Below, in pieces: positions 1 through 64,000 of a DNA stretch of 64,000 nt. The position numbers were made by a program, and so were the translations under genes. The DNA comes from Impatiens glandulifera. Its lineage: Eukaryota; Streptophyta; Magnoliopsida; Ericales; Balsaminaceae. Positions within the stretch are counted from its first letter, which is position 1. Every line of letters begins with the position of its first letter. The notes beneath the pieces are model-generated. The model did not search any database and was not told where the DNA came from. It saw nothing but the letters and a program-made list of their open reading frames with translations. The stretch covers positions 40,178,320-40,242,319 of the forward strand of contig NC_061866.1 of NCBI RefSeq assembly GCF_907164915.1, in the 5' to 3' direction.

Positions 1-98
1 TAAAATAGTCTTCAACCAGGGTAAATGACCATCAGTGCAATGTTGCCGTAGTCACCGTCGCATTACCCCTTTTTAGGGTCATTTGGTCAAATTTCCCC
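1..98 (-). mobile_element. Decayed Mutator-type (MULE) terminus
   Basis: The last ~25 bases (about 74-98) read, on the minus strand, GGGGAAATTTGACCAAATGA. This closely matches the outer end of the intact MULE at 37,271 (GGGGAAATTTGACGAAATGA). Further in there is only loose resemblance. It is probably the right-hand end of a related element whose body lies left of the window. No coding remnant is visible. Confidence 0.45.
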
Positions 99-1080
99 AA
101 CCTTATGTTTTATAGGGATATTTTATTTAATTTTAAAAAATTAAAAATTTAATTAATTACTTATTATCAATCATATTACTTAAAATAATTTTCAAAATAT
201 TAAAATATCTTTCTAATTTAAAATTTATTTTTACATACTAAATATTTTAATATTAAATTTTAATAAAATATTATTTTTTCATTTATCTATTATATTTTAT
301 TTAATAAATTTAAAATATAAAAAAGTTTTAAAAGTACATTTGTATACATTAAAGGTCATTAATATTTTATTTAAATACCTATTTTTTTTAATAAAATTTT
401 AAATGAATACTTTATAAAAAAGAATGCGAAATGTTAGAAACAAATAGATAGATCCATAAAATTTCAAAATTGAAGCAAAATATGAAGAAAATAAAATTAA
501 TTCTATGGTGGGAAGGTTTTAATTCATAAATGAGGAAGATATTGAAGGAATTGAATAAAAAATAAATGAAAAGAGAGAGAGAGCTATGGATGAATGTAGA
601 AGAAAGTAGTGGAATGAATTAATTATTTTATTAGAGAATGGGTAAAAGAAGGAGAAGAGTAAATTGAAAATAAAAAATTATTATTTATATAATTTAATTA
701 GTACAGTATGACTCTTTTCCATAATATATTGGATTATTAAAATAACTCGAATTGAACATGCTTATATAATTTTAAATAATTATTTTATATAATATTTTCT
801 TTATAGATTCAAAATAATTAAAATAAGGTCAAAATAAAAATAATAATTATGGGGATGAATGTTATATTCTTTAGTCCTAAATTAATAAAGATATAAAGGT
901 TAAAATTAAATAATATCTCCATACAAGTGTTATATTAAAAACTATAAAATTTTTGGTGAGATACACATGGATAAAAAAAATATAAACAAAATAAATTTAA
1001 TAAAAAAAGTTATAATAATATTTAATAATTTTTTAACTTTTTAATAAATCACGAATAATATATTAAAATAAAAAATAGAA
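99..1080. other. AT-rich intergenic DNA
   Basis: This stretch is made of poly-A/T runs with no credible reading frame, hairpin or recognisable element. A short GA-rich patch lies near 565-590. I see nothing else in it. Confidence 0.6.
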
Positions 1081-1735
1081 CACTCTCATTTCACATTTTA
1101 TTCACTTTGGTAAACAACTCATATTTTCACATATTTTTTTCCAATGAACCTTTCGTCTCGTAACCTTACATTTTCACTTTGATCAAATCAAAAATCTCAA
1201 ACATTACCAATCTCTTTTTTATCCTCACTTTAGTCCATAAAATGCTCATTTGACCTCTCATCTCGTGATTTTAAAACACTCAGACTGACCAAACATCTCA
1301 TTTCACATTTATCTACCAATTCAAATTAGATTTCTCATTTCGTGACTTTAACTTTCAATTTGGTCAAATAACTAATCTTCTCTCATATGTTAACCACCAA
1401 TATCAAATTCTTTCCCAATTGACATCTATCTTTTTACCTTACTTCACTTTGACTAATCAAAAATTATCTCATTCCATATTTATCCATAAATCACAATCGA
1501 CCTTTATTCTCTCAAAGACCTTACTTTCACTTTATCAAACAATTCATCTTCTCACATATTTTATAATATACAACTTATCATTCTTATCTTCACTTCGGCA
1601 AACCATACATCTCATTCTACATTTATCTACCCTAATTGACCTCTCATCTCGTTGCCTTCTTTGACTAATTAACTATCTCATTCCATATTTATCCATCAAT
1701 TCACAATCGACCTCTCATCTCGAGTATGGCCATGA
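1081..1735. repeat. Degenerate tandem repeat, unit roughly 80-100 bp
   Basis: The same phrases recur in the same order: CTCATCTCGTGACTT-like, then CACTTTGGTCAAA-like, then CATCTCATTCCACATTTATC-like, then CCAATTCAAATTGAC-like. About seven diverged copies are visible. The short open frame at 1419-1664 is a product of this repeat and not a gene. Function is unknown; it is a decayed satellite-like array. Confidence 0.6.
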
Positions 1736-4430
1736 GGTTTATTTATAACATTTATTTTCTTTAATTAGTAGTCCATGTGTCTTAAACAAAATATGTTTAA
1801 ATTACGTAAATAATTGTACAAAATTATTTAAAAGGTTGTACATGCGATTGCGTTGATATAACTAAGTAAAAACCCTGAAAATATTAGAATTTAAAAATAA
1901 ATTCCAAACGGGGCCTTAGTCAAAATATTTGTTTATGAAATATCCTAAAATATTGAAATATTACTTTATAACCTTTCAGGATTATTTGAAAATGGTTTGG
2001 GTTCCAAAATTACAAAAATAAGTTTGGATTTTGAAAAGTATAACCAAACAGGCCTTAGGACCGAAGTCCTAGGGTCTGGGTCCGTTTTTTCCGTTTTGGG
2101 CTCAGACGGGTTCAGTCTACATCAGGAAGGTCTGGATTAGGGCTCATTGAGGAACTGGAGGGTTCAGTCTTGGGGTTTAGGAGGTTCGGTCCTAGGTTTG
2201 AGAGGCTTTTACTTAGGTCTAGGTTTTTTTGGTCGTGGACCTAAGGAGGCTCGGTCCCATGTCAGACCTCTCGGTCCGAGGTTAAAAATATTGGTTGGAT
2301 TCCTCGATCCTTGCTCAAGAACACTGGTCTTGAGTTTCGGTCTCAACTCAAGAACAACGATTCCCAATCTCGGTCCTAACTCAAGAATATCGGTCCTTAG
2401 TCTTAGTTTGGACCGAAGATTCTCGGTCTTATTTTTCGGTCCCAGTCCTACAAGACTCGGTTGTTGGGATGAGTGCTCTTGAATTGGTCAAGAATTGCAG
2501 GTCTTGTATCTTTTGATACAAATCATGAAATCATAATATGTAAGTTGCAATCAACTCATATGATTGTAGAGAATAAAAGCCCTAACTCTAATCACGATCA
2601 ATCGATCTCTACACAGATCAATTTTTTAAAACTATTTTTAGGTCAAAATTAGGATATTTTGAATTAAGCCATTTCAAGGTCTAATTCTTGTTCCATTAGC
2701 TTTTAAATGATGAACATAGTCGAACACAACCAAAACAAGAATATCATTCGAGCTCTGTAACAACTTTTGAAAACGAAATTCAAATTCATTTTTTTCAAAA
2801 TTTCAGTTTGATCAAACATGATTGGAATGTTGTTTTAATGATTTGGAAATCATCCTAGCATGTTTACAAACATGTTTAGCAGCTATTTAAATTAAAATTT
2901 AAGCCTCAAAACACAAGAACATGAATTTCAATCCAATTTTTTGTTTAAAGTTGATTTGATCAAAAAAAATTCAACAGAAAGTTCATATAACATCTAGGGA
3001 ATAGTTCTAAATAAAGAAATCATACAATTTAACCCAAGAACAAATTAAACTGATCAAACTTAGAAAAATCTAATTTTCAATCAAAAATTGAATTACAAAG
3101 GATCTGGATGCTTACAAACAGTTGGAAAACATTCCAAGATGTGTTAGAAGCTTTCTAGAAGCCTGGATCAAAGTTTTGATCTCCGTAAATGATCTTCACA
3201 AAAACCAGTTTGGTCGGAATCTTTGAATCTTTAATTTAGGATGTAATATGTGTTGATTGTTTGATGATTTGGAAGAGAATGACATATAGACTATTTATAT
3301 TAATCTAGGTCGGTCGAGGAGAATGAATTCAAGTTTAATTTGATCACCAGAGTTCTTATCTCTAACTTGATCTTATCTTCGGACAACCTAATTCTAGGAT
3401 AAGGTGGAGATTCTAGGTATATGGCTAATGATGGCGAAGATAAGACGATCACATAGGAAAAAAATGGGAGGATAAAGATGGCTGATGGATGAGCTGGAGC
3501 TTCTGGAAGAATCGTTAAAGATCAATTGCGTTTTCGGCGACCCCCTTGCATTGGCGAAGAAGACGCCTAAAACAACGTTGTTTTGATTTAACGAACGCGT
3601 CGTTAGGCGTTCTGTTAGAGCTCCATCCGCGTCTGGGCGATCGGGCTAATGGGGTTAGCGACCCGTTAGTCGATCCTATGTGGACTGGGCGTGCGTTCGC
3701 TTAGTTACAGCAGATAGACGTGGCTGATTCCTGGGCACTAAATGAAAATCCAGCGCTGATCCGATGATACAAGATCCTACTGCAATTTAATTTCCCATTT
3801 TCGGGTACACTCGATTATCAGTTTTATTCTTTATAAAAATGTTATTTGAAATCGAATTTTAACCCATTTCTTGCGTTTTTATTCACCAAAAATTTTACAA
3901 AAAATATTTTTGAAACCATAATAAAAATTATGTTCATTATTATTATTTTTTTTTGAGTATTTTGGGATATTTATTTAATTGTTGTAAAACATAAATTAAA
4001 CATAATTTATGTTTAAAATCATAATTAAATAATTTCAACCACTTTTAAGGTTTAATTTGGGTAAAATAAATATAATATTTTATTTTCAATTTTTTTTAAA
4101 TTTTTTAATTAAGTTTAATTATCCTAATAATTAACTCTAACCTTTATTTTTTTTGAATTATTTAAATTTACAAATAATATTATAAATAATAATATTATTT
4201 GTAAATTTAGGTTATATATCAAATTTCCATATTTATATATATATAATCATTTTTTAGTGGGTAAACAAATATTTTATTAATTATATATATATAATTATTA
4301 TTTTTTTAGTTGTTTGTTTGCTAATTTTATATAAAAACTCGAATTGATTTAATTATAATTAATATTATTTTATTAAAAAATAAAATAAAATAAAATAAAA
4401 TAAAATAATAAATATTGCAGAAGGTGAGTT
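1736..4430. other. Intergenic DNA, probably decayed retroelement non-coding sequence
   Basis: The block from ~2040 to 2480 is GC-richer and packed with GGTC/CGGTC words such as CGGTCCTAACTCAAGAA. Its 111-codon open frame has no conserved domain and a repetitive, compositionally biased translation. The block from ~3500 to 3780 is also GC-richer and contains AACAACGTTGTTTTGA, a phrase type common in non-coding parts of plant LTR elements. No LTR pair, primer site or polyprotein remnant is visible, so the element assignment is a guess. The rest is AT-rich, with an (AAAAT)n run near 4380-4410. Confidence 0.4.
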
Positions 4431-4703
4431 CCTTTTACATGTAGTATATCTATCTTCTTTACCTAATTATAATTCATCACCATCTCTAGATTTTAGGGTT
4501 TTGTCTTTGTCTCTCTTTAAACTTGGGCGAGGGGAGACTGTGTTCTTCTCGATTCTCCTCCCGCTCCTCCTCGATACTTCTCTCTAACCCATTTCGCCTC
4601 ATATACATGCTTCAATTACTCACATCTCATCTTTCGCAACTTCCACGACATCGACAATCACTCTTTCTTCATCTCCATTTCTTATCTTCTTCCTCTTAAA
4701 CAA
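4431..4703 (+). promoter_or_regulatory. Promoter/5' leader of the LRR-EDR1-kinase gene
   Basis: A pyrimidine-rich leader (CTTTGTCTCTCTTT, then repeated CTCCTC and TCTTC words) runs from about 4495 to the ATG at 4704. A TATA-like AGTATATC lies at 4443-4450. CT-rich leaders are typical of plant 5' UTRs. No transcript start can be fixed from sequence alone. Confidence 0.4.
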
Positions 4704-7700
4704 ATGCGGGACGACGACAATTCTTGTGAAACTGCAATTGCAGACTCCAAAGAACACGACAAATCCGACAAATCCGAGGATGCTTCTTCAACCACTTTAT
4801 CCGTAGACGATAATGCTGCTGATTACGACTCCGTTCTAGATATTTCTGGAAGAAGTTTGGATTTTTCGCTGTCTACTGAGCCTGATGAGTCTATTAGTGG
4901 GTTGTATATGTACAAGAACGTTTTCAGTTTGATCCCACCTTGGTTAGGTCGTCACGAGAGTTTAAAGACTCTGAAATTCTTTGCGAATGAGATCAATTTG
5001 TTCCCAGATGAATTTAAGGACTTTGATGAACTTGAATGCTTGCAATTGAGGATTTCTTCTCCTGGACTTAACGGTTTGGATTTGCATAAGATAAAGGCTT
5101 TGAAGGAGCTTGAGTTACGCAGGGTGCCTCCAAAAGCTTCTGCTTTTCCTTCATTAAATGACATTGCTGGACTCACGTTCTTGAGGAAGCTATCTGTTTG
5201 TCATTTCTCTATTAGGTATTTTTTTTCCCTTCTGCTTACTTACTAATTACTATCATAGAGCTAAAGATCGACATCTTACCACTGAAGGTTTTGCATTATT
5301 TGAAGATATTTGGTCATTGCTTTTTGTGGAGTTTCATTACTTGCACATCACGAATTGTAGTCGAAGCTCCAGTTATGAGTTTTTGTTGATCTTTAATTAG
5401 TCTAACGATAATTTATTCAATTGGGTTTTCACTAGTCTAAATGTTTTTATTTTTATTTTTTTGTCATCTTGTATTCAATAGGCGGTTCTTTGTTAGTTGC
5501 TAATAGATGTTTCCCATCTTTATGTCTTTGTTGGGGTAAAGTATGAGATTATGGAACTAAGTAACTGTCAAGTGCATTTTGAAGAATTAGTATTTCAATA
5601 GTTTCAAGAATGACCATAGGTAAAATGAAAATCTGAAAGAAGTGAGATGTATGTGTTCAAATCCCCCTTCGACAGTTTTATCCTTACAAGGTACATAAGA
5701 CATATTCAGACTATTTTAGGTTTGAGGTAGTAGAATGCACATCAGTGGTTACATATGGCTGTGTTGTTTATTTGTTATAAGGAAAATAGATGTTCCCTAA
5801 CTCAATACTTGGGCAGTGACATGATAATGTATAATAAAATGAGAGGTTTCCTTTGTTTTCTTTGTCTTCCTGCAAATATCTTGTTCGTTTCTAAGAACAC
5901 CTGTTTCTAAGATGTGTTCATATACACGGCTGCAAACTAAGAAGCAGAACATGAGTAACCAAATTTGATTGTTTTTGCAGTGTTGATATGCTAGTAGATT
6001 TTAAAATATGTAAACATCTCTGCACAATTTAATGTCTTGGGTTGGTGTGCTTTTCTTCACACTTTTTGAATAGTATGCTCTTGGTGTCTTCACATTTTGT
6101 TAATTTCATCTAATGAATAGTTGGTCTATACAGATGCAGTTTTCTGCATATTTTGATGTTACAATGTTTCATAAGACCAAGCTAAGGTTGCCTTTTTTGT
6201 TTATCCTTTTTAATGTTGAGGATCAGGTTAATACTTTTTGGTTGGTTGTTTTTATCATTGACACAACATATTTTTTTCTTCCTGTTTTCTGTTTTTTGCA
6301 TAGTCAGCTCTTCCCTAGTCATTCTTTGGGCAGATGTCCATATATATATATAAACTATCAGCTTAGAAACATGCATTCTGTATCCCACAAATATAGCATG
6401 TTGAATGTTTCATGCATTAGGATTATAAGATTATTATTGTAACTGCTTGTCAGGACTACTTTTTTTACATCATATTCCTGTTTCTTCCCAATCCAGGCTT
6501 TGAACAATAACCCTAATAATGAGAATTGCTCATAATAGTGGAACTGTAAAAAAAAAGCACATAGTGTGTATTGTTGTTTATTTCTATATACTTTCATTCA
6601 CTCGTAAGAAAAAGGCTATTATCTTGAAACATCCGTGAGAGAGATAGTGGTTCATTATTCTTAATAGAAGGATTAGTAAATTAAATAGTGGCTTAAGCCA
6701 ATGCACAATTAATCAATTCTAGAATGTTTCTTTAAGTGTTATTCACGTAGGCTTCTTTTGGGGAAAAGGTTTAACATAACAGCCTTTTATGTTGAGAGTT
6801 TTCCTTTGGGTATAAACTGGTGTGGAGATAAGGTATCTGCAAAAGATAAACTAACTAATTAGTTATGTACTTTTACAGCGAGCTGTAATAAAAAGTGACT
6901 TACGGTCCTTATTAATTTTAGTTAACTTGCAAACATTATAAGAATTATGTATTTGACTAATTTGCTGATATTCTCTTCAATATTGATTTTTTTAAATTAA
7001 AATTTGTTGCACATAACTAATTAGTTAGTTTATCTTTTGCAGATACCTTCCTCCAGAGATTGGATGTCTGAAAAATTTGGAATATCTAGATCTTTCGTTC
7101 AACAAGATGAAGAGTTTGCCTGCCCAAATATCATATTTAAATTCTTTGGTATCTCTAAAAGTTAACAATAATCGGCTTCTAGAACTACCTTCGAGTTTGT
7201 CTTCGTTGCAAAGACTGGAAATCTTGGACCTGTCAAATAATAGATTGACGTCTTTGGAATCTCTCAAACTTGATTTAATGCACAATCTTCGCCAATTAAA
7301 TGTCCAGGTAATTCTTTACTGGTAAAGTAATTAATATTCCTTAAAAGGTGGGATGGCCATATAACTAGAGTTGCAAATGGGCTGAATTTGGTTGAGTCTT
7401 AAGTTTGCTGGATGAATTATAAGTTTGAAATATTTGAACCAACTTTAGTATTTAATTGGGCTCACAGCTGTTGTATGAGATTGTGCTTACATCTTTGCAA
7501 ATTGAGTAACTGTGTATACACTCTCGTTTCTTAGAACAAGCATTCATCAACCTATAATAAGATGATGGATGTAATAAATTAGTTATCCATCTCTTTTCTA
7601 ATTAATGGTTATGTTTGTAACATTGACCTCCTATATAGTTGAATGTTAGCTTGTTTAACTACCAAGCTGAAAATCATTTGGGAGTGTGGTGGTTGTACCT

Positions 7701-10700
7701 TTACAAATTTCTTATTAAGCATAATGGAAGTTGGTTTTCTTTAGCATTCACTTTGACATATAAATACAGTAAAATAGGAAAGCATTCATATTTGCTCATT
7801 TATTTCTTCCACCATCTAAGCATTATACAGAAATTATGGCTTGCTTCTCTAAAATGCTTTAAGATAAAGACATTCTCCTATGCAACATCCTCTAATTGAA
7901 TTAAATGGTAAAATCAATGTCCTTGAATTGGGACAATGCCTTAAAGATGTCTTGATGCATGTTTTCTTATTTCTTAACTTTTTGGATCTATTTACAGTTC
8001 TATTCAATGTTATTGGCATTCAAAGATTTGTATTCTCCTCTGAGGTTGACTTTTGATCGATTTAATTTTGGCTTGACTATGCTGCCCATTCTTGTTTATG
8101 CAATCTGTACTTGAGATAACCTTCTTATTTCAGATTTCCCTGAAACTATTTCTTTACCATTATTTAAACTTTCAATAAGCCTTCAGTTAACTTTCTTAAC
8201 TTCAATTTTCTTTTTGGTATCTTTATCATGTCAGTGCAATAAGCTTCCCAGTCACTTCCAAATTCCTTCATGGATAAGCTGCAAATTTGAGGCTAATGCT
8301 CAACGTCCTTTCAATAATGAGTCTGACAGTTCTGTAGATATGGACGTGTTTGATGATGTTTATGAGAATAATGATTCCAGTATTTCTGAGAAAGGTGCTA
8401 CATGAAAGCTTGTGGAAATGTTTATATATTATATTCCCTTCATTTATCTTCTTCCTCATTGCTTAGAAATAACTGGTTTTCCATCTGTATTCAGGCACTT
8501 CCATTGCCTCATCAAGTCATTCATCTGGATCTTTAATAACTAATCGTTCTCATGTGGCGAGAAGTTCTCGAAAGGGATGGAAAAGGCGTTATTATTTGCA
8601 GCAAAAAGCTCGCCAGGAACGTTTAAACTGCAGTAGGAAGTGGAGAAATGCCGACGATATTAATAAGCCATCGACAGCTAGACCATCTGAGAGCAATGAG
8701 CCATGCAAAGAAAATGTTCTTGAATCTGAATCTCTTAAAGAGACTTCTTTGGTCATGCTATCTGACAACAATACCAAAGAAATATGCCCTAAAGCAGTGT
8801 GTGATGAATTACTTATTAGGGTAGAGGATGGGGGTACAAATATTGTCGACTCTGGTGAAATATGTGAAGAAACTGAAAATAACTGTAAAGAAGATGATGA
8901 TGAATCTTTGGATTCTATTGGCAATGCTTCTGATTTTCATGGAAAAGATTTATCATCCCACTTTTGTAACAGCTCTTTTACTACAAAAAGGCATGGTGAT
9001 GGAGATCTTGATAATCCGAAACCTAGCAAAAGGAGACCAGTAGATGATAACTCAGATATCTCATGCAAATATAGTAGCACTTCATTTTGTGGCATTGATG
9101 ACCATCTGCCTGATGGCTTTTATGATGCAGGGCGAGATCGGCCTTTCTTACCACTGCATAGCTATGAACAAATTTCCTGTCTAGATTCACGTGAAGTGAT
9201 CCTTATGGACAGGTATTCTATCTGTTAGCTTTTAGTATTTTGTCATATACTGATAATTTTTACTGCCGTCTTTGTGAATGTTATTATTTTGAAATCTAGG
9301 AGAACAGATGAGGATTTGGATGCAATTGTTCTATGTGCTCAAGCACTAGTTTTTCATTTCAAGCAGTTCAATGAATCCAACAGAGAAGATGGAGAGTCTT
9401 ATTTTGACAACTTGCAGATCGCATCATTACTTTCTCTTTTTGTTTCTGACCACTTCGGAGGAAGTGACAAGACTGCAATCGTTGAGAAAGCACGGAAATC
9501 TGCATCTGGTTCAAATTATAGAAAACCATTTGTTTGCACTTGTCCAACTGGAAACAACTGCAATATAGGAAGACACAGAGAACAAATCATAGGCGGCTCG
9601 ACAGAAAACATTCTTTTGTTTGATCTATGTGAGAGGTCTCTTCAGTCCATTAAAGCCAGAAGGAATTCTGTTGTTGTTCCTATTGGTGAACTCCAGTTTG
9701 GTGTGTGCAGACATAGAGCGTTGCTTTTAAAGGTAATGGGTTTTGCATGTGTCCTCATTTCCAAATATTAGTTTGTTAGGCTACTTCTGTGATATTTATC
9801 TGACAAAATCTTTACTATTGTAGTACTTATGTGACCGGATCCAGCCGCCAGTGCCATGTGAACTTGTCAGGGGCTACTTGGACTTTTCACCTCATGCATG
9901 GAATGCTATTGCGGTGAAGAAGGGTGGCCACTGGATTCGCATGTTAGTTGATGCATGCCATCCTCACGACATAAGGGAGGAAACAGATCCAGAGTATCTT
10001 TGCAGGTTAATTCTTCTACATTATCCTTTCACTTGCTCCTGATCTTGTTCTGACACCAGAAATATAAGTGCAGTTCCTCTTACTAGTTATTTTTTGATAT
10101 ATATTATCTAGTATTGATATATAAGAGGTTGTTTGGTTTGAGATTTTTGATAGAAGCGATTCTAGTAAATGGATTTTAAGATTGATTTTGTATTTATTTA
10201 TTTACAAAATATAAAATTGAAAATTAAATATAGATAACTAGTACAAATGGACTATTAATTTCTTAATAAATTAAAAGTAATATCATTTCATAATAAAGTG
10301 CTTTTTTCGGAGAAGTAATTCTGTCAATTGTAGAATCCCAATCAAACAAAGCCCAGATGAAACTTCTCAGAGTCAATGATTTTCTTTTCTAAAGATAGTT
10401 AAGTGATGTGTTGCACTCTCTTGTATCAACTGGTAAATTGCTCCTAAGCATCCACTACAAAGTTTTCTTTGGTCATTTAGAAAAAAAATCATTAAAGGGA
10501 TGGGGAAGGGTGACGAGTTGGTGAAGTTTTATTCTGTTTACTTTTTGTACATGCATTCCAGGGTAAGGGTTAGGTATTGTGTTGCCAGTCTGGCTTACAA
10601 ACTATGAGTACTTTTTTAATCTGTATTTCTATACATCTTCACAATTGGGACATGCTCATTTTAGGTACATTCCATTAAGTCGGATTACTGTTCCAATAGA

Positions 10701-13700
10701 TGCTAAGAGTGCCTCTTTGTCCTCTCCACCATTTCCTTCTTTGTCTATGAGCAACAAAATTGAAAATCAAGGTTCAAGCACTATCATCAGGTGTGAACTG
10801 GGATCAATTAAGGCAGTAGCAAAGGTATGTTTCTTATTATCTTGTAGTCTTTATTCATTGTACTTCTTGAAATGAAAGACACCAAATATTTTGCCTTATC
10901 AACAAAATATGATGCATTAAATGTATATATATATCCTTACAACTTTGATTTGGAATCCCTTTTTTTCCTTCTCTTCTATATATGGTCATGAAGGCTATAA
11001 TCCACGACCTTGTGGCAATGAGCCTTGCGCTCTACCACTTTGAGGTGGTATCTTTCCGCTGAATTTTTGAGACTTCATGCTTGTTTCAGGTTTTGTCACA
11101 GGATATGCAAGTATGGTGTAGGGGTTGTTTGGTAACTAGTTGAGTAAGTTATTAGCCTATAAATACTAATGTGACGGTAGTGGTAGGATATGTATAGGGG
11201 TAATTAGTAGATATGTATAGGGGTAGTATGGTAATTAATATTAATTTAGGGATAGTATGGTAATTAGTAGAGTAGTTTAGTGGGTTAGTATTAAGTAGTT
11301 TATATATGGTAAAGTTTGTAACATTTCTATGGCTTAGACCATTTTCTATTTTCTTCAACAGATCCTAGATCTCTAGGCTGATACATAACATGTTTACATT
11401 TTGTTAGAATTCTAGATACAAGAAAGACCTTACTATTGTGGTATTTGACTAGAAATTGCTTAGGTTTGTTGTTAAGTACTTGAATTTTGTGTTACTTATC
11501 TCTATGTAGCCCTCAAATACAGGCATTTACTTGTAATTGTTTCCAAAACCTCTATTAATAATCTCCTTTTGTTTTACATAGTCTAGGTATGATCTCATAG
11601 CTTATGTTCTAGGGTATGGTTACCTCTCTTTTGTTGCCTCCTCCCAGTGGTAGGCACCCTATTTAATGCTAGCCGTGGAATTATCAAACTTGACCCATTC
11701 CAATGAATCCTTTGCCTTTCCAAGAAAATTGTTGGGAGTGGATTGTCTTCCCAACAAAAGAACATTTATATTATCTAGGTAGCAGTTTTTATTATTATTG
11801 TCTTCTAATTTCTATGGTTGTTATGCAGTTCCTATTACTTTTTCTTTTAATCCATCCTCTTTACCTATTAAATGACTTCAGATTTGTTGGGTTTAAGTTT
11901 TAAGAAAGGGATATGATATTTTTTCTTGACCTATATTTTTATCCTAGTGAAATTAAAAGAGTTTTTTAATGTGGTTATGAGAGGGACATATTACAAAATA
12001 TAGAGGGTGATTTATAGATTTTAGTATAAGTTATAATGTGATGAGATAGATAAAGAAAATGGTTTCTTTGTAGAAAGTTCAAATGCAAATATTATGCCGA
12101 AATTTATATTCTGCCGAACTTGGAACAAATCCAGTATGCTCTTACTTACTGCTATGACTGGTTATTGACTGCATAATAGATCCATGATATAGGCGGTGTT
12201 TGATAATACAACTTATGACTTTATCTAAATAAATTTGTGTTCTTTGAATTAAGTTAATTTATTAACTCTTATTTAATTATTTAGATTCAACTTAAATTAA
12301 GATAAGAAGTCTGACTTTCTTAATTCTGTAAGCTATGGACTTAGCTTGGTAATCTAGTTAGAGTGTCCACAAGACAACTTTAACCCCTGAAAATGAATCA
12401 AATTATGCCATTGTAACGATAAAATAGTCTTTAACTACTTTTCCGATATTAGTTCCCATTTTATCGAATCAACTTACATACCAAATACTTTATTTATTTT
12501 TTGATATTTTTGTTTTGTTATTCAACATTTATTTTTCATTGACTTAACTCGTTTGGCACTTAAAAATTCAATATTCAACAATTAATTTTCAGTTTTTCAA
12601 ACGCACTCTAAACTTAGGGTTCTACGGAGTGATGCTGCCCTCTAGCAATTCTTCTAGCAGCCCTTTAACTATTTTTCTAATTGAATTATGTAAAAAGAAG
12701 TGATCGGATGCTTCTGGTTCATCTGATGTTTGCAGGTACGAACACTGGAAGTAAATGGGACTACTTCAGAGGATATTAGGAACTTTGAGAAACAATGTTT
12801 GGGGGAAGTGAGGATTTTAAATGCCTTAAAGAAACATGATTGTATTGTTAGAAGTTATGGACATCAGTTGTCTATGAAATGGATCCCAGCCTTAGATGGG
12901 AATCCAGAGCAAAGAATATTGCAGTCTGCTGTATTATTGGAGCACATAAAAGGCGGTTCATTGAAGGTAACTTTTCTCCTAGGTTTTATTATGATCTGAT
13001 ACTACTTTCCCCCCCTTATTTTGTGACAATTTGATGTGCATTGTTGTATAGAACTATTTAGAGAAATTATTAGTGGAGGGGGAGAAGCACGTGCCAGTGG
13101 AGTTGGCCTTAGTTATTGCTAAAGATGTTGCATCTGCTTTGGTGGAAATGCATTCTAATCACATCATCCATCGTGATATAAAGAGTGAGAACATTTTGAT
13201 TGATCTTGAAAGTAGACGCCCAAATGGAACGGCGGTTGTAAAACTGTGCGATTTTGATAGATCAGTTCCTCTTCGATCCTTGTTGCATACGTGTTGCATT
13301 GCTCACTTTGGGATACCTCCACCCAATGTTTGTGTTGGCACACCACGTTGGATGGCACCTGAAGTTCTTGGAGCATTGCATGACGATAAAACTTATGGAC
13401 TGGTGAGTCTCTTCCTTTTAATTTTTTTTTCTATTTACCCCTTGTTGAATCATTTTTATTTACTACATACACAATGTTGAGTTATTTGAGTGAGAGTATT
13501 TCTAAATAATCCACTAATCCAATCAACCATTCACTTCTTCAATCACATCATTCATATCATCAATTAAAAATACCAAAATATCCTTACATTATTTTTTATA
13601 ATATATTAAATACTAGGGATAATTTGTTCAGTTTCTCCTCCAAATAATTCACTTTTACATCAAACAAGGCCCAACTATTTCCTCTATTTGTTTGAGATCA

Positions 13701-14599
13701 TCCCCCCCAAATGCAAAACCTTTGGTTCCTTTGAAGTGAAAAGGATTGCATTTGCAGAGGTTTTGTTGTTTTGGGTTACATTTAAGGAAACAAATGGAAC
13801 AAATAAGCAATGAAGATAGAGATTTGTGCAATCTTGATTCATAATCTAGATTATATTTTTGACTAACATAACAAATGTCAATTTTCTAGATCAAACAATG
13901 GTAACTAGCGGTTAATTCTGTTATTAAGTCGCTCCTATGCATGATAGCAAAAGGTTTTAGTTGAATTTCTACATCTTTTATCTATCTAGGTCTATCGGTT
14001 CATCTTCATTCTTTAATTGCTCTTAGCTTGTTAAGGCCCTTCTCATCTCAAACTCAATTCATTGCTCCATTTGACGTTCTTCATCTAATGCAAGTATTGT
14101 TTCAGTTAGGTTTATGTCTAAAAAAATAAAAATAAAATCTTACTCCCAAGGGTATTTCTGGCTTTAGGAAGTGGACATATGGTCATTCGGGTGCCTGCTA
14201 GTGGAACTTTTGACCCTGCAAGTCCCTTATGCCGGTTTATCTGAATCCAAAATTAAAGAACTTCTAGAGGTAAGAACCATCCATCACTGTTGTTTTCCCT
14301 CTTATTAATTTCACTAAATGTGCGCTGTTTCGATGAATTATACCTTCGATTTCTGGCAACAGGCAGGAGAGCGGCCTCCATTGACAGACAAGCAGGATGA
14401 GTTGAATTTGGCGGAGGAGACAGAAATGTCAACCCCAGAAGCAGAAACAACCACCACACTGAAATTTCTCACCGATATTTACAGAAAGTGCACGGAGAGC
14501 AATCCAGGCAACCGTCCAACTGCGGAAAATCTTTATGATATGTTGAATGCTCATGAAATTGCTTTGGCTGATTCAGTAACTGCTGAACAGGAAGCTTAG
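4704..14599 (+). CDS. LRR / EDR1-domain / protein kinase (11 exons, 1116 aa)
   Basis: Exons: 4704-5215, 7043-7307, 8235-8394, 8495-9212, 9300-9732, 9824-10005, 10665-10824, 12736-12966, 13052-13402, 14168-14269, 14363-14599. All junctions are GT-AG and in phase. Residues ~60-290 form leucine-rich repeats (for example LEYLDLSFNKMKSLP). Residues ~300-550 are a charged, low-complexity linker. Residues ~552-757 match the EDR1/CTR1-type domain (CRHRALLLK, then CELVRGYLDFSPHAWNAI). A kinase domain follows: VAIK-type lysine K810 in AVAKVR, HRD at 927-929, DFD at 954-956 replacing DFG, WMAPEV, VDIWSFG and NPGNRPT. This order (LRR, EDR1, kinase) matches the Raf-related Arabidopsis At1g04210 type as I remember it, and the length is similar. 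A role in signalling is inferred; substrate unknown. Family confidence is high. Minor exon edges are unverified. Confidence 0.9.
10978..11062 (-). mobile_element. tRNA-derived SINE-like fragment in intron 7
   Basis: On the minus strand this reads AGTGGTAGAGCGCAAGGCTC (tRNA A-box region), and ~20 bases later AGGTCGTGGATTATAGCC, which is a mutated B-box region of a tRNA. It has no tRNA fold completion and no CCA context, so it is a SINE head or a decayed tRNA-like insert and not a tRNA gene. It lies within the 1.9-kb intron 7 (10825-12735) of the kinase gene. Confidence 0.5.
11105..11375. repeat. Intronic repeat with LTR-like features
   Basis: Imperfect direct copies of GGGGTAGTATGGTAATTA and GGATATGTATAGGGGTA follow each other between 11,185 and 11,265. 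The block ends in a TTGTAACATTTCTATGG-type stretch that resembles the 3' part of plant LTRs. It is inserted in intron 7 of the kinase gene. No partner LTR is seen, so it is at most a solo-LTR remnant. Confidence 0.3.
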
Positions 14600-17500
14600 C
14601 TTTTCATACTAACAACCCTAGAGGATGTATTTGGTTTACGGGTGACTAAATTCTTCCAGGTTAAATTATATTAAATTAGACTTTGTTGTAATATCGATTC
14701 GAAGAGTTGTTTGTTGTAAGGGAGGAGGGGATATAGATATTTTTTTTATTCCAAGTTTTTATTTGAATTCATCCAAGATGAAACTATTTGTAGTTTTACT
14801 CAATTTAATGATCTAAAGTTCTATGAAATATTCAAATTCAGACATTACTTTTAATTGTCTCTATATATTTATCTTGCACAATTAATACAAATGGTAATTA
14901 AATATTGTAAATATTCCCACCGGCCATGAAAAAGGGAAAATAGTATGTAAAGCAAAAAGAGAAACACTAAATATTATAATTAAAATGTGTTATGGTTGAT
15001 GAAGTAGTTAATTATATGCAATTATATCCCTTCTGCCGAAAGAAACAGATCATTGCTATCTTTTTGATACTATAACCAGAAAAGAGAGACAAGAGATTCC
15101 TTCTTAACACAAATAAGAAACCCCCAAATCAGATTTACCCATGTGCCCTCTCACACGAAAGGGTAAAAGTGTAATTTTTATAATAAGAACGTTCAAGGAC
15201 AGTTTCGTAACAGAGGATCCCAACTGAGATATCCTAAACCCTAATTTTCTCCATCTCCCTTTTAGGTCTAAAGATTAATTAATTGGGACACTTTATGGTT
15301 ATTTGAATAATCAATTTATATATGTGTTAAATGAATAAATGTAAATTCTAGACAATAAGCAAGAAATCAAGTTTTCTTCATCTCATTTTGTTTGGATGTT
15401 CCTTTTTGAGTTGTTCTTGTATGAATTATTTATTAGGGACTAATTATAAAATAGTTGTTTTTTTTCTAAAAAATTAATAGTAAAGGGTTTGTTTGCAGTA
15501 AGGACCACCCTATATATATGACAGTGGTAGTCTAGCTACATTCTGTGTTTTAAGGCTTCTTTTGAGGGGTCCTGATTCCTGAACCCACAAGGCCCACCTT
15601 CTTAATCATGTAACCATTATAGGCTCTTATCTCATCTCATGGGATACTACATATATTTAATGATTTATATCTCTTTCTCTTTTAGCTTTTGTTTTATTTC
15701 TACTTCTTTTTCAAATGTAAACACAAACTTCTTTGTTAAGCTTTTAACAAACTATAGTTTAAGAAAGAGAACTCAAGCCATGGTTTAGTGATATTTAGTT
15801 TGAGACAATAAACTAGACTAAACACAAATGGGACCCCAAGACTTTCACCATACAACATACATATCAGATATGTCCAAATTAGGTGGAGATATCAAGAGAT
15901 ACTTTTCCAAATCATAACAAAGATTTATTAGAATTGGGTACATTAGAGTTGTTATGAAATATATAAGAGTTGAAAATGGAAATTGAGATGTTACATATTA
16001 CCAACTATCTAATCAAGATCTCTTTGATAAAAATTGTGAAATTATTAATTTTCTTGTAAACTTTAGAGTTTGTTAGCTAGAACATTGTTGGATTATGTGT
16101 TTCGGGTGTGTTTGGTGACACTTTAAATTCGTGTTTTTTAATTGTTTTTTGTCGTTATTTTTAAACTACTCTCAATCTATATCATATTGCAGGCACTTTA
16201 AAAAAAAAAAACTATCTAATAAGAGTTTCTTTATGAAAAGAATGCTGCAACCATAGACTAGACAAATTGCAATTCTAGGAAGGCAAAACACTTTAGATGA
16301 TGAAAATGTTGTTTCAAGCCAATGCTTTTTTTTTTTAAATCTTTTTAGTAAGTTTGACTCTTGTAACCATAGTCACAATTTAATATGTTATAATGTATTT
16401 GATGATGTTTTCAACAATTTATTGTAACAATCACCGCCATCGATCAGGTTTTCAAGGCACTAAGGATGATTCGAAGTCGTAAGGAGGTCATCACAAACTC
16501 AAAACCCACGTTAGTTGAGAAGGTCTCAACAAAGAAAGAAGACGAGTCATATTATCATTTGAAAGTGGTGCGAGAATAAAAAGATCTCACAAACACAATT
16601 CGAAGTTGTTTCTACCGTGATTTATGAGTAGATAAGTCACTTTCAAGTACTGAATATTTACTCAAGAGATGGTGAAGGGAATTGTTGATGCCTAGTTTGC
16701 TTGTTCTATTTCTTAAATTATTTTTACTATCATTCCTTCCTGTTTTACTATTGGAAATTTTTTTATTCCACCATATTTTAGAGAATTTCAGAGGGGGCCA
16801 TTTATATTAATTATGATAAAATTATCGTTTTTATATAGTTTATAATAATATATTAAAATTTTATATTATGTCTAAATTTTTTATAAAAAATAAAAGATAA
16901 ATAAATATATTGATGACATTATATATTTATTTAATTTTATCGATTGTGAGATAGTTGTCACAATCGTTTGAAACCTCTAGCATCTCCTTTGTCTAGGAGG
17001 CAAAACTCTTTTTAATGTTTGGGAGAACATTAATACCACAATTTGGATATAATTGGATATATATAGATTTTATCTCATGAAATAAAATGTTGATCATATC
17101 TAATTTTTTTTAATAAAAAAATTATATTAAGTACATAACAATCATTAACAATTACATTTAAACGGATATATTCAAACAAAATATAAAAAATAATGAGATG
17201 CGTACCAATACAAAGAATTCAAATCTCAAAATCAATAGTAATTGGTCACAAATTGATGTATCTCTAAATGCCTAATCGAAACAAAAAGAAAACAAATTAA
17301 ATAAATGTGAATGTTTATTTTGTTATAAGAAAAATTGTTATTCTCCCAACTGAATTCATCTCAATCAAATTGATTTCTCATTCAAGTTTATTTTCGAAAG
17401 TGATATATTTTTAATTTTTTCCTCTTAAATTTTAAACGTTTGAATAAAAGTTAAAATATTTGATGAGTTAAAAAAAGAAGAAGTTATATTTCCACTTTTG

Positions 17501-18571
17501 ATTATATATATTTTTCTTTTCACTTTTCTTATTGTCTTTAACTTAACTCTCTTCTTCTATGTTGCATAATCTTATTATTATATTATAAAATGATGATAGT
17601 GGTACTGGTGGCTATGATTAGGATGATAGTATAACAGTTTAATGAATCCGAAATATGAAATAATAAAATAAGTAGTGAATATTAATTATATGATGCAAGG
17701 ATTCGTGAATAATTAGTGTTCGATATCATATATACATGATATATATATATTTGATTGTAATTGGAGCATGATCTACTGGGCCAAAAGTAACGAATATTAT
17801 CAAGGATATATCATCATTATAATGCCTGGAAAAGGGATCGTGATCAAATAGATAACATCATATTTGGTTCCCAAATCATCATATATTATTTTTAATTCTC
17901 AACCTTCATATCAAGAGAATCATAAAAAAAAAATAAAAAAAAATATTGTGACCCTGGTTTATTCTGGGTTGGCTAGAGATCTCAAAATCACTATACAAAG
18001 AGTTTCTTTAAAATATTAATGTTGGTTTATTGTAATTTTATGGTTTTTATTTAAATTATAAGATATTTTTTTCATTTATCTTCATATTCAAGAATCAAGA
18101 CAAAATTTACAAATACAAACCAAGTTGTGAAATAATTTGTCACAAATTTAAAAATATAAAGATAAAAAAAATCTAGTTCACAACAAATGAAAAAAATGAA
18201 TCACAACATGTTAATAAAATCGATTATGGTGTTAGCTTTCCTAGTACTTAAATCAATTTTTACTTTTTTACGAATATGAATGACAATGAGGCGGATTAGG
18301 AGATGAAAGTTCATTTATTATTCTCGTTCCGTTCTACGTTTTAGATTATTTTCCTGCCATTCACGTTTTGTTCGATTTTGGGAAATCTCATCCCGCAAGA
18401 CACCGTTTATATAATATTTTAAAAAACAATTATGAGAAAATTATATAAAAATATTTTTATATAATATATAGTAAAAATTCGTATTATAAATATATTAATA
18501 ATGTTATATATTTAATTATGTTTATTAGTGTTTAGGGCGAAATTGAAGCGGAGTTAAGACGGAGACACAAA
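14600..18571. other. Intergenic DNA downstream of the kinase gene
   Basis: The kinase 3' UTR presumably occupies the first few hundred bases. The rest is AT-rich with no supported gene. A slightly more complex patch at 16,435-16,690 has many stops in all frames and cannot be assigned. I see no RNA gene here. Confidence 0.5.
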
Positions 18572-18675
18572 TATCATCGGGATGTTGTGTTTATTAGGAT
18601 CCTTGTCCCATTCTAAGTTAACTTATCATCGGGATGTTGTGTTTATTAGGATCCTTGTCCCATTCTAAGTTAACT
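18572..18675. repeat. Exact 52-bp tandem duplication
   Basis: The 52 bases beginning TATCATCGGGATGTTGTGTT at 18572 are repeated immediately at 18624 with no visible mismatch. This is a recent local duplication. It creates a short spurious open frame and has no evident function. Confidence 0.9.
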
Positions 18676-18799
18676 ATCGGTCAAATTGGAAAAAAACTAC
18701 CCCAATTAAAGCAATTAGAATCTGAAATCGCGGAACGAATTATAATTGTCATTCTTACTCACGAGATTCATAATTCATGTTACTACGAAGTTATATATA

Positions 18800-19480
18800 T
18801 ATATATTTTAAATGGTTAATGTATATTAAAAATAAAAATAAAATCGTTTAAACATAACAAAAAAAAAGTATTATATTAGAAAATAAAAAAAATCATAAAT
18901 AAGAAAAGAATTCAAACACATTACTCAACATATCAAACTCGTAAATCTTCAAGAAGAATGAATAACTCTCTGATCGATTCCACCGATTTTCCTGAACGAA
19001 TTTTAAAAAATGCCATAATAATATAATTATGAAAAGGTTCAACAATTACTAACCCAAATAATTACTTATAACTTGAATCATAATTATATATACTCCATAA
19101 AGATTGCATATACTAGTTATTCATTGACAATACAAAAATAAGTGAGTCTTAAATTCCAATTTCTTGTGACAAATACAACAACGACTTACCATAATTCAAT
19201 CTTTTTTCAAGCAAATATTATTATTAAGAATTCTACCGTGAATAGCGTTTGATTCAAATAACAAAATCTTGGATGAAAATTTTGACTTCTAAAACTTCTC
19301 CCAACAAAAATCATTTGAAAACATCTTAGCAAATAAATTATAACAATACACCACATAGAAACTATAATGTCTTACCAACGCATAATGTTTTATTCAGGCA
19401 TGGACACTTAATTGCATCATACTAGAATCAAAACTCCGTTAGGAAGGAACTCTCTTTAACGTTTAATTTAATTATATATT
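18800..19480 (-). mobile_element. LINE 3'-part remnant with zf-RVT-like motif
   Basis: The minus strand around 19,135-19,190 translates, with stops nearby, to MVSRCCICHKK followed by a THLFLYC-type tail. This is the Cys/His pattern found after the reverse transcriptase in plant LINEs (zf-RVT-like). The same segment aligns over its whole length, in the same orientation, with the remnant at 47,165-48,010, including the flanking AT-rich 3' parts. It is heavily decayed and non-coding. Confidence 0.6.
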
Positions 19481-21070
19481 TAATTCGAACAGCAAAACCA
19501 CTATACTGGTAATCAAACATGTTTGTGTTTGTGTAATTTCTATATACAACAATGAAATCAAGCTCAGAATAAGTAGCCGCCAGAATTTTGACACTACATC
19601 AAGTATCGTTCCAAAACTTGATCGAAGATCTATCACCCACAATGAATTTGAACTATTCGCGAAATCTCTTTCACACACAAAAAAAAATCATTTTCAAATG
19701 CTACAATCGTTGAATGATTAGACATTTTGGTGAACCACCAGACTAATTTTGACTGTACTTATATCTCATCATCGATACTTAAAGATTATCTGGTTTCGAT
19801 ACAAATTTATTATACAATTTCGATAGAAGAGCTTTATTAAATGAAACAAAGTCTCGGATATTGAATCCTCTTTATCCTTAAAACATTACATTATCATATA
19901 TATATATATATATAGCTTACTAGATGACAAAACGATGAGTTAAAAGATCCCAATTATTTTCTCTATTTCATTCCCAACTTATGAATGTTTTATGAATGTA
20001 TTTCTTCTACAATCACACATAATTAATAAATTGTTTACTAATCGGTGTGATGTCTATAAAATGATCTATCTAGTCCCCATATTTCATTATCTTAACTTGA
20101 AGCAGTTAATTCTTCAGCAAAAGAAAAAGCTACTGTGATGATCTGGAAAGTGGTTTCATTAATTTATATACAATGTTTCAAGATTTAAAAGAAAAAAAAA
20201 TTGATGGTATATGAAATGAAGACTTTAATTTCTCTTAGCTAGCTAGGTCTCGGCTGGCAGCAATTAGATCGATGTGCATGTATCCAGCAAAGAGAAAGTT
20301 TGGTAGAATAAGAAGTGAAGAAATGAAAGTATGCTTAAATGGAATGAATGAATTAAATGACCAAAACTCAAAAGAAGAGTTTTAGTCATTTCTTCTCTTC
20401 TCTTCTCTTTTAATGTAAACCTTTTGCAACCTTTTAAAGTAGCCATGCAAGATGGTCCCTCACATTTTGCTTCTTGTGTTAACCGTTTCCCTCTTTTGGC
20501 TCATGCTTCATGTCTCTATGTATGTGTATGAGAAAGAGAAAGAAAAGGTCCCCCCACCTTTGTAAAGTAACTAAATCCTCTTCCAAGATTTCGAATTAAA
20601 CTAATTAATCGATGTTAATTTCAAACACTTATATAAGATTACTAGCTAATCAAATGGTAGAAACTCGAAAGATCGAGTTATGTTATGTTCGGTTCATTAT
20701 TATTTTTACGAGTCTTCGTCGTCGTCGTGATAATGTGATTAAAGAATAAAAAAAAGGAAGAAAAAAAATATGTATACCACTAATTAATCTTCTGGCTGTG
20801 ATCTGCAAACTTTGGCGTGACAATATACAATTTGCAAACTTAGGGACCACCCTACCCTTTCAATTACTAATGAATTTTAAATATGCATGCCATTTATTAA
20901 ATTTCTCAGGCTTTTCTGTCACATATTATTTGTTAATTAATAATTAAAATAAAATAAAAAATGAAAAATAGATTCCTTTTCCATCAGACCTCTATTTATT
21001 CCCCTCGTTCCTCCCCTCTATAGGTATAGCATGAAGTATGATTTCTCCAAACCCTAGAGAGAGAGGGAGA
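19481..21070. other. Intergenic DNA and probable MIR167 upstream region
   Basis: The region is AT-rich with short (TA)n runs near 19,897-19,915 and TCTTCTCTTC pyrimidine tracts near 20,390-20,410. The last several hundred bases presumably include the MIR167 promoter. A TATA-like CTATTTATT lies at ~20,993. No protein gene is supported. Confidence 0.4.
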
Positions 21071-21078
21071 TGGTTATA

Positions 21079-21190
21079 ATCGTGTACCCACGATCAGATG
21101 AAGCTGCCAGCATGATCTAAACATTCCTACTTTGATTGAGGAAAGATCAGATCATGTGGTAGCTTCACCTGTTGTTGGTGTCACGCAAAA
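21079..21190 (+). ncRNA. MIR167: MIR167 precursor hairpin
   Basis: The 5' arm carries the exact canonical 21-nt miR167a/b sequence at 21099-21119, starting TGAAGCTGCCAGCATGAT. The 3' arm carries a star-like strand at 21149-21169 (AGATCATGTGGTAGCTTC...). It pairs with the mature strand over its length with one bulged base and one G-U pair and gives the expected 3' overhang. The loop is ~29 nt. The stem continues outward: CGTG and CCAC at 21081-21092 can pair with GGTG and CACG at ~21176-21184. In plants miR167 directs cleavage of ARF6 and ARF8 transcripts in auxin signalling. A GGTAATT donor-like site at ~21,284 suggests the primary transcript is spliced, which is inference. Confidence 0.95.
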
Positions 21191-21199
21191 CCCTAATTT

Positions 21200-23330
21200 T
21201 CATCCGTTTCGTTAGTAGATAGATCTATTCAAAAACTTAATAATCATGAGTTTCTCTCTCTAGAAAGGATCCCTAGAAAAAAAGGTAATTATACTGTTTT
21301 AATTAGTTGAAGGGTTAATCTATTTTTTTGGTATTTTTAGTTTCTGTTTCGTTTGATTTTCAGTTTTCTTCTTTCTTTTAGATTGTTTTCATTTGATTCT
21401 TACTAAGAACAGTTTAATTAGTTGGGACAGAAGGGATGTTGTTATATGAACTAACTATGATTTTGGTTGTTGGTGTTCTTTCTTTTATAATAAAATAGTC
21501 ATCTTCATCTCGAAAAAAAGATTTGTCTTTGCGTTTACACTAACTTGACTGTGTTGAACTCATCTCTTAAAAACTTATGGAATTATGTTTTGACTATGGT
21601 ATTTTTTTTTTTTGAAATTCTTCATGATTCATATATAACATCTTCTAAATTGTTTTTATTTTGCACTATCACACCTTTTGTTGGATTTATAACGAGATTC
21701 CGACAACAACACCGCACAATTAACACAAATTAATATTGGGTTAAGTAAAATGTCCACTCTTCATTGAAGGTCGACCCCATTTCAGATCTTGGATTGAAAG
21801 GTAAGTTGAATGACAGATCAAATGATTAGTGAAATGACAAGAAGAATGTTATCATTTTTTTTGAGGAAATGAGATTAGGGTTTCATCATGTTGTAATGGG
21901 ATCGATCTGAATGAGATAGATGTTAAAAAAGAGAATTATAAAGAAGAATGGGTGATTAATTAGTTTCTTTTGAAGTTTGATTGATTTTAAAAAGAATAGT
22001 TAAGAATGTGATTTCATATAATCCAAGTTGAAATTATGATACATCCAAAAAAGAAAATCATAATATATATATACATATATGGATACCAGCTATTATATAT
22101 ATAATTTGTGAATCTTTTAGTACATATCGAGATAAACATCAAAATCAGTACTCAATATATAGCTGTGGTTTCAATTTCATTGGTTCAGTAGTATTCTCCC
22201 AAATGCAGTACAAAAAATGGAAAGGTTACATCTTTGGTATATGAGTGATGCACATGTTCAGAGATTGTGACCAATGCCAATACAGCTTTCTAACTAAGTG
22301 AGTATCAATGTAACATGCATTTAGAATTTGTACTTTGAAATAGATTAAGGGTTTTTTAAAGCAACAATCTCTTTTTGTTAATCCAAAATCAATTGAAATT
22401 GATAATTGTGTCATTCATAATAATCATAAGAACAACCAAAACATAACAATGTGCGATTTACAAAAACTAGCCAACAAAAGTTCGGCTACAAGTCAAGATT
22501 CTCAAACCAAATAAACTTTTATTTGGTATGTGGGCTCTTCACGGAATATACTCTGGTCATACAAAACAAAAATCATTAATGAAATAAGCTTAATTTTCTT
22601 GGCGTGCTCTCATATATGATAATATGATAATGACTTTATTTAATTCACTTGTCTTATCATATTTGACATCATACATATGTTATAATGAATTCTTCATCAA
22701 TTTTGTCCAAAGTCTTAATTAATGTTCTCATGATCAATAGAACTCCTTTCATTGCTCATGTGATTCTCTCAATCAATTCACATGATTGGTGGGATTAAAT
22801 CTCCCATATATAAAGAAACTATAAACCTCATACAAAAACTTTGACTTAACAATTTGAATTAGGGAAAAACAATATAAAATGAAAAGTTTATTTGCAAAAG
22901 TAAATGAGAAGATTATATTTAAGATTTTGTTGGCTTATACATTTTTTTTTTTGTATTTGTTGATATATATTTTTGTAAGAATTAAAAGAGTGTCAACTTT
23001 ACTATGAATGAAATGAATTAAATATAACTCATTTTTTTTAAAACAAAAGAGATTATCAAATTAAGTGAACTTAAAAGCACAAATTTAAGATGAAGTCATA
23101 GAAAAAAAAATTAGGTGCAAGTTATTAATAGACCAATTATATATTTTGAAAAGACTAGTGGAATAAATCTAATTAACCTTAATTACCTATACAAGCTCTC
23201 CCAAAAATGACATGTCCAAAAATGTTTACCTTGTATATATAAAATGAGAATTGGACTCACTTGACCCATAGAGAATATGATTTTCTGAAAAAGACACAAG
23301 TCATCTACTTAATTCTATTATCTACTATTT
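21200..23330. other. Intergenic DNA downstream of MIR167
   Basis: The first few hundred bases probably belong to the primary MIR167 transcript. The remainder is AT-rich without a supported reading frame or a second miRNA hairpin that I can recognise. Confidence 0.4.
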
Positions 23331-23334
23331 TTCG

Positions 23335-23950
23335 AGCATGTAGGCCTTATCCCATTTTACCTTCTTTTCTTTCACATCTTTCATTATTTTTCGGATGAAC
23401 TATCTCATAAGCCGATCAAGTTCTTGAGACACTTTCTTCGAGAAGATAAAGTGTTTATGTCAATAATTTTGAATGTCAAAAAGAGTACGCATTGTGAGCT
23501 CAAGTCTTTCTTACATAAAAGAGTGTTTTGGTGGTCCAATCAAATATTCTATTCTTCACGCTTTCCACAAGAGATCTGCAATGTGTAAAGAACAACTTCC
23601 CAAAAATCAATGGAGCTCTTAGATACTTCACTGACAAATGATCTTCTCTAACTTTTAAAATTGTTTTAAGGAAACTTTTTTTTGTTGACCGACAACCCGA
23701 CAAAAAAACTTAGACTTTTGTCTTAATTAACTTATAACCGTGCTAGAAAACAAGGTTAGAGCTTTCTCGAGGAGTCCAATGAATTTCTCGTCGGCCCTAG
23801 CATCTGCAAAATAGACGTTAGTAATCTTCTCGTTCCTACATTCATAGTGGAATAAATAAGAGGTGACAAAATAAGAGGAGATGGGATTACCTTGCCAAAC
23901 TCATAGCTCTCCTTTGAAGAAGTCCCTTTGGTAGCCATTAACATTCATGA
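23335..23950 (-). mobile_element. LINE reverse-transcriptase remnant
   Basis: Minus-strand frames, broken by stops and frameshifts, give the RT motif ...DFFKGE...WQGNPISSYFVTS (functional LINEs have GLRQGDPISPYLF here), then ITNVYFADA (the FADD box, mutated). Further on comes EDHLSVKYLRAPLIFGKLFF and HCRSLVESVKNRI, then WTTKT, the post-RT region typical of plant L1-type elements. The 5' part and endonuclease are absent. This is a dead pseudogene fragment. Confidence 0.8.
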
Positions 23951-24642
23951 TAAATTTAACATATAGTTGTCACACATTGCATATGACCATATAATGAATG
24001 CAGCTGAGAAGCCAAAAACAATGAGAACCTCATTTATGAGCATATAATGAATGCCTTCTTAAGGTAAATTTTAAACTATATCTTAAATGAACACACTTTC
24101 TATCATACCTTCTCATAATACCTTCTAAAAGAAGAATTTTACGCAATATAAACCTAGCTAGCCATTAGGGCTAATAAGGTTTAAAAGAAACTCCCTCATT
24201 TTATTAACTAGAATTTTAGCGTTAATCTTATATATTAATTAGAGTACTTTTTCTTATCCAAAATAGTTTTTTAAAATGATCCAAAGAGATCTTTATATTA
24301 TATATAATTCAATAAAGTGTGAGAAAAAAGAGACTTTCATACTAAATAAATAAAGGACAAAGACCCAGAACCTAAAATTGTATTTCTTTAGATAATCAAG
24401 TAGAATTTTATCTAAAATGTTAGTCTTCTTGTATATGCCTTCAATTATGACAAGAACTAAGCAATTTTTGCTCATGTAATCTTCAATTAATTTATTATTT
24501 TAAGAAAAATTAATATAATTCTCATCGTCATAATATACTTTAACCTAAGACGTTTTATAGTCATAACATAACTTAGTATAAATAAAAATTGAAAAGGAAG
24601 TGAATGTGTGTGGAATATCTCCGTGACTGCAATATCGGTGAA
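23951..24642. other. AT-rich intergenic DNA
   Basis: No gene or element could be recognised between the LINE fragment and the gypsy insertion. Confidence 0.5.
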
Positions 24643-24647
24643 GAAGG

Positions 24648-25019
24648 TGATGCGGTGCGAGTCGAAGAGATTGGAAGATAATCTAATTAAGGAAGGGATT
24701 GGAAGATATATTCTAATCAAGGAAAGGATTATAATATATATTCTAATTAAGGAAGAGATTACAAGGGATATTCTAAATTAGGTAGGGATATTCTTGTTAT
24801 GGAAGGAATATCCTAAATTAGTGTAATTAAATTGTAATTAGACGTAATTCCTAATTTAATACGTGTAAGTCCTATAAATACCCTGAAGGTATTCCATTGT
24901 AAGGGAGAAGAAGATTATTAATCAGAAAACGAGGTTTCCTCAATATCTATCGACTTTCGGTATTCGTAAGAATCAACGAATCTTGATAAAGATTCATCCT
25001 AGCCACGCACGCTGCATCA
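24648..25019 (+). repeat. 5' LTR of the gypsy element
   Basis: It is 372 bp and identical to the copy at 27948. A TATA-like CCTATAAATA lies at ~24,870-24,879, so transcription would start in the following ~40 bases. Several internal GGATATTCT and GATATATTCTAAT words are imperfect short repeats. The terminal TGATGC/GCATCA is inverted. Confidence 0.97.
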
Positions 25020-25021
25020 GT

Positions 25022-25031
25022 TGGTATCAGT
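25022..25031 (+). other. Primer binding site (tRNA-Met type)
   Basis: TGGTATCAG begins two bases after the 5' LTR and is complementary to the 3' end of plant initiator tRNA-Met. The match then breaks (TTTCC where AGC is usual), so only about nine bases would pair. Confidence 0.7.
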
Positions 25032-25050
25032 TTCCAGTCGACCCTGAGGT

Positions 25051-27981
25051 ATGCCGCCCCGAAGACAGCCGCGCAACCCTACCCCTGGTGCTGATGATGG
25101 TGACCTTGCTGAGTTGCGACGTGAAAACGCTGAGTTTCGCCGTGATAACGACGATTTGAGGCGGCAGGTTGAATGGTTGACGCAACGGATGGATGCATCT
25201 ATGCACATGCACCACCCTGAAGATGATGTTACGATGACAGATGAAAACCCTTTCGGTGGTCTTCGGAATCGATCCCCTGAACGCCCCAATCATCGCTGGG
25301 AGCAGGCTTTCAGGGTGGACATCCCTAAGTTCGATGGTAGTCTATCACCGGAAGAGTTTATTGATTGGCTTTCTCAGGTTGAAGAGATTCTGGATTTCAA
25401 GGAAGTTCCTGCAGATCGTCGTGTACCCCTTGTTACGATCCGCTTACATGGTCGTGCACAAGCATGGTGGCAGCAGTTGAAACAGACACGTGTTCGTCAT
25501 GGTAAGGCAAAGCTCACGAATTGGGACAAATTCAGGAAGCATATTAGGGCTGCGTTTCTACCATATAATTACGAACGTAACCTGTACCAGCGGTTCCAGA
25601 ATCTTCGTCAGGGTTCTCGTTCCGTGGATGACTATTCCACTGAGTTTTACACCTTTGTGGCTCGTGTTGACCTGTCTGAGTCCCCTCTCCAGTTGGTTTC
25701 TCGCTATATTGGTGGCCTTCGCCTCCAGTTGCAGGATATTTTGAATATGTTTGATCCCTTGACTGTTTCTGAGGCACATCAGCGTGCTTCACAGGCTGAG
25801 AAACAGCTAGCCAGGCGCGGTTCGGGTAGCTTTGGAAAACAGGTTGTCCCCACTAGTGGCATTGGTTCTTCTTCCCAGCCGGCCCATCCCACCCCAGCCC
25901 CCCCTCGCAGCACTACATCCCCCCCGCAGGGACGTCCAGGTGGCTTGCGTTGTTTCAATTGTGGTGAAGTTGGCCATCGCCAAGCAGAGTGTCGCAACCC
26001 AAAGTCCACCAATCGTGGTCTTTTTACTGAGGTGGAGGATCCTGACTCTGCTCTTCCTTCAGATTCAGCCCCAGTGTATGATGTTTATGATGATGAGGCA
26101 GCGGAGGAGTATGTTTCTGGTGATGTTGGCCCCCTTTTGGTGATTCGTCGATCATGTTTAACCCCTCGTGCTCCTGACAACGAGTGGTTACGTAATAATC
26201 TGTTCCATTCCACTTGTACCATCGGTGGCAAAGTTTGCACCTTCATCATTGATGCTGGGAGTTGTGAGAATGTGATTTCTGAGGTTGCAGTTTCGAAGCT
26301 GGGTCTGTCCACTGAACCTCACCCCAAGCCTTATCGTCTGTCTTGGCTGAGTCAAGATTGTGTTGATGCCAAATCAGCCCAAGAAGGGTGCTACCCCCAC
26401 TCATCATGCGCCCCCCCTACCACCTTGTTGTCTCGGGGTCCTTTTCAGACCGCCATGGTCGAATCGGGCATGGTGTTTGCTCCATTTTGTTCGCTGATTA
26501 CCTGTGGTGCTAGTTCTGAGGTGCCTATTCCAGTGCAGCCGCTGTTACAGGAGTTTGCAGATGTTTTTCCTGAGAATCTGCCTTGTGCCTTGCCTCCTTT
26601 GCGTGATATCCAGCATCACATTGACTTGGTTCCAGGTGCTGCCCTACCCAACCGTCCTCATTACCGCATGAGTCCCAAAGAACATGAAGAGTTGCGTAGA
26701 CAGGTGGAGGACTTGCTGGCTAAGGGACACATTCGAGAAAGCCTTAGTCCCTGTGTTGTCCCGGCCCTTCTTACCCCAAAAAAGGATGGGTTCCTTTTCC
26801 GTGGTGTGCAGCTGTGCATTCCAGATTGCAGCCTGCGTTTGAGGATGATTCAGGAACTCCACAAAGAAGGCCATGTTGAGCGTGATCGTACCTTCCAGCT
26901 TCTTGCAGCTTCTTATTTCCGGCCTTCGATGCGCAAAGAGGTGGGGCGTTTTGTTGCTCGTTGTCGTGTTTGTCAGTTGGCTAAAGGCGCTTCGACTAAT
27001 GCCGGGTTATACTTGCCTCTGCCTATTCCCACTCAACCATGGTCTGATGTCAGTATGGATTTTGTCCTTGGGCTGCCACGTACCCAGCGTGGTTCTGATT
27101 CGATTTTTGTGGTGGTTGACCGATTCTCGAAGATGGTTCATTTCATTCCCTGCAAGAAAACCTCTGATGCTGTGGCTGTTGCACAGCTTTATTTCAGGGA
27201 TGTGTATCGCCTTCATGGACTTCCTGCCTCCATAGTTTCTGATCGGGACACTCGCTTTGTGAGTCACTTTTGGAGGAGTCTTTGGCGTTTGGTTAATACT
27301 CAGCTGAATTTTAGCAGTGCCTATCACCCGCAAACTGATGGCCAAACTGAAGTTGTTAATAGGTCTTTGGGGAACCTTCTGCGCAGTTTAATTGGGGATC
27401 ATCCTAAGGCTTGGGATCTGAAGCTGCCTCAGGCCGAGTTTGCTCACAATCATGCTGTTAATCGCTCCACTGGTTTCAGTCCTTTCCATGTGATTTACGG
27501 GCTGTCTCCGCGTGCTCCTCTTGATTTGTTAGCGCTGCCCAGCAAGGTGCGTCCTCATTCCACTGCTGCGGATTTTGTTGGTCAGTTGGCTCAGGTTCAT
27601 CAGACCACTCATGACCGTTTGGTTGCTGCTACTGCCAAGTACAAGGAGAAGGCTGATTCGAGAAGGCGTGCTGTTGATTTTGAAGTTGGTGACTTTGTGT
27701 GGGCTATTCTGACTAAGGATCGTTTTCCAGCTCATGAATATAGCAAGCTTGCTGCTAAGAAGATTGGTCCTGTTGAGATTGTGGAGAAGATCAACCCCAA
27801 TGCTTATCGTTTACGCCTTCCCAGCCATGTGCGTACCTCTGATGTGTTCAATGTGAAGCATCTTGTTCCTTTTGTGGGTGAGTCTTCTTCTGATGAGGAT
27901 GATGCGGTTCCAGATTCGAGGACGAATCTTTTCTACCCTGGGGGGAATGATGCGGTGCGAGTCGAAGAGATTGGAAGATAA
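25051..27981 (+). CDS. Gag-(partial protease)-integrase polyprotein, RT/RNase H deleted
   Basis: This is an uninterrupted 976-codon frame from the first ATG after the primer site. It has a Gag domain (~residues 85-230) and a zinc knuckle at ~305-318 (CFNCGEVGHRQAEC). A protease-like IIDAGSCENVIS has DAG where D-S/T-G is usual, and the protease tail is cut after YRLSWL. The start of RT reads PALLTPKKDG and then jumps directly to the integrase zinc-binding head (LHKEGH...CRVCQLAKG). The integrase core has its acidic residues in SMDFVLGLP, VSDRDTRF and GQTEVVNRS. A GPY/F-like tail (KKIGPVEIVEKI) follows. There is no YxDD box, no RNase H and no chromodomain. The frame runs 34 bases into the 3' LTR. 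GC content is higher than the flanks. Confidence 0.95.
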   Translation: MPPRRQPRNPTPGADDGDLAELRRENAEFRRDNDDLRRQVEWLTQRMDASMHMHHPEDDVTMTDENPFGGLRNRSPERPNHRWEQAFRVDIPKFDGSLSPEEFIDWLSQVEEILDFKEVPADRRVPLVTIRLHGRAQAWWQQLKQTRVRHGKAKLTNWDKFRKHIRAAFLPYNYERNLYQRFQNLRQGSRSVDDYSTEFYTFVARVDLSESPLQLVSRYIGGLRLQLQDILNMFDPLTVSEAHQRASQAEKQLARRGSGSFGKQVVPTSGIGSSSQPAHPTPAPPRSTTSPPQGRPGGLRCFNCGEVGHRQAECRNPKSTNRGLFTEVEDPDSALPSDSAPVYDVYDDEAAEEYVSGDVGPLLVIRRSCLTPRAPDNEWLRNNLFHSTCTIGGKVCTFIIDAGSCENVISEVAVSKLGLSTEPHPKPYRLSWLSQDCVDAKSAQEGCYPHSSCAPPTTLLSRGPFQTAMVESGMVFAPFCSLITCGASSEVPIPVQPLLQEFADVFPENLPCALPPLRDIQHHIDLVPGAALPNRPHYRMSPKEHEELRRQVEDLLAKGHIRESLSPCVVPALLTPKKDGFLFRGVQLCIPDCSLRLRMIQELHKEGHVERDRTFQLLAASYFRPSMRKEVGRFVARCRVCQLAKGASTNAGLYLPLPIPTQPWSDVSMDFVLGLPRTQRGSDSIFVVVDRFSKMVHFIPCKKTSDAVAVAQLYFRDVYRLHGLPASIVSDRDTRFVSHFWRSLWRLVNTQLNFSSAYHPQTDGQTEVVNRSLGNLLRSLIGDHPKAWDLKLPQAEFAHNHAVNRSTGFSPFHVIYGLSPRAPLDLLALPSKVRPHSTAADFVGQLAQVHQTTHDRLVAATAKYKEKADSRRRAVDFEVGDFVWAILTKDRFPAHEYSKLAAKKIGPVEIVEKINPNAYRLRLPSHVRTSDVFNVKHLVPFVGESSSDEDDAVPDSRTNLFYPGGNDAVRVEEIGR
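27938..27947 (+). other. Polypurine tract
   Basis: CTGGGGGGAA directly abuts the 3' LTR. In LTR elements this is where plus-strand DNA synthesis is primed. It lies inside the coding frame, because the frame reads through into the LTR. Confidence 0.8.
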
Positions 27982-28319
27982 TCTAATTAAGGAAGGGATT
28001 GGAAGATATATTCTAATCAAGGAAAGGATTATAATATATATTCTAATTAAGGAAGAGATTACAAGGGATATTCTAAATTAGGTAGGGATATTCTTGTTAT
28101 GGAAGGAATATCCTAAATTAGTGTAATTAAATTGTAATTAGACGTAATTCCTAATTTAATACGTGTAAGTCCTATAAATACCCTGAAGGTATTCCATTGT
28201 AAGGGAGAAGAAGATTATTAATCAGAAAACGAGGTTTCCTCAATATCTATCGACTTTCGGTATTCGTAAGAATCAACGAATCTTGATAAAGATTCATCCT
28301 AGCCACGCACGCTGCATCA
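27948..28319 (+). repeat. 3' LTR of the gypsy element
   Basis: This is identical over 372 bp to the 5' LTR, at a constant offset of 3300 bases. It is followed by the second copy of the GAAGG target duplication. Confidence 0.97.
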
Positions 28320-28324
28320 GAAGG

Positions 28325-28923
28325 TAGGTACAATTGATTTATTTATTTATTTAAAGTGATGCCGGGTTGCCCTATAGAAAGGATACCCTAAAGTATATCC
28401 TAATTTGAGGATGATGTTTGAGAATCATGATGATGTTTGCAATATATATAACGTACGAATTATTAGGTAGTGAGATGCCGGTCTGGATAAGGCAGAGAGA
28501 TTTTGGTACCGACCGGGGGGAGAGGAATTTCTGAATGAGACAAGGCACTTTTTTCGATTGATCATAAATAGGACAATTCTTACATTAATTTTCCTAGTGT
28601 TATGAGATACCTGTCTTAGATGTAGACCTCACAATAAATAATATAATATAATATATATATATAATAGACCTCTTAACCTATATCTCCTTTCTTTCTTACA
28701 ACAAATCAGTTTTTCTTCTTTTTACATATCATTAAGAAATTTATTCAAAATTAGTTTTTTATATGGGTATCTACTAAATTATTTCAAAGAAATAAACTGT
28801 ATATTTTAATTATTTTTCAATGAATAGAGCTTGGTTGTAGGGACGAATTCAAAATTAGAGTGGAGTCGGCCACGAGTTTGGGACGACTCATCCCCACTGT
28901 TGAATTTTTTTATTGTCCTATTT
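28325..28923. other. Intergenic DNA between the gypsy and hAT-like elements
   Basis: No gene is seen. A GCCGG-rich patch (28,362-28,520) contains two ATGCCGG phrases but nothing I can assign. Confidence 0.4.
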
Positions 28924-29691
28924 ATAGCTTTGAAATCTGGCCCGGTAATCAACTTTGTGATGGGTCATTGGGTTACTGGTTTAACCGTTGGGTCAACTAG
29001 CCTAGTAAATTTCATATATAATAATAAAATAATACAAAATAGCAAAAATTTATCAAAATAATATTCAACTACTGTCATCAACTATATAAAGTATAAACCT
29101 CAAAATAAACCAAATTTTGACCAAAAAAATGATGACAATAACTTAAAAGAAGTTGAAACAAAAGATACTTAACTGAATTATAAATGCGAGGGACAAGGCT
29201 TTAAATCAAGCTACAACCTCTGATTTTTGGATAACTATGTTTTAATCTGGAGAATAAACAATGTTTAAGTTATGACTTATAATGACACCTTAAATCGTTT
29301 TTTAGTCTAGTAAAAGCGGAATCAGCTGGTTCAGGTGGGATGTGGAGCTTGAAGTGAATGAAAGAGTTTGTCAGTGTCTAGATTTAAAAATCGGTAATCT
29401 ACCCACAATAAACTAAAAATAGGTAAATCCAATAAGAACCAAAAAATGAGGAGAGGAACTGAGAGAGTGATAAGTGAGAAAGAAAAGAACTGATTTTTTT
29501 TTTTTATAAAATTAGATAAACCCGCTATGTCAACCCGGACTGCCGGATTTACGGTCCAACCAGCGGGTTGACCGGATTTATACTAGCTTGATTGCTTTTT
29601 CGATTTTTTCATCAACCCAACCCGGTTTGACGACCGGTTCACCGAGTTTGCCGGTCCGACCGATGAGCCGGGTCGGGTTTCAAAACTATGG
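28924..29691. mobile_element. Non-autonomous hAT-like element
   Basis: The ends are inverted: the left reads ATAGCTTTGAAATCTGGCCCGG and the right, on the opposite strand, CATAGTTTTGAAACCCGACCCGG (shown only to align the ends). Both are followed by Pu/Py-rich subterminal CCGGTT and GGGTT words. Flanking 8-bp near-duplicates are TCCTATTT (28916-28923) and TCATATTT (29692-29699), one mismatch. The 768-bp body has no transposase. The 8-bp target site and TAGYTTTGAAA ends fit the hAT superfamily. Confidence 0.7.
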
Positions 29692-29699
29692 TCATATTT

Positions 29700-30660
29700 C
29701 TAGTTTAAAAAATTGATAAAATCTTATGTCTTGTTCTTTTTGAATTTTTAAAATAACTCAAATAAAATTAATTATTTAATCAATCACTTCTCAACAATCA
29801 TACCACTCATTTCATTAATCAAAATACTAAAATACTATATATTTTTATTTTTTATTTTTTATTTTATTTATATATATTAATACATTTCAAAAATAATCAT
29901 CAATTCCTCATAATCATCAACAATCATTATTTTTTTCTCCCTCTAAATTTAAAAAAAAAAACAATCCAAACAAGACATTAGTTTTTATCTTGAAAAATTA
30001 TGTTACAACATTTTATATATTAAAAAAATATATATTTTTAACTAAATATCTTAATTTAAAGTTATAAAAATGAAGTGAATTTATTAGGTTAAATTTTAGG
30101 AGTTTATAAATTATTTAAAGTTTATATAAATAAAGTGAATTTATATATATAATTTTAATAAAAAAAATATTAATTATTCAAATAATTGAAATTCATTATA
30201 TTAGTTCAAAGTGGAGAGACTATAAACTTAGTTCCTAACTTAACTTGTATAGTTGATATATAAGTATTTTTTATTGTTATTTATTTTTAAAATTAATTTT
30301 ATATTTAATTATATATACAAATAATAATAACATAAACTAATATTCGTTTAGATTGATTTTATTTATTTTTTTTTATCAAAATCACGATAAGTTTATAAAT
30401 GGTCCACTCTCCATTTTGACTTTATTGGTAAGACACTCATGATATTTGTCTTTTAGACCTTTTCATTAGTGGCACTGGGGGATTCATCATGGTACAACTG
30501 TACTTTATAAATTATATGATACATAAATTAGACATATTATATAATTTTTAGTGTAAGTATTGATGTAGCACAAAGTTAGTAACAAAATTAAATGTACCAT
30601 ACAAAGTCTAATTTATGATTGAAAAAGGCAAGAATTGGTGGGTATCTAATGACATAGAGT
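29700..30660. other. AT-rich intergenic DNA
   Basis: No gene is seen. A short inverted pair (CATAAATTAGAC near 30,525 and GTCTAATTTATG near 30,607) may belong to a decayed MITE. Confidence 0.4.
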
Positions 30661-30804
30661 GATAATTTGGTGTCACGAATAATGTCAGGAATTATGTGGC
30701 AACACGTGATTAGACTTAAATCTAATTTGAGAAATTTTTTATTTTCCAAGTCAAATCACGTGTTGACACATAATTTTCGGCACCATTCATGATACCAAAT
30801 TATC
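30661..30804. mobile_element. Foldback MITE-like element
   Basis: Two arms of ~51 nt (30661-30711 and 30754-30804) are imperfect inverted copies starting GATAATTTGGT and meeting at CAACACGTGATT / AATCACGTGTTG, separated by a ~42-nt AT-rich loop. There is no coding capacity and target duplications are unclear. It would form a long hairpin if transcribed. The mismatch density suggests an old MITE more than a MIRNA. Confidence 0.6.
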
Positions 30805-30849
30805 GATGCAACTTCGAACAAATTCTCTTCTATTTATATCATAAAAAAA

Positions 30850-31462
30850 AAAAAAAAAAAGTAAACAGGCCTTACCTTACAATTTTAAATGGTTCTAATG
30901 ACCATTTGTCAGGGTCCTAGATTCATTCAACTACCACCCACCCACTGGCTACAAGGCCCAATAAAAAGTAAGTCTAGTCTGCAATTAAGGATGTTGTTAC
31001 TTTCACCTATAAATTTGAGCTCCAACAATGTTTTTTTAAATCGGATTATAACCTTATTTCCATAATTCGGATAATTGGCCAAATTTAACTCGCAAATGTC
31101 TCCTTAAAGCTTGTTGTAACGTAAATGTGTAAACTCGAACAATGATTGTATCGTTAGTGTGAAAATCCTAACTCACGAGGACATGAGCTTTGTTCCGTCC
31201 TCTCTTATGAATTATTTCAGATTTACGATAAGATTGAGGTGAGCTTAAACCCACCCAAAAAAAAAAAAAAAAGTGATGTTAAGGTGCTATTAAACAAAAG
31301 AACAAGAAGGATGCAAAAATATAAATAATTAATAACCAGTGCTGTTATACAAAAAAGAACCTGATATTTGCTTTAACTATTAATTAATAGCTAGAAGAGT
31401 CCACTACATTACATACATAAATAATATACACACAAAGCCCTCTATAGCTATTTTATTTTTTA
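30850..31462. other. Intergenic DNA and AGO10 3' flank
   Basis: The stretch holds two poly-A runs (~30,843-30,860 and ~31,256-31,273). The second follows AAACCCACCC and could be a retroposed tail. The last ~100 bases are probably the AGO10 3' UTR. Confidence 0.4.
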
Positions 31463-34400
31463 CTAACAGTAAAACATAACTCTCTTCACATTCTCCTTGA
31501 GGGCCGGTAGCGGCCGAATTCCTGACTCCCCGTTTGGCAGCCGTGAACCACCCTTGGACCCATTCTCATGAATCTCTGGTTCAGTATAGAATCTGGCTCG
31601 AAACGCCGCTAAATGTGCATAATAGGCTGGGGGAACTGCAACAATTTATTTATTTATGTAAACATTATTCCATCTATAAATAAATAAACATTACAAGAAA
31701 ATCAGATAGAAATCAAGATCTTACCAACTGAGACTGATCGTGTACATCTGGCGTATGTATAACAAAGGTTGTTTGTCAAGGATTGAATTCCATCGGGTGT
31801 GAAATTGTTTTCATCCCAGAGAACATGGTAGTGTGCTGGTCGACTTGTCCCCTTTATGTATAATATTAAGAGATTATAATATTAAACTGTGTTCATTATT
31901 TTACCAAATTTAATTTTACCTGAATACCCGCATGGCTGCAGAGGTAGAAATCAAATTCTGTCGGGTGACAGATTTTCGTGTCAACAACAGTTCCTGAGAA
32001 ATCGATTAATCATTCAAGTCAATAACCAAAATATCCTCAATTCAAACATTTTAAGTGTTTCTACCTGGCAAGATATTTCTACTTTTATCAGTGCTGCTTC
32101 GATCTTTGTAGTTGTTGGGAAACAAACGCGTGTGGTGCCTTTTTTGTACGACGATGAAAGTTACAGGCGGTTGATAGTTTGGTTCTAAGGATGCACAAGC
32201 CTGCAAATGTAGTTTAAAATCATGGGTAATCAAGTTTTCAACAAAATAACCAACAAAAAGTATAAATAAAGAGGTGAAAACCACACTAGCCTTTCGAATG
32301 GCATCCAACTCGTAAAGCAGGACCTGATAAAATTGCCCTTCACTAACACCATCCCTGCTCAATTAAGTTTTCAAATGTGACTTCATACTAAAAAAAAATA
32401 ACTAAATCCATTTTAATAGAATGAACTTTCTAACCTGTAAAATATGATCCTTTGTGGCTTTCTTCCTGTTGCTTTCCTGAATGAGACAAGAAGATCCCTG
32501 TATCGTTCCAATTTTAAAATAAATAAACAAGCTCCTCTTTTCATATTATGAAGTTCAATGAAAATCAAGAACAGAAACTCATTATATATATACCTAATCA
32601 TGCCACCACTGACATTTCCTCGTACTGGATCATGCCAAGATTTGTACAAGTCTTGTATAAGTTCTTGTCTGTGAGCTTGGGCGCAAACCAATCCAGCATA
32701 TTTTGTAACTTCAGGCCAATCTTGAGAAGCTACTACCTGTATAAGTCAATAATAATAAGAAAAAGACAGAATCAGTGCCCAAATCCTCGGCTAAAAACAA
32801 TGATTTTTCAAATACGAAAAGTATACAGCAGCTATGGAAGGGCTGGTCTCTTCTCCGTTCTCTGGATGAGTCACATCTGCACCAAATATTATGGTTGGTA
32901 TATCACCAACCAGTGGTATTCTATAGCTTAAAGCATCTAGAAGAACTGTGTTTCTGCCACCCATCTGTATACATGAAAAATCAAAATGAGGCATGCAGGA
33001 AAATTATGGTTTTATGTTTTTTTCCCGGAAAAAAAAAATTAAACCTTGACATTGATCTTTAAGGAAACATTAGCCAGATATTGTTTGCTTATCCTGAAAA
33101 CATGTTTTGTTAAACAACATTGAGTTATTATACCCAGTTCTGTTTCACAAATTCGCTTCAGATCCCCTGAATGAAGATAAGAAAGAAGGATATAAAACTC
33201 AATTAATCTCCATGAAAAAATAAAGTTTACAAGAGGATAATAGTACCATAAAGGGAGCCATTGTTGTCTGGAAGAATAGCAAGTAAAAGCTCCAACTCTT
33301 TTCCTTTGAGTTTATTCACACATGCGCGGTAAACATGTTTCAATGCTTTGTCTACTTGCTCGGGTCTTGCAGAGTAGATTGGAATAACGGGTTCTTGATT
33401 GAACTCCTACAAGGGAAACCGGACATGATCAGAATTCTGCATGGCATGAAAAACACAAGAATGCAGTCCTTTTTGTCCAAAAAATCACTTTTTTCGTACC
33501 ATGCCAGAAACTTGACACATTTGGGCCAGTTCATTACAAAAACCCCTTGCCACATTCTCTTGTACGCTCCTCGAGAAGTTTACACATGCCCATCGACTAA
33601 CATTCATCCCATTTATCATTTTCTGCAATTAAACGAAGAAGGGTCAAATATCTGTGATTGTTCCATTTTACCGAGAATTTTTTTTACCTTGTTCATCATA
33701 TTCCATTGACCAACTTGAGGTAAGCAATCCTTTTCCTTCCCATTGTCATGATATTTTAGCTTTCAACATTAAAGGGATCCAATATTAGGCAGTTATCATC
33801 ATAAAAGATTTCAAAAGAGGTTTGTCATTACCCAAGGAGCAGGCAGGACTCGTGCCTCCACCGAAGTTAAGTTTTCACTAATTTTGATTCCAAATTCCTT
33901 TGCATATGGATCTTGCATGTACGCGTTATGCTGAACTGTCTGAAATCAGACAATGAAGAAACATATGTTTACAGAATCCTATTTTACAATTTACATTTAA
34001 CATACTTCTATTGGATCATTAAAAATATACCTTTAAGATATCATTTTCCCTATCATTAGGCCTTTGACAAGTCACCTTTAGAAGAGCAGTAATTTGCTTC
34101 TCATTCAACCTTTTTGTATACCGTTGTCCCTCAACAATCTTGCAGGCCTGCCAATATTTCAGTTCATGTGAATAAAGAAGAAAAAGTGTTAACTTCAAGA
34201 AACTTATGTTCAATTTTTTTACCTCCATTGGTAAATAGTTTGCCTTCTTCTGATTTCCTACTTGAAGGCAAGGAAGATGGATGTGTTGAATAGTGAAACC
34301 ATACATTTCTTGGAAGTATTCAACCACCGACTTCATTGTTGAGATGTCATCAACCGGAAATCTGTATGAAATTCACAAACTATTCTTTAGGTCCATTTGA

Positions 34401-36349
34401 AAACACTTTCCAGAACAACAATATGGTGATTTAGATGAGATAATGTTTTGAAACATAACTTAATTAGAAATGAAACTTACACAAGTTCTCTTGTAGGTTG
34501 AGTTGTCAATCCAGAAACACGGTATTTCCTTCGTACATTACCCCTATGTGTTACTTCAACTTTCACCCCTCTAAGGGCTTTCTTGATCTGACATAGGAAA
34601 GAAAGAAAGAAAAGAGTATTGGCAGCTGAATAACTGCTTCAATTTCAAAAGTACTAAAATGTTAATACCTTTATGCGGTCTGAATCAGAAAGAGTCCTTG
34701 ATACTGCATCCTTTCCCAGAAGTTGATTAACAAACTCTATAACAGGAAGAGGTTCTATGAATGCAGCTGAAGCCATATCTGAATCAGAAAGAATTGAAAA
34801 CATAGAGAGGATTCAGACAACAAATTCATATTCACATGAAGATTAGATAAGATTTGTCATGTTTCTTTTTTACCAATATTTAAGGATAATCCCATCTGAG
34901 TAGGCCTTAGACTTTGATAAAACCCACACCAAGATTCCAAGCCATCGCCAAGCCTCTGTGGTCTCCTAATATCAGGGGAGAAGAAAGATCTCCCAACCGG
35001 ACAGTACCTTTTGATAATCGAACATGTCAAACAAAGAATCTAGTTTTAAACAAACAAAGCTATCGAATAAGTAATATACTACCTCTTTGTAGAGAGTTCT
35101 CTCAATACAGTGTCTAATATTTGAAGAGCTTCCTGTGGACCATCTGCACGTTTACCCGACAGAAACTCGCCAAGATGGTGCATGCTTACCATTGCTGCAA
35201 ACTTGATCACCACTTTATATTCTCTCATTCTTCTGTGTAATTTAAAGGAAACTTGGTCAATTATGATTTTTTATAGTAAATCTACATATTGGCCTCATCT
35301 GGAATCTGACACTGAGAAACAACCAATGAATTTCTATATACAGATACGGTTTGTGGATAATCTAGAGTTCATATACACTCTGATCCCAAACATGATGAAA
35401 TTGTATTTCCAAATGAAACCAGAAACAATTGATTATTGAAAATTATGGTTTTTTTTTTTCTCTAGATTAAGCTAGCCCACTTCAATCATGGCATTCTTAA
35501 TGGGATTCGAACATAAGATGGTCTCTTAGGGACAGACGATTCTTTCCTTACTTCAGCTATACTATGGATGGGTCAAATGAAACCAATATTATAAATATGA
35601 TGAACAAACAATTGAATTACTGAGAAAATCCAAATGGAAGAAAGCCTTACTTGGGTCCATTGATTCCATCATCTTCATTAACAAGTCTAATCTTGAACTC
35701 CTTCCATGAAAAGGGAAGTTCCCCAGCTGTATAAAGATTCTTCCTACCATCATAAGCTGGTAATCTTTTCCCCAATTCAGATTCTCTGTACAGCTTCACA
35801 AGCTCAGAAATGATAGCTCTATTCTCAGTTCTTGAAGCCACTTCAGGTGTAATTGATACCTGAACAGCCAATCAAAAAAAGAATGAGAAAAAAATTGTCC
35901 AAACTTTAAAAAACTATTAAATACTACCATTAATGCAAGAAAGAAATGAAAATTTGGCTTACATCATACTGGTGTAGGTCCTTGTCTGGCAACTCTGTAG
36001 AGAAATGGTTGGCCTTAACAATACATTTTGTTCCTAGCTGCCCGTAACCAGGCCTAATGGCTAAACTGACAGATTTGCTTGAAGAAGGAAAACCCATTTC
36101 GATATTCTCCACCACCGTGGCTGGCGGAGCAATACACGGACGGGAGCTTGGACGCAAAGATAAGTCTGACTGATCGGACTTCCGGCCACCCATTCCTCTC
36201 CTCCTTCCCCGATTCTTCACCTGAGGTGGTGTTGAAGGACCTTTACTACCACCATTTTGCTCGGTTTTCATGGAGATAGGCTTGATTACTATGGATTGTT
36301 GTTGTTGTTGTTGTTGTTCTGGATTCTTATTCATCTGCCTAACAGGCAT
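31463..36349 (-). CDS. AGO10: Argonaute AGO10 (PINHEAD/ZWILLE type), 21 exons, 951 aa
   Basis: Exons on the minus strand: 36349-35963, 35859-35651, 35232-35083, 35007-34874, 34778-34669, 34587-34481, 34361-34223, 34147-34031, 33939-33832, 33759-33688, 33622-33500, 33406-33247, 33166-33045, 32964-32827, 32736-32594, 32497-32435, 32354-32291, 32200-32065, 31993-31920, 31851-31725, 31635-31463. The N-terminus (MPVRQM..., poly-Q, then [10 protein letters not shown] and RPSSRP) is the AGO10 signature and differs from AGO1. N, PAZ (ending YLPMEACKIVEG), MID and PIWI follow. The slicer set is present: GADVTHP (D676), RDGVSEG (D762), HRQEL and PAHYHVLW. It ends [11 protein letters not shown], as in the AGO1/AGO10 clade. 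AGO10 is known to bind miR165/166 and keep it from AGO1 in meristems. The intron at 32201-32290 starts with GC. Confidence 0.95.
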
Positions 36350-37130
36350 TTTGCTGAAGTGGGTTTATTTCAAATTAACCAGACAAGGACAACACTTACA
36401 TATGGAGTTCTTTGTTTTTGTTATTATTTTTCTTTCATTCGAGAAATGATGAAATCTGCAAAAACCCAGAAGAGAAACAGGATTAGATGTCAGCAAGATG
36501 ACCAAAATCAAAAGCAATGATCCAAAAATGGAAAAAAAAGATGATGTTAGTGAATCAAAATTTCACACGCCAAAACGAAAGTAATAGAATGGCATTTAAA
36601 AACACAGCCTTTAAATGCTGACCACTGTCCATTTTCCATTTTCTTGCAAGCAACAGAGACCGCCATCCTCCCTTGTCCCAACCAACCAACAAAAAGAAAA
36701 GAAAGAAAAAATACAAATCCAGTCCAAATGCAAAGAACATCTACAATTAGAAGTTTCTTTGAGTAAAATTAGTCCAAGTAAATACGTCCAAGGTAAATAA
36801 GACAGACAATGCAGAGATTCATGTGCATCTAAAACGTGGGACGAAACAAAAATCTAATTAAAGAAGTTTTACATACAAACAAGAGTGATATCAACATTCC
36901 AAAGAGATACACGACAATCTATAGAACTTTGAAGACCCTGAACTGAAATCACTTGGATTGGATTGAAGATGATACAAATAAGAGCTCTAAAACTCAAAAA
37001 GAAAAAGGTGGGTTTGATCAATTTTTACCGTAGCAAATGGCTTTAATCGTGAACTGAATCAAAAGAAGAGAAGACTGGCAAAAAAAGGATTGAAGATGAA
37101 GATGATGATAATGAATCTTATACAGACACA
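36350..37130 (-). promoter_or_regulatory. AGO10 5' leader, leader intron and core promoter
   Basis: On the minus strand a TATA-like TATAAG lies at 37122-37117. About 30 bases on begins a leader rich in TCATC. A donor at CTACG|GTAAAAAT (exon end 37029) and an acceptor TGCAG|ATTTC (exon start 36455) would remove a 573-bp leader intron. The final leader exon runs from 36455 to the ATG at 36349. The structure is inferred from splice consensus only. The MULE end lies ~150 bp upstream of the TATA-like box. Confidence 0.5.
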
Positions 37131-37270
37131 TGCAATAGCACTCGGTGGATTCTTTTCACGTGTAAAAAGGCTTTATCAATGGCCTGTCTACTCTTTACTT
37201 TTCTTTTCTTCTTCTTTTTTGAAAAACAAAAAAATGGGTTCTTTCTTTTCTTTTCTTCTCCCTCTTTAGT

Positions 37271-37418
37271 GGGGAAATTTGACGAAATGACCTTGCAAAC
37301 CGGGTTATTTGACCTGGTGGAATTTTATAATTTTTTTTGCGCTCGTGGTGTTCTATTTTTTTTTATACGATTTTGCCCTTGTCGCGAAACGCTAAGTGAC
37401 TTAGCGTTTCGCGAAGTG
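37271..37418 (+). repeat. Left TIR of the MULE, with internal palindrome
   Basis: It pairs with 46559-46706 with few mismatches. Its inner end is a perfect 33-bp inverted repeat at 37382-37414 (TCGCGAAACGCTAAGT, a central G, then the reverse complement), which contains the element's dispersed motif on both strands. A TATA-like TATAAATA follows at ~37432, so the TIR probably abuts an inward-facing promoter. Confidence 0.95.
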
Positions 37419-37427
37419 GATTAGACG

Positions 37428-37445
37428 TTTGTATAAATACCCAAA
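37428..37445 (+). promoter_or_regulatory. Putative inward promoter next to left TIR
   Basis: GTATAAATACCC just inside the left TIR is followed by a CT-rich leader (TCTCTCTCTTCTCC) and a GGCGACGACGGCGG-type GC-rich patch. The equivalent position at the right end has a TATA-like box and a similar CT-rich and GGCGGCGGCGAC leader for the transposase. TIR-adjacent promoters are usual in MULEs. Confidence 0.55.
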
Positions 37446-37931
37446 TAATTTCATTTCCCTAAATTTTTTTCTCTCTCTTCTCCAATTCTCTCCTTCACTC
37501 ACGGGGGCCGGCGACGACGGCGGCCGGCGGCGACGACGTCTCCGTTTCCATACAAATCAAACCCGATCCGAGCTCTTCTAACCTAACTAATTCATTTATG
37601 TTTATCTATTGCCGATTTCTAACCCTAGATCTATTTTGCATGCAGGTTTCTTATACTAGGGTTTATGTGATTTCTCCGATTCTAACTATTTGAACGGCGT
37701 CGAGGTAGATCTTCATTCTAACAGTTATGTTCTTGTTTAGGCTTTCTTCATTTCATAAACCTTTTCATATTTCCTTTATGTCCATCATTTTCTCCGTTTT
37801 GTTGATTCTTATTGCTGATATGGTTCATATTGGTTCATGTTTGAGCATTTCGTTAGGTTATTATTTGTTATTTGTTCATAATTGCTGAAAATCTATGTCT
37901 GATAAGAGCGTATGTGTTTCCGTTTCAGATC

Positions 37932-38050
37932 TGCTTACCGTTTCGCTACGGACTTACCGTTTCGCTACGGACTTACCGTTTCGCTACGGACTTACCGTTT
38001 CGCTACGGACTTACCGTTTCGCAGTATACCTCGCGATTCGCTAAGTATCA
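37932..38050 (+). repeat. Motif array A (19-bp period, 6 copies)
   Basis: TTCGC anchors stand at 37942, 37961, 37980, 37999, 38018 and 38037, exactly 19 bases apart. The unit is CTTACCGTTTCGCTACGGA; the last copy is CGATTCGCTAAGT. It lies in the leader region upstream of the DUF1985-Ulp1 gene. Confidence 0.95.
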
Positions 38051-38086
38051 AGATTTTTTGTTATTTATAGTTAATCATGAACTTCA

Positions 38087-38388
38087 TTTGACTAGGTATT
38101 TACATCACTTCATGGTTATGAAGAGAACATGTGTTAACAAAACAAACCTTCTAATTTTACATTGTAAACATTTAGATTCTTCAGAAAATGCCTTTGAAGA
38201 ATCTATCATTGACCTCCAGATAAGAAATAAATTTCAAACAATTTTCTCTTATCTGGAGTTCAATGATCGCTTCTTCAAAGACTTTTTCTGAAGAATCTAA
38301 ATGTTTCCATGTAAAATTATAGGGTTTGTTTTGCTAACACATGTTCTTTTCAAAACCATGACTTTGTTGTTGATACCTTGTCAAACGA
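38087..38388. repeat. Long inverted repeat (foldback) inside the MULE
   Basis: Arms at about 38087-38225 and 38248-38388 are inverted copies with modest mismatch. Examples are CTCCAGATAAG / CTTATCTGGAG next to the loop, CATTTAGATTCTTCAG / CTGAAGAATCTAAATG mid-arm and CATGTGTTA / TAACACATG further out. The loop is ~22 nt. A transcript from the TIR-side promoter would form a ~140-bp imperfect duplex. No coding sense is seen in the arms. A chance overlap with a 139-codon frame is ignored. Confidence 0.85.
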
Positions 38389-38445
38389 GATAGATTACCT
38401 ATGAAACCAATAAAAAATTTTGTACTTGACGATTCGCTAAGTACT

Positions 38446-38542
38446 ACGAGCTCCAGCTAGGAGAATGGTTTGAATTCGATTTCGTTATTAAAATATATTA
38501 GCGAAAACGTATTCAAACCATCTTCTCTTAGCTGGAGCTCGT
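38446..38542. repeat. Second, MIRNA-sized foldback
   Basis: Arms of ~30 nt at 38446-38475 and 38511-38542 (ACGAGCTCCAGCTAGGAGAA against TTCTCTTAGCTGGAGCTCGT) are separated by ~35 nt. The stem shares CTCCAG.TA words with the tip of the larger foldback, so the two are probably related. It matches no mature miRNA that I remember. Confidence 0.7.
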
Positions 38543-38715
38543 TGACCTCCCGATTCGCTAAGTCCCTCCCGATTCGCTACGTCCCTCCCGATTCGCTACG
38601 TGTCTCCCGATTCGCTAAGTCCGTCCCGATTCGCTAAGTCCGTCCCGATTCGCTAAGTCCGTCCCGATTCGCTAAGTCCCTCCCGATTCGCTAAGTGCCT
38701 CCCGACTCGCTACGG
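38541..38715 (+). repeat. Motif array C (19-bp period, 9 copies)
   Basis: Anchors run from 38554 to 38706 in strict 19-base steps. The unit is CCCTCCCGATTCGCTAAGT with CCGTCC and GTCTCC variants. A single extra copy lies at 38433. The array ends just before the putative promoter of the DUF1985-Ulp1 gene. Confidence 0.95.
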
Positions 38716-38749
38716 AAGTTGAAGAGACGCGCGTACTCACACGCGCTAG

Positions 38750-38878
38750 ACCTTATATATTCAAAATATTAAGAACATTTCATTTCAACCGCCCGACTCT
38801 CTCTCTCTAACCCATTTTCTCTTCACTGAATCTTGTCAAGCTCGATCATTTCTGCTTTCTTCTCGTTCGTGGTTAAGG
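38750..38878 (+). promoter_or_regulatory. Putative promoter and leader exon of the DUF1985-Ulp1 gene
   Basis: CTTATATATTC (38752-38762) resembles a TATA box. It is followed by a CT-rich leader (CTCTCTCTCTAACCC) and a donor-like GTGGTTAAG|GTTAG near 38,878. The acceptor TTTTGTAG sits directly before the ATG at 39441. This implies a leader intron of ~560 bp carrying arrays D and E. Confidence 0.5.
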
Positions 38879-39024
38879 TTAGTTCATTATCATTTTCTGC
38901 TTTTTTGTTCATTGGTGGTTTTTGCATGTTAGTGTAATGTTAAGTGTTTCTGTTCAGTATATATTTTTCGCCAGTAGGGTTTCTGTTCAGTATATTTTTG
39001 TTTGTTGTCATTAGGGTTTCATTA

Positions 39025-39385
39025 GGGTTTCGCTAGGTACCTTCCGATTCGGTAAGTACCTTCCGATTCGGTAAGTACCTAGCGATTCGCTATACCTAGT
39101 TGTGGCCGATCATTTTCTGGTTTTTTGCTTATGGATTTTGGTCTTTGCATGTTAAGTTTAAGTGTTTGTTTCAGATTTTTTGTTTAGGGTTTTTGCATGT
39201 TAAGTTTATTGTTGTTTCTGATTAGTTTCGTATTGTTTCCGATTCGGTAATGCTGTCTTATGTTCAGTTAACGGCGGTTTCGCTCGGTACCTCTCGATTC
39301 GCTAAGTGCCTCCCGATTCGCTAAGTACTTAGCGAATCGGGAGGCACTTAGCGAATCGGGAGGTGCCTCCCGATTCGCTAAGTTC
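39025..39385 (+). repeat. Motif arrays D and E with a 64-bp perfect palindrome
   Basis: Array D has anchors at 39029, 39048, 39067 and 39086 (19-bp steps; two copies read TTCGG). Array E (39243 and 39280-39385) holds copies in both orientations. Within it 39295-39358 is a perfect 64-bp palindrome whose half contains two motif copies. All lie in the presumed leader intron of the DUF1985-Ulp1 gene. Confidence 0.95.
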
Positions 39386-39440
39386 TTACGTTTGTATGTG
39401 TTTGTTCGAACATTTTTTATGATGTTGTTTCCTTTTGTAG

Positions 39441-42400
39441 ATGGCAGAAACAACTGTTACTGAGTTTCCCGGTCGGATTTCGTGGAAAAGTGCCCTCACC
39501 CTGAAGAAGATTGTGAATAAGTTCGAGGAAATGGATCTTCTGGAGAGTGTGTACAATACCCAGTTCAGATCATTATTCACAGCCCCCCTCTTGCAGTTCT
39601 CAGGAAGTATTGTTCATCAAATGTTGTTGAGGCGGTTAAGCTCAAACTCCAAGGAGATAACTTTCATGGTGAATGGGCAAAAGCTTGTATTTGGTATGAA
39701 GGAGTATGCGTTGGTTACCGGCCTATGTTTCGGCGTTTATCCTGAGTTGGACCAAGAAAAATTGCGCCGTTGTCCACCTCTCTCGGTTAAATACTTTAAA
39801 GGGAGCATGAGTGTGAAAATGTGCGAGTTCGAGAAGGCTTTTTTCAAATGCAAAGACAAGGAAGATGCATTCAAGATGGGGCTGGTATGCCTGATTTGCC
39901 AGTACATATTCACATTTGACCCAAAAAGAGTTATATTTCCAAAAATACTCAACCTGGTGGAAGACAAGGACACTTTCTTCCAATATCCATGGGGGAAGGT
40001 CACCTTTAGAGCCACCCTCAAGGGTTTAAACAAGAACATGAAACACCTCTGTACCTCATTTTTTGAGAAGAAAAAGTTGGCTGAAGATCCTTATGCTCCT
40101 TTTGCATATAACATCTATGGGTTCGCATTGGCACTTCAAGTGTGGACGTATGAGATCTTCGAAAACTTTATCCCTAAATTCGCCAGAAGGAATGAGATTA
40201 ATGACCCTCTACGCCCAAGGTTGTTACTCTATCATTCCAACAGGAAAAACACATCGATGGAGGTTAAGACTGCTCTAGAGACCACGGATGTGACTGAGAT
40301 GGAAGAGTCCTCCATGGAGAAGAGGTTATACAGTGGTGATGTATTTGAGCAAATCGACGAGACAGCTGATGATTTTTTTGAGGGATTTACTGATGGGAAG
40401 GTAATAAAAGATGATGTTGATGAAGAAGAAGAAGAAAGTGAACATGAAGAAGTTACTCCGATTCCCAAACCTGCCACGAGGAAGAGAAAGGCTGATGCTA
40501 CTCTTAAAGAAGCAGCCAACTTGAAGAAGAAGCTTGCTTATGAATCGATTCCGGCCCACATTCTTACTCCCCCATCCGCGACCTCAAGTCCTCGGGCTGA
40601 CACACCTTCTCCTCGGGCTCCAACACCTACTGTTGGATGTGATTTTAATGAGATGAAGGAGGAGCTGAAAATAGAGTTGAAAGAGGAGATGAAAAAGATG
40701 AAAACAGAGCTCATCAAAGAGCTAAAAATCACAATCCAACAAACTCAACAAACTCACGTTGAGTCGTTCAAGAAGATGGTTTTTAATATGTCCACACAGT
40801 TGTTAGAAAAATCCAACAAAAGGATGTCCATATTATTAACCAGATTAGATGATATGGAGGATAATATAAAGAAGAAGAAGAGTAAGAAGAAGGATTCTAA
40901 GAAGGCTGTGAAGGTTGAAGAGGAAAAGACTACTGAGGTATGGAGATATTGAATTTTGCACTTTACATTTTATTTCGCTAAGTACATATCTGATCTAACC
41001 AGTACATATTTTGCAGGTTAAGGATTCTAAGAAGGATGTCGAAGTTGAGAAGAGCAAGGTTGAACAGGAGGAGGAGAAGAAAGAGGTATTCTGCGAACTT
41101 TTCGTTTCGCAAAGTAGTTTCCGTTTCGCAAAGTAGTTTCCGTTTCGCTAAGTTAGTATTTTTCGTTTCGCTAAGTTAGTATTTTTCGTTTCGCAAAGTA
41201 GTTTCCGTTTCGCTAAGTTAGTATTTTTCGTTTCGCAAAGTAGTTTCCGTTTCGCTAAGTTAGTATTTTTCGTTTCGCAAAGTAGTTTCCGTTTCGCAAA
41301 TTATTTGTTGTCGATTCGCTAAGTGTGAATTTTGTCTATTTTGTAGGAGACTGTGGGGGATGATGAGAAGGTGAATGATGGGACTGATGGGAAAGACGAT
41401 GTAATGGAGGACAATGAGAAGGTGGAGGATGAAAAACAAGAGGACGTTGAGAAGGTGGAGGACGCACAGAAGGTGGAGACCGATGAGAAGGTGGATGATG
41501 ATGAAAAGATGGATGAGGATAAGGTGGAGAACGATGAGAAGGTCGATGATGAAGAGAAGGTGGAGGATGAAAGAAAAGACAACGATGAGAAGGTGGATGA
41601 TGATGAAAAGATGGATGAGGATAAGGTGGAGAACGATGAGAAGGTCGATGATGAAGAGAAGGTGGAGGATGAAAGAAAAGACAACGATGAGAAGGTAGAT
41701 GATGATGAGAAGGTGGAGGATGCGAAGGTGGAGGACGTAAAGATAGAGGTTGAGGCTAAATTGGAGGACGGTGTGGCTAGGGTGGATGATGTGGAGGTTG
41801 ATCTGAAACTGAAGGATTTGAAAGTGAAGGTGAAGGATGAGAAGACTGTGGGGGATGTGAAGGCAAATGATGACAATGATGACAATGACGATTTCCAGTT
41901 ATACAATACTCCTCCTAAAGGAAATTATGGGAGGAGAGTGAGGAAGCCGAAAAAAGATGACTCGTACACCAACCCTTCCTTGTCAAAAATGCCCAAGACA
42001 AAGGATCCTATGAAAGTGAATCACCTTCAAAAATTTGATGATGAGCTACTTCATAAAGTAAAGGCGTGGTTGGATGATCCAAAAACCGATAATTCGACAA
42101 CGGATTTACATACGGTTCAAGCAAAGAAGGAAGTGTTGGTTAGAGTTGTAACAAGGCTTACATGGATTGAAGACGAGGTAAGTCGTTCAAATCAATTCAT
42201 TAATCTTCGTTTCGCAAATTACTCTTCGTTTCGCAAAGTACTCTTCGTTTCGCAAAGTAATCTTCGTTTCGCAAAGTGCTCTTCGTTTCGCAAAGTGCTC
42301 TTCGTTTCGCAAAGTACTTACTTAGTCAATGTTGTTTGATATGTACTCAATGTATGTTGTATGCTCCCATTGTGCAGGAAATCGATGCATTCTGCCATCT

Positions 42401-43049
42401 TCTGCGGAAAAGGATTTCCTGCTATCCCAAAACATATAAAAATACACTTGCGGCAATTGGGGATTGCGTATTGTCGGATAGAATCAGGCGACTGCACAGG
42501 GATTTTATTAAGGATCCTGCCAAATTTCCAGTCGACGAATTCAAAGACTATTATATGGGCGCACCACATAGATATATGCCAGAGTGGTCTACAATTGACG
42601 ACGTCTACATGCCAGTGAACATTAACCAGAAACACTGGATTTTATGTGTAGCACGTCTTCAAAAGTACCGCATTGACGTGTACGACTGTGACGCCTATCT
42701 TTATAAGAATCTGGATCCTTATTTGAAACCCTTCTGCGACATGATTCCATGTATATTCGCCAAAACAATCACTCCCGGTGAGAGGGTAAGGTATCCTAAT
42801 TTCAACTTCGAAGGCCCCCTCCAACCAATGACATACAAACGGTTTCCACACCCCAAAGTGAAAACCGCTGCTCCTAAGGTTGGAGAAGTCCCGCGGGCAA
42901 CAGAGAGCGGGGACTGTGGGGTCTTCACGCTAATGTACATGGAACACTTGACCGCTAATCAACCCGTGCATAATGTGACCTCAGAAAATATGGGATTTTT
43001 TAGGCAGAAGATGGCGGTCCGGTTATTCCATCAGATTATGGAACCTTAA
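39441..43049 (+). CDS. MULE-encoded DUF1985 plus Ulp1-like cysteine protease (1022 aa)
   Basis: Exons 39441-40937, 41017-41085, 41347-42177 and 42378-43049 all join in phase 0. Residues ~25-190 fit DUF1985, a plant transposon-associated domain (VYNTQFRSLF, then FGMKEYALVTGLCFG). A basic/proline stretch and a predicted coiled coil follow (~400-480), then a very acidic D/E/K/V-rich region with an in-frame 102-bp tandem duplication at 41491-41694. The C-terminus is a C48 (Ulp1/SENP) protease with all three catalytic residues: H885 (QKHW), D902 (DVYDCD) and C979 (SGDCGVF). Related Ulp1-like genes are known cargo of Kaonashi-type MULEs, and DUF1985 occurs in VANC anti-silencing proteins of VANDAL MULEs. 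The target (SUMO or another protein) is unknown. Each intron contains copies of the element motif. Confidence 0.9.
40974..40984 (+). repeat. Single motif copy in intron 1
   Basis: TTCGCTAAGTA lies in the 79-bp first intron (40938-41016), so even the shortest intron of the gene carries the motif once. Confidence 0.8.
41100..41327 (+). repeat. Motif array G filling intron 2 (11 copies)
   Basis: TTCGC anchors at 41106, 41125, 41144, 41167, 41190, 41209, 41232, 41251, 41274, 41293 and 41315 are spaced 19 or 22-23 bases apart. The units are CGTTTCGCAAAGTAGTTTC and CGTTTCGCTAAGTTAGTATT. They make up nearly the whole 261-bp intron (41086-41346) and stop short of both splice sites. Confidence 0.97.
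42205..42318 (+). repeat. Motif array H in intron 3 (6 copies)
   Basis: Anchors at 42211, 42230, 42249, 42268, 42287 and 42306 lie in exact 19-base steps, unit CGTTTCGCAAAGTACTCTT. The array lies inside the 200-bp intron 42178-42377. Confidence 0.97.
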
Positions 43050-43159
43050 ACATTATTATTTGTAAATTGGATAACTTATTTTGATGTATTGTAAACCTTG
43101 ATGAATATGTTGGAAGTTGGATTATGTATTGTAAATTATTTTGTGTAAATTGATGTATT

Positions 43160-43312
43160 GTAAATTCGCAAAGTACTCTTCGTTTCGCAAAGTCCCTCCC
43201 GTTTCGCAAAGTACTCTTCGTTTCGCAAAGTCCCTCCCGTTTCGCAAAGTCCCTCCCGTTTCGCTACGTGTCTCCCGATTCGCTACGTGTCTCCCGATTC
43301 GCTAAGTGCCCT
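43160..43312 (+). repeat. Motif array I between the two convergent genes (8 copies)
   Basis: Anchors run from 43165 to 43298 in exact 19-base steps, with a change of unit from CGTTTCGCAAAGT to CGATTCGCTACGT along the array. It sits in the 444-bp gap between the stops of the Ulp1-like gene (43049) and the transposase gene (43494). Confidence 0.97.
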
Positions 43313-43493
43313 CCCCCATCAGATTGATTATATTTTCCATCTGTTTCTTTAGCAACCTTAATTCATTTCTCAATTGAGATTGGATTATATAATGCCAATT
43401 GACAATATTTTAAACAAGCATTAAACCTCAATTAATTAACAACATACCAGTACCATAGTTCAATTAAAAACATATATTACAACATAGTATCTA

Positions 43494-46382
43494 TCAAGCT
43501 AAAGGTTCATATTGTTGAGATGATGAGTCATGCTGCTTAGATGATGAGTCATGCTGCTTAGATGATGAAGCTCGTGCAGTAGATGGTGCAGGCATCACTG
43601 CTTTGCATGTTGCCCTATTATGTCCAAGCCCATCACATGAGCTGCATCGTCTCGGGATCTTACGGACCTCACCCTGGGATGACCTACGCTTTGTTTGTGG
43701 CCTGCCTTTCTTAACCTTCACATTTGGTTTAAGACATGAACGTTGCTTGATATTTTCGGGAACATCCCAATTTTCTTCATCACCGGGAGGATAACATGTC
43801 TCGGCATATGAATTTATCCAACACTCAGTTGTGTAATACCTGTGTGTAGGGAAAATATAACGAATTATTAATTGGTTAAACAGAATGAACACGTGAGCTA
43901 GATATTAATACCTTGAACAGAAGTCATAAGAAACCAAATTCCGACTACGGGCAGCAGCCATTGCATGCGTACAAGGAAGACCCGAAACTTCGAATACTCT
44001 ACAAGTGCAGTTCATGTCTTTCAAATTGACTTTGAAATGGGACTGATTGTCATGCACATAAAACTCGAATCGGTTAAGCGATTGGACTGTATAGAATCTG
44101 GCCTTCTCGAATCCCTCACGTAACACCTTCTCATAATTTGGAGATAAAACTTCTTCGTGATTAGACGCTCTTTCTCTTCTATCGTTAAACCATTGTTGTA
44201 TTGTGAATCTTAAATACTCAGCCATTTCTGAAATGGGATACTTTCTGGCTTCCCTGCTCTGACTATTGAAACTCTCAGCATAATTGCTTGTCAGTTGATT
44301 GTATCGCTTACCGGGAAAAAATGCTCTACTCCATCTTGGGAACCCAATTTCTTCCAAATAGGCAGCAATCCTGTGATCTTTAACCTTGATTTTCTCAAAC
44401 CACCGATTAAATTCTTGGACAGTGTATGCCCTTGAAGCCGAATCAAACTCCGCATGACACTTATCACTTTTAAATTTGGCCACAATATTCATCTTTATGT
44501 GATATGTGCACGCGCCGTGGTCTGCTTCTGGGAAAACAGCGCACAAGGCATTAGCGATGCTTGGGTGTCTGTCGGATACGAAGACGAGATCATCAACTAA
44601 TCCAATTGCGTCTCTCAGTTTTTGCATGAAATAAGTCCAGGAGTTATTATTCTCTGAATCAACAACGCCGAATGCGACAGGATATAGTTGCTCATTCGCA
44701 TCCAATGCAATAGCCACCAATAATTGACCACCCACCTTGTGCTTAAGAAAACTAGCATCAACACATAATACAGGACGGCAAAAGGATTTGAAACCCCTAA
44801 TTGAGAGGCCTAGGGACATGAACATATACTTGAAGTGACCGAGCTCGTCTGTCTGTATGTCGGTTATGGTACCAGGATTACACTTCTCCAACATGTAAAG
44901 GTATGATGGCAGTATTCCATAAGAATCCTCTACCGTTCCTCGCACCGCTATTAAAGCATTTTCCCTTGCCCTCCATGCCTTATTATAAGTCAAAAATATC
45001 CCATAAGTTGTCTGCATGTCTTCAATTATTTTCTTAGGCAAGTGGTTATGATGATGGTCCATGTACTTGCTCTTCACGCACTGCCCAATAACCCATGCTG
45101 GTGTTTGCATTTTTTTCTTGGGCCTCGACAAAGTGGAGCATGAGTGTTGATGCTCAAATGTCCGGATCTCAAACATCTCAGAAAACTTACCTTTCACAGC
45201 CCGCAAGCTCCACTTGCATGTCTCATCCAAACATTTGAGTTCCCAAAGATTTTTCCTTGACTTCTCCACTTTGAATTCAAAATGATTGGCCATCGCATAT
45301 TTATATAGAGCAAGTTGAAGTTCTTTTTTATTTTCAAACAACGAACCGACTTCCAATACGGTTTCACTAGTTAATGCCATCGCAAATGTGGGGTCTGGCG
45401 GTGATGTGTCTGTCGGGTCTGTCGATGGTGTACCCATTGAAGATCGTCTTGCACTAGATGGTGTACCCATTGATGATCTTCTTGCACTTGTTGGTGTACC
45501 ATTATTTGATGCCTTTTTTGCACTAGTTGGTGTACCCAATGATGATCTTCTTGCACTTGGTTGTATAGGTATTGATGCTTTCTCACCACTATTAACATGC
45601 AAGTCCTGAGTAAGTGGGATGTGAGGCAAAGAGGTTTCTCCGGCTTCATTTTGACTTTCAACAAAGAATTCCAAGGGTACAACAGGTGGAACAAATTTCT
45701 GAGTAAGTTGTGGTGGTAGTATACTTTCTTGAGTTGGGTATGTAAGTAGTGGTATCTTTTCTTTAGTAAACGCTGACTTCTCCACTACAGATACACACAA
45801 TGGTGACACTGTTCGACCCAAAATCAAGCGTGATAGATATGTGTTCAAATCCCCATCATTATCAATAAAAACAGGTTTTGGATTTCTGATATTCGGAATA
45901 TCATACTTCACTTGGACCACTAAATCGTATGCTGATAACTGGAGATTAAGTCTATCGTAGAGTATATCAAGTAATTCAGCATAACGAGTACTTTGGGGTA
46001 GATCAAATGTTTTGATTGAAGATGCATCAAAATACAGTATTCCATCAGCATCAAGTTTCCACTCTCCATTATAGAAAACGAAAACTTCAGCTGCAATATA
46101 AAAAACATGATTTGATTTAGAGACGTATAATTAATACTTCGCGAATCGAAAGGCACTTAGCGAAGCGGGAAGTCCTTCGCGAATCGTAAGGCACTTAGCG
46201 AAACGGGAAGGGCTTCGCGAATCGTAAGGCACTTAGCGAAACGGGAAGTCCTTCGCGAATCGCCAGGCACTTAGCGAAACGGGAAGTAAACCCTAACCAA
46301 TCTCAGAAACCGAACATCAATAAAACATGCTTCAAATAGACGTACCTATTGGAACAGTGCTCGTGCACGTCGTCGAGCTCAT
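43494..46382 (-). CDS. mudrA: MURA (MuDR-type) transposase, 853 aa, intact
   Basis: Exons on the minus strand are 46382-46346, 46090-43912 and 43839-43494; the ATG opens a 12-codon first exon (MSSTTCTSTVPI). Domains in order: an N-terminal region with repeated SARRSSMGTP units (~residues 140-200); the MuDR DNA-binding/zinc region (KYAMANHFEFKVEKSRKNLW, CKWSLRAVKG, EHQHSC); the MULE DDE core with CVDASFLKH, then GVVDSENNNSW, VSDRHPSI and HGACTYHIKMN; a SWIM zinc finger (CTCRVFEVSGLPCTHAMAAA); and a CCHC knuckle (CSSCDGLGHNRATCK). It catalyses cut-and-paste transposition of MULEs. There is no stop or frameshift, so it is potentially active. The first intron is filled with element motifs. Confidence 0.95.
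46138..46290 (-). repeat. Motif array J in transposase intron 1 (8 copies)
   Basis: GCGAA anchors (the motif on the minus strand) at 46141, 46160, 46179, 46198, 46217, 46236, 46255 and 46274 lie in exact 19-base steps, alternating between CGATTCGCGAAG and CGTTTCGCTAAGTGCC types. As in the other gene, the motif is in sense orientation relative to transcription. Confidence 0.97.
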
Positions 46383-46511
46383 AGTGGATTTCGAATGAAC
46401 TTCGCCGCCGAGATCTCCCCCGAGTTCGTCGCCGCCGCCGGAGTTTAGAGAGAAGGAGGAGAAGAGCGGGAAGAGAGAGAAGGAGAAGAAAAGAAATGAA
46501 AAAAAAGTACG

Positions 46512-46522
46512 GCGCTTATATT
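46512..46522 (-). promoter_or_regulatory. Putative transposase promoter next to right TIR
   Basis: TATAAG on the minus strand (46520-46515) is followed by a CT-rich leader (TTCTTCTCCTTCTCTCTC) and a CGGCGGCGGCGA patch before the ATG at 46382. This mirrors the arrangement at the left end. Confidence 0.5.
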
Positions 46523-46558
46523 AAATAGTAAGGGCAATCTGGACATTTCACATATCGT

Positions 46559-46706
46559 CACTTCGCGAAACGCTAAGTGACTTAGCGTTTCGCGACGAGG
46601 GCAAAATCGTCCAAAAAAAATAAAATCACCACGAGCGCAATTAAATTATCAAAATTCCACCAGGTCAAATAACCCGGTTTGCAAGGTCGTTTCGTCAAAT
46701 TTCCCC
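46559..46706 (-). repeat. Right TIR of the MULE, with internal palindrome
   Basis: Inverted copy of 37271-37418. It contains the same perfect 33-bp inverted repeat at 46563-46595. Confidence 0.95.
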
Positions 46707-46712
46707 TTTAGT

Positions 46713-47164
46713 GCTTCTCTATCGGTTGTTGGTCTTGGCGACTCTGCACAGTACAATAAAGAAGAAAATAAAAATATATATATTTGTTGATCTGTGTGTA
46801 CCGTGAGGGAGAAAGTGTGTATGTGTGTGTGTGTGAGAGAAATTTAAAAAGCAAAATGATAGACTGAAGAAGAATAATTCGAAGTTGCAGTCCTCTTCTG
46901 CACACCTACGAACTTGTTTGTTTTTTAAATTATTTTGACCATAGTGATTTTTAATCATTTCAAATATTTCTTAGATTTTAATTCATAGTGTTTGGATATC
47001 AACCGGTGACTTTCGGACAGTTTAATTTGGTTTGGTTTGAAAATAAATATGATGAAATTGATAAATAAGAGGTGAAGTTTGTTCCCTTTTACATGTATTT
47101 ATTGAAATCTATTTAAAATTATACAGTTATCATAATCAAATCAATTTGATTATTATATAAAAAT
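46713..47164. other. Former AGO10 upstream DNA
   Basis: This sequence was contiguous with 37,270 before the MULE inserted. It holds a (TG)n-like patch at ~46,817-46,835 and AT-rich DNA, with no gene. Confidence 0.5.
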
Positions 47165-48010
47165 ATTTTTAATTTTTTTTAAATAGTACATGTATATTAA
47201 AAATGATAAAAAAAATTGTTTAAACATAACGACGAAACATGATATGAAAACAAACGTTACTCGAACGGTTAACAAACTCGTAAATCCTTGAAAAAAACGA
47301 TTAACTCACCTACCGATTTTCCGGAACGAATATCATAAAACATTATAATAATAGTAACATTATGAATGATACGAATCAGATTATTACGATCATTAAAAGT
47401 TCAACGATTTCTTTCAAACTAAATATTTTATCAAAAAAGATTGAGATGGTAACTCAAATATATAGATCTGTTATATCAGCTACATACATCAATTCAATTT
47501 TCTCAACAACTATTCAAAAATTCGGGTATCACCTAATAGATTTTAGTAATACTTCACAAAAGACTCTAGATACTAGTACAATGCAAAAGTAAGTGAATTG
47601 TTGATTCAACCTCCCCATGACATATACGACAACGACTAACCATAATACAATATTTTTTCATACTTTGAACTTGACGAGGTATTGGGTGCTTGCGTGCCCT
47701 ATTGAGAGTATATTTCATTCTCTCTGAACCAGACTAAGAATTTCATCGTAAATAACACTCAATCGAAATAACGAGATTTTAGATGAAATCATTAACTCAC
47801 AAAATTCTCCTAATAAAAATTATATAAAATCATCTTAGCAAATATTTTAGCGAACAAATTATAACAATGCCCCGCATAAAAAATATTCATGTCTTAACAA
47901 CACATAAGGTCTTGTTTAGACGAGAACACTTTCTTGTGTCCTACTAAAAGTAAACCTATATTATCATAGGAACTCTCTATCATGTTTAATATCCTCATAC
48001 GAATATATAA
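47165..48010 (-). mobile_element. LINE 3'-part remnant with zf-RVT-like motif
   Basis: The minus strand at 47,575-47,655 translates to KKYCIMVSRCRICHGEVEST followed by IHLLLHC, the Cys/His pattern that follows RT in plant LINEs. Downstream frames (DSYHS, FRKIGR, NRFFKDLRV) are broken by stops. It aligns in the same orientation with 18,800-19,480, so both are copies of one family. Confidence 0.75.
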
Positions 48011-48420
48011 TGAAAAATACATATTTTTTTTAAAAAAATTCCTTTCCTTAGGTTATTTACTTAATGATTTTGAGTGACAACTTTCCATGTGTATTGAATG
48101 TACATAAAAGATTTGATCTTGGATATTTCAGCTTTTAAGTCCAGTTTATTTATTAAATTTGCGGGAATTAATCGCAACAAAGCGTTCTAAAAATAAAATA
48201 GATTAGAAGGGTCAAATAAGGAGGCTGTGACGTGGGTTATAGTGTAAATACTAGTTACAATTATGAAGTTCTAAGTTGTAGGGGACTTCCTACCAACAAT
48301 AATTTGTAGGGGCTACATTAATTTACACTCACTAGGCACTACTTAGGCGGCCTTGTTTGGTTACTTTAAAAAATAAGGCTTGCTCGGTTGAAGCTTGTTT
48401 GATATTTTTTTTTAAATAAA

Positions 48421-48541
48421 GGAGAATTAACATGATATTTTCACAGTCATAATCTCGCTTAAACTTAAAACGTTTTCAGATATAATCGAACTCGTAAATT
48501 TTTTATCTTTTAAGCCGACTATTATTATTGGGCTAACTTGG
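48421..48541 (-). mobile_element. tRNA-derived SINE, copy 1
   Basis: On the minus strand it begins TTAGCCCAATAATAATAGTC (A-box region), has AAAAGATAAAA in place of the variable part, then ACGAGTTCGATTATATCTG (B-box region) and a tail ending in AAAATATCATG. It aligns with the copies at 52,299 and 55,473. Confidence 0.65.
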
Positions 48542-48559
48542 TGAGATTTTTTTTTAAAA

Positions 48560-49680
48560 AACTGTTTTACCCAAACATCGACCCTTTCATTACATATATT
48601 TTCAATCGTCAAATTATTAGATTTATTAATCAAAATACATTTATTTTATTTTTTATAAAATTTCATTTTAAATAAAAAATTATAGTAATCAATTATAAAA
48701 TTCAAATTATGTAATTTTTTTCATCTACCCATTTTCTAAATAAAAATCCACTGAAGACCTTTAGTAACCAATATGAAAAGATCTGGAAGTTTATTTAAAT
48801 AAATTTTATATTATATTTTAAGAACTTAATTTTTTTTGATAAATAAATAAATAATATTAATATATAATAATAAAATAATTTTATTAAAATATATATATAT
48901 ATATATATTCATATTTTAATTAATAAATTTAATAATTTTATTTTGAAAACTCAATTTAATAAAGTATATAATTAAACCAATCAAATCATTTAATTTATTA
49001 ACAAAAATATTTTTTTTTTTTTTTTTTTTAAATATATAGCTCTAGCTAAGCTTTGTTTGATGAAAGTATATAAATTTAAAAATAACCTTAAATTATGAAT
49101 TCAAATAGTTTAACTTTATCTTGTAAAATATTAAAATAAATAATATTCCTGTCATTTGGTCTAAATAATATTGAAATAATTCATCTTTTTTATAAAATAA
49201 ATTACACTTTATCTAACTAGTTAAAGTTAGTTATATGATTTATTTTTTTTTAATTTAAGAAGTTATTATTACAACCAATATTTATAGTCCAATTTTAATT
49301 TAGAGTATTCTTAGTTAAAATCAATTTTTAACTTTGACAAACTCTCATTTGAATTACTATACTATTTTCAAATAAGTTGTAAAAGTATATGATATTAAAG
49401 TTGACAATGATCTAAGTAGGGGTTCACTATACATAATACAAAGAAAAAAAAGTTTGATGTTTCAAATAAATTACAAATTTGGTAGTGTTAGATGAATGAC
49501 AATTATAACTTCACTTACAAATTTTAATTCAAATTCACTTATTTTGAATGTTTTTTTTCTTCTTCTGAAAGTATTTGTGTCACTCCCGAACACTTATAAA
49601 AATAAATCAAAATATATAACTTCACATATAAATTTATTTATTTTATAAAAATTATATGTTTATTTCTTTACGATAATATA

Positions 49681-49741
<61 letters not shown>

Positions 49742-49941
49742 AATGGTGTAAAACTCAAATCTATATCATTACATTTTTTGGATTATCTCCTCACATGTTG
49801 TCTTGCAAACCCTGGTCCCCTTCTCGTTTGGCTATGTTTTTCAACATGGATTGACATAAGTGATTGTGATATACCCATGAGTATGTATAAAATTTTAATT
49901 TATTAAACTATATATATTATATAAAAATAACTTTTTATCAA

Positions 49942-49982
<41 letters not shown>

Positions 49983-50620
49983 TGAATATATATTTTTTTT
50001 AGTTTTAAAACTATATTGGTTTAATGAGATATTTTAGTTGTATGAAGGTGTCATGATCCATTAAGTGTTTTCATTCATTTTGTCAAGACTATCATATTAA
50101 ATTATTTGTATTTTTCTTTTATTGAACTTAATTTATTGTTGATGGAAGTATATTAATTTTATTTTAAATGTTTGTTAAATAATTATTTTAAAATATTATT
50201 TAACATATTGAATTTTTATCATAATTTTATTTATAATTTATAATATTATTGACATGACTATAATAATTCAATAAAAATAATTTAAAATTTGAAAAAAAAT
50301 ATTAAAAAATATATATTAATTATCTGTGTTAACTTTTAAAATGAGGGAAAATTTTATTTTATTATTATTTAATAATATATAGAATAAAATGAAGTCAAAA
50401 TTACATTTGAATGAAATGTTATATTAATCTTTGGATGCTAGATCTCACTTTTATATGTGACCTAATTGGATTATTTTCAAAATGAAACTTTTATGCTGCC
50501 AACCCTTTAGATTTAGTGATACATATGTGGTTTAAATGATTTTACATCACTATTTTGACTAGCATGTATCTCGTGCATTTGCACTAGTAATAATATAAAA
50601 AACCGTGAAAAAATATTACG
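48560..50620. other. AT-rich intergenic DNA with microsatellites
   Basis: There is no gene. The stretch includes an (AT)n run of ~54 bases at 49,686-49,739 and interrupted (TA)n runs at 48,889-48,908 and 49,944-49,983. Confidence 0.6.
49686..49739. repeat. (AT)n microsatellite
   Basis: An uninterrupted AT dinucleotide repeat of about 27 units, likely polymorphic in length. Confidence 0.95.
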
Positions 50621-50628
50621 GTAAAATT

Positions 50629-51086
50629 TTTATGGGCGGGTCAACCCACAATCCGACCCAAATATCCATTTACTCTCACATATATCCAAATTAACCACAG
50701 CTCTCGACCCGGTAATCCGGACACTTTAAAAATTAAACATCATTATATATATATATAGATTAGTTAGTTAAAAAGTTAAACTTATACTGTTAAAATGTCA
50801 CACGTTTATCAAATTTTGAGTTGAATTTAAAATATAAAGTGTTATTAGCCTAGTTGGTTAAAATGTTGTATTAATTTTGTTAGGTTGCAAGTTCGAACCA
50901 TACCTATAACATTTTTAATTTTATTTTTAACCGTTTTAAGTTTATGGGCGGGTCAACCCACAATCCGACCCAAGTATCCATTTACTCTCACATATATCTA
51001 AATTAACCACAGCTCTCGACCCGGCAATCGGACACTTTAAAAATTAAGCATCATTATATATATATAGATTAGTTAGTTAAAAAGTT
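50629..51086. repeat. ~150-bp direct duplication flanking a SINE-like unit
   Basis: Copies at 50629-50778 and 50941-51086 (starting TTTATGGGCGGGTCAACCCA, ending AGATTAGTTAGTTAAAAAGTT) are nearly identical. The ~160 bases between them hold a SINE-like tRNA head. The arrangement suggests a partial tandem duplication of a ~312-bp unit. Confidence 0.85.
50841..50915 (+). mobile_element. tRNA-derived SINE-like head
   Basis: TAGCCTAGTTGG (50846-50857) fits the tRNA A-box pattern and GTTCGAACC (50891-50899) fits the B-box exactly, with tRNA-like spacing. The region between cannot form a normal anticodon arm, so it is a SINE head and not a tRNA gene. Confidence 0.6.
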
Positions 51087-52298
51087 GATACATTTATATA
51101 TTAATATTTTAAGTACTTGTTAAATATTTTTTTTATCATTATATATTAATAAATTTTAAGTATTTTATAAAAAACAAATTTTCAAAATCAACACTCATCA
51201 ATATTATTTTTAAATAAACCTAAATGTATTTAAATAAATCCTTACTAAATAAGCTCTTTTGAATTGATTGTGTTGAGTTTTTCTAAGACATTGACTATAA
51301 TAAAAAATTATTTTATTATTTGTGTAAACAATAAAATCATTCGATTCATTAACCAAAATATTAAAATATTTTATATTTTAAAAAAATTATTAAAAAAATT
51401 TATTTTCTAAAGCATCGATCAATGTTTTTAAAATAAACCTAAGGAACAAACTCTTAATTCTTTTATGTTTAAACTTTCTACAATATGCACTCTTTTTTAT
51501 AAAATTATAACCTTCAAACAAAACTTAAGTACACACATATCAAATGAGTTCTAGCTTGGATATTTTAAAAGTAACTAAAATGAACGATAGAGATTGATTT
51601 AAATTTGTAAGTGAACTTAGGTCAAAAAATAAATGATCATATAATTTCTGAAATAGTAGTAGAGGAAATGATGAGTTTATTGACCCGACACAGAGGTACG
51701 GTTGCCACTTGCCAGCCCATATGAAGGATCATAGTCATGTCATCATTAACATGAAATCAGTGTCATCATTTTAATCTCTGAATAAAATCATAATTCTACA
51801 AAATAGCAAATTTAAGTCCTTGTTTGTTTTTTCAATCTCAATTCATAACATGAAGAGATCTAGTAAATATCTTATTTCAAATCATTTTCTATAAGCTTAT
51901 TGTATGACTCAGCATCTTAGCTAGAAATGATTCAATAAACATCATTTGACATGCTATATGATTTTTAACCATCAAGTTTGACAAAAAGCTCCAATTAAAC
52001 AACAAAATTATTTCTTTTCACCATTATAAAAAAAAAACTTGATGTTTTAGAACATTTCTCGATCTTATAAAAGTAAGATACCAAACTAGTTGTCAAAAAA
52101 ATACTTGAAGTTCACCAGATAAACATAATAAGGTGGAAGTTCTAACTTTACACAAAAATAGCACATGAAAAAGTGCTCAATGGCTCTTGCAAATGTTCAT
52201 AAATAAAGTTCATCCCTCCTTATAAAATCCATTATTAGGTCACTCAACTTTATAGTGCTAAACATGCATGTATGTTTCAAGAGAGTATTATGAATTAA
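51087..52298. other. AT-rich intergenic DNA
   Basis: No gene, RNA or recognisable element is seen. Confidence 0.5.
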
Positions 52299-52425
52299 AG
52301 AAGAACTAGCATGACACTTCACAACTATGATTTTTCGTTTAAACTCAAAACATTTTCAGATGGAATTGAATCCGTGACATTTTGGTCTTTAACCGACTAT
52401 TACCACTGTACTACATTAGTGGAAT
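52299..52425 (-). mobile_element. tRNA-derived SINE, copy 2
   Basis: On the minus strand it reads GTAGTACAGTGGTAATAGTC (A-box region), then GGTTAAAGACCAAAATGTC and ACGGATTCAATTCCATCTG (B-box region), followed by the shared tail ending GTGTCATGCTAGTTC. It is the best-preserved head of the three copies. Confidence 0.7.
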
Positions 52426-52429
52426 ATGT

Positions 52430-54824
52430 TTCAAAAGAGTATTAAAATCAACATCGTGGAGTTTGGTCTACCGGGCGAAATCTTTTTAATACAAATGCTA
52501 CTAAAAATTAGGGTTTAGGGATAAATTAACGATTGAATCTAAACAATAAATAGGTTTAGATTTACATTGATGTTATATATATTATCATGTCAAATAAAGG
52601 ATCTCTTAGTGGTTCCGAATTTCTATAAGCCATCTTTTTAAAAGGAGTATGTTACATTGTATCGGAAACTACGATCTTATGTCGGATAAAAGTATTGGTT
52701 TTCCATTTCTCAAAAGAACCCAACCATTTGCATTATATGATTGTGAATGAAAAAAAAAGGCATTCAACAAAGAACCCTTTAATTATTAACCCAAAAGCAA
52801 AGTGGTCAGAGGTCCAAAAGAACACGAAGTACTACTTTAACATTACTTTTGAATCATCCCCATAAAAAACAGCTCTTTTTTCTTTGCCTTAAAAGGCAGT
52901 TAAAGGGCCTTTATGTCCCCCACACCACCACTCATGTATATAATTATCACCCAACTCCAAAGTATGGCTCCTTTTATAGATCTGTTTCATGACCCACTAT
53001 TCATCATCTGCTAAAATTGATTATTTTGTTCATTCTTTGGCTTTGAGTTTCGAGTTGTTTAATTACCGTCGGTCAAATAAAATAATTCAAATTTCATTCA
53101 ATGTGCTCGCTCCGAAACAAATATTGATGTCAAAAGAAAAATTGCGATAGTAAAACTGCAAATTTGAAGATTTTAGCAACAAAGTAATAAACTTCGAAGA
53201 GCTTTCTTGATCTCATGACCTAAAGGTTTATAATTCATCAAAGTAGAACAAGGAAAAGTTTTAAAGAAATTAAGCTTTATGGTTTTAGTATGGGTGTCCA
53301 ATTTTATGCATGTTGTTGAGAACTCATTTAAGAATATACATGTGATGGTTGTTTAGAACATGTTATAAATTATTATCAAAGTACTTTTAATTATATATAG
53401 TTGGAGCTTAAAAGAAACAATAACTTTTATAGATCGTCATCAATATCAAATTTAGGATACCAATAAAGACAAAAAATTAAAAGTGTTAATATCTTATAAG
53501 CTAAACAGATAAGCTTATATAACATGAATTTCAAGAATAGTGCTTAGAAGTTCCATATTTTTCTCTATTTAATGTAGTCTATTATATATTATTTATTTAT
53601 TTATTTTCATTTTCCCCTGGTGGTATCCTGACGTCTACAACACTTAAAAGAGAAACAAACCAAATTAATAATTATCACCAAAATAATCAATATAAGTTAT
53701 GATGCTTATAACAAAAATAAACTCATAATCCCATACCACAAGGTAATAAACAAAGACACAACCAATCAAAAAGAAAATTTAATCGATGTTATGGGAACGA
53801 CCAATTTTTGACCCGACCTCATAATTTACACCGTTGTTTAACTTGAACATTTCTCTTTAAAATTGTGATTTCCTAGTATATTTCTTTTTGATATTTCTCG
53901 AAATTGTTTCAAAAGTCTCGTCATCCTCCAAATCACGATTATTATTTTTGATAGTCAATTACAAGACTAGGGTTTCGCAAACAATAATTACTTAAACATC
54001 TCGATGAATAATTTAAGTCTCGCTACTTTATTCTTCTGACTCATCCACTTACACTTGATTCAAGAGTATTATACACTTACCTGATGCTTAGAGTGTATGT
54101 GACCCACTCTTCATAACTCATAAGGTTAGGGAAGACCTCTTCAAGATTGACAACATCCAAATCCATAAAAGTGGTGAACAGATTCAGTGACCTCCATCTA
54201 AATATTATTCTATATAAAAAATAAATTTCATTTTGACATCAAACCTTATAATATGTTTTGGTTTTGTGTTTGGATTGTGTCATATATAATTTTCTAGACT
54301 TTTATCAATATATTGATGTTTTTGGTTTGATTCAAAAGAAAATATATTTCAACATGACTCACATGAGGTTGTATTAGAAGTTAACTGGTAAAAAAATATC
54401 ATATAAACATTACATTATGGGCTTATATATTCCATTTATCAGTGCATATATATAATAATAATAAGGGTAATGTACCTAGCATGATTAAGGTAATGGACTG
54501 TGACATTCATTAGAATGTGCTTCCCCAGTAAAGAGAAAGAGACATAATTTTATTAACCCAATTTACATCATTGGAGCTACTAGAGGACAATATCATTGAT
54601 AAGACATGTTTAGCACATCAATGAATGTGTGGGTTAGTTTGATTCAACTAATTAGTTTTGTATTCAATTCAATTTATTCATTAATCACTTTAATGGTTTT
54701 GATAGCTTAAAGATTATTTATCACTCACACTAGTTAGAAGACGAGCTTAGTTGTCAACTTATTTATAAAACTATAGTTAAGACAGGTCTGTTTAATTAAA
54801 TTTACTCGCAAAATTTTATACTTT
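52430..54824. other. Intergenic DNA
   Basis: No supported gene. A promoter-like patch near 52,920-52,990 (ATGTATATAATTATC, then CCTTTTATAGATC) has no recognisable gene or hairpin after it. Confidence 0.4.
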
Positions 54825-55037
54825 TTGGGACAAGTTCAGTCGAGAAACGATCCTGTGTCATTTACCCTAAAGTGTTGCACGAAACCAAGGACCAGACGGA
54901 AGTACTTCAGACCGACTAACTTTCCTCGGATTTTTTTAAAGTGCGCGATTTGGGGCTACTTTTTGTTAGCTCATCGGCCAAGCAGTCTTGAAGAGCTTTC
55001 CAAACCTCAATTGGAGCAAAAGAAAAAAAGTTCATAG
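54825..55037 (+). other. Small open frame of uncertain origin (70 codons)
   Basis: The translation starts MGQVQSRNDPVSFTLKCC and has a balanced, gene-like composition, with GC content above its surroundings. I cannot match it to a family. It may be a fragment of an organellar or transposon gene. There is no promoter, intron or neighbour support. Confidence 0.2.
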
Positions 55038-55241
55038 CGAAAAAAGGTTTAAGTCAAAAAAAAAGAGAAAAAAAATTTGCCTTAGAGATTGCAGATTTCA
55101 TCATTTTGGTAATTAAGGTTTCAGTTTGGTGTGAAATCAATCAGAATACCACTTTGGAATTTCCTGTAAACTGTGTACCATTTTTTTAACCTCTCTACTC
55201 GCTTGCATATACTATCAATTTTCTTATTATTATAGGTTTAT

Positions 55242-55274
55242 GACATTGACATTGACATTGACATTGACATTGAC
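55242..55274. repeat. (GACATT)n microsatellite
   Basis: About five and a half uninterrupted GACATT hexamers. Confidence 0.95.
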
Positions 55275-55472
55275 GTAGATGCATACTTTAGGATAAAATA
55301 ATACAAAACTAGACACATGTTTATACTTGAATTCATCTTTATATGCATGCTTTATGATGAAATAGATAAATAAGATGTAAAATAATGTTTCTTTAAATTA
55401 TCAAAAATTAAAAATAGAGACAATCAAGTAAATGAAAATAAGATATAATAAATGTTGATATTTGTTTAATTA

Positions 55473-55555
55473 AGGAGAACTAGCATGACATTCCACATTC
55501 ATAATCCTTACTTCAACTTAAAACACTTCAGATAAAATCGAATCCGTAATTTTGA
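55473..55555 (-). mobile_element. tRNA-derived SINE, copy 3 (truncated)
   Basis: It shares the tail and B-box region (ACGGATTCGATTTTATCTG on the minus strand) with copies 1 and 2 but lacks the A-box half. It ends at the 3' edge of a minus-strand copia remnant, so one element interrupted the other. Confidence 0.6.
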
Positions 55556-57071
55556 CGATGAAGGGTGTCCAAGATGATGATGCCAATAGTTGGCAGATGA
55601 ACGAGTTCCAATAAGAGATTGATGAGTGGGCGGTGGTTTGAAAATTGAGTTTAGGCGATATAACCCATTTTTAAGTGTGCTGCGAAGGAGTTCCCTCTTT
55701 GTGACCACCTGATCCTTGACAATGCAATAATTTTGATGAAATTCAAAAAAGATATTATCATAGGCAGAAAATTTGGAAACATTTAGAAGATATTTGGTGA
55801 TTAATGGGACATGTAATATATTACGTAGATACATAATTTTTTATTGGAACATGGAATGAATGATTGCCCAATATTAGAAATAGTAAGAGGGTTACCATCA
55901 CCCATTTTAATATTTTTTTATACCATTATAGGGAGTTGAGATGCTAAGGTTGTCAGGATTCGTCATGAGATGATATATAACACCAAAGTCGAGATACCAG
56001 GCTGAGTCATAAACAAAAGAAGGTGTAGCCATCATAGTAGAGTGTGTCGTTGAATTTTGGTTCTGACGACGTCATCAAGTTTCAATCGAATGACCCGTAA
56101 AGTTGTAAATCTGACAAAACATACCCAATTGTCAAATATTAGCAGTGTGACCAAAACGATCACACAAATGATATTGTATTTTATTTTTATTGGGCCCACG
56201 ACCTAAAATAGAAGGCCTAATAGTAGAAGGACCCCCTAATCCAGTAGTAGAAGCCCGATTGAAGTGCGAAAATTTAGATGAACTTGGAGGCCCATTTATT
56301 TGATATCCATTAAAATTATGAGAGCTCAATCAATTGGAAATTTTATTTTCCGCACTATAATCACTTAGAGAGGAGACCGAACGTCACGAACGTCACGATC
56401 GTTGGAAGTGAGATGGTTTTGAAATCCCTCTCAATCCAAAGTAAGATTAGCAGTTGGAGAGTTAGAATGGAGTGATCCAAGGTGAATCTCATGTGTAAGA
56501 AACATTCCTTGGAGGTCTTCGATGACGATGGGGTCGGTGCGAGTGATTACCTCTATAGTGAGAGATTCGTATTCATGACTAAGTCCTCCCAAAGCATAAA
56601 GGATGAAATTTTGTTGAGATATGTTCTGTCCATCACCAACGAGACTATCAGTGATTGATTTTATTTTCTACAAATATTCGGCCATCGGGAGTGAGTCATT
56701 TTTTACTGTCCGAATCTGAAGACGAAACAAACCAAAGGGCTTTAGATGTGGTGCAAGATTCACCAACCACTTGAGCTAGGATAGATTCTAAAAGGGTGGA
56801 GAGAAGCCATGAAAGAATCATCTGATCTTGTTCCTCCTAGATGGTAAGAACAAGATTTAGAGTGAGGACACTAGATCCGTCAATAACATAGGCTTGAAGA
56901 AAGGTTGCAGGGGCAGAATTAATTCCAGTAACGTATGGATAAAGACCATAACCTTTTGCGGTAGGTAAGATTTGAGATTTCAAGGAAGAAAGTTTTTATT
57001 ATCAAGTTTAATGGATGTCAGATTGAGGAAGAGATGAGTGATTGAAGAGGAAGAAGATGAAGAAGAGTCCA
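55508..57071 (-). pseudogene. Ty1-copia gag-protease remnant (minus strand)
   Basis: From the ATG at 57071 the minus strand reads a copia Gag start (serine run, then LNLTSIKLDNKNF) and continues through broken Gag frames. These include QQNFILYALGGLSHEYESL, VITRTDPIVIEDLQ and a zinc-knuckle remnant (CDRFGHTANI). The part before integrase follows (LRNILHVPLITKYLLNVSKF, then YWHHHLGHPSSSKL). Integrase, RT and RNase H are missing. Stops and shifts make it a pseudogene. Confidence 0.8.
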
Positions 57072-57104
57072 TAAATATAGATGTTTGTTATAACCGAATA
57101 ATGA

Positions 57105-57452
57105 CCATGTTAGAAAAGATAAATAGAAAAGAACTTGATGTGGATTAAGAATGTTGTATGTTTACAATTACAAGAGTATGAATTTATACAAAATAAGGGA
57201 AACTAAAGAGTTAGAATATATAAGTTTTTTTAAATATGCTTAATAGCTAGAAGATGAAAACCAAGAAACTCAAGTATGTTGCTCTTTATTTTTAATTGTA
57301 GAGTCTGTAATAATTCACGTAGCCACCTCATCTCATTTGTTATACGACGTCTTAATCTTTTAATTTTAAAAAATGTTTTTGTCGAAGTTTAAACTCAATA
57401 CCTGAACTTTCAACTAAAAATTTAAAATTACAAACCAATATGCAATGTAACA
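57105..57452 (-). repeat. Possible LTR of the minus-strand copia remnant
   Basis: Read on the minus strand, the block ends CTAACA directly before TGGTCATTATTCGG, which resembles a mutated primer site, and then the Gag ATG at 57071. The outer boundary is uncertain because no partner LTR is in view. Confidence 0.35.
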
Positions 57453-57772
57453 TTTATGATAGGAAATCCAACATCAATAGGAACGGTTTGCTTCTTCCTA
57501 ATTCGGCTGGCCTAAAGGAAGAATATGTGGGCAGAGAATCATAGATTGCTGCAGCTTTTGAGGGCTTGCTTGAATAAATAAGAGAGTATTTGAGAAGTAA
57601 AAGTGATGATGGCTGATTCGAGATCGTGATGGGTCTCTCTTTGTTGTTTGATGGAAGGTTCTAGTGGATAATTTTTGAAAATGACTAATTTTCAAGATTG
57701 TAAAAATAATAATACAGTTTAATAATTTTTTTTATTAGTTATTAATTAAAACTACTAATTAATTGTAATAGT
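57453..57772. other. Intergenic/element-derived DNA
   Basis: No gene supported; probably part of an LTR whose left edge cannot be fixed. Confidence 0.3.
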
Positions 57773-57913
57773 TGTTAGTTAGTTTTATTAATTGTAGTTA
57801 GTTAGTTATTACTGAAACTCTTATATAAGGGAGACATGTAATTGTTTGAAACAACAACTTGAATAATATAGTTTACATATTTCTCTTCAAGAATTTAACA
57901 TGGTATTAGAGCT
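57773..57913 (+). repeat. LTR end plus primer site of another LTR element
   Basis: The block TGTTAG...TTTAACA (57773-57900) is followed directly by TGGTATTAGAGCT, a tRNA-Met-type primer site, and has a TATA-like CTTATATAAGG at ~57,820. The downstream coding part is gone after ~90 bases. The true left edge may lie further upstream. Confidence 0.55.
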
Positions 57914-58002
57914 CTAATATTAAGGATCTTGGAGAGTTTTCGCTGCCTCTACTGGTGGCCGGAGCAGCCACTGGTGGAAATATTTATTCTATATTCGATT
58001 AT

Positions 58003-58190
58003 TATTCTTCTGGAACATGCCGTACCTCCACTCCAAGGTTCTAACAACCCCATCATACACCTTAAGGATAATTGTACCCAAAGCTCTTTGGTGTTCCCAA
58101 CAAAACTGTACCACTAACTTCTTTGTACGTGGAAAACCAATTTTAATTGGGACACATGTGAAATGTACAAGCTTCATCAATCATCCACTC
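58003..58190 (-). pseudogene. Ty1-copia protease-region fragment
   Basis: On the minus strand it reads DEWMIDEACTFHMCPN, then WFSTYKEVSGTVLLG and YDGVVRTLEW. This is the copia protease motif (normally a W-x-x-D-S-A/G-A/C box followed by H-M) and the following conserved stretch, in broken frames. It is joined directly to a gypsy fragment on its upstream side. Confidence 0.75.
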
Positions 58191-58372
58191 ATCACCTGAT
58201 AGACACCTCAACAGAATTCCCGATAAGCCTTTTTTGAATAGTTTACCATCATTCACGATATATCTTTCGACCATCTTCTTTAGCTTATTCGCTTCGTATC
58301 TATCATCTGGTAAGGTTCCTTTTGTCAGATACTCGATATATATATGACTGTCTCTAATCCACTACATCGAAA
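58191..58372 (-). pseudogene. Ty3-gypsy fragment before the integrase
   Basis: The minus strand translates to IEYLTKGTLPDDRYEANKLK, then KMVERYIVNDGKLFKKGLSG and ILLRCLSGDE. This is the linker between RNase H and the integrase zinc finger of gypsy elements. It is open but only ~60 codons long. Confidence 0.75.
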
Positions 58373-58399
58373 AATGTACATTCTACTCTATTTGGCATC

Positions 58400-61000
58400 C
58401 ATGTGCATTTTAGACAAGCCTCCTCCCTTATAGGAAAACGAAAAAAGAAGTTCCAGAGGCAACTTCCATTTTAATACCGGGATTAGGTAGGTGGAATAGT
58501 GCAACTAGGGCGGAAGGGAATAAGCTTTCCCTATGAGAGGCAGTTGGCGTGAGTTAGAGTGACGATCATCCTTTTGAGAGTGAATGTCCCGCATAAGTGG
58601 AAGTGGTTGGAACGGTTTCCTATTCATATCGAGAAACCAAGCCAGTGAGAGAAGTCGAATTAGTCTAGTCCTTCTCGGTTTCATCATTGGAAATCACAAG
58701 ATTGGGTCGAGCGGCAAGTCAACTTGGTGCTATCAAGGCGGTTGAGAAGTCTCGTAATGGAATAGCTAGAAAGAGAAGGGCTTTTTTCTCTTCTTTTTTC
58801 GGGTGATGAATCAATCTTTTTTCCTTCAAGTTTAGTGAAAAACTCTCCTCAACAAATTTGTAGAGATGCTAGCGTGCCTCTTGCCAATGGAAATGACTTA
58901 GATAACGACAAACCCTTTCTTAGTGATGGAATACAAGTATTAGTGCCCACGTCGATGCCTTTCTGTTACTATGCTAGTAGGTCGCCACCCAAATGGGCAG
59001 GTCCTGGTTGTGTAAGCTGCCTTACTCTAAGAAGAATATCTTTTCCCCGTGAGCGAGTTAGGAATGCTAATCGATTTTAGAATGCCCTCAGGGTATTACC
59101 CTGTGAGCGATCCCTTTTAAACCTTTACTTTAAGTAGTACCTACCTCTTAATTTACTCAACGTAGGGGTTCCGCATTTGTAGTCCTAAGGCCAACCATTG
59201 ATCCAGTTGTGAGGTATTAAGATTTTGCTCTTGCCCATCTTTGTTTTGTGATTAACTTTGGATTATTCTATGGTTTCCTCTCCCTCTCTATAGAGTAGAG
59301 TGATTTTATACCTCTTCTTACTTAAAAAAAAGAACTTATGAAGAGGTCTCTCGAGCCTGCCGCAAGGAAAATAGCCTAAGCTAGTTTAGTTCCATCACCT
59401 TCTAGTGTTAATGCCTGCGATCTAGTTATATAATTTGCTTCAATGCGAGGCTTGCCAGGATTTTCTTCCAAGGCAACAATCACTCGAACAATAGGATAGG
59501 GAAGAGGACTCTCGAGCCTGAATCTCTTTGCAGTGGATTTTTCAGGGAAGGTAGGGGCACGTTACATTCATTAGAGCGAGTGCGCTAGTGAGTTCCTTAT
59601 GAAGTGAAGGTAGGAGTCTTTTCCAACCATTGGAAGTTATCTTTTAGATATTAGGAGTTCTAGTTATCTTAATCGAGGTGGAGTAGCTTTCGATGTCGTA
59701 CCAGCCTCCCTAGATTCTATTCATTCAGTCGAACCAAATACTCAGATCTGAGCGCATAGATCTCTCTCCAGGCCTATCTAATAGCATATCTAGAAGTTCT
59801 TTTCTATTTTATTTAGATATATTTTATGGTATATCTGTTGGCGCAATTCTAAGAGCTCTTTCATTCCATTTAATAGAACGGTAAGCCGGGTTAAGTAAGT
59901 ACTTTTTTATATTAGCGGTGATATCATGTTTATATAAGTTAAGATAGTCAAAGTTTAAACCTCTTTCAACAGGTTTATGACCTAGCCTTTGGAATAGAAA
60001 ACCATTTATTTTCTGGGTAGCCAGCCTTAGTCTATTTAAAGTGAAGCAAATGTTGTAAGTACAAGTACTTTCTTGACAAACCCCTTTTAGTAAGTGCAGG
60101 TACTTATGAATAGCCCGAACTTGCTAGCCAGCTCCTAGATATAAATTTGGAGGACCCGGTACACTTATTATCATCTTTCCTGGTAGATCCACCTAGATGT
60201 ATTTACCCTTCCTTCCGGTTTATTCAAGTTTCGAGCTACTTGTGGTAGTTAAACTATCCTCATACCTCTCCTATCCCCTCGTTGCTGCTCTATATCTCTC
60301 TTCAGGTATTACAGTCGTTGTAGTTAAATAAAGCTTTTGATCCTACCGCTTTAGAAATAACATCCCTTGAGACTGGTTTTCTAAGTTCAATTGTCATATA
60401 TTTTTCTCCTTCATATCAAGCTCATGAGGAGTCTTTCTTTCTTTCGAGTAGTTAAAGAGACTGAACCATTGCTTGATACTGAAAATTTATTCCAAGATTA
60501 GCTAAAATCCCTACCCTGAAGGTAATAAAATAAGGAGGGTATAGGTATGTCCAAGGCACACCCATGTGAGCCTTTTCCAGTCGATTAGACAGATAGCTAG
60601 GAGAAGAAGATCGAGAAAGCTAGTACGAAAGCTAGAGCATTAGACATATCCACATACTGATTCTGCCTACTTTAAACCCTGTATTAACACCCAAAACAAA
60701 GCCTTTATCCCTCAGAAAGAGAACGGATAACAACATCAGATTGGGACTGAGCTACAGTACCTGCAGATTCGTTCGCCAGGTTTGAGACATCCGTTATTGA
60801 AGCATTCTCACCCAAATTTGCCTTCTGAGATTTCTGAGTACATCGAGCTGGATTAGAACTGTCATCAGAAGTTCGCGCAGCCTGCCGACTTGTATTAACC
60901 CCTCTATCATCAGTGACTTCAACAATTACATCATTAACTCATACTCCTTATTTCTTCCTGCCTATGACATTAGAACCAATAAGAAACTGTCTCCTAACCC
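58400..61000. other. Probable organelle-derived insert (mitochondrial-like)
   Basis: Base composition changes sharply: GC rises, A/T runs vanish and both strands become mixed, in the style of plant mitochondrial intergenic DNA. GAGGTCTCTCGAGCCTG at ~59,342 and GAGGACTCTCGAGCCTG at ~59,503 form a short internal repeat. An open frame of 81 codons (58,835-59,080) has no family I recognise. No mitochondrial gene or rRNA could be identified, so the origin is inferred from composition alone. Confidence 0.45.
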
Positions 61001-61702
61001 CACTATCTTTCCTAGAAACTTATTAAGTCGAATTGTAGTCGTGTAACGTATTCTCGATCATCGCAGTTCACATTTTTTGAAAAGCTTAGAGACATGTTGG
61101 GAGTATGAAAGGGTTCGGTTCTTCGGAAAGAGGAAATATTGTGGTTGAAGAAATATCGATCTAGATGTATTTTGGCGATAAAAATACTATTTATTTACAT
61201 ACTATACCGATAATTAGGAGGAAAAAGAACATGGTAGAAGGAATGATAGCAATAATGAATGAGTTGATGACGAACAAAGGAAATAACTATGGATTTCCTA
61301 CTTTGTCGGTTTACTTCTCCCCTATTCGCTCACTATATCTACAACGATGAAGGATAAGCAGGAATTTATCGACATTATTGATACAAACTACCCGTAGCAA
61401 GAAAAATGATAAAAATTCACTAGTAAAGTCAATCATCTCTCAATTCTCTCTCTATAAATACCTTCATCGCCGACCGCCGCATTCTCGTTCAGTTTAATAA
61501 GGCAATGTATTTGAACGCAACTGTAGTGACTTCTTACTGTAGTGACTTCTTATGAGAACGAGAAACTACGTTAGCGTCAAGGCACTAGCAATAGTCAAAT
61601 TCGCAAAGATGCGAGAGCTGCTCGGCGTGAAGAATCTCAAACCAAATCAAACTTACGGGGGAGATTATGAGTTTAAGCATTAATTATCAGTAAATTGAGA
61701 GT
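61001..61702. other. Intergenic DNA
   Basis: No supported gene. A short tandem repeat of TGTAGTGACTTCTTA occurs at ~61,522-61,552. Confidence 0.4.
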
Positions 61703-61971
61703 TGTTGGTATTAATTATATTTTATGTAATTATGACTTATTTAATTATATTAATGGGCTTGAACCTGTATGTATACGTAATTTAGGATTTCTAGGCTAAT
61801 TACCCATTTATAAGGGTTGTTTGTAAATGTTGATATACAACACTTAAGACTCATAAGACTTTTCTTCTTTAATATATTATTATCTATTTTCCAGAGTTTT
61901 ATTTCTTCATAATTGTTCTCAAAAGATCTGATAGTGAGAGCCAACATTTGGTCCGATAATTATAGCCAACA
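61703..61971 (+). repeat. 5' LTR of a copia remnant
   Basis: It starts TGTTGG and ends CCAACA. The primer site TGGTATTAGAGCC follows at 61973. A duplicated GCCAACATTTGGT near the right end leaves two possible ends (61946 or 61971). Confidence 0.65.
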
Positions 61972-61972
61972 T

Positions 61973-63735
61973 TTGGTATTAGAGCCTATTTGAAGAACAT
62001 ATCGTCGACAATATCAACTAGAGATGCAGCGAAAATGAAGATCGAAAGTGAAGGTAACGTGAGGCTCTCCTATCCGTTACTTATAAAGAGTAACTACTCT
62101 GTGTGGGCGTTGAAGATGCGAGTAAACTTATAAGCACAAGGAGTGTGGGAAGTCGTGATGCTCGACGAGGCCAATGAATGGAAGGATAAAATGGCTCTCG
62201 CAGCCATCTATCAAGCGCTCCCCAATGACATCTTTATCATGTTGGCCGAGAAGGATTCTGCAAAGCTAGCGTGAGAGACGTTAAAGACAATGCATGTTGG
62301 AGTGGAGAGAGTCAAGAAAGAAAAAAATTGCAAATCTTGAAGACACAATTCGAGTCGATTTGCATGAAGAATGGGGAATCGGTGGATGATTTTTCCAAAT
62401 TGACATCCATCATGACTAGTATTCTCTCGTTGGGAGAGAAGGTGGAAGAGATCTCTGTCGTCAAGAAGTTCCTTAGAGTCGTACCAAAAAAATAAATGAA
62501 GATCATTACCACGATCGAGTAATTTGGTGACCTTAAGAATATGACCGTCGAGGAATCTCTCAAAGTCCACGAGGAGAGACTTCTTAGCTATGAAGACCAA
62601 GAGGAGGAGCACATATTGCTCACGCATGATGAATGGATGTCGCGGATGAAGAGAAATGGAGAAGCCAAACTTTCTTTTAGATCGTCGAGTCACAACGACA
62701 ACAATGGAGATAACCGAGGTCGTGGAAAAGGGCAAGGTCAAGGGCTAGGTCGTACATAAACCTCACCTCGACAAGAAGACACCAAGCCCCGCAAAGACAA
62801 GAGCACATTGAAGTTTTACGCTTTTTAAAAGTACGGGCACTACGCGTCTAAGTACCCTAATAAAAGGTCTGATGATGAGGCAAATCTCATTATCTTCTAT
62901 GAAGATGAGTCAACATTAATGTTTGATGAGGGAGTGACGAATGCCTTGTCTAAAGACGATGAGACAACCCTCACTAGATTCTATGACGATGATCCAATAT
63001 TAATGTTTGTTGAGAGAGTGATGAATTATTTTCCCAAAGACGAGGAGACAAACCTTGAAGAGTTTGTGCAAGAATCATTAAAGGAGGAACTAAATGTCGT
63101 GTTGCTTAATGAAGAGAAAGTCATGGAGAAACTCCTCACAAGTGGTGATGAATGTGATCACACCGATGTGTGGTACTTTGACAATGGAACAAGCAACCAT
63201 ATGACGGGCCATCGAGAGAAGCTCAATGAGCTCGACGAGAAAACTAACGAAAATGTGAAGATCGAAGACGAAAGCAAGGCATGCAGATTTCTTGATCCAG
63301 CTTGTGGAAAAATATGTATAAGTAGAGATACCGTGTTCGAGCAGGAGAAGAAGTGGGAGTGGTGAAATGATAAGAATAAGCTCGTACAAAATTCTATGGA
63401 GTTTGGAATTCTACGAGATGTCTATGCAGAGACACTACTGGTAGAGATGGATCTTGATGAATTGTTGTTACTCACCATCGATGAGCCAACAACATATCAC
63501 GAGGCGGTAGTTGAAGAGTCGTAGAATGAGGCCATGAACAAAGAGCTTGAGTCTATCAGGAAGAACAAGACATGGGAACTCACTGACTTATCACCCAATC
63601 ATAAGTCCTTCGGGTTAAAGTGGGTTTTCAAGTTGAAAAGAAACAACGAAGACAACATCCTCAAACACAAAGCGAGATTGGTAACGAAAAGATATGTGCA
63701 CCGGTGGCTAAACTTAGCACAGTTAGACTAATTCT
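61973..63735 (+). pseudogene. Ty1-copia polyprotein remnant with internal deletions
   Basis: In order: a Gag start after the ATG at 62035 (LSYPLLIKSNYSVWALKMRV), with stops; a degraded zinc knuckle (KYGHYASKYPNKR); the protease box WYFDNGTSNHMTGH at ~63,170. The frame then jumps to the region after integrase (FLDPACGKICISRDTVFEQE). Next come the RT start (NKTWELTDLSPNHKSFGLKW, HKARLV) and, in another frame, APVAKLSTVRLILAI. The integrase core and most of RT are absent. It is non-functional. Confidence 0.85.
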
Positions 63736-63739
63736 TGCC

Positions 63740-63985
63740 ATCTGAGCACCTTGCTCAACAAGTTTTTCTCATCCAAATTCCTTGACACGACGCTGCAGTA
63801 GCTTCCATAAACTCCGCCTCACTTGAAAATAAAGCAAAAATTCTCTACTTTTGAGATTGCCAGGTGATCAAATTCTCGTTGAGATAAAACACCATCCCTC
63901 TGGGTTTTTTCTATTGTTTGTGTCACTGGCTAGGTCATTGTCAGTAAAACTAACGAGTTCTTCGACTTCTCATCCTCTTCTTAAC
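63740..63985 (-). pseudogene. Ty1-copia RNase H fragment, inverted
   Basis: On the minus strand the frame gives ELVSFTDNDLASDTNNRKNP, then EGWCFIS and, after breaks, EATAASCQGIWMRKT-like residues. This is the copia RNase H domain. It lies head-on against the + strand RT fragment that ends at ~63,735. Confidence 0.75.
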
Positions 63986-64000
63986 TGAATCTCATAGCTC

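Follow-up and report, generated by a model that had tools for sequence, protein, structure and literature searches.

Anti-silencing by a DUF1985 protein has been described in Arabidopsis for VANDAL21 (Hiun) and VANC21 (Hosaka 2017, PMC5735166; Sasaki 2023, PMC10398659, in the sections relevant here), so that a VANC-type system as such is already known from that plant. The motifs given in these sections for VANC21/VANC6 (YAGTATTAY; AGTTGTCC and AGTTGTAC) contain no CpG, and no dyad is stated for them there. According to passages of a review, the fusion of VANC with Ulp1 has also already been described in eudicots, as KIU genes, and KIU elements likewise hypomethylate their own group (PMC13317346). 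The passages of that review on KIU / Kaonashi mention no element from Impatiens and no dyad motif. Here we describe a Mutator-like transposon of Impatiens glandulifera, apparently autonomous and recently active to judge from its sequence, for which sequence and structural modelling support a VANC-type anti-silencing system that is TIR-bearing and Ulp1-fused, and in which binding and demethylation would be the work of the fused protein.

The element spans 37272..46705 (9,434 bp, no strand assigned) of the window, the whole 64-kb stretch of DNA that was analysed, its exact ends being set by the TIRs and the flanking 8-bp duplication. The TIR arms (37271-37418 and 46559-46706) are 148 nt long and 90% complementary; the left TIR proper (37272..37418, forward strand) carries motif sites in both orientations, with a palindrome at about 37383-37416, and the right TIR (46559..46705, reverse strand) carries the same paired sites. 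The target-site duplication CTTTAGTG can be read on either side, at 37264..37271 and 46706..46713 (neither with a strand). A sequence-only reading of this DNA had drawn the element at 37382..46595, which these features show to be too small. MULE transposase domains, TIRs and an 8-bp duplication together identify a Mutator-like element, a class in which the duplication ranges from 8 to 11 bp. TIRs of this length and match do not agree with the description of VANDAL elements as having absent or degenerate TIRs; however, since some VANDAL-grouped elements do have TIRs, as passages of PMC6446971 state, they exclude the label 'non-TIR' and not VANDAL kinship.

Reading of open reading frames together with Pfam recognised two genes; VANDAL carries three (VANA, VANB and VANC). 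Joining the frames at canonical splice sites gives the forward-strand gene an open predicted protein of 1,022 aa, encoded by exon 1 (39441..40937; DUF1985 at residues 68-194, Pfam E 4.2e-20), exon 2 (41017..41085), exon 3 (41347..42177, an acidic tandem-repeat region) and exon 4 (42378..43050; Ulp1, Peptidase_C48 at residues 795-1017, Pfam E 3.7e-22). Tandem repeats are also present in the coding region, at 41405-41737. DUF1985 and Peptidase_C48 in one predicted protein is the domain pairing of KIU / Kaonashi, in which a VANC gene has acquired an Ulp1 domain, reportedly the subject of a paper by Sasaki in EMBO J in 2022. DUF287 is absent from the Pfam matches of this protein. The convergent transposase gene, on the reverse strand, was joined in the same way from exon 1 (46347..46382), exon 2 (43913..46090, with Pfam matches to DBD_Tnp_Mut, MULE and SWIM) and exon 3 (43494..43839), giving an open prediction of 853 aa.

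The structure predicted for DUF1985 agrees with that of VANC21 crystallised on DNA, at a sequence identity to VANC21 of 17-18%. Fold and sequence profile together argue for homology with VANC and not for independent invention. The sequence-only reading had proposed a parallel VANC-type system; the VANC fold, and the joint change of motif and DUF1985 family set out below, support a VANC-type system, but 'parallel' is too strong. A modelled fold in common with VANC21 does not prove binding to the sites of this element.

With up to two mismatches, CGWTTCGCWAAGT has 67 matches in the window, 63 of them inside the element and four outside. In 100 dinucleotide shuffles of the element the mean was 0.8 sites and the maximum 3. 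The earlier observation of an element packed with the motif is confirmed. All 36 exact matches in the window fall within the element. None of the 63 sites touches the 5,630 bp of predicted coding exon in the element, as had been claimed; at three mismatches, one mostly exonic match appears. The array places named earlier also stand (leader, all three introns of the DUF1985-Ulp1 gene, intergenic gap, long transposase intron and both TIRs), but the unit measures 19 bp, not 13, and forms a near-palindrome, ACYTnnCGWTTCGCWAAGT. Its most symmetric copies are those in the TIRs.

Motif scanning places forward-strand arrays in the leader at 37939..38046 and 38551..38715, with a single site at 38430..38442, and in what appears to be a leader intron at 39026..39095 and 39295..39383, the latter with an internal inversion. 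Within the DUF1985-Ulp1 gene, also on the forward strand, intron 1 holds one site (40971..40983), intron 2 eleven sites spaced by 19, 22 and 23 bp (41103..41324) and intron 3 six sites (42208..42315). Eight further sites lie on the forward strand between the two convergent genes (43162..43307), and another eight, on the reverse strand, in the long 5' intron of the transposase gene (46136..46281); the short transposase intron (43840-43912) has no site at up to two mismatches. Array orientation is mostly, though not always, the direction of transcription of the gene concerned.

Such arrays could be neutral minisatellites without function, a reading to which the rapid turnover of array length among copies with identical exon 1, and the occurrence of tandem repeats in coding sequence as well, lend some weight. 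The dyad positions, however, are constant between different arrays while the other positions vary, the period equals the length of the site, CpGs are retained in most of the copies examined, and other families have arrays of different sequence at similar non-coding positions. We consider neutral spread very unlikely.

Across the genome the exact motif has 7,056 matches, against 14 for a reversed control. Six clusters among the first 100 listed motif places had no listed DUF1985 copy in their vicinity; of these, the five whose sequence was retrieved all contained sequence of the element's own family. As far as genomic matches were assigned, the motif is not a general repeat, and the finding that would have spoken against the earlier reading, a motif common elsewhere in the genome, was not made. 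Nor were intact DUF1985 genes without arrays encountered: arrays are present in 10 of the 11 long loci examined, which represent several DUF1985 families, and the exception (L054, the locus of the P0007 query itself) has a DUF1985 exon but no array and no detectable Ulp1 or transposase. In exon 1, over the 948 nt examined, motif matches at up to one mismatch are absent from 30 of 30 loci.

Motif and DUF1985 family change together across loci of this one genome. Families A, B, D, E and G have differing motifs at similar non-coding positions, all containing CpG and several forming dyads; the D, E and G motifs were picked after tandem repeats or enriched 8-mers had been seen in those loci and then counted in all loci, and the A and B motifs were likewise picked by inspection. 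In family G the arrays are sparser and their words differ from one another. A search with part of P0007 looked for a further DUF1985 family, which was expected to have arrays of its own; L052 and L053, the two relatives retrieved, have family-specific words in less clean arrays. Subfamily B has switched most of its internal arrays to ACTTAACGCTTCGTTAAGT and keeps the older A-type form in its TIRs and transposase intron.

These comparisons bear on two further readings. The arrays might be binding sites of the transposase (MURA) that spread inwards from the TIRs, and subterminal repeats of other elements do bind transposition proteins. The TIRs hold the most symmetric sites, and these persist both in subfamily B and in small derivatives. 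However, most of the internal arrays changed in B while TIR and transposase-intron sites did not, family D (L048) has an unrelated motif although its transposase is 73% identical, and the intron sites lie kilobases from the element ends; we regard this explanation as unlikely. Alternatively, the arrays may be enhancers or sites for a transcription factor of the host, with DUF1985 having another job. Their position near both promoters, mostly in gene orientation, would suit this, as would the CACGTG of family G, which resembles the plant G-box. A fixed host factor is nevertheless disfavoured because it does not predict motifs that differ between the DUF1985 families of a single host; arrays also occur in introns and between 3' ends, and DUF1985 shares its fold with a protein whose crystal structure includes the DNA that it targets. 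This reading, too, seems quite improbable.

The whole is probably best explained as an apparently autonomous, recently active MULE with VANC-type, self-targeted anti-silencing and family-specific motif reading. Through its DUF1985 domain, the DUF1985-Ulp1 protein would bind the dyad sites that stand head to tail in the majority of its own family's non-coding parts. Where an array is densely bound, DNA methylation and silent marks may be removed or kept out, so that both genes could be expressed and the TIRs would stay accessible. The motif would diversify jointly with the DUF1985 domain, so that each family reads its own arrays; any part played by the Ulp1 domain is one that we infer. What computation shows is the arrays and their turnover, the open gene models, the VANC fold, a motif specific to each family and the many near-identical copies. 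Since A-type sites persist in the TIRs and the transposase intron of subfamily B, the protein of that subfamily would have to read both versions, or the A-type sites serve otherwise.

Near-identical copies in the element's own subfamily number about a dozen. Of the 12 that are identical, three are no more than 13 kb apart on C2, so not all may be separate insertions. Young copies show no CpG decay at the central CpG or at C8/G12, and in L042 the low decay is not seen (3/104 and 4/104, respectively). Low decay in the arrays may reflect either selection on the sites or homogenisation, and the high observed/expected CpG ratio of the arrays is due in part to the motif itself. As a pointer to methylation state, CpG decay is thus mixed as well as indirect.

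The boldest lead is a pair of conserved miRNA-like hairpins in the leader, on the forward strand and flanking the single motif site. H1 (38084..38388) has arms about 84% identical and occurs in related copies; H2 (38446..38542), also conserved in related copies, has a 26-nt word in common with H1 (88%), TTCTCTTAKCTGGAGYTC, which H1 lacks in two of 30 loci (L032, L034). An exact-pattern genome scan returned seven places, and at least three lie some 1 kb away from a listed DUF1985 copy. A passage on rice describes miR820, which resides in CACTA transposons and targets OsDRM2 (PMC3459959). As there, a DNA transposon carries a microRNA-type hairpin; unlike there, the Impatiens case is known from conserved hairpins only, and neither a small RNA nor a host target was found. 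It is conceivable, though doubtful, and slightly more so given the loss of the word from H1 in L032 and L034, that one leader serves two fronts, the VANC-like protein freeing its own arrays while H1 and H2 work as paired microRNAs, encoded by the transposon and directed at host silencing or at a competing family, with several protein-motif systems diverging side by side.

Sequence-specific transposon anti-silencing has been worked out in Arabidopsis, and one asterid genome now shows families A, B, D, E and G. Such a set, together with the near-identical copies, offers a ready means of working out which bases are recognised by which DUF1985 residues; if the two-front reading is true, the side-by-side systems are a natural key to DNA reading by DUF1985 domains. 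CpG in the motifs lets one ask if cytosine methylation of a site gates binding, and locus-specific demethylation tools are a possible use.

Compared with KIU / Kaonashi, the Impatiens element likewise joins DUF1985 to an Ulp1 domain within a MULE, but the cases in the relevant passages of the review are non-TIR MULEs (PMC13317346); our findings suggest that VANC-type systems can also be carried by elements whose TIRs are not degenerate. With VANDAL21, as portrayed in the sections cited, it has in common a DUF1985 protein of the fold seen in the VANC21-DNA crystal structure, a dense short motif in non-coding parts in one orientation, fast-changing tandem repeats, and a motif for each family, VANC diverging faster than transposase (PMC5735166, PMC10398659). 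It differs in its long, matched TIRs that themselves bear the motif, in a motif that is a 19-bp dyad and contains at least two CpGs, in a protein with an Ulp1 domain and no DUF287 among its Pfam matches, and in its asterid host. The dyad form, the CpG-containing motifs and the presence of several systems side by side in one genome are, to us, new relative to Arabidopsis.

The element, which occupies positions 37272-46705 of the window, is bounded by TIRs of 148 nt each that are 90% complementary, and by an 8-bp duplication, CTTTAGTG; scripted counts were run over 37274-46703. Its two convergent genes have predicted exons that join into open frames via canonical splice sites, giving a predicted protein of 1,022 aa with DUF1985 and Ulp1 peptidase domains and a predicted Mutator transposase of 853 aa. 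From acceptor-like sequence alone, we infer an intron upstream of the first ATG of the DUF1985-Ulp1 gene.

The sequence-only reading reported no copies of the repeated motif in exons. This is borne out, as 63 of the 67 sites in the window (two mismatches or fewer) fall within the element and none in predicted exons, and shuffled element sequence gave 0.8 sites versus the 63 observed. When 58 sites were weighted by 14 arrays or single sites, groups that we defined ourselves, the informative positions formed a 19-bp dyad, ACYTnnCGWTTCGCWAAGT. Same-strand neighbours less than 60 bp apart are spaced at 19 bp in 38 of 44 cases. In each of three subfamilies the two halves complement each other best in the true register (0.49, 0.78 and 0.58, with shifted registers at 0.40 or below), and the subfamily B unit is almost a perfect palindrome except for three central bases; covariation between left and right halves is weak.

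Across the 653.9-Mb assembly (1,110 contigs, with the window at C5:40178320-40242319) exact matches to the motif number 7,056, whereas a reversed control yields 14. Placements were inspected for the first 100 matches listed, all on contig C1, among which six clusters had no DUF1985 match listed nearby. The five examined (L043-L047; the sixth lies near C1:9190048) all contain element sequence: TIR sequence at L044, L045 and L046, transposase intron plus TIR at L047, and the leader only, at 77%, at L043. A DUF1985 search returned at least 126 matches; across 316 residues, at least 12 of these show 100% identity, including three within 13 kb on contig C2. Leader arrays are present in all 30 best-scoring loci, none of which has motif sites in the 948-nt stretch of exon 1 compared, and intron 2 carries sites in 29, L024 having none there. 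Eleven loci, including the window copy, are identical over the 948 nt and one more is at 99.9%; among these 12, intron 2 measures 261, 265, 284, 330 or 414 bp.

More distant DUF1985 families carry words of their own. L042 (79% DUF1985 identity) keeps the A motif. Subfamily B (L040, L041; 74-75%) has arrays at corresponding places, mostly of ACTTAACGCTTCGTTAAGT, family D (L048, L049; 51%) dense CCCACGCC arrays, with one match per locus inside the approximate coding interval, family E (L050, L051; 47-48%) 21-bp arrays based on CTGTCGCATGCGACAG, and family G (L052, L053; 45-46%) the words TTCACGTG and TCGCG. Off the diagonal of the motif-by-family table stand only the A-type sites that B retains in the TIRs and transposase intron, and one G3 match each in L048 and L049. 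Some array-bearing loci are not whole elements: tblastn found neither Ulp1 nor transposase at L049, no transposase at L050 and L051, and no Ulp1 at L053. L050 (6300-7800) appears to be a deletion derivative that keeps the DUF1985-Ulp1 gene and arrays, with apparently only the start of the transposase gene. L054 (C7:39598275-39608175) has a DUF1985 exon, with no arrays and no detected Ulp1 or transposase; its annotated protein, P0007, bears the name enhancer of mRNA-decapping protein 4-like. Four deposited proteins resembling subfamily B (P0003-P0006) are without the DUF1985 core, through which genomic exon 1 of L040/L041 is open; splicing, predicted or real, would take the putative DNA-binding domain out of them.

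In the window element, CpG observed/expected is 2.02 and TpG+CpA 0.29 in the arrays, versus 0.63-0.67 in exons, the array value being high partly because the motif itself holds CpG; in families B, D and E, too, arrays exceed exons in CpG. The transition counts that follow are non-independent, since some changes were inherited jointly by several copies. Exon 1 of 17 distinct older copies has 25/782 at CpG bases versus 65/6,103 at other C/G bases. In the arrays of 18 older loci (622 units; four cut at a locus edge were excluded) they number 7/1,236 at the central CpG, 28/1,236 at the outer CpG and 41/1,236 at in-motif non-CpG C/G. L042 has 3/104 at the central CpG versus 4/104 at non-CpG positions, and young copies have none at the central CpG or in-motif non-CpG C/G. 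Such a record is what arrays spared methylation-driven decay would leave, but a similar one would result from selection on the sites or from homogenisation of the arrays.

The leader of the DUF1985-Ulp1 gene folds into two hairpins, H1 (38084-38388) and H2 (38446-38542), with a joint folding z of -28.4, which are candidate transposon-encoded microRNAs. A 26-nt word is common to the two at 88%, and both hairpins are present in 30/30 A loci, although the H1 arms are wider apart than the window's in most of L022-L039 and L032 and L034 have lost H1's copy of the word. L042 keeps both (z -18.5 and -10.3); L040 and L041 gave no match. A single exact-pattern genome scan gave 7 places, 3 of them about 1 kb from listed DUF1985 copies, and none is put forward as a target.

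Elsewhere in the window, a Ty3-type retroelement (flanking repeats 24664-24821 and 27964-28121) has a single 976-aa open frame (25051-27978) with Pfam gag and integrase domains and no Pfam match to reverse transcriptase. Fragments at 9229-9768 and 13052-13477 match EDR1/CTR1 peptidase-like and protein kinase domains; they probably represent exons from at least one host kinase gene.

We consider it quite probable that the element is a VANC-type self-targeted anti-silencing system working, in its main lines, as proposed. The literature searched yielded no report of such an element in Impatiens. Part of the novelty, notably in motifs and in the diversity of families, may be anticipated by the eudicot work of Sasaki (2022), which reportedly describes diversified combinations of DUF1985, DUF287 and Ulp1, and diversified motifs. 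The family G words lie partly within 11 apparent tandemly duplicated exon-intron units of L052 (4550-6200), each unit with one TGCAATTCGCGCAC; VANC genes have been described as growing by tandem exon/intron units in a similar way. Coding tandem repeats of 18, 51 and 102 bp (window 41405-41737) give the DUF1985-Ulp1 protein an acidic variable region, much as VANC proteins are described as having variable regions that contain repeats.
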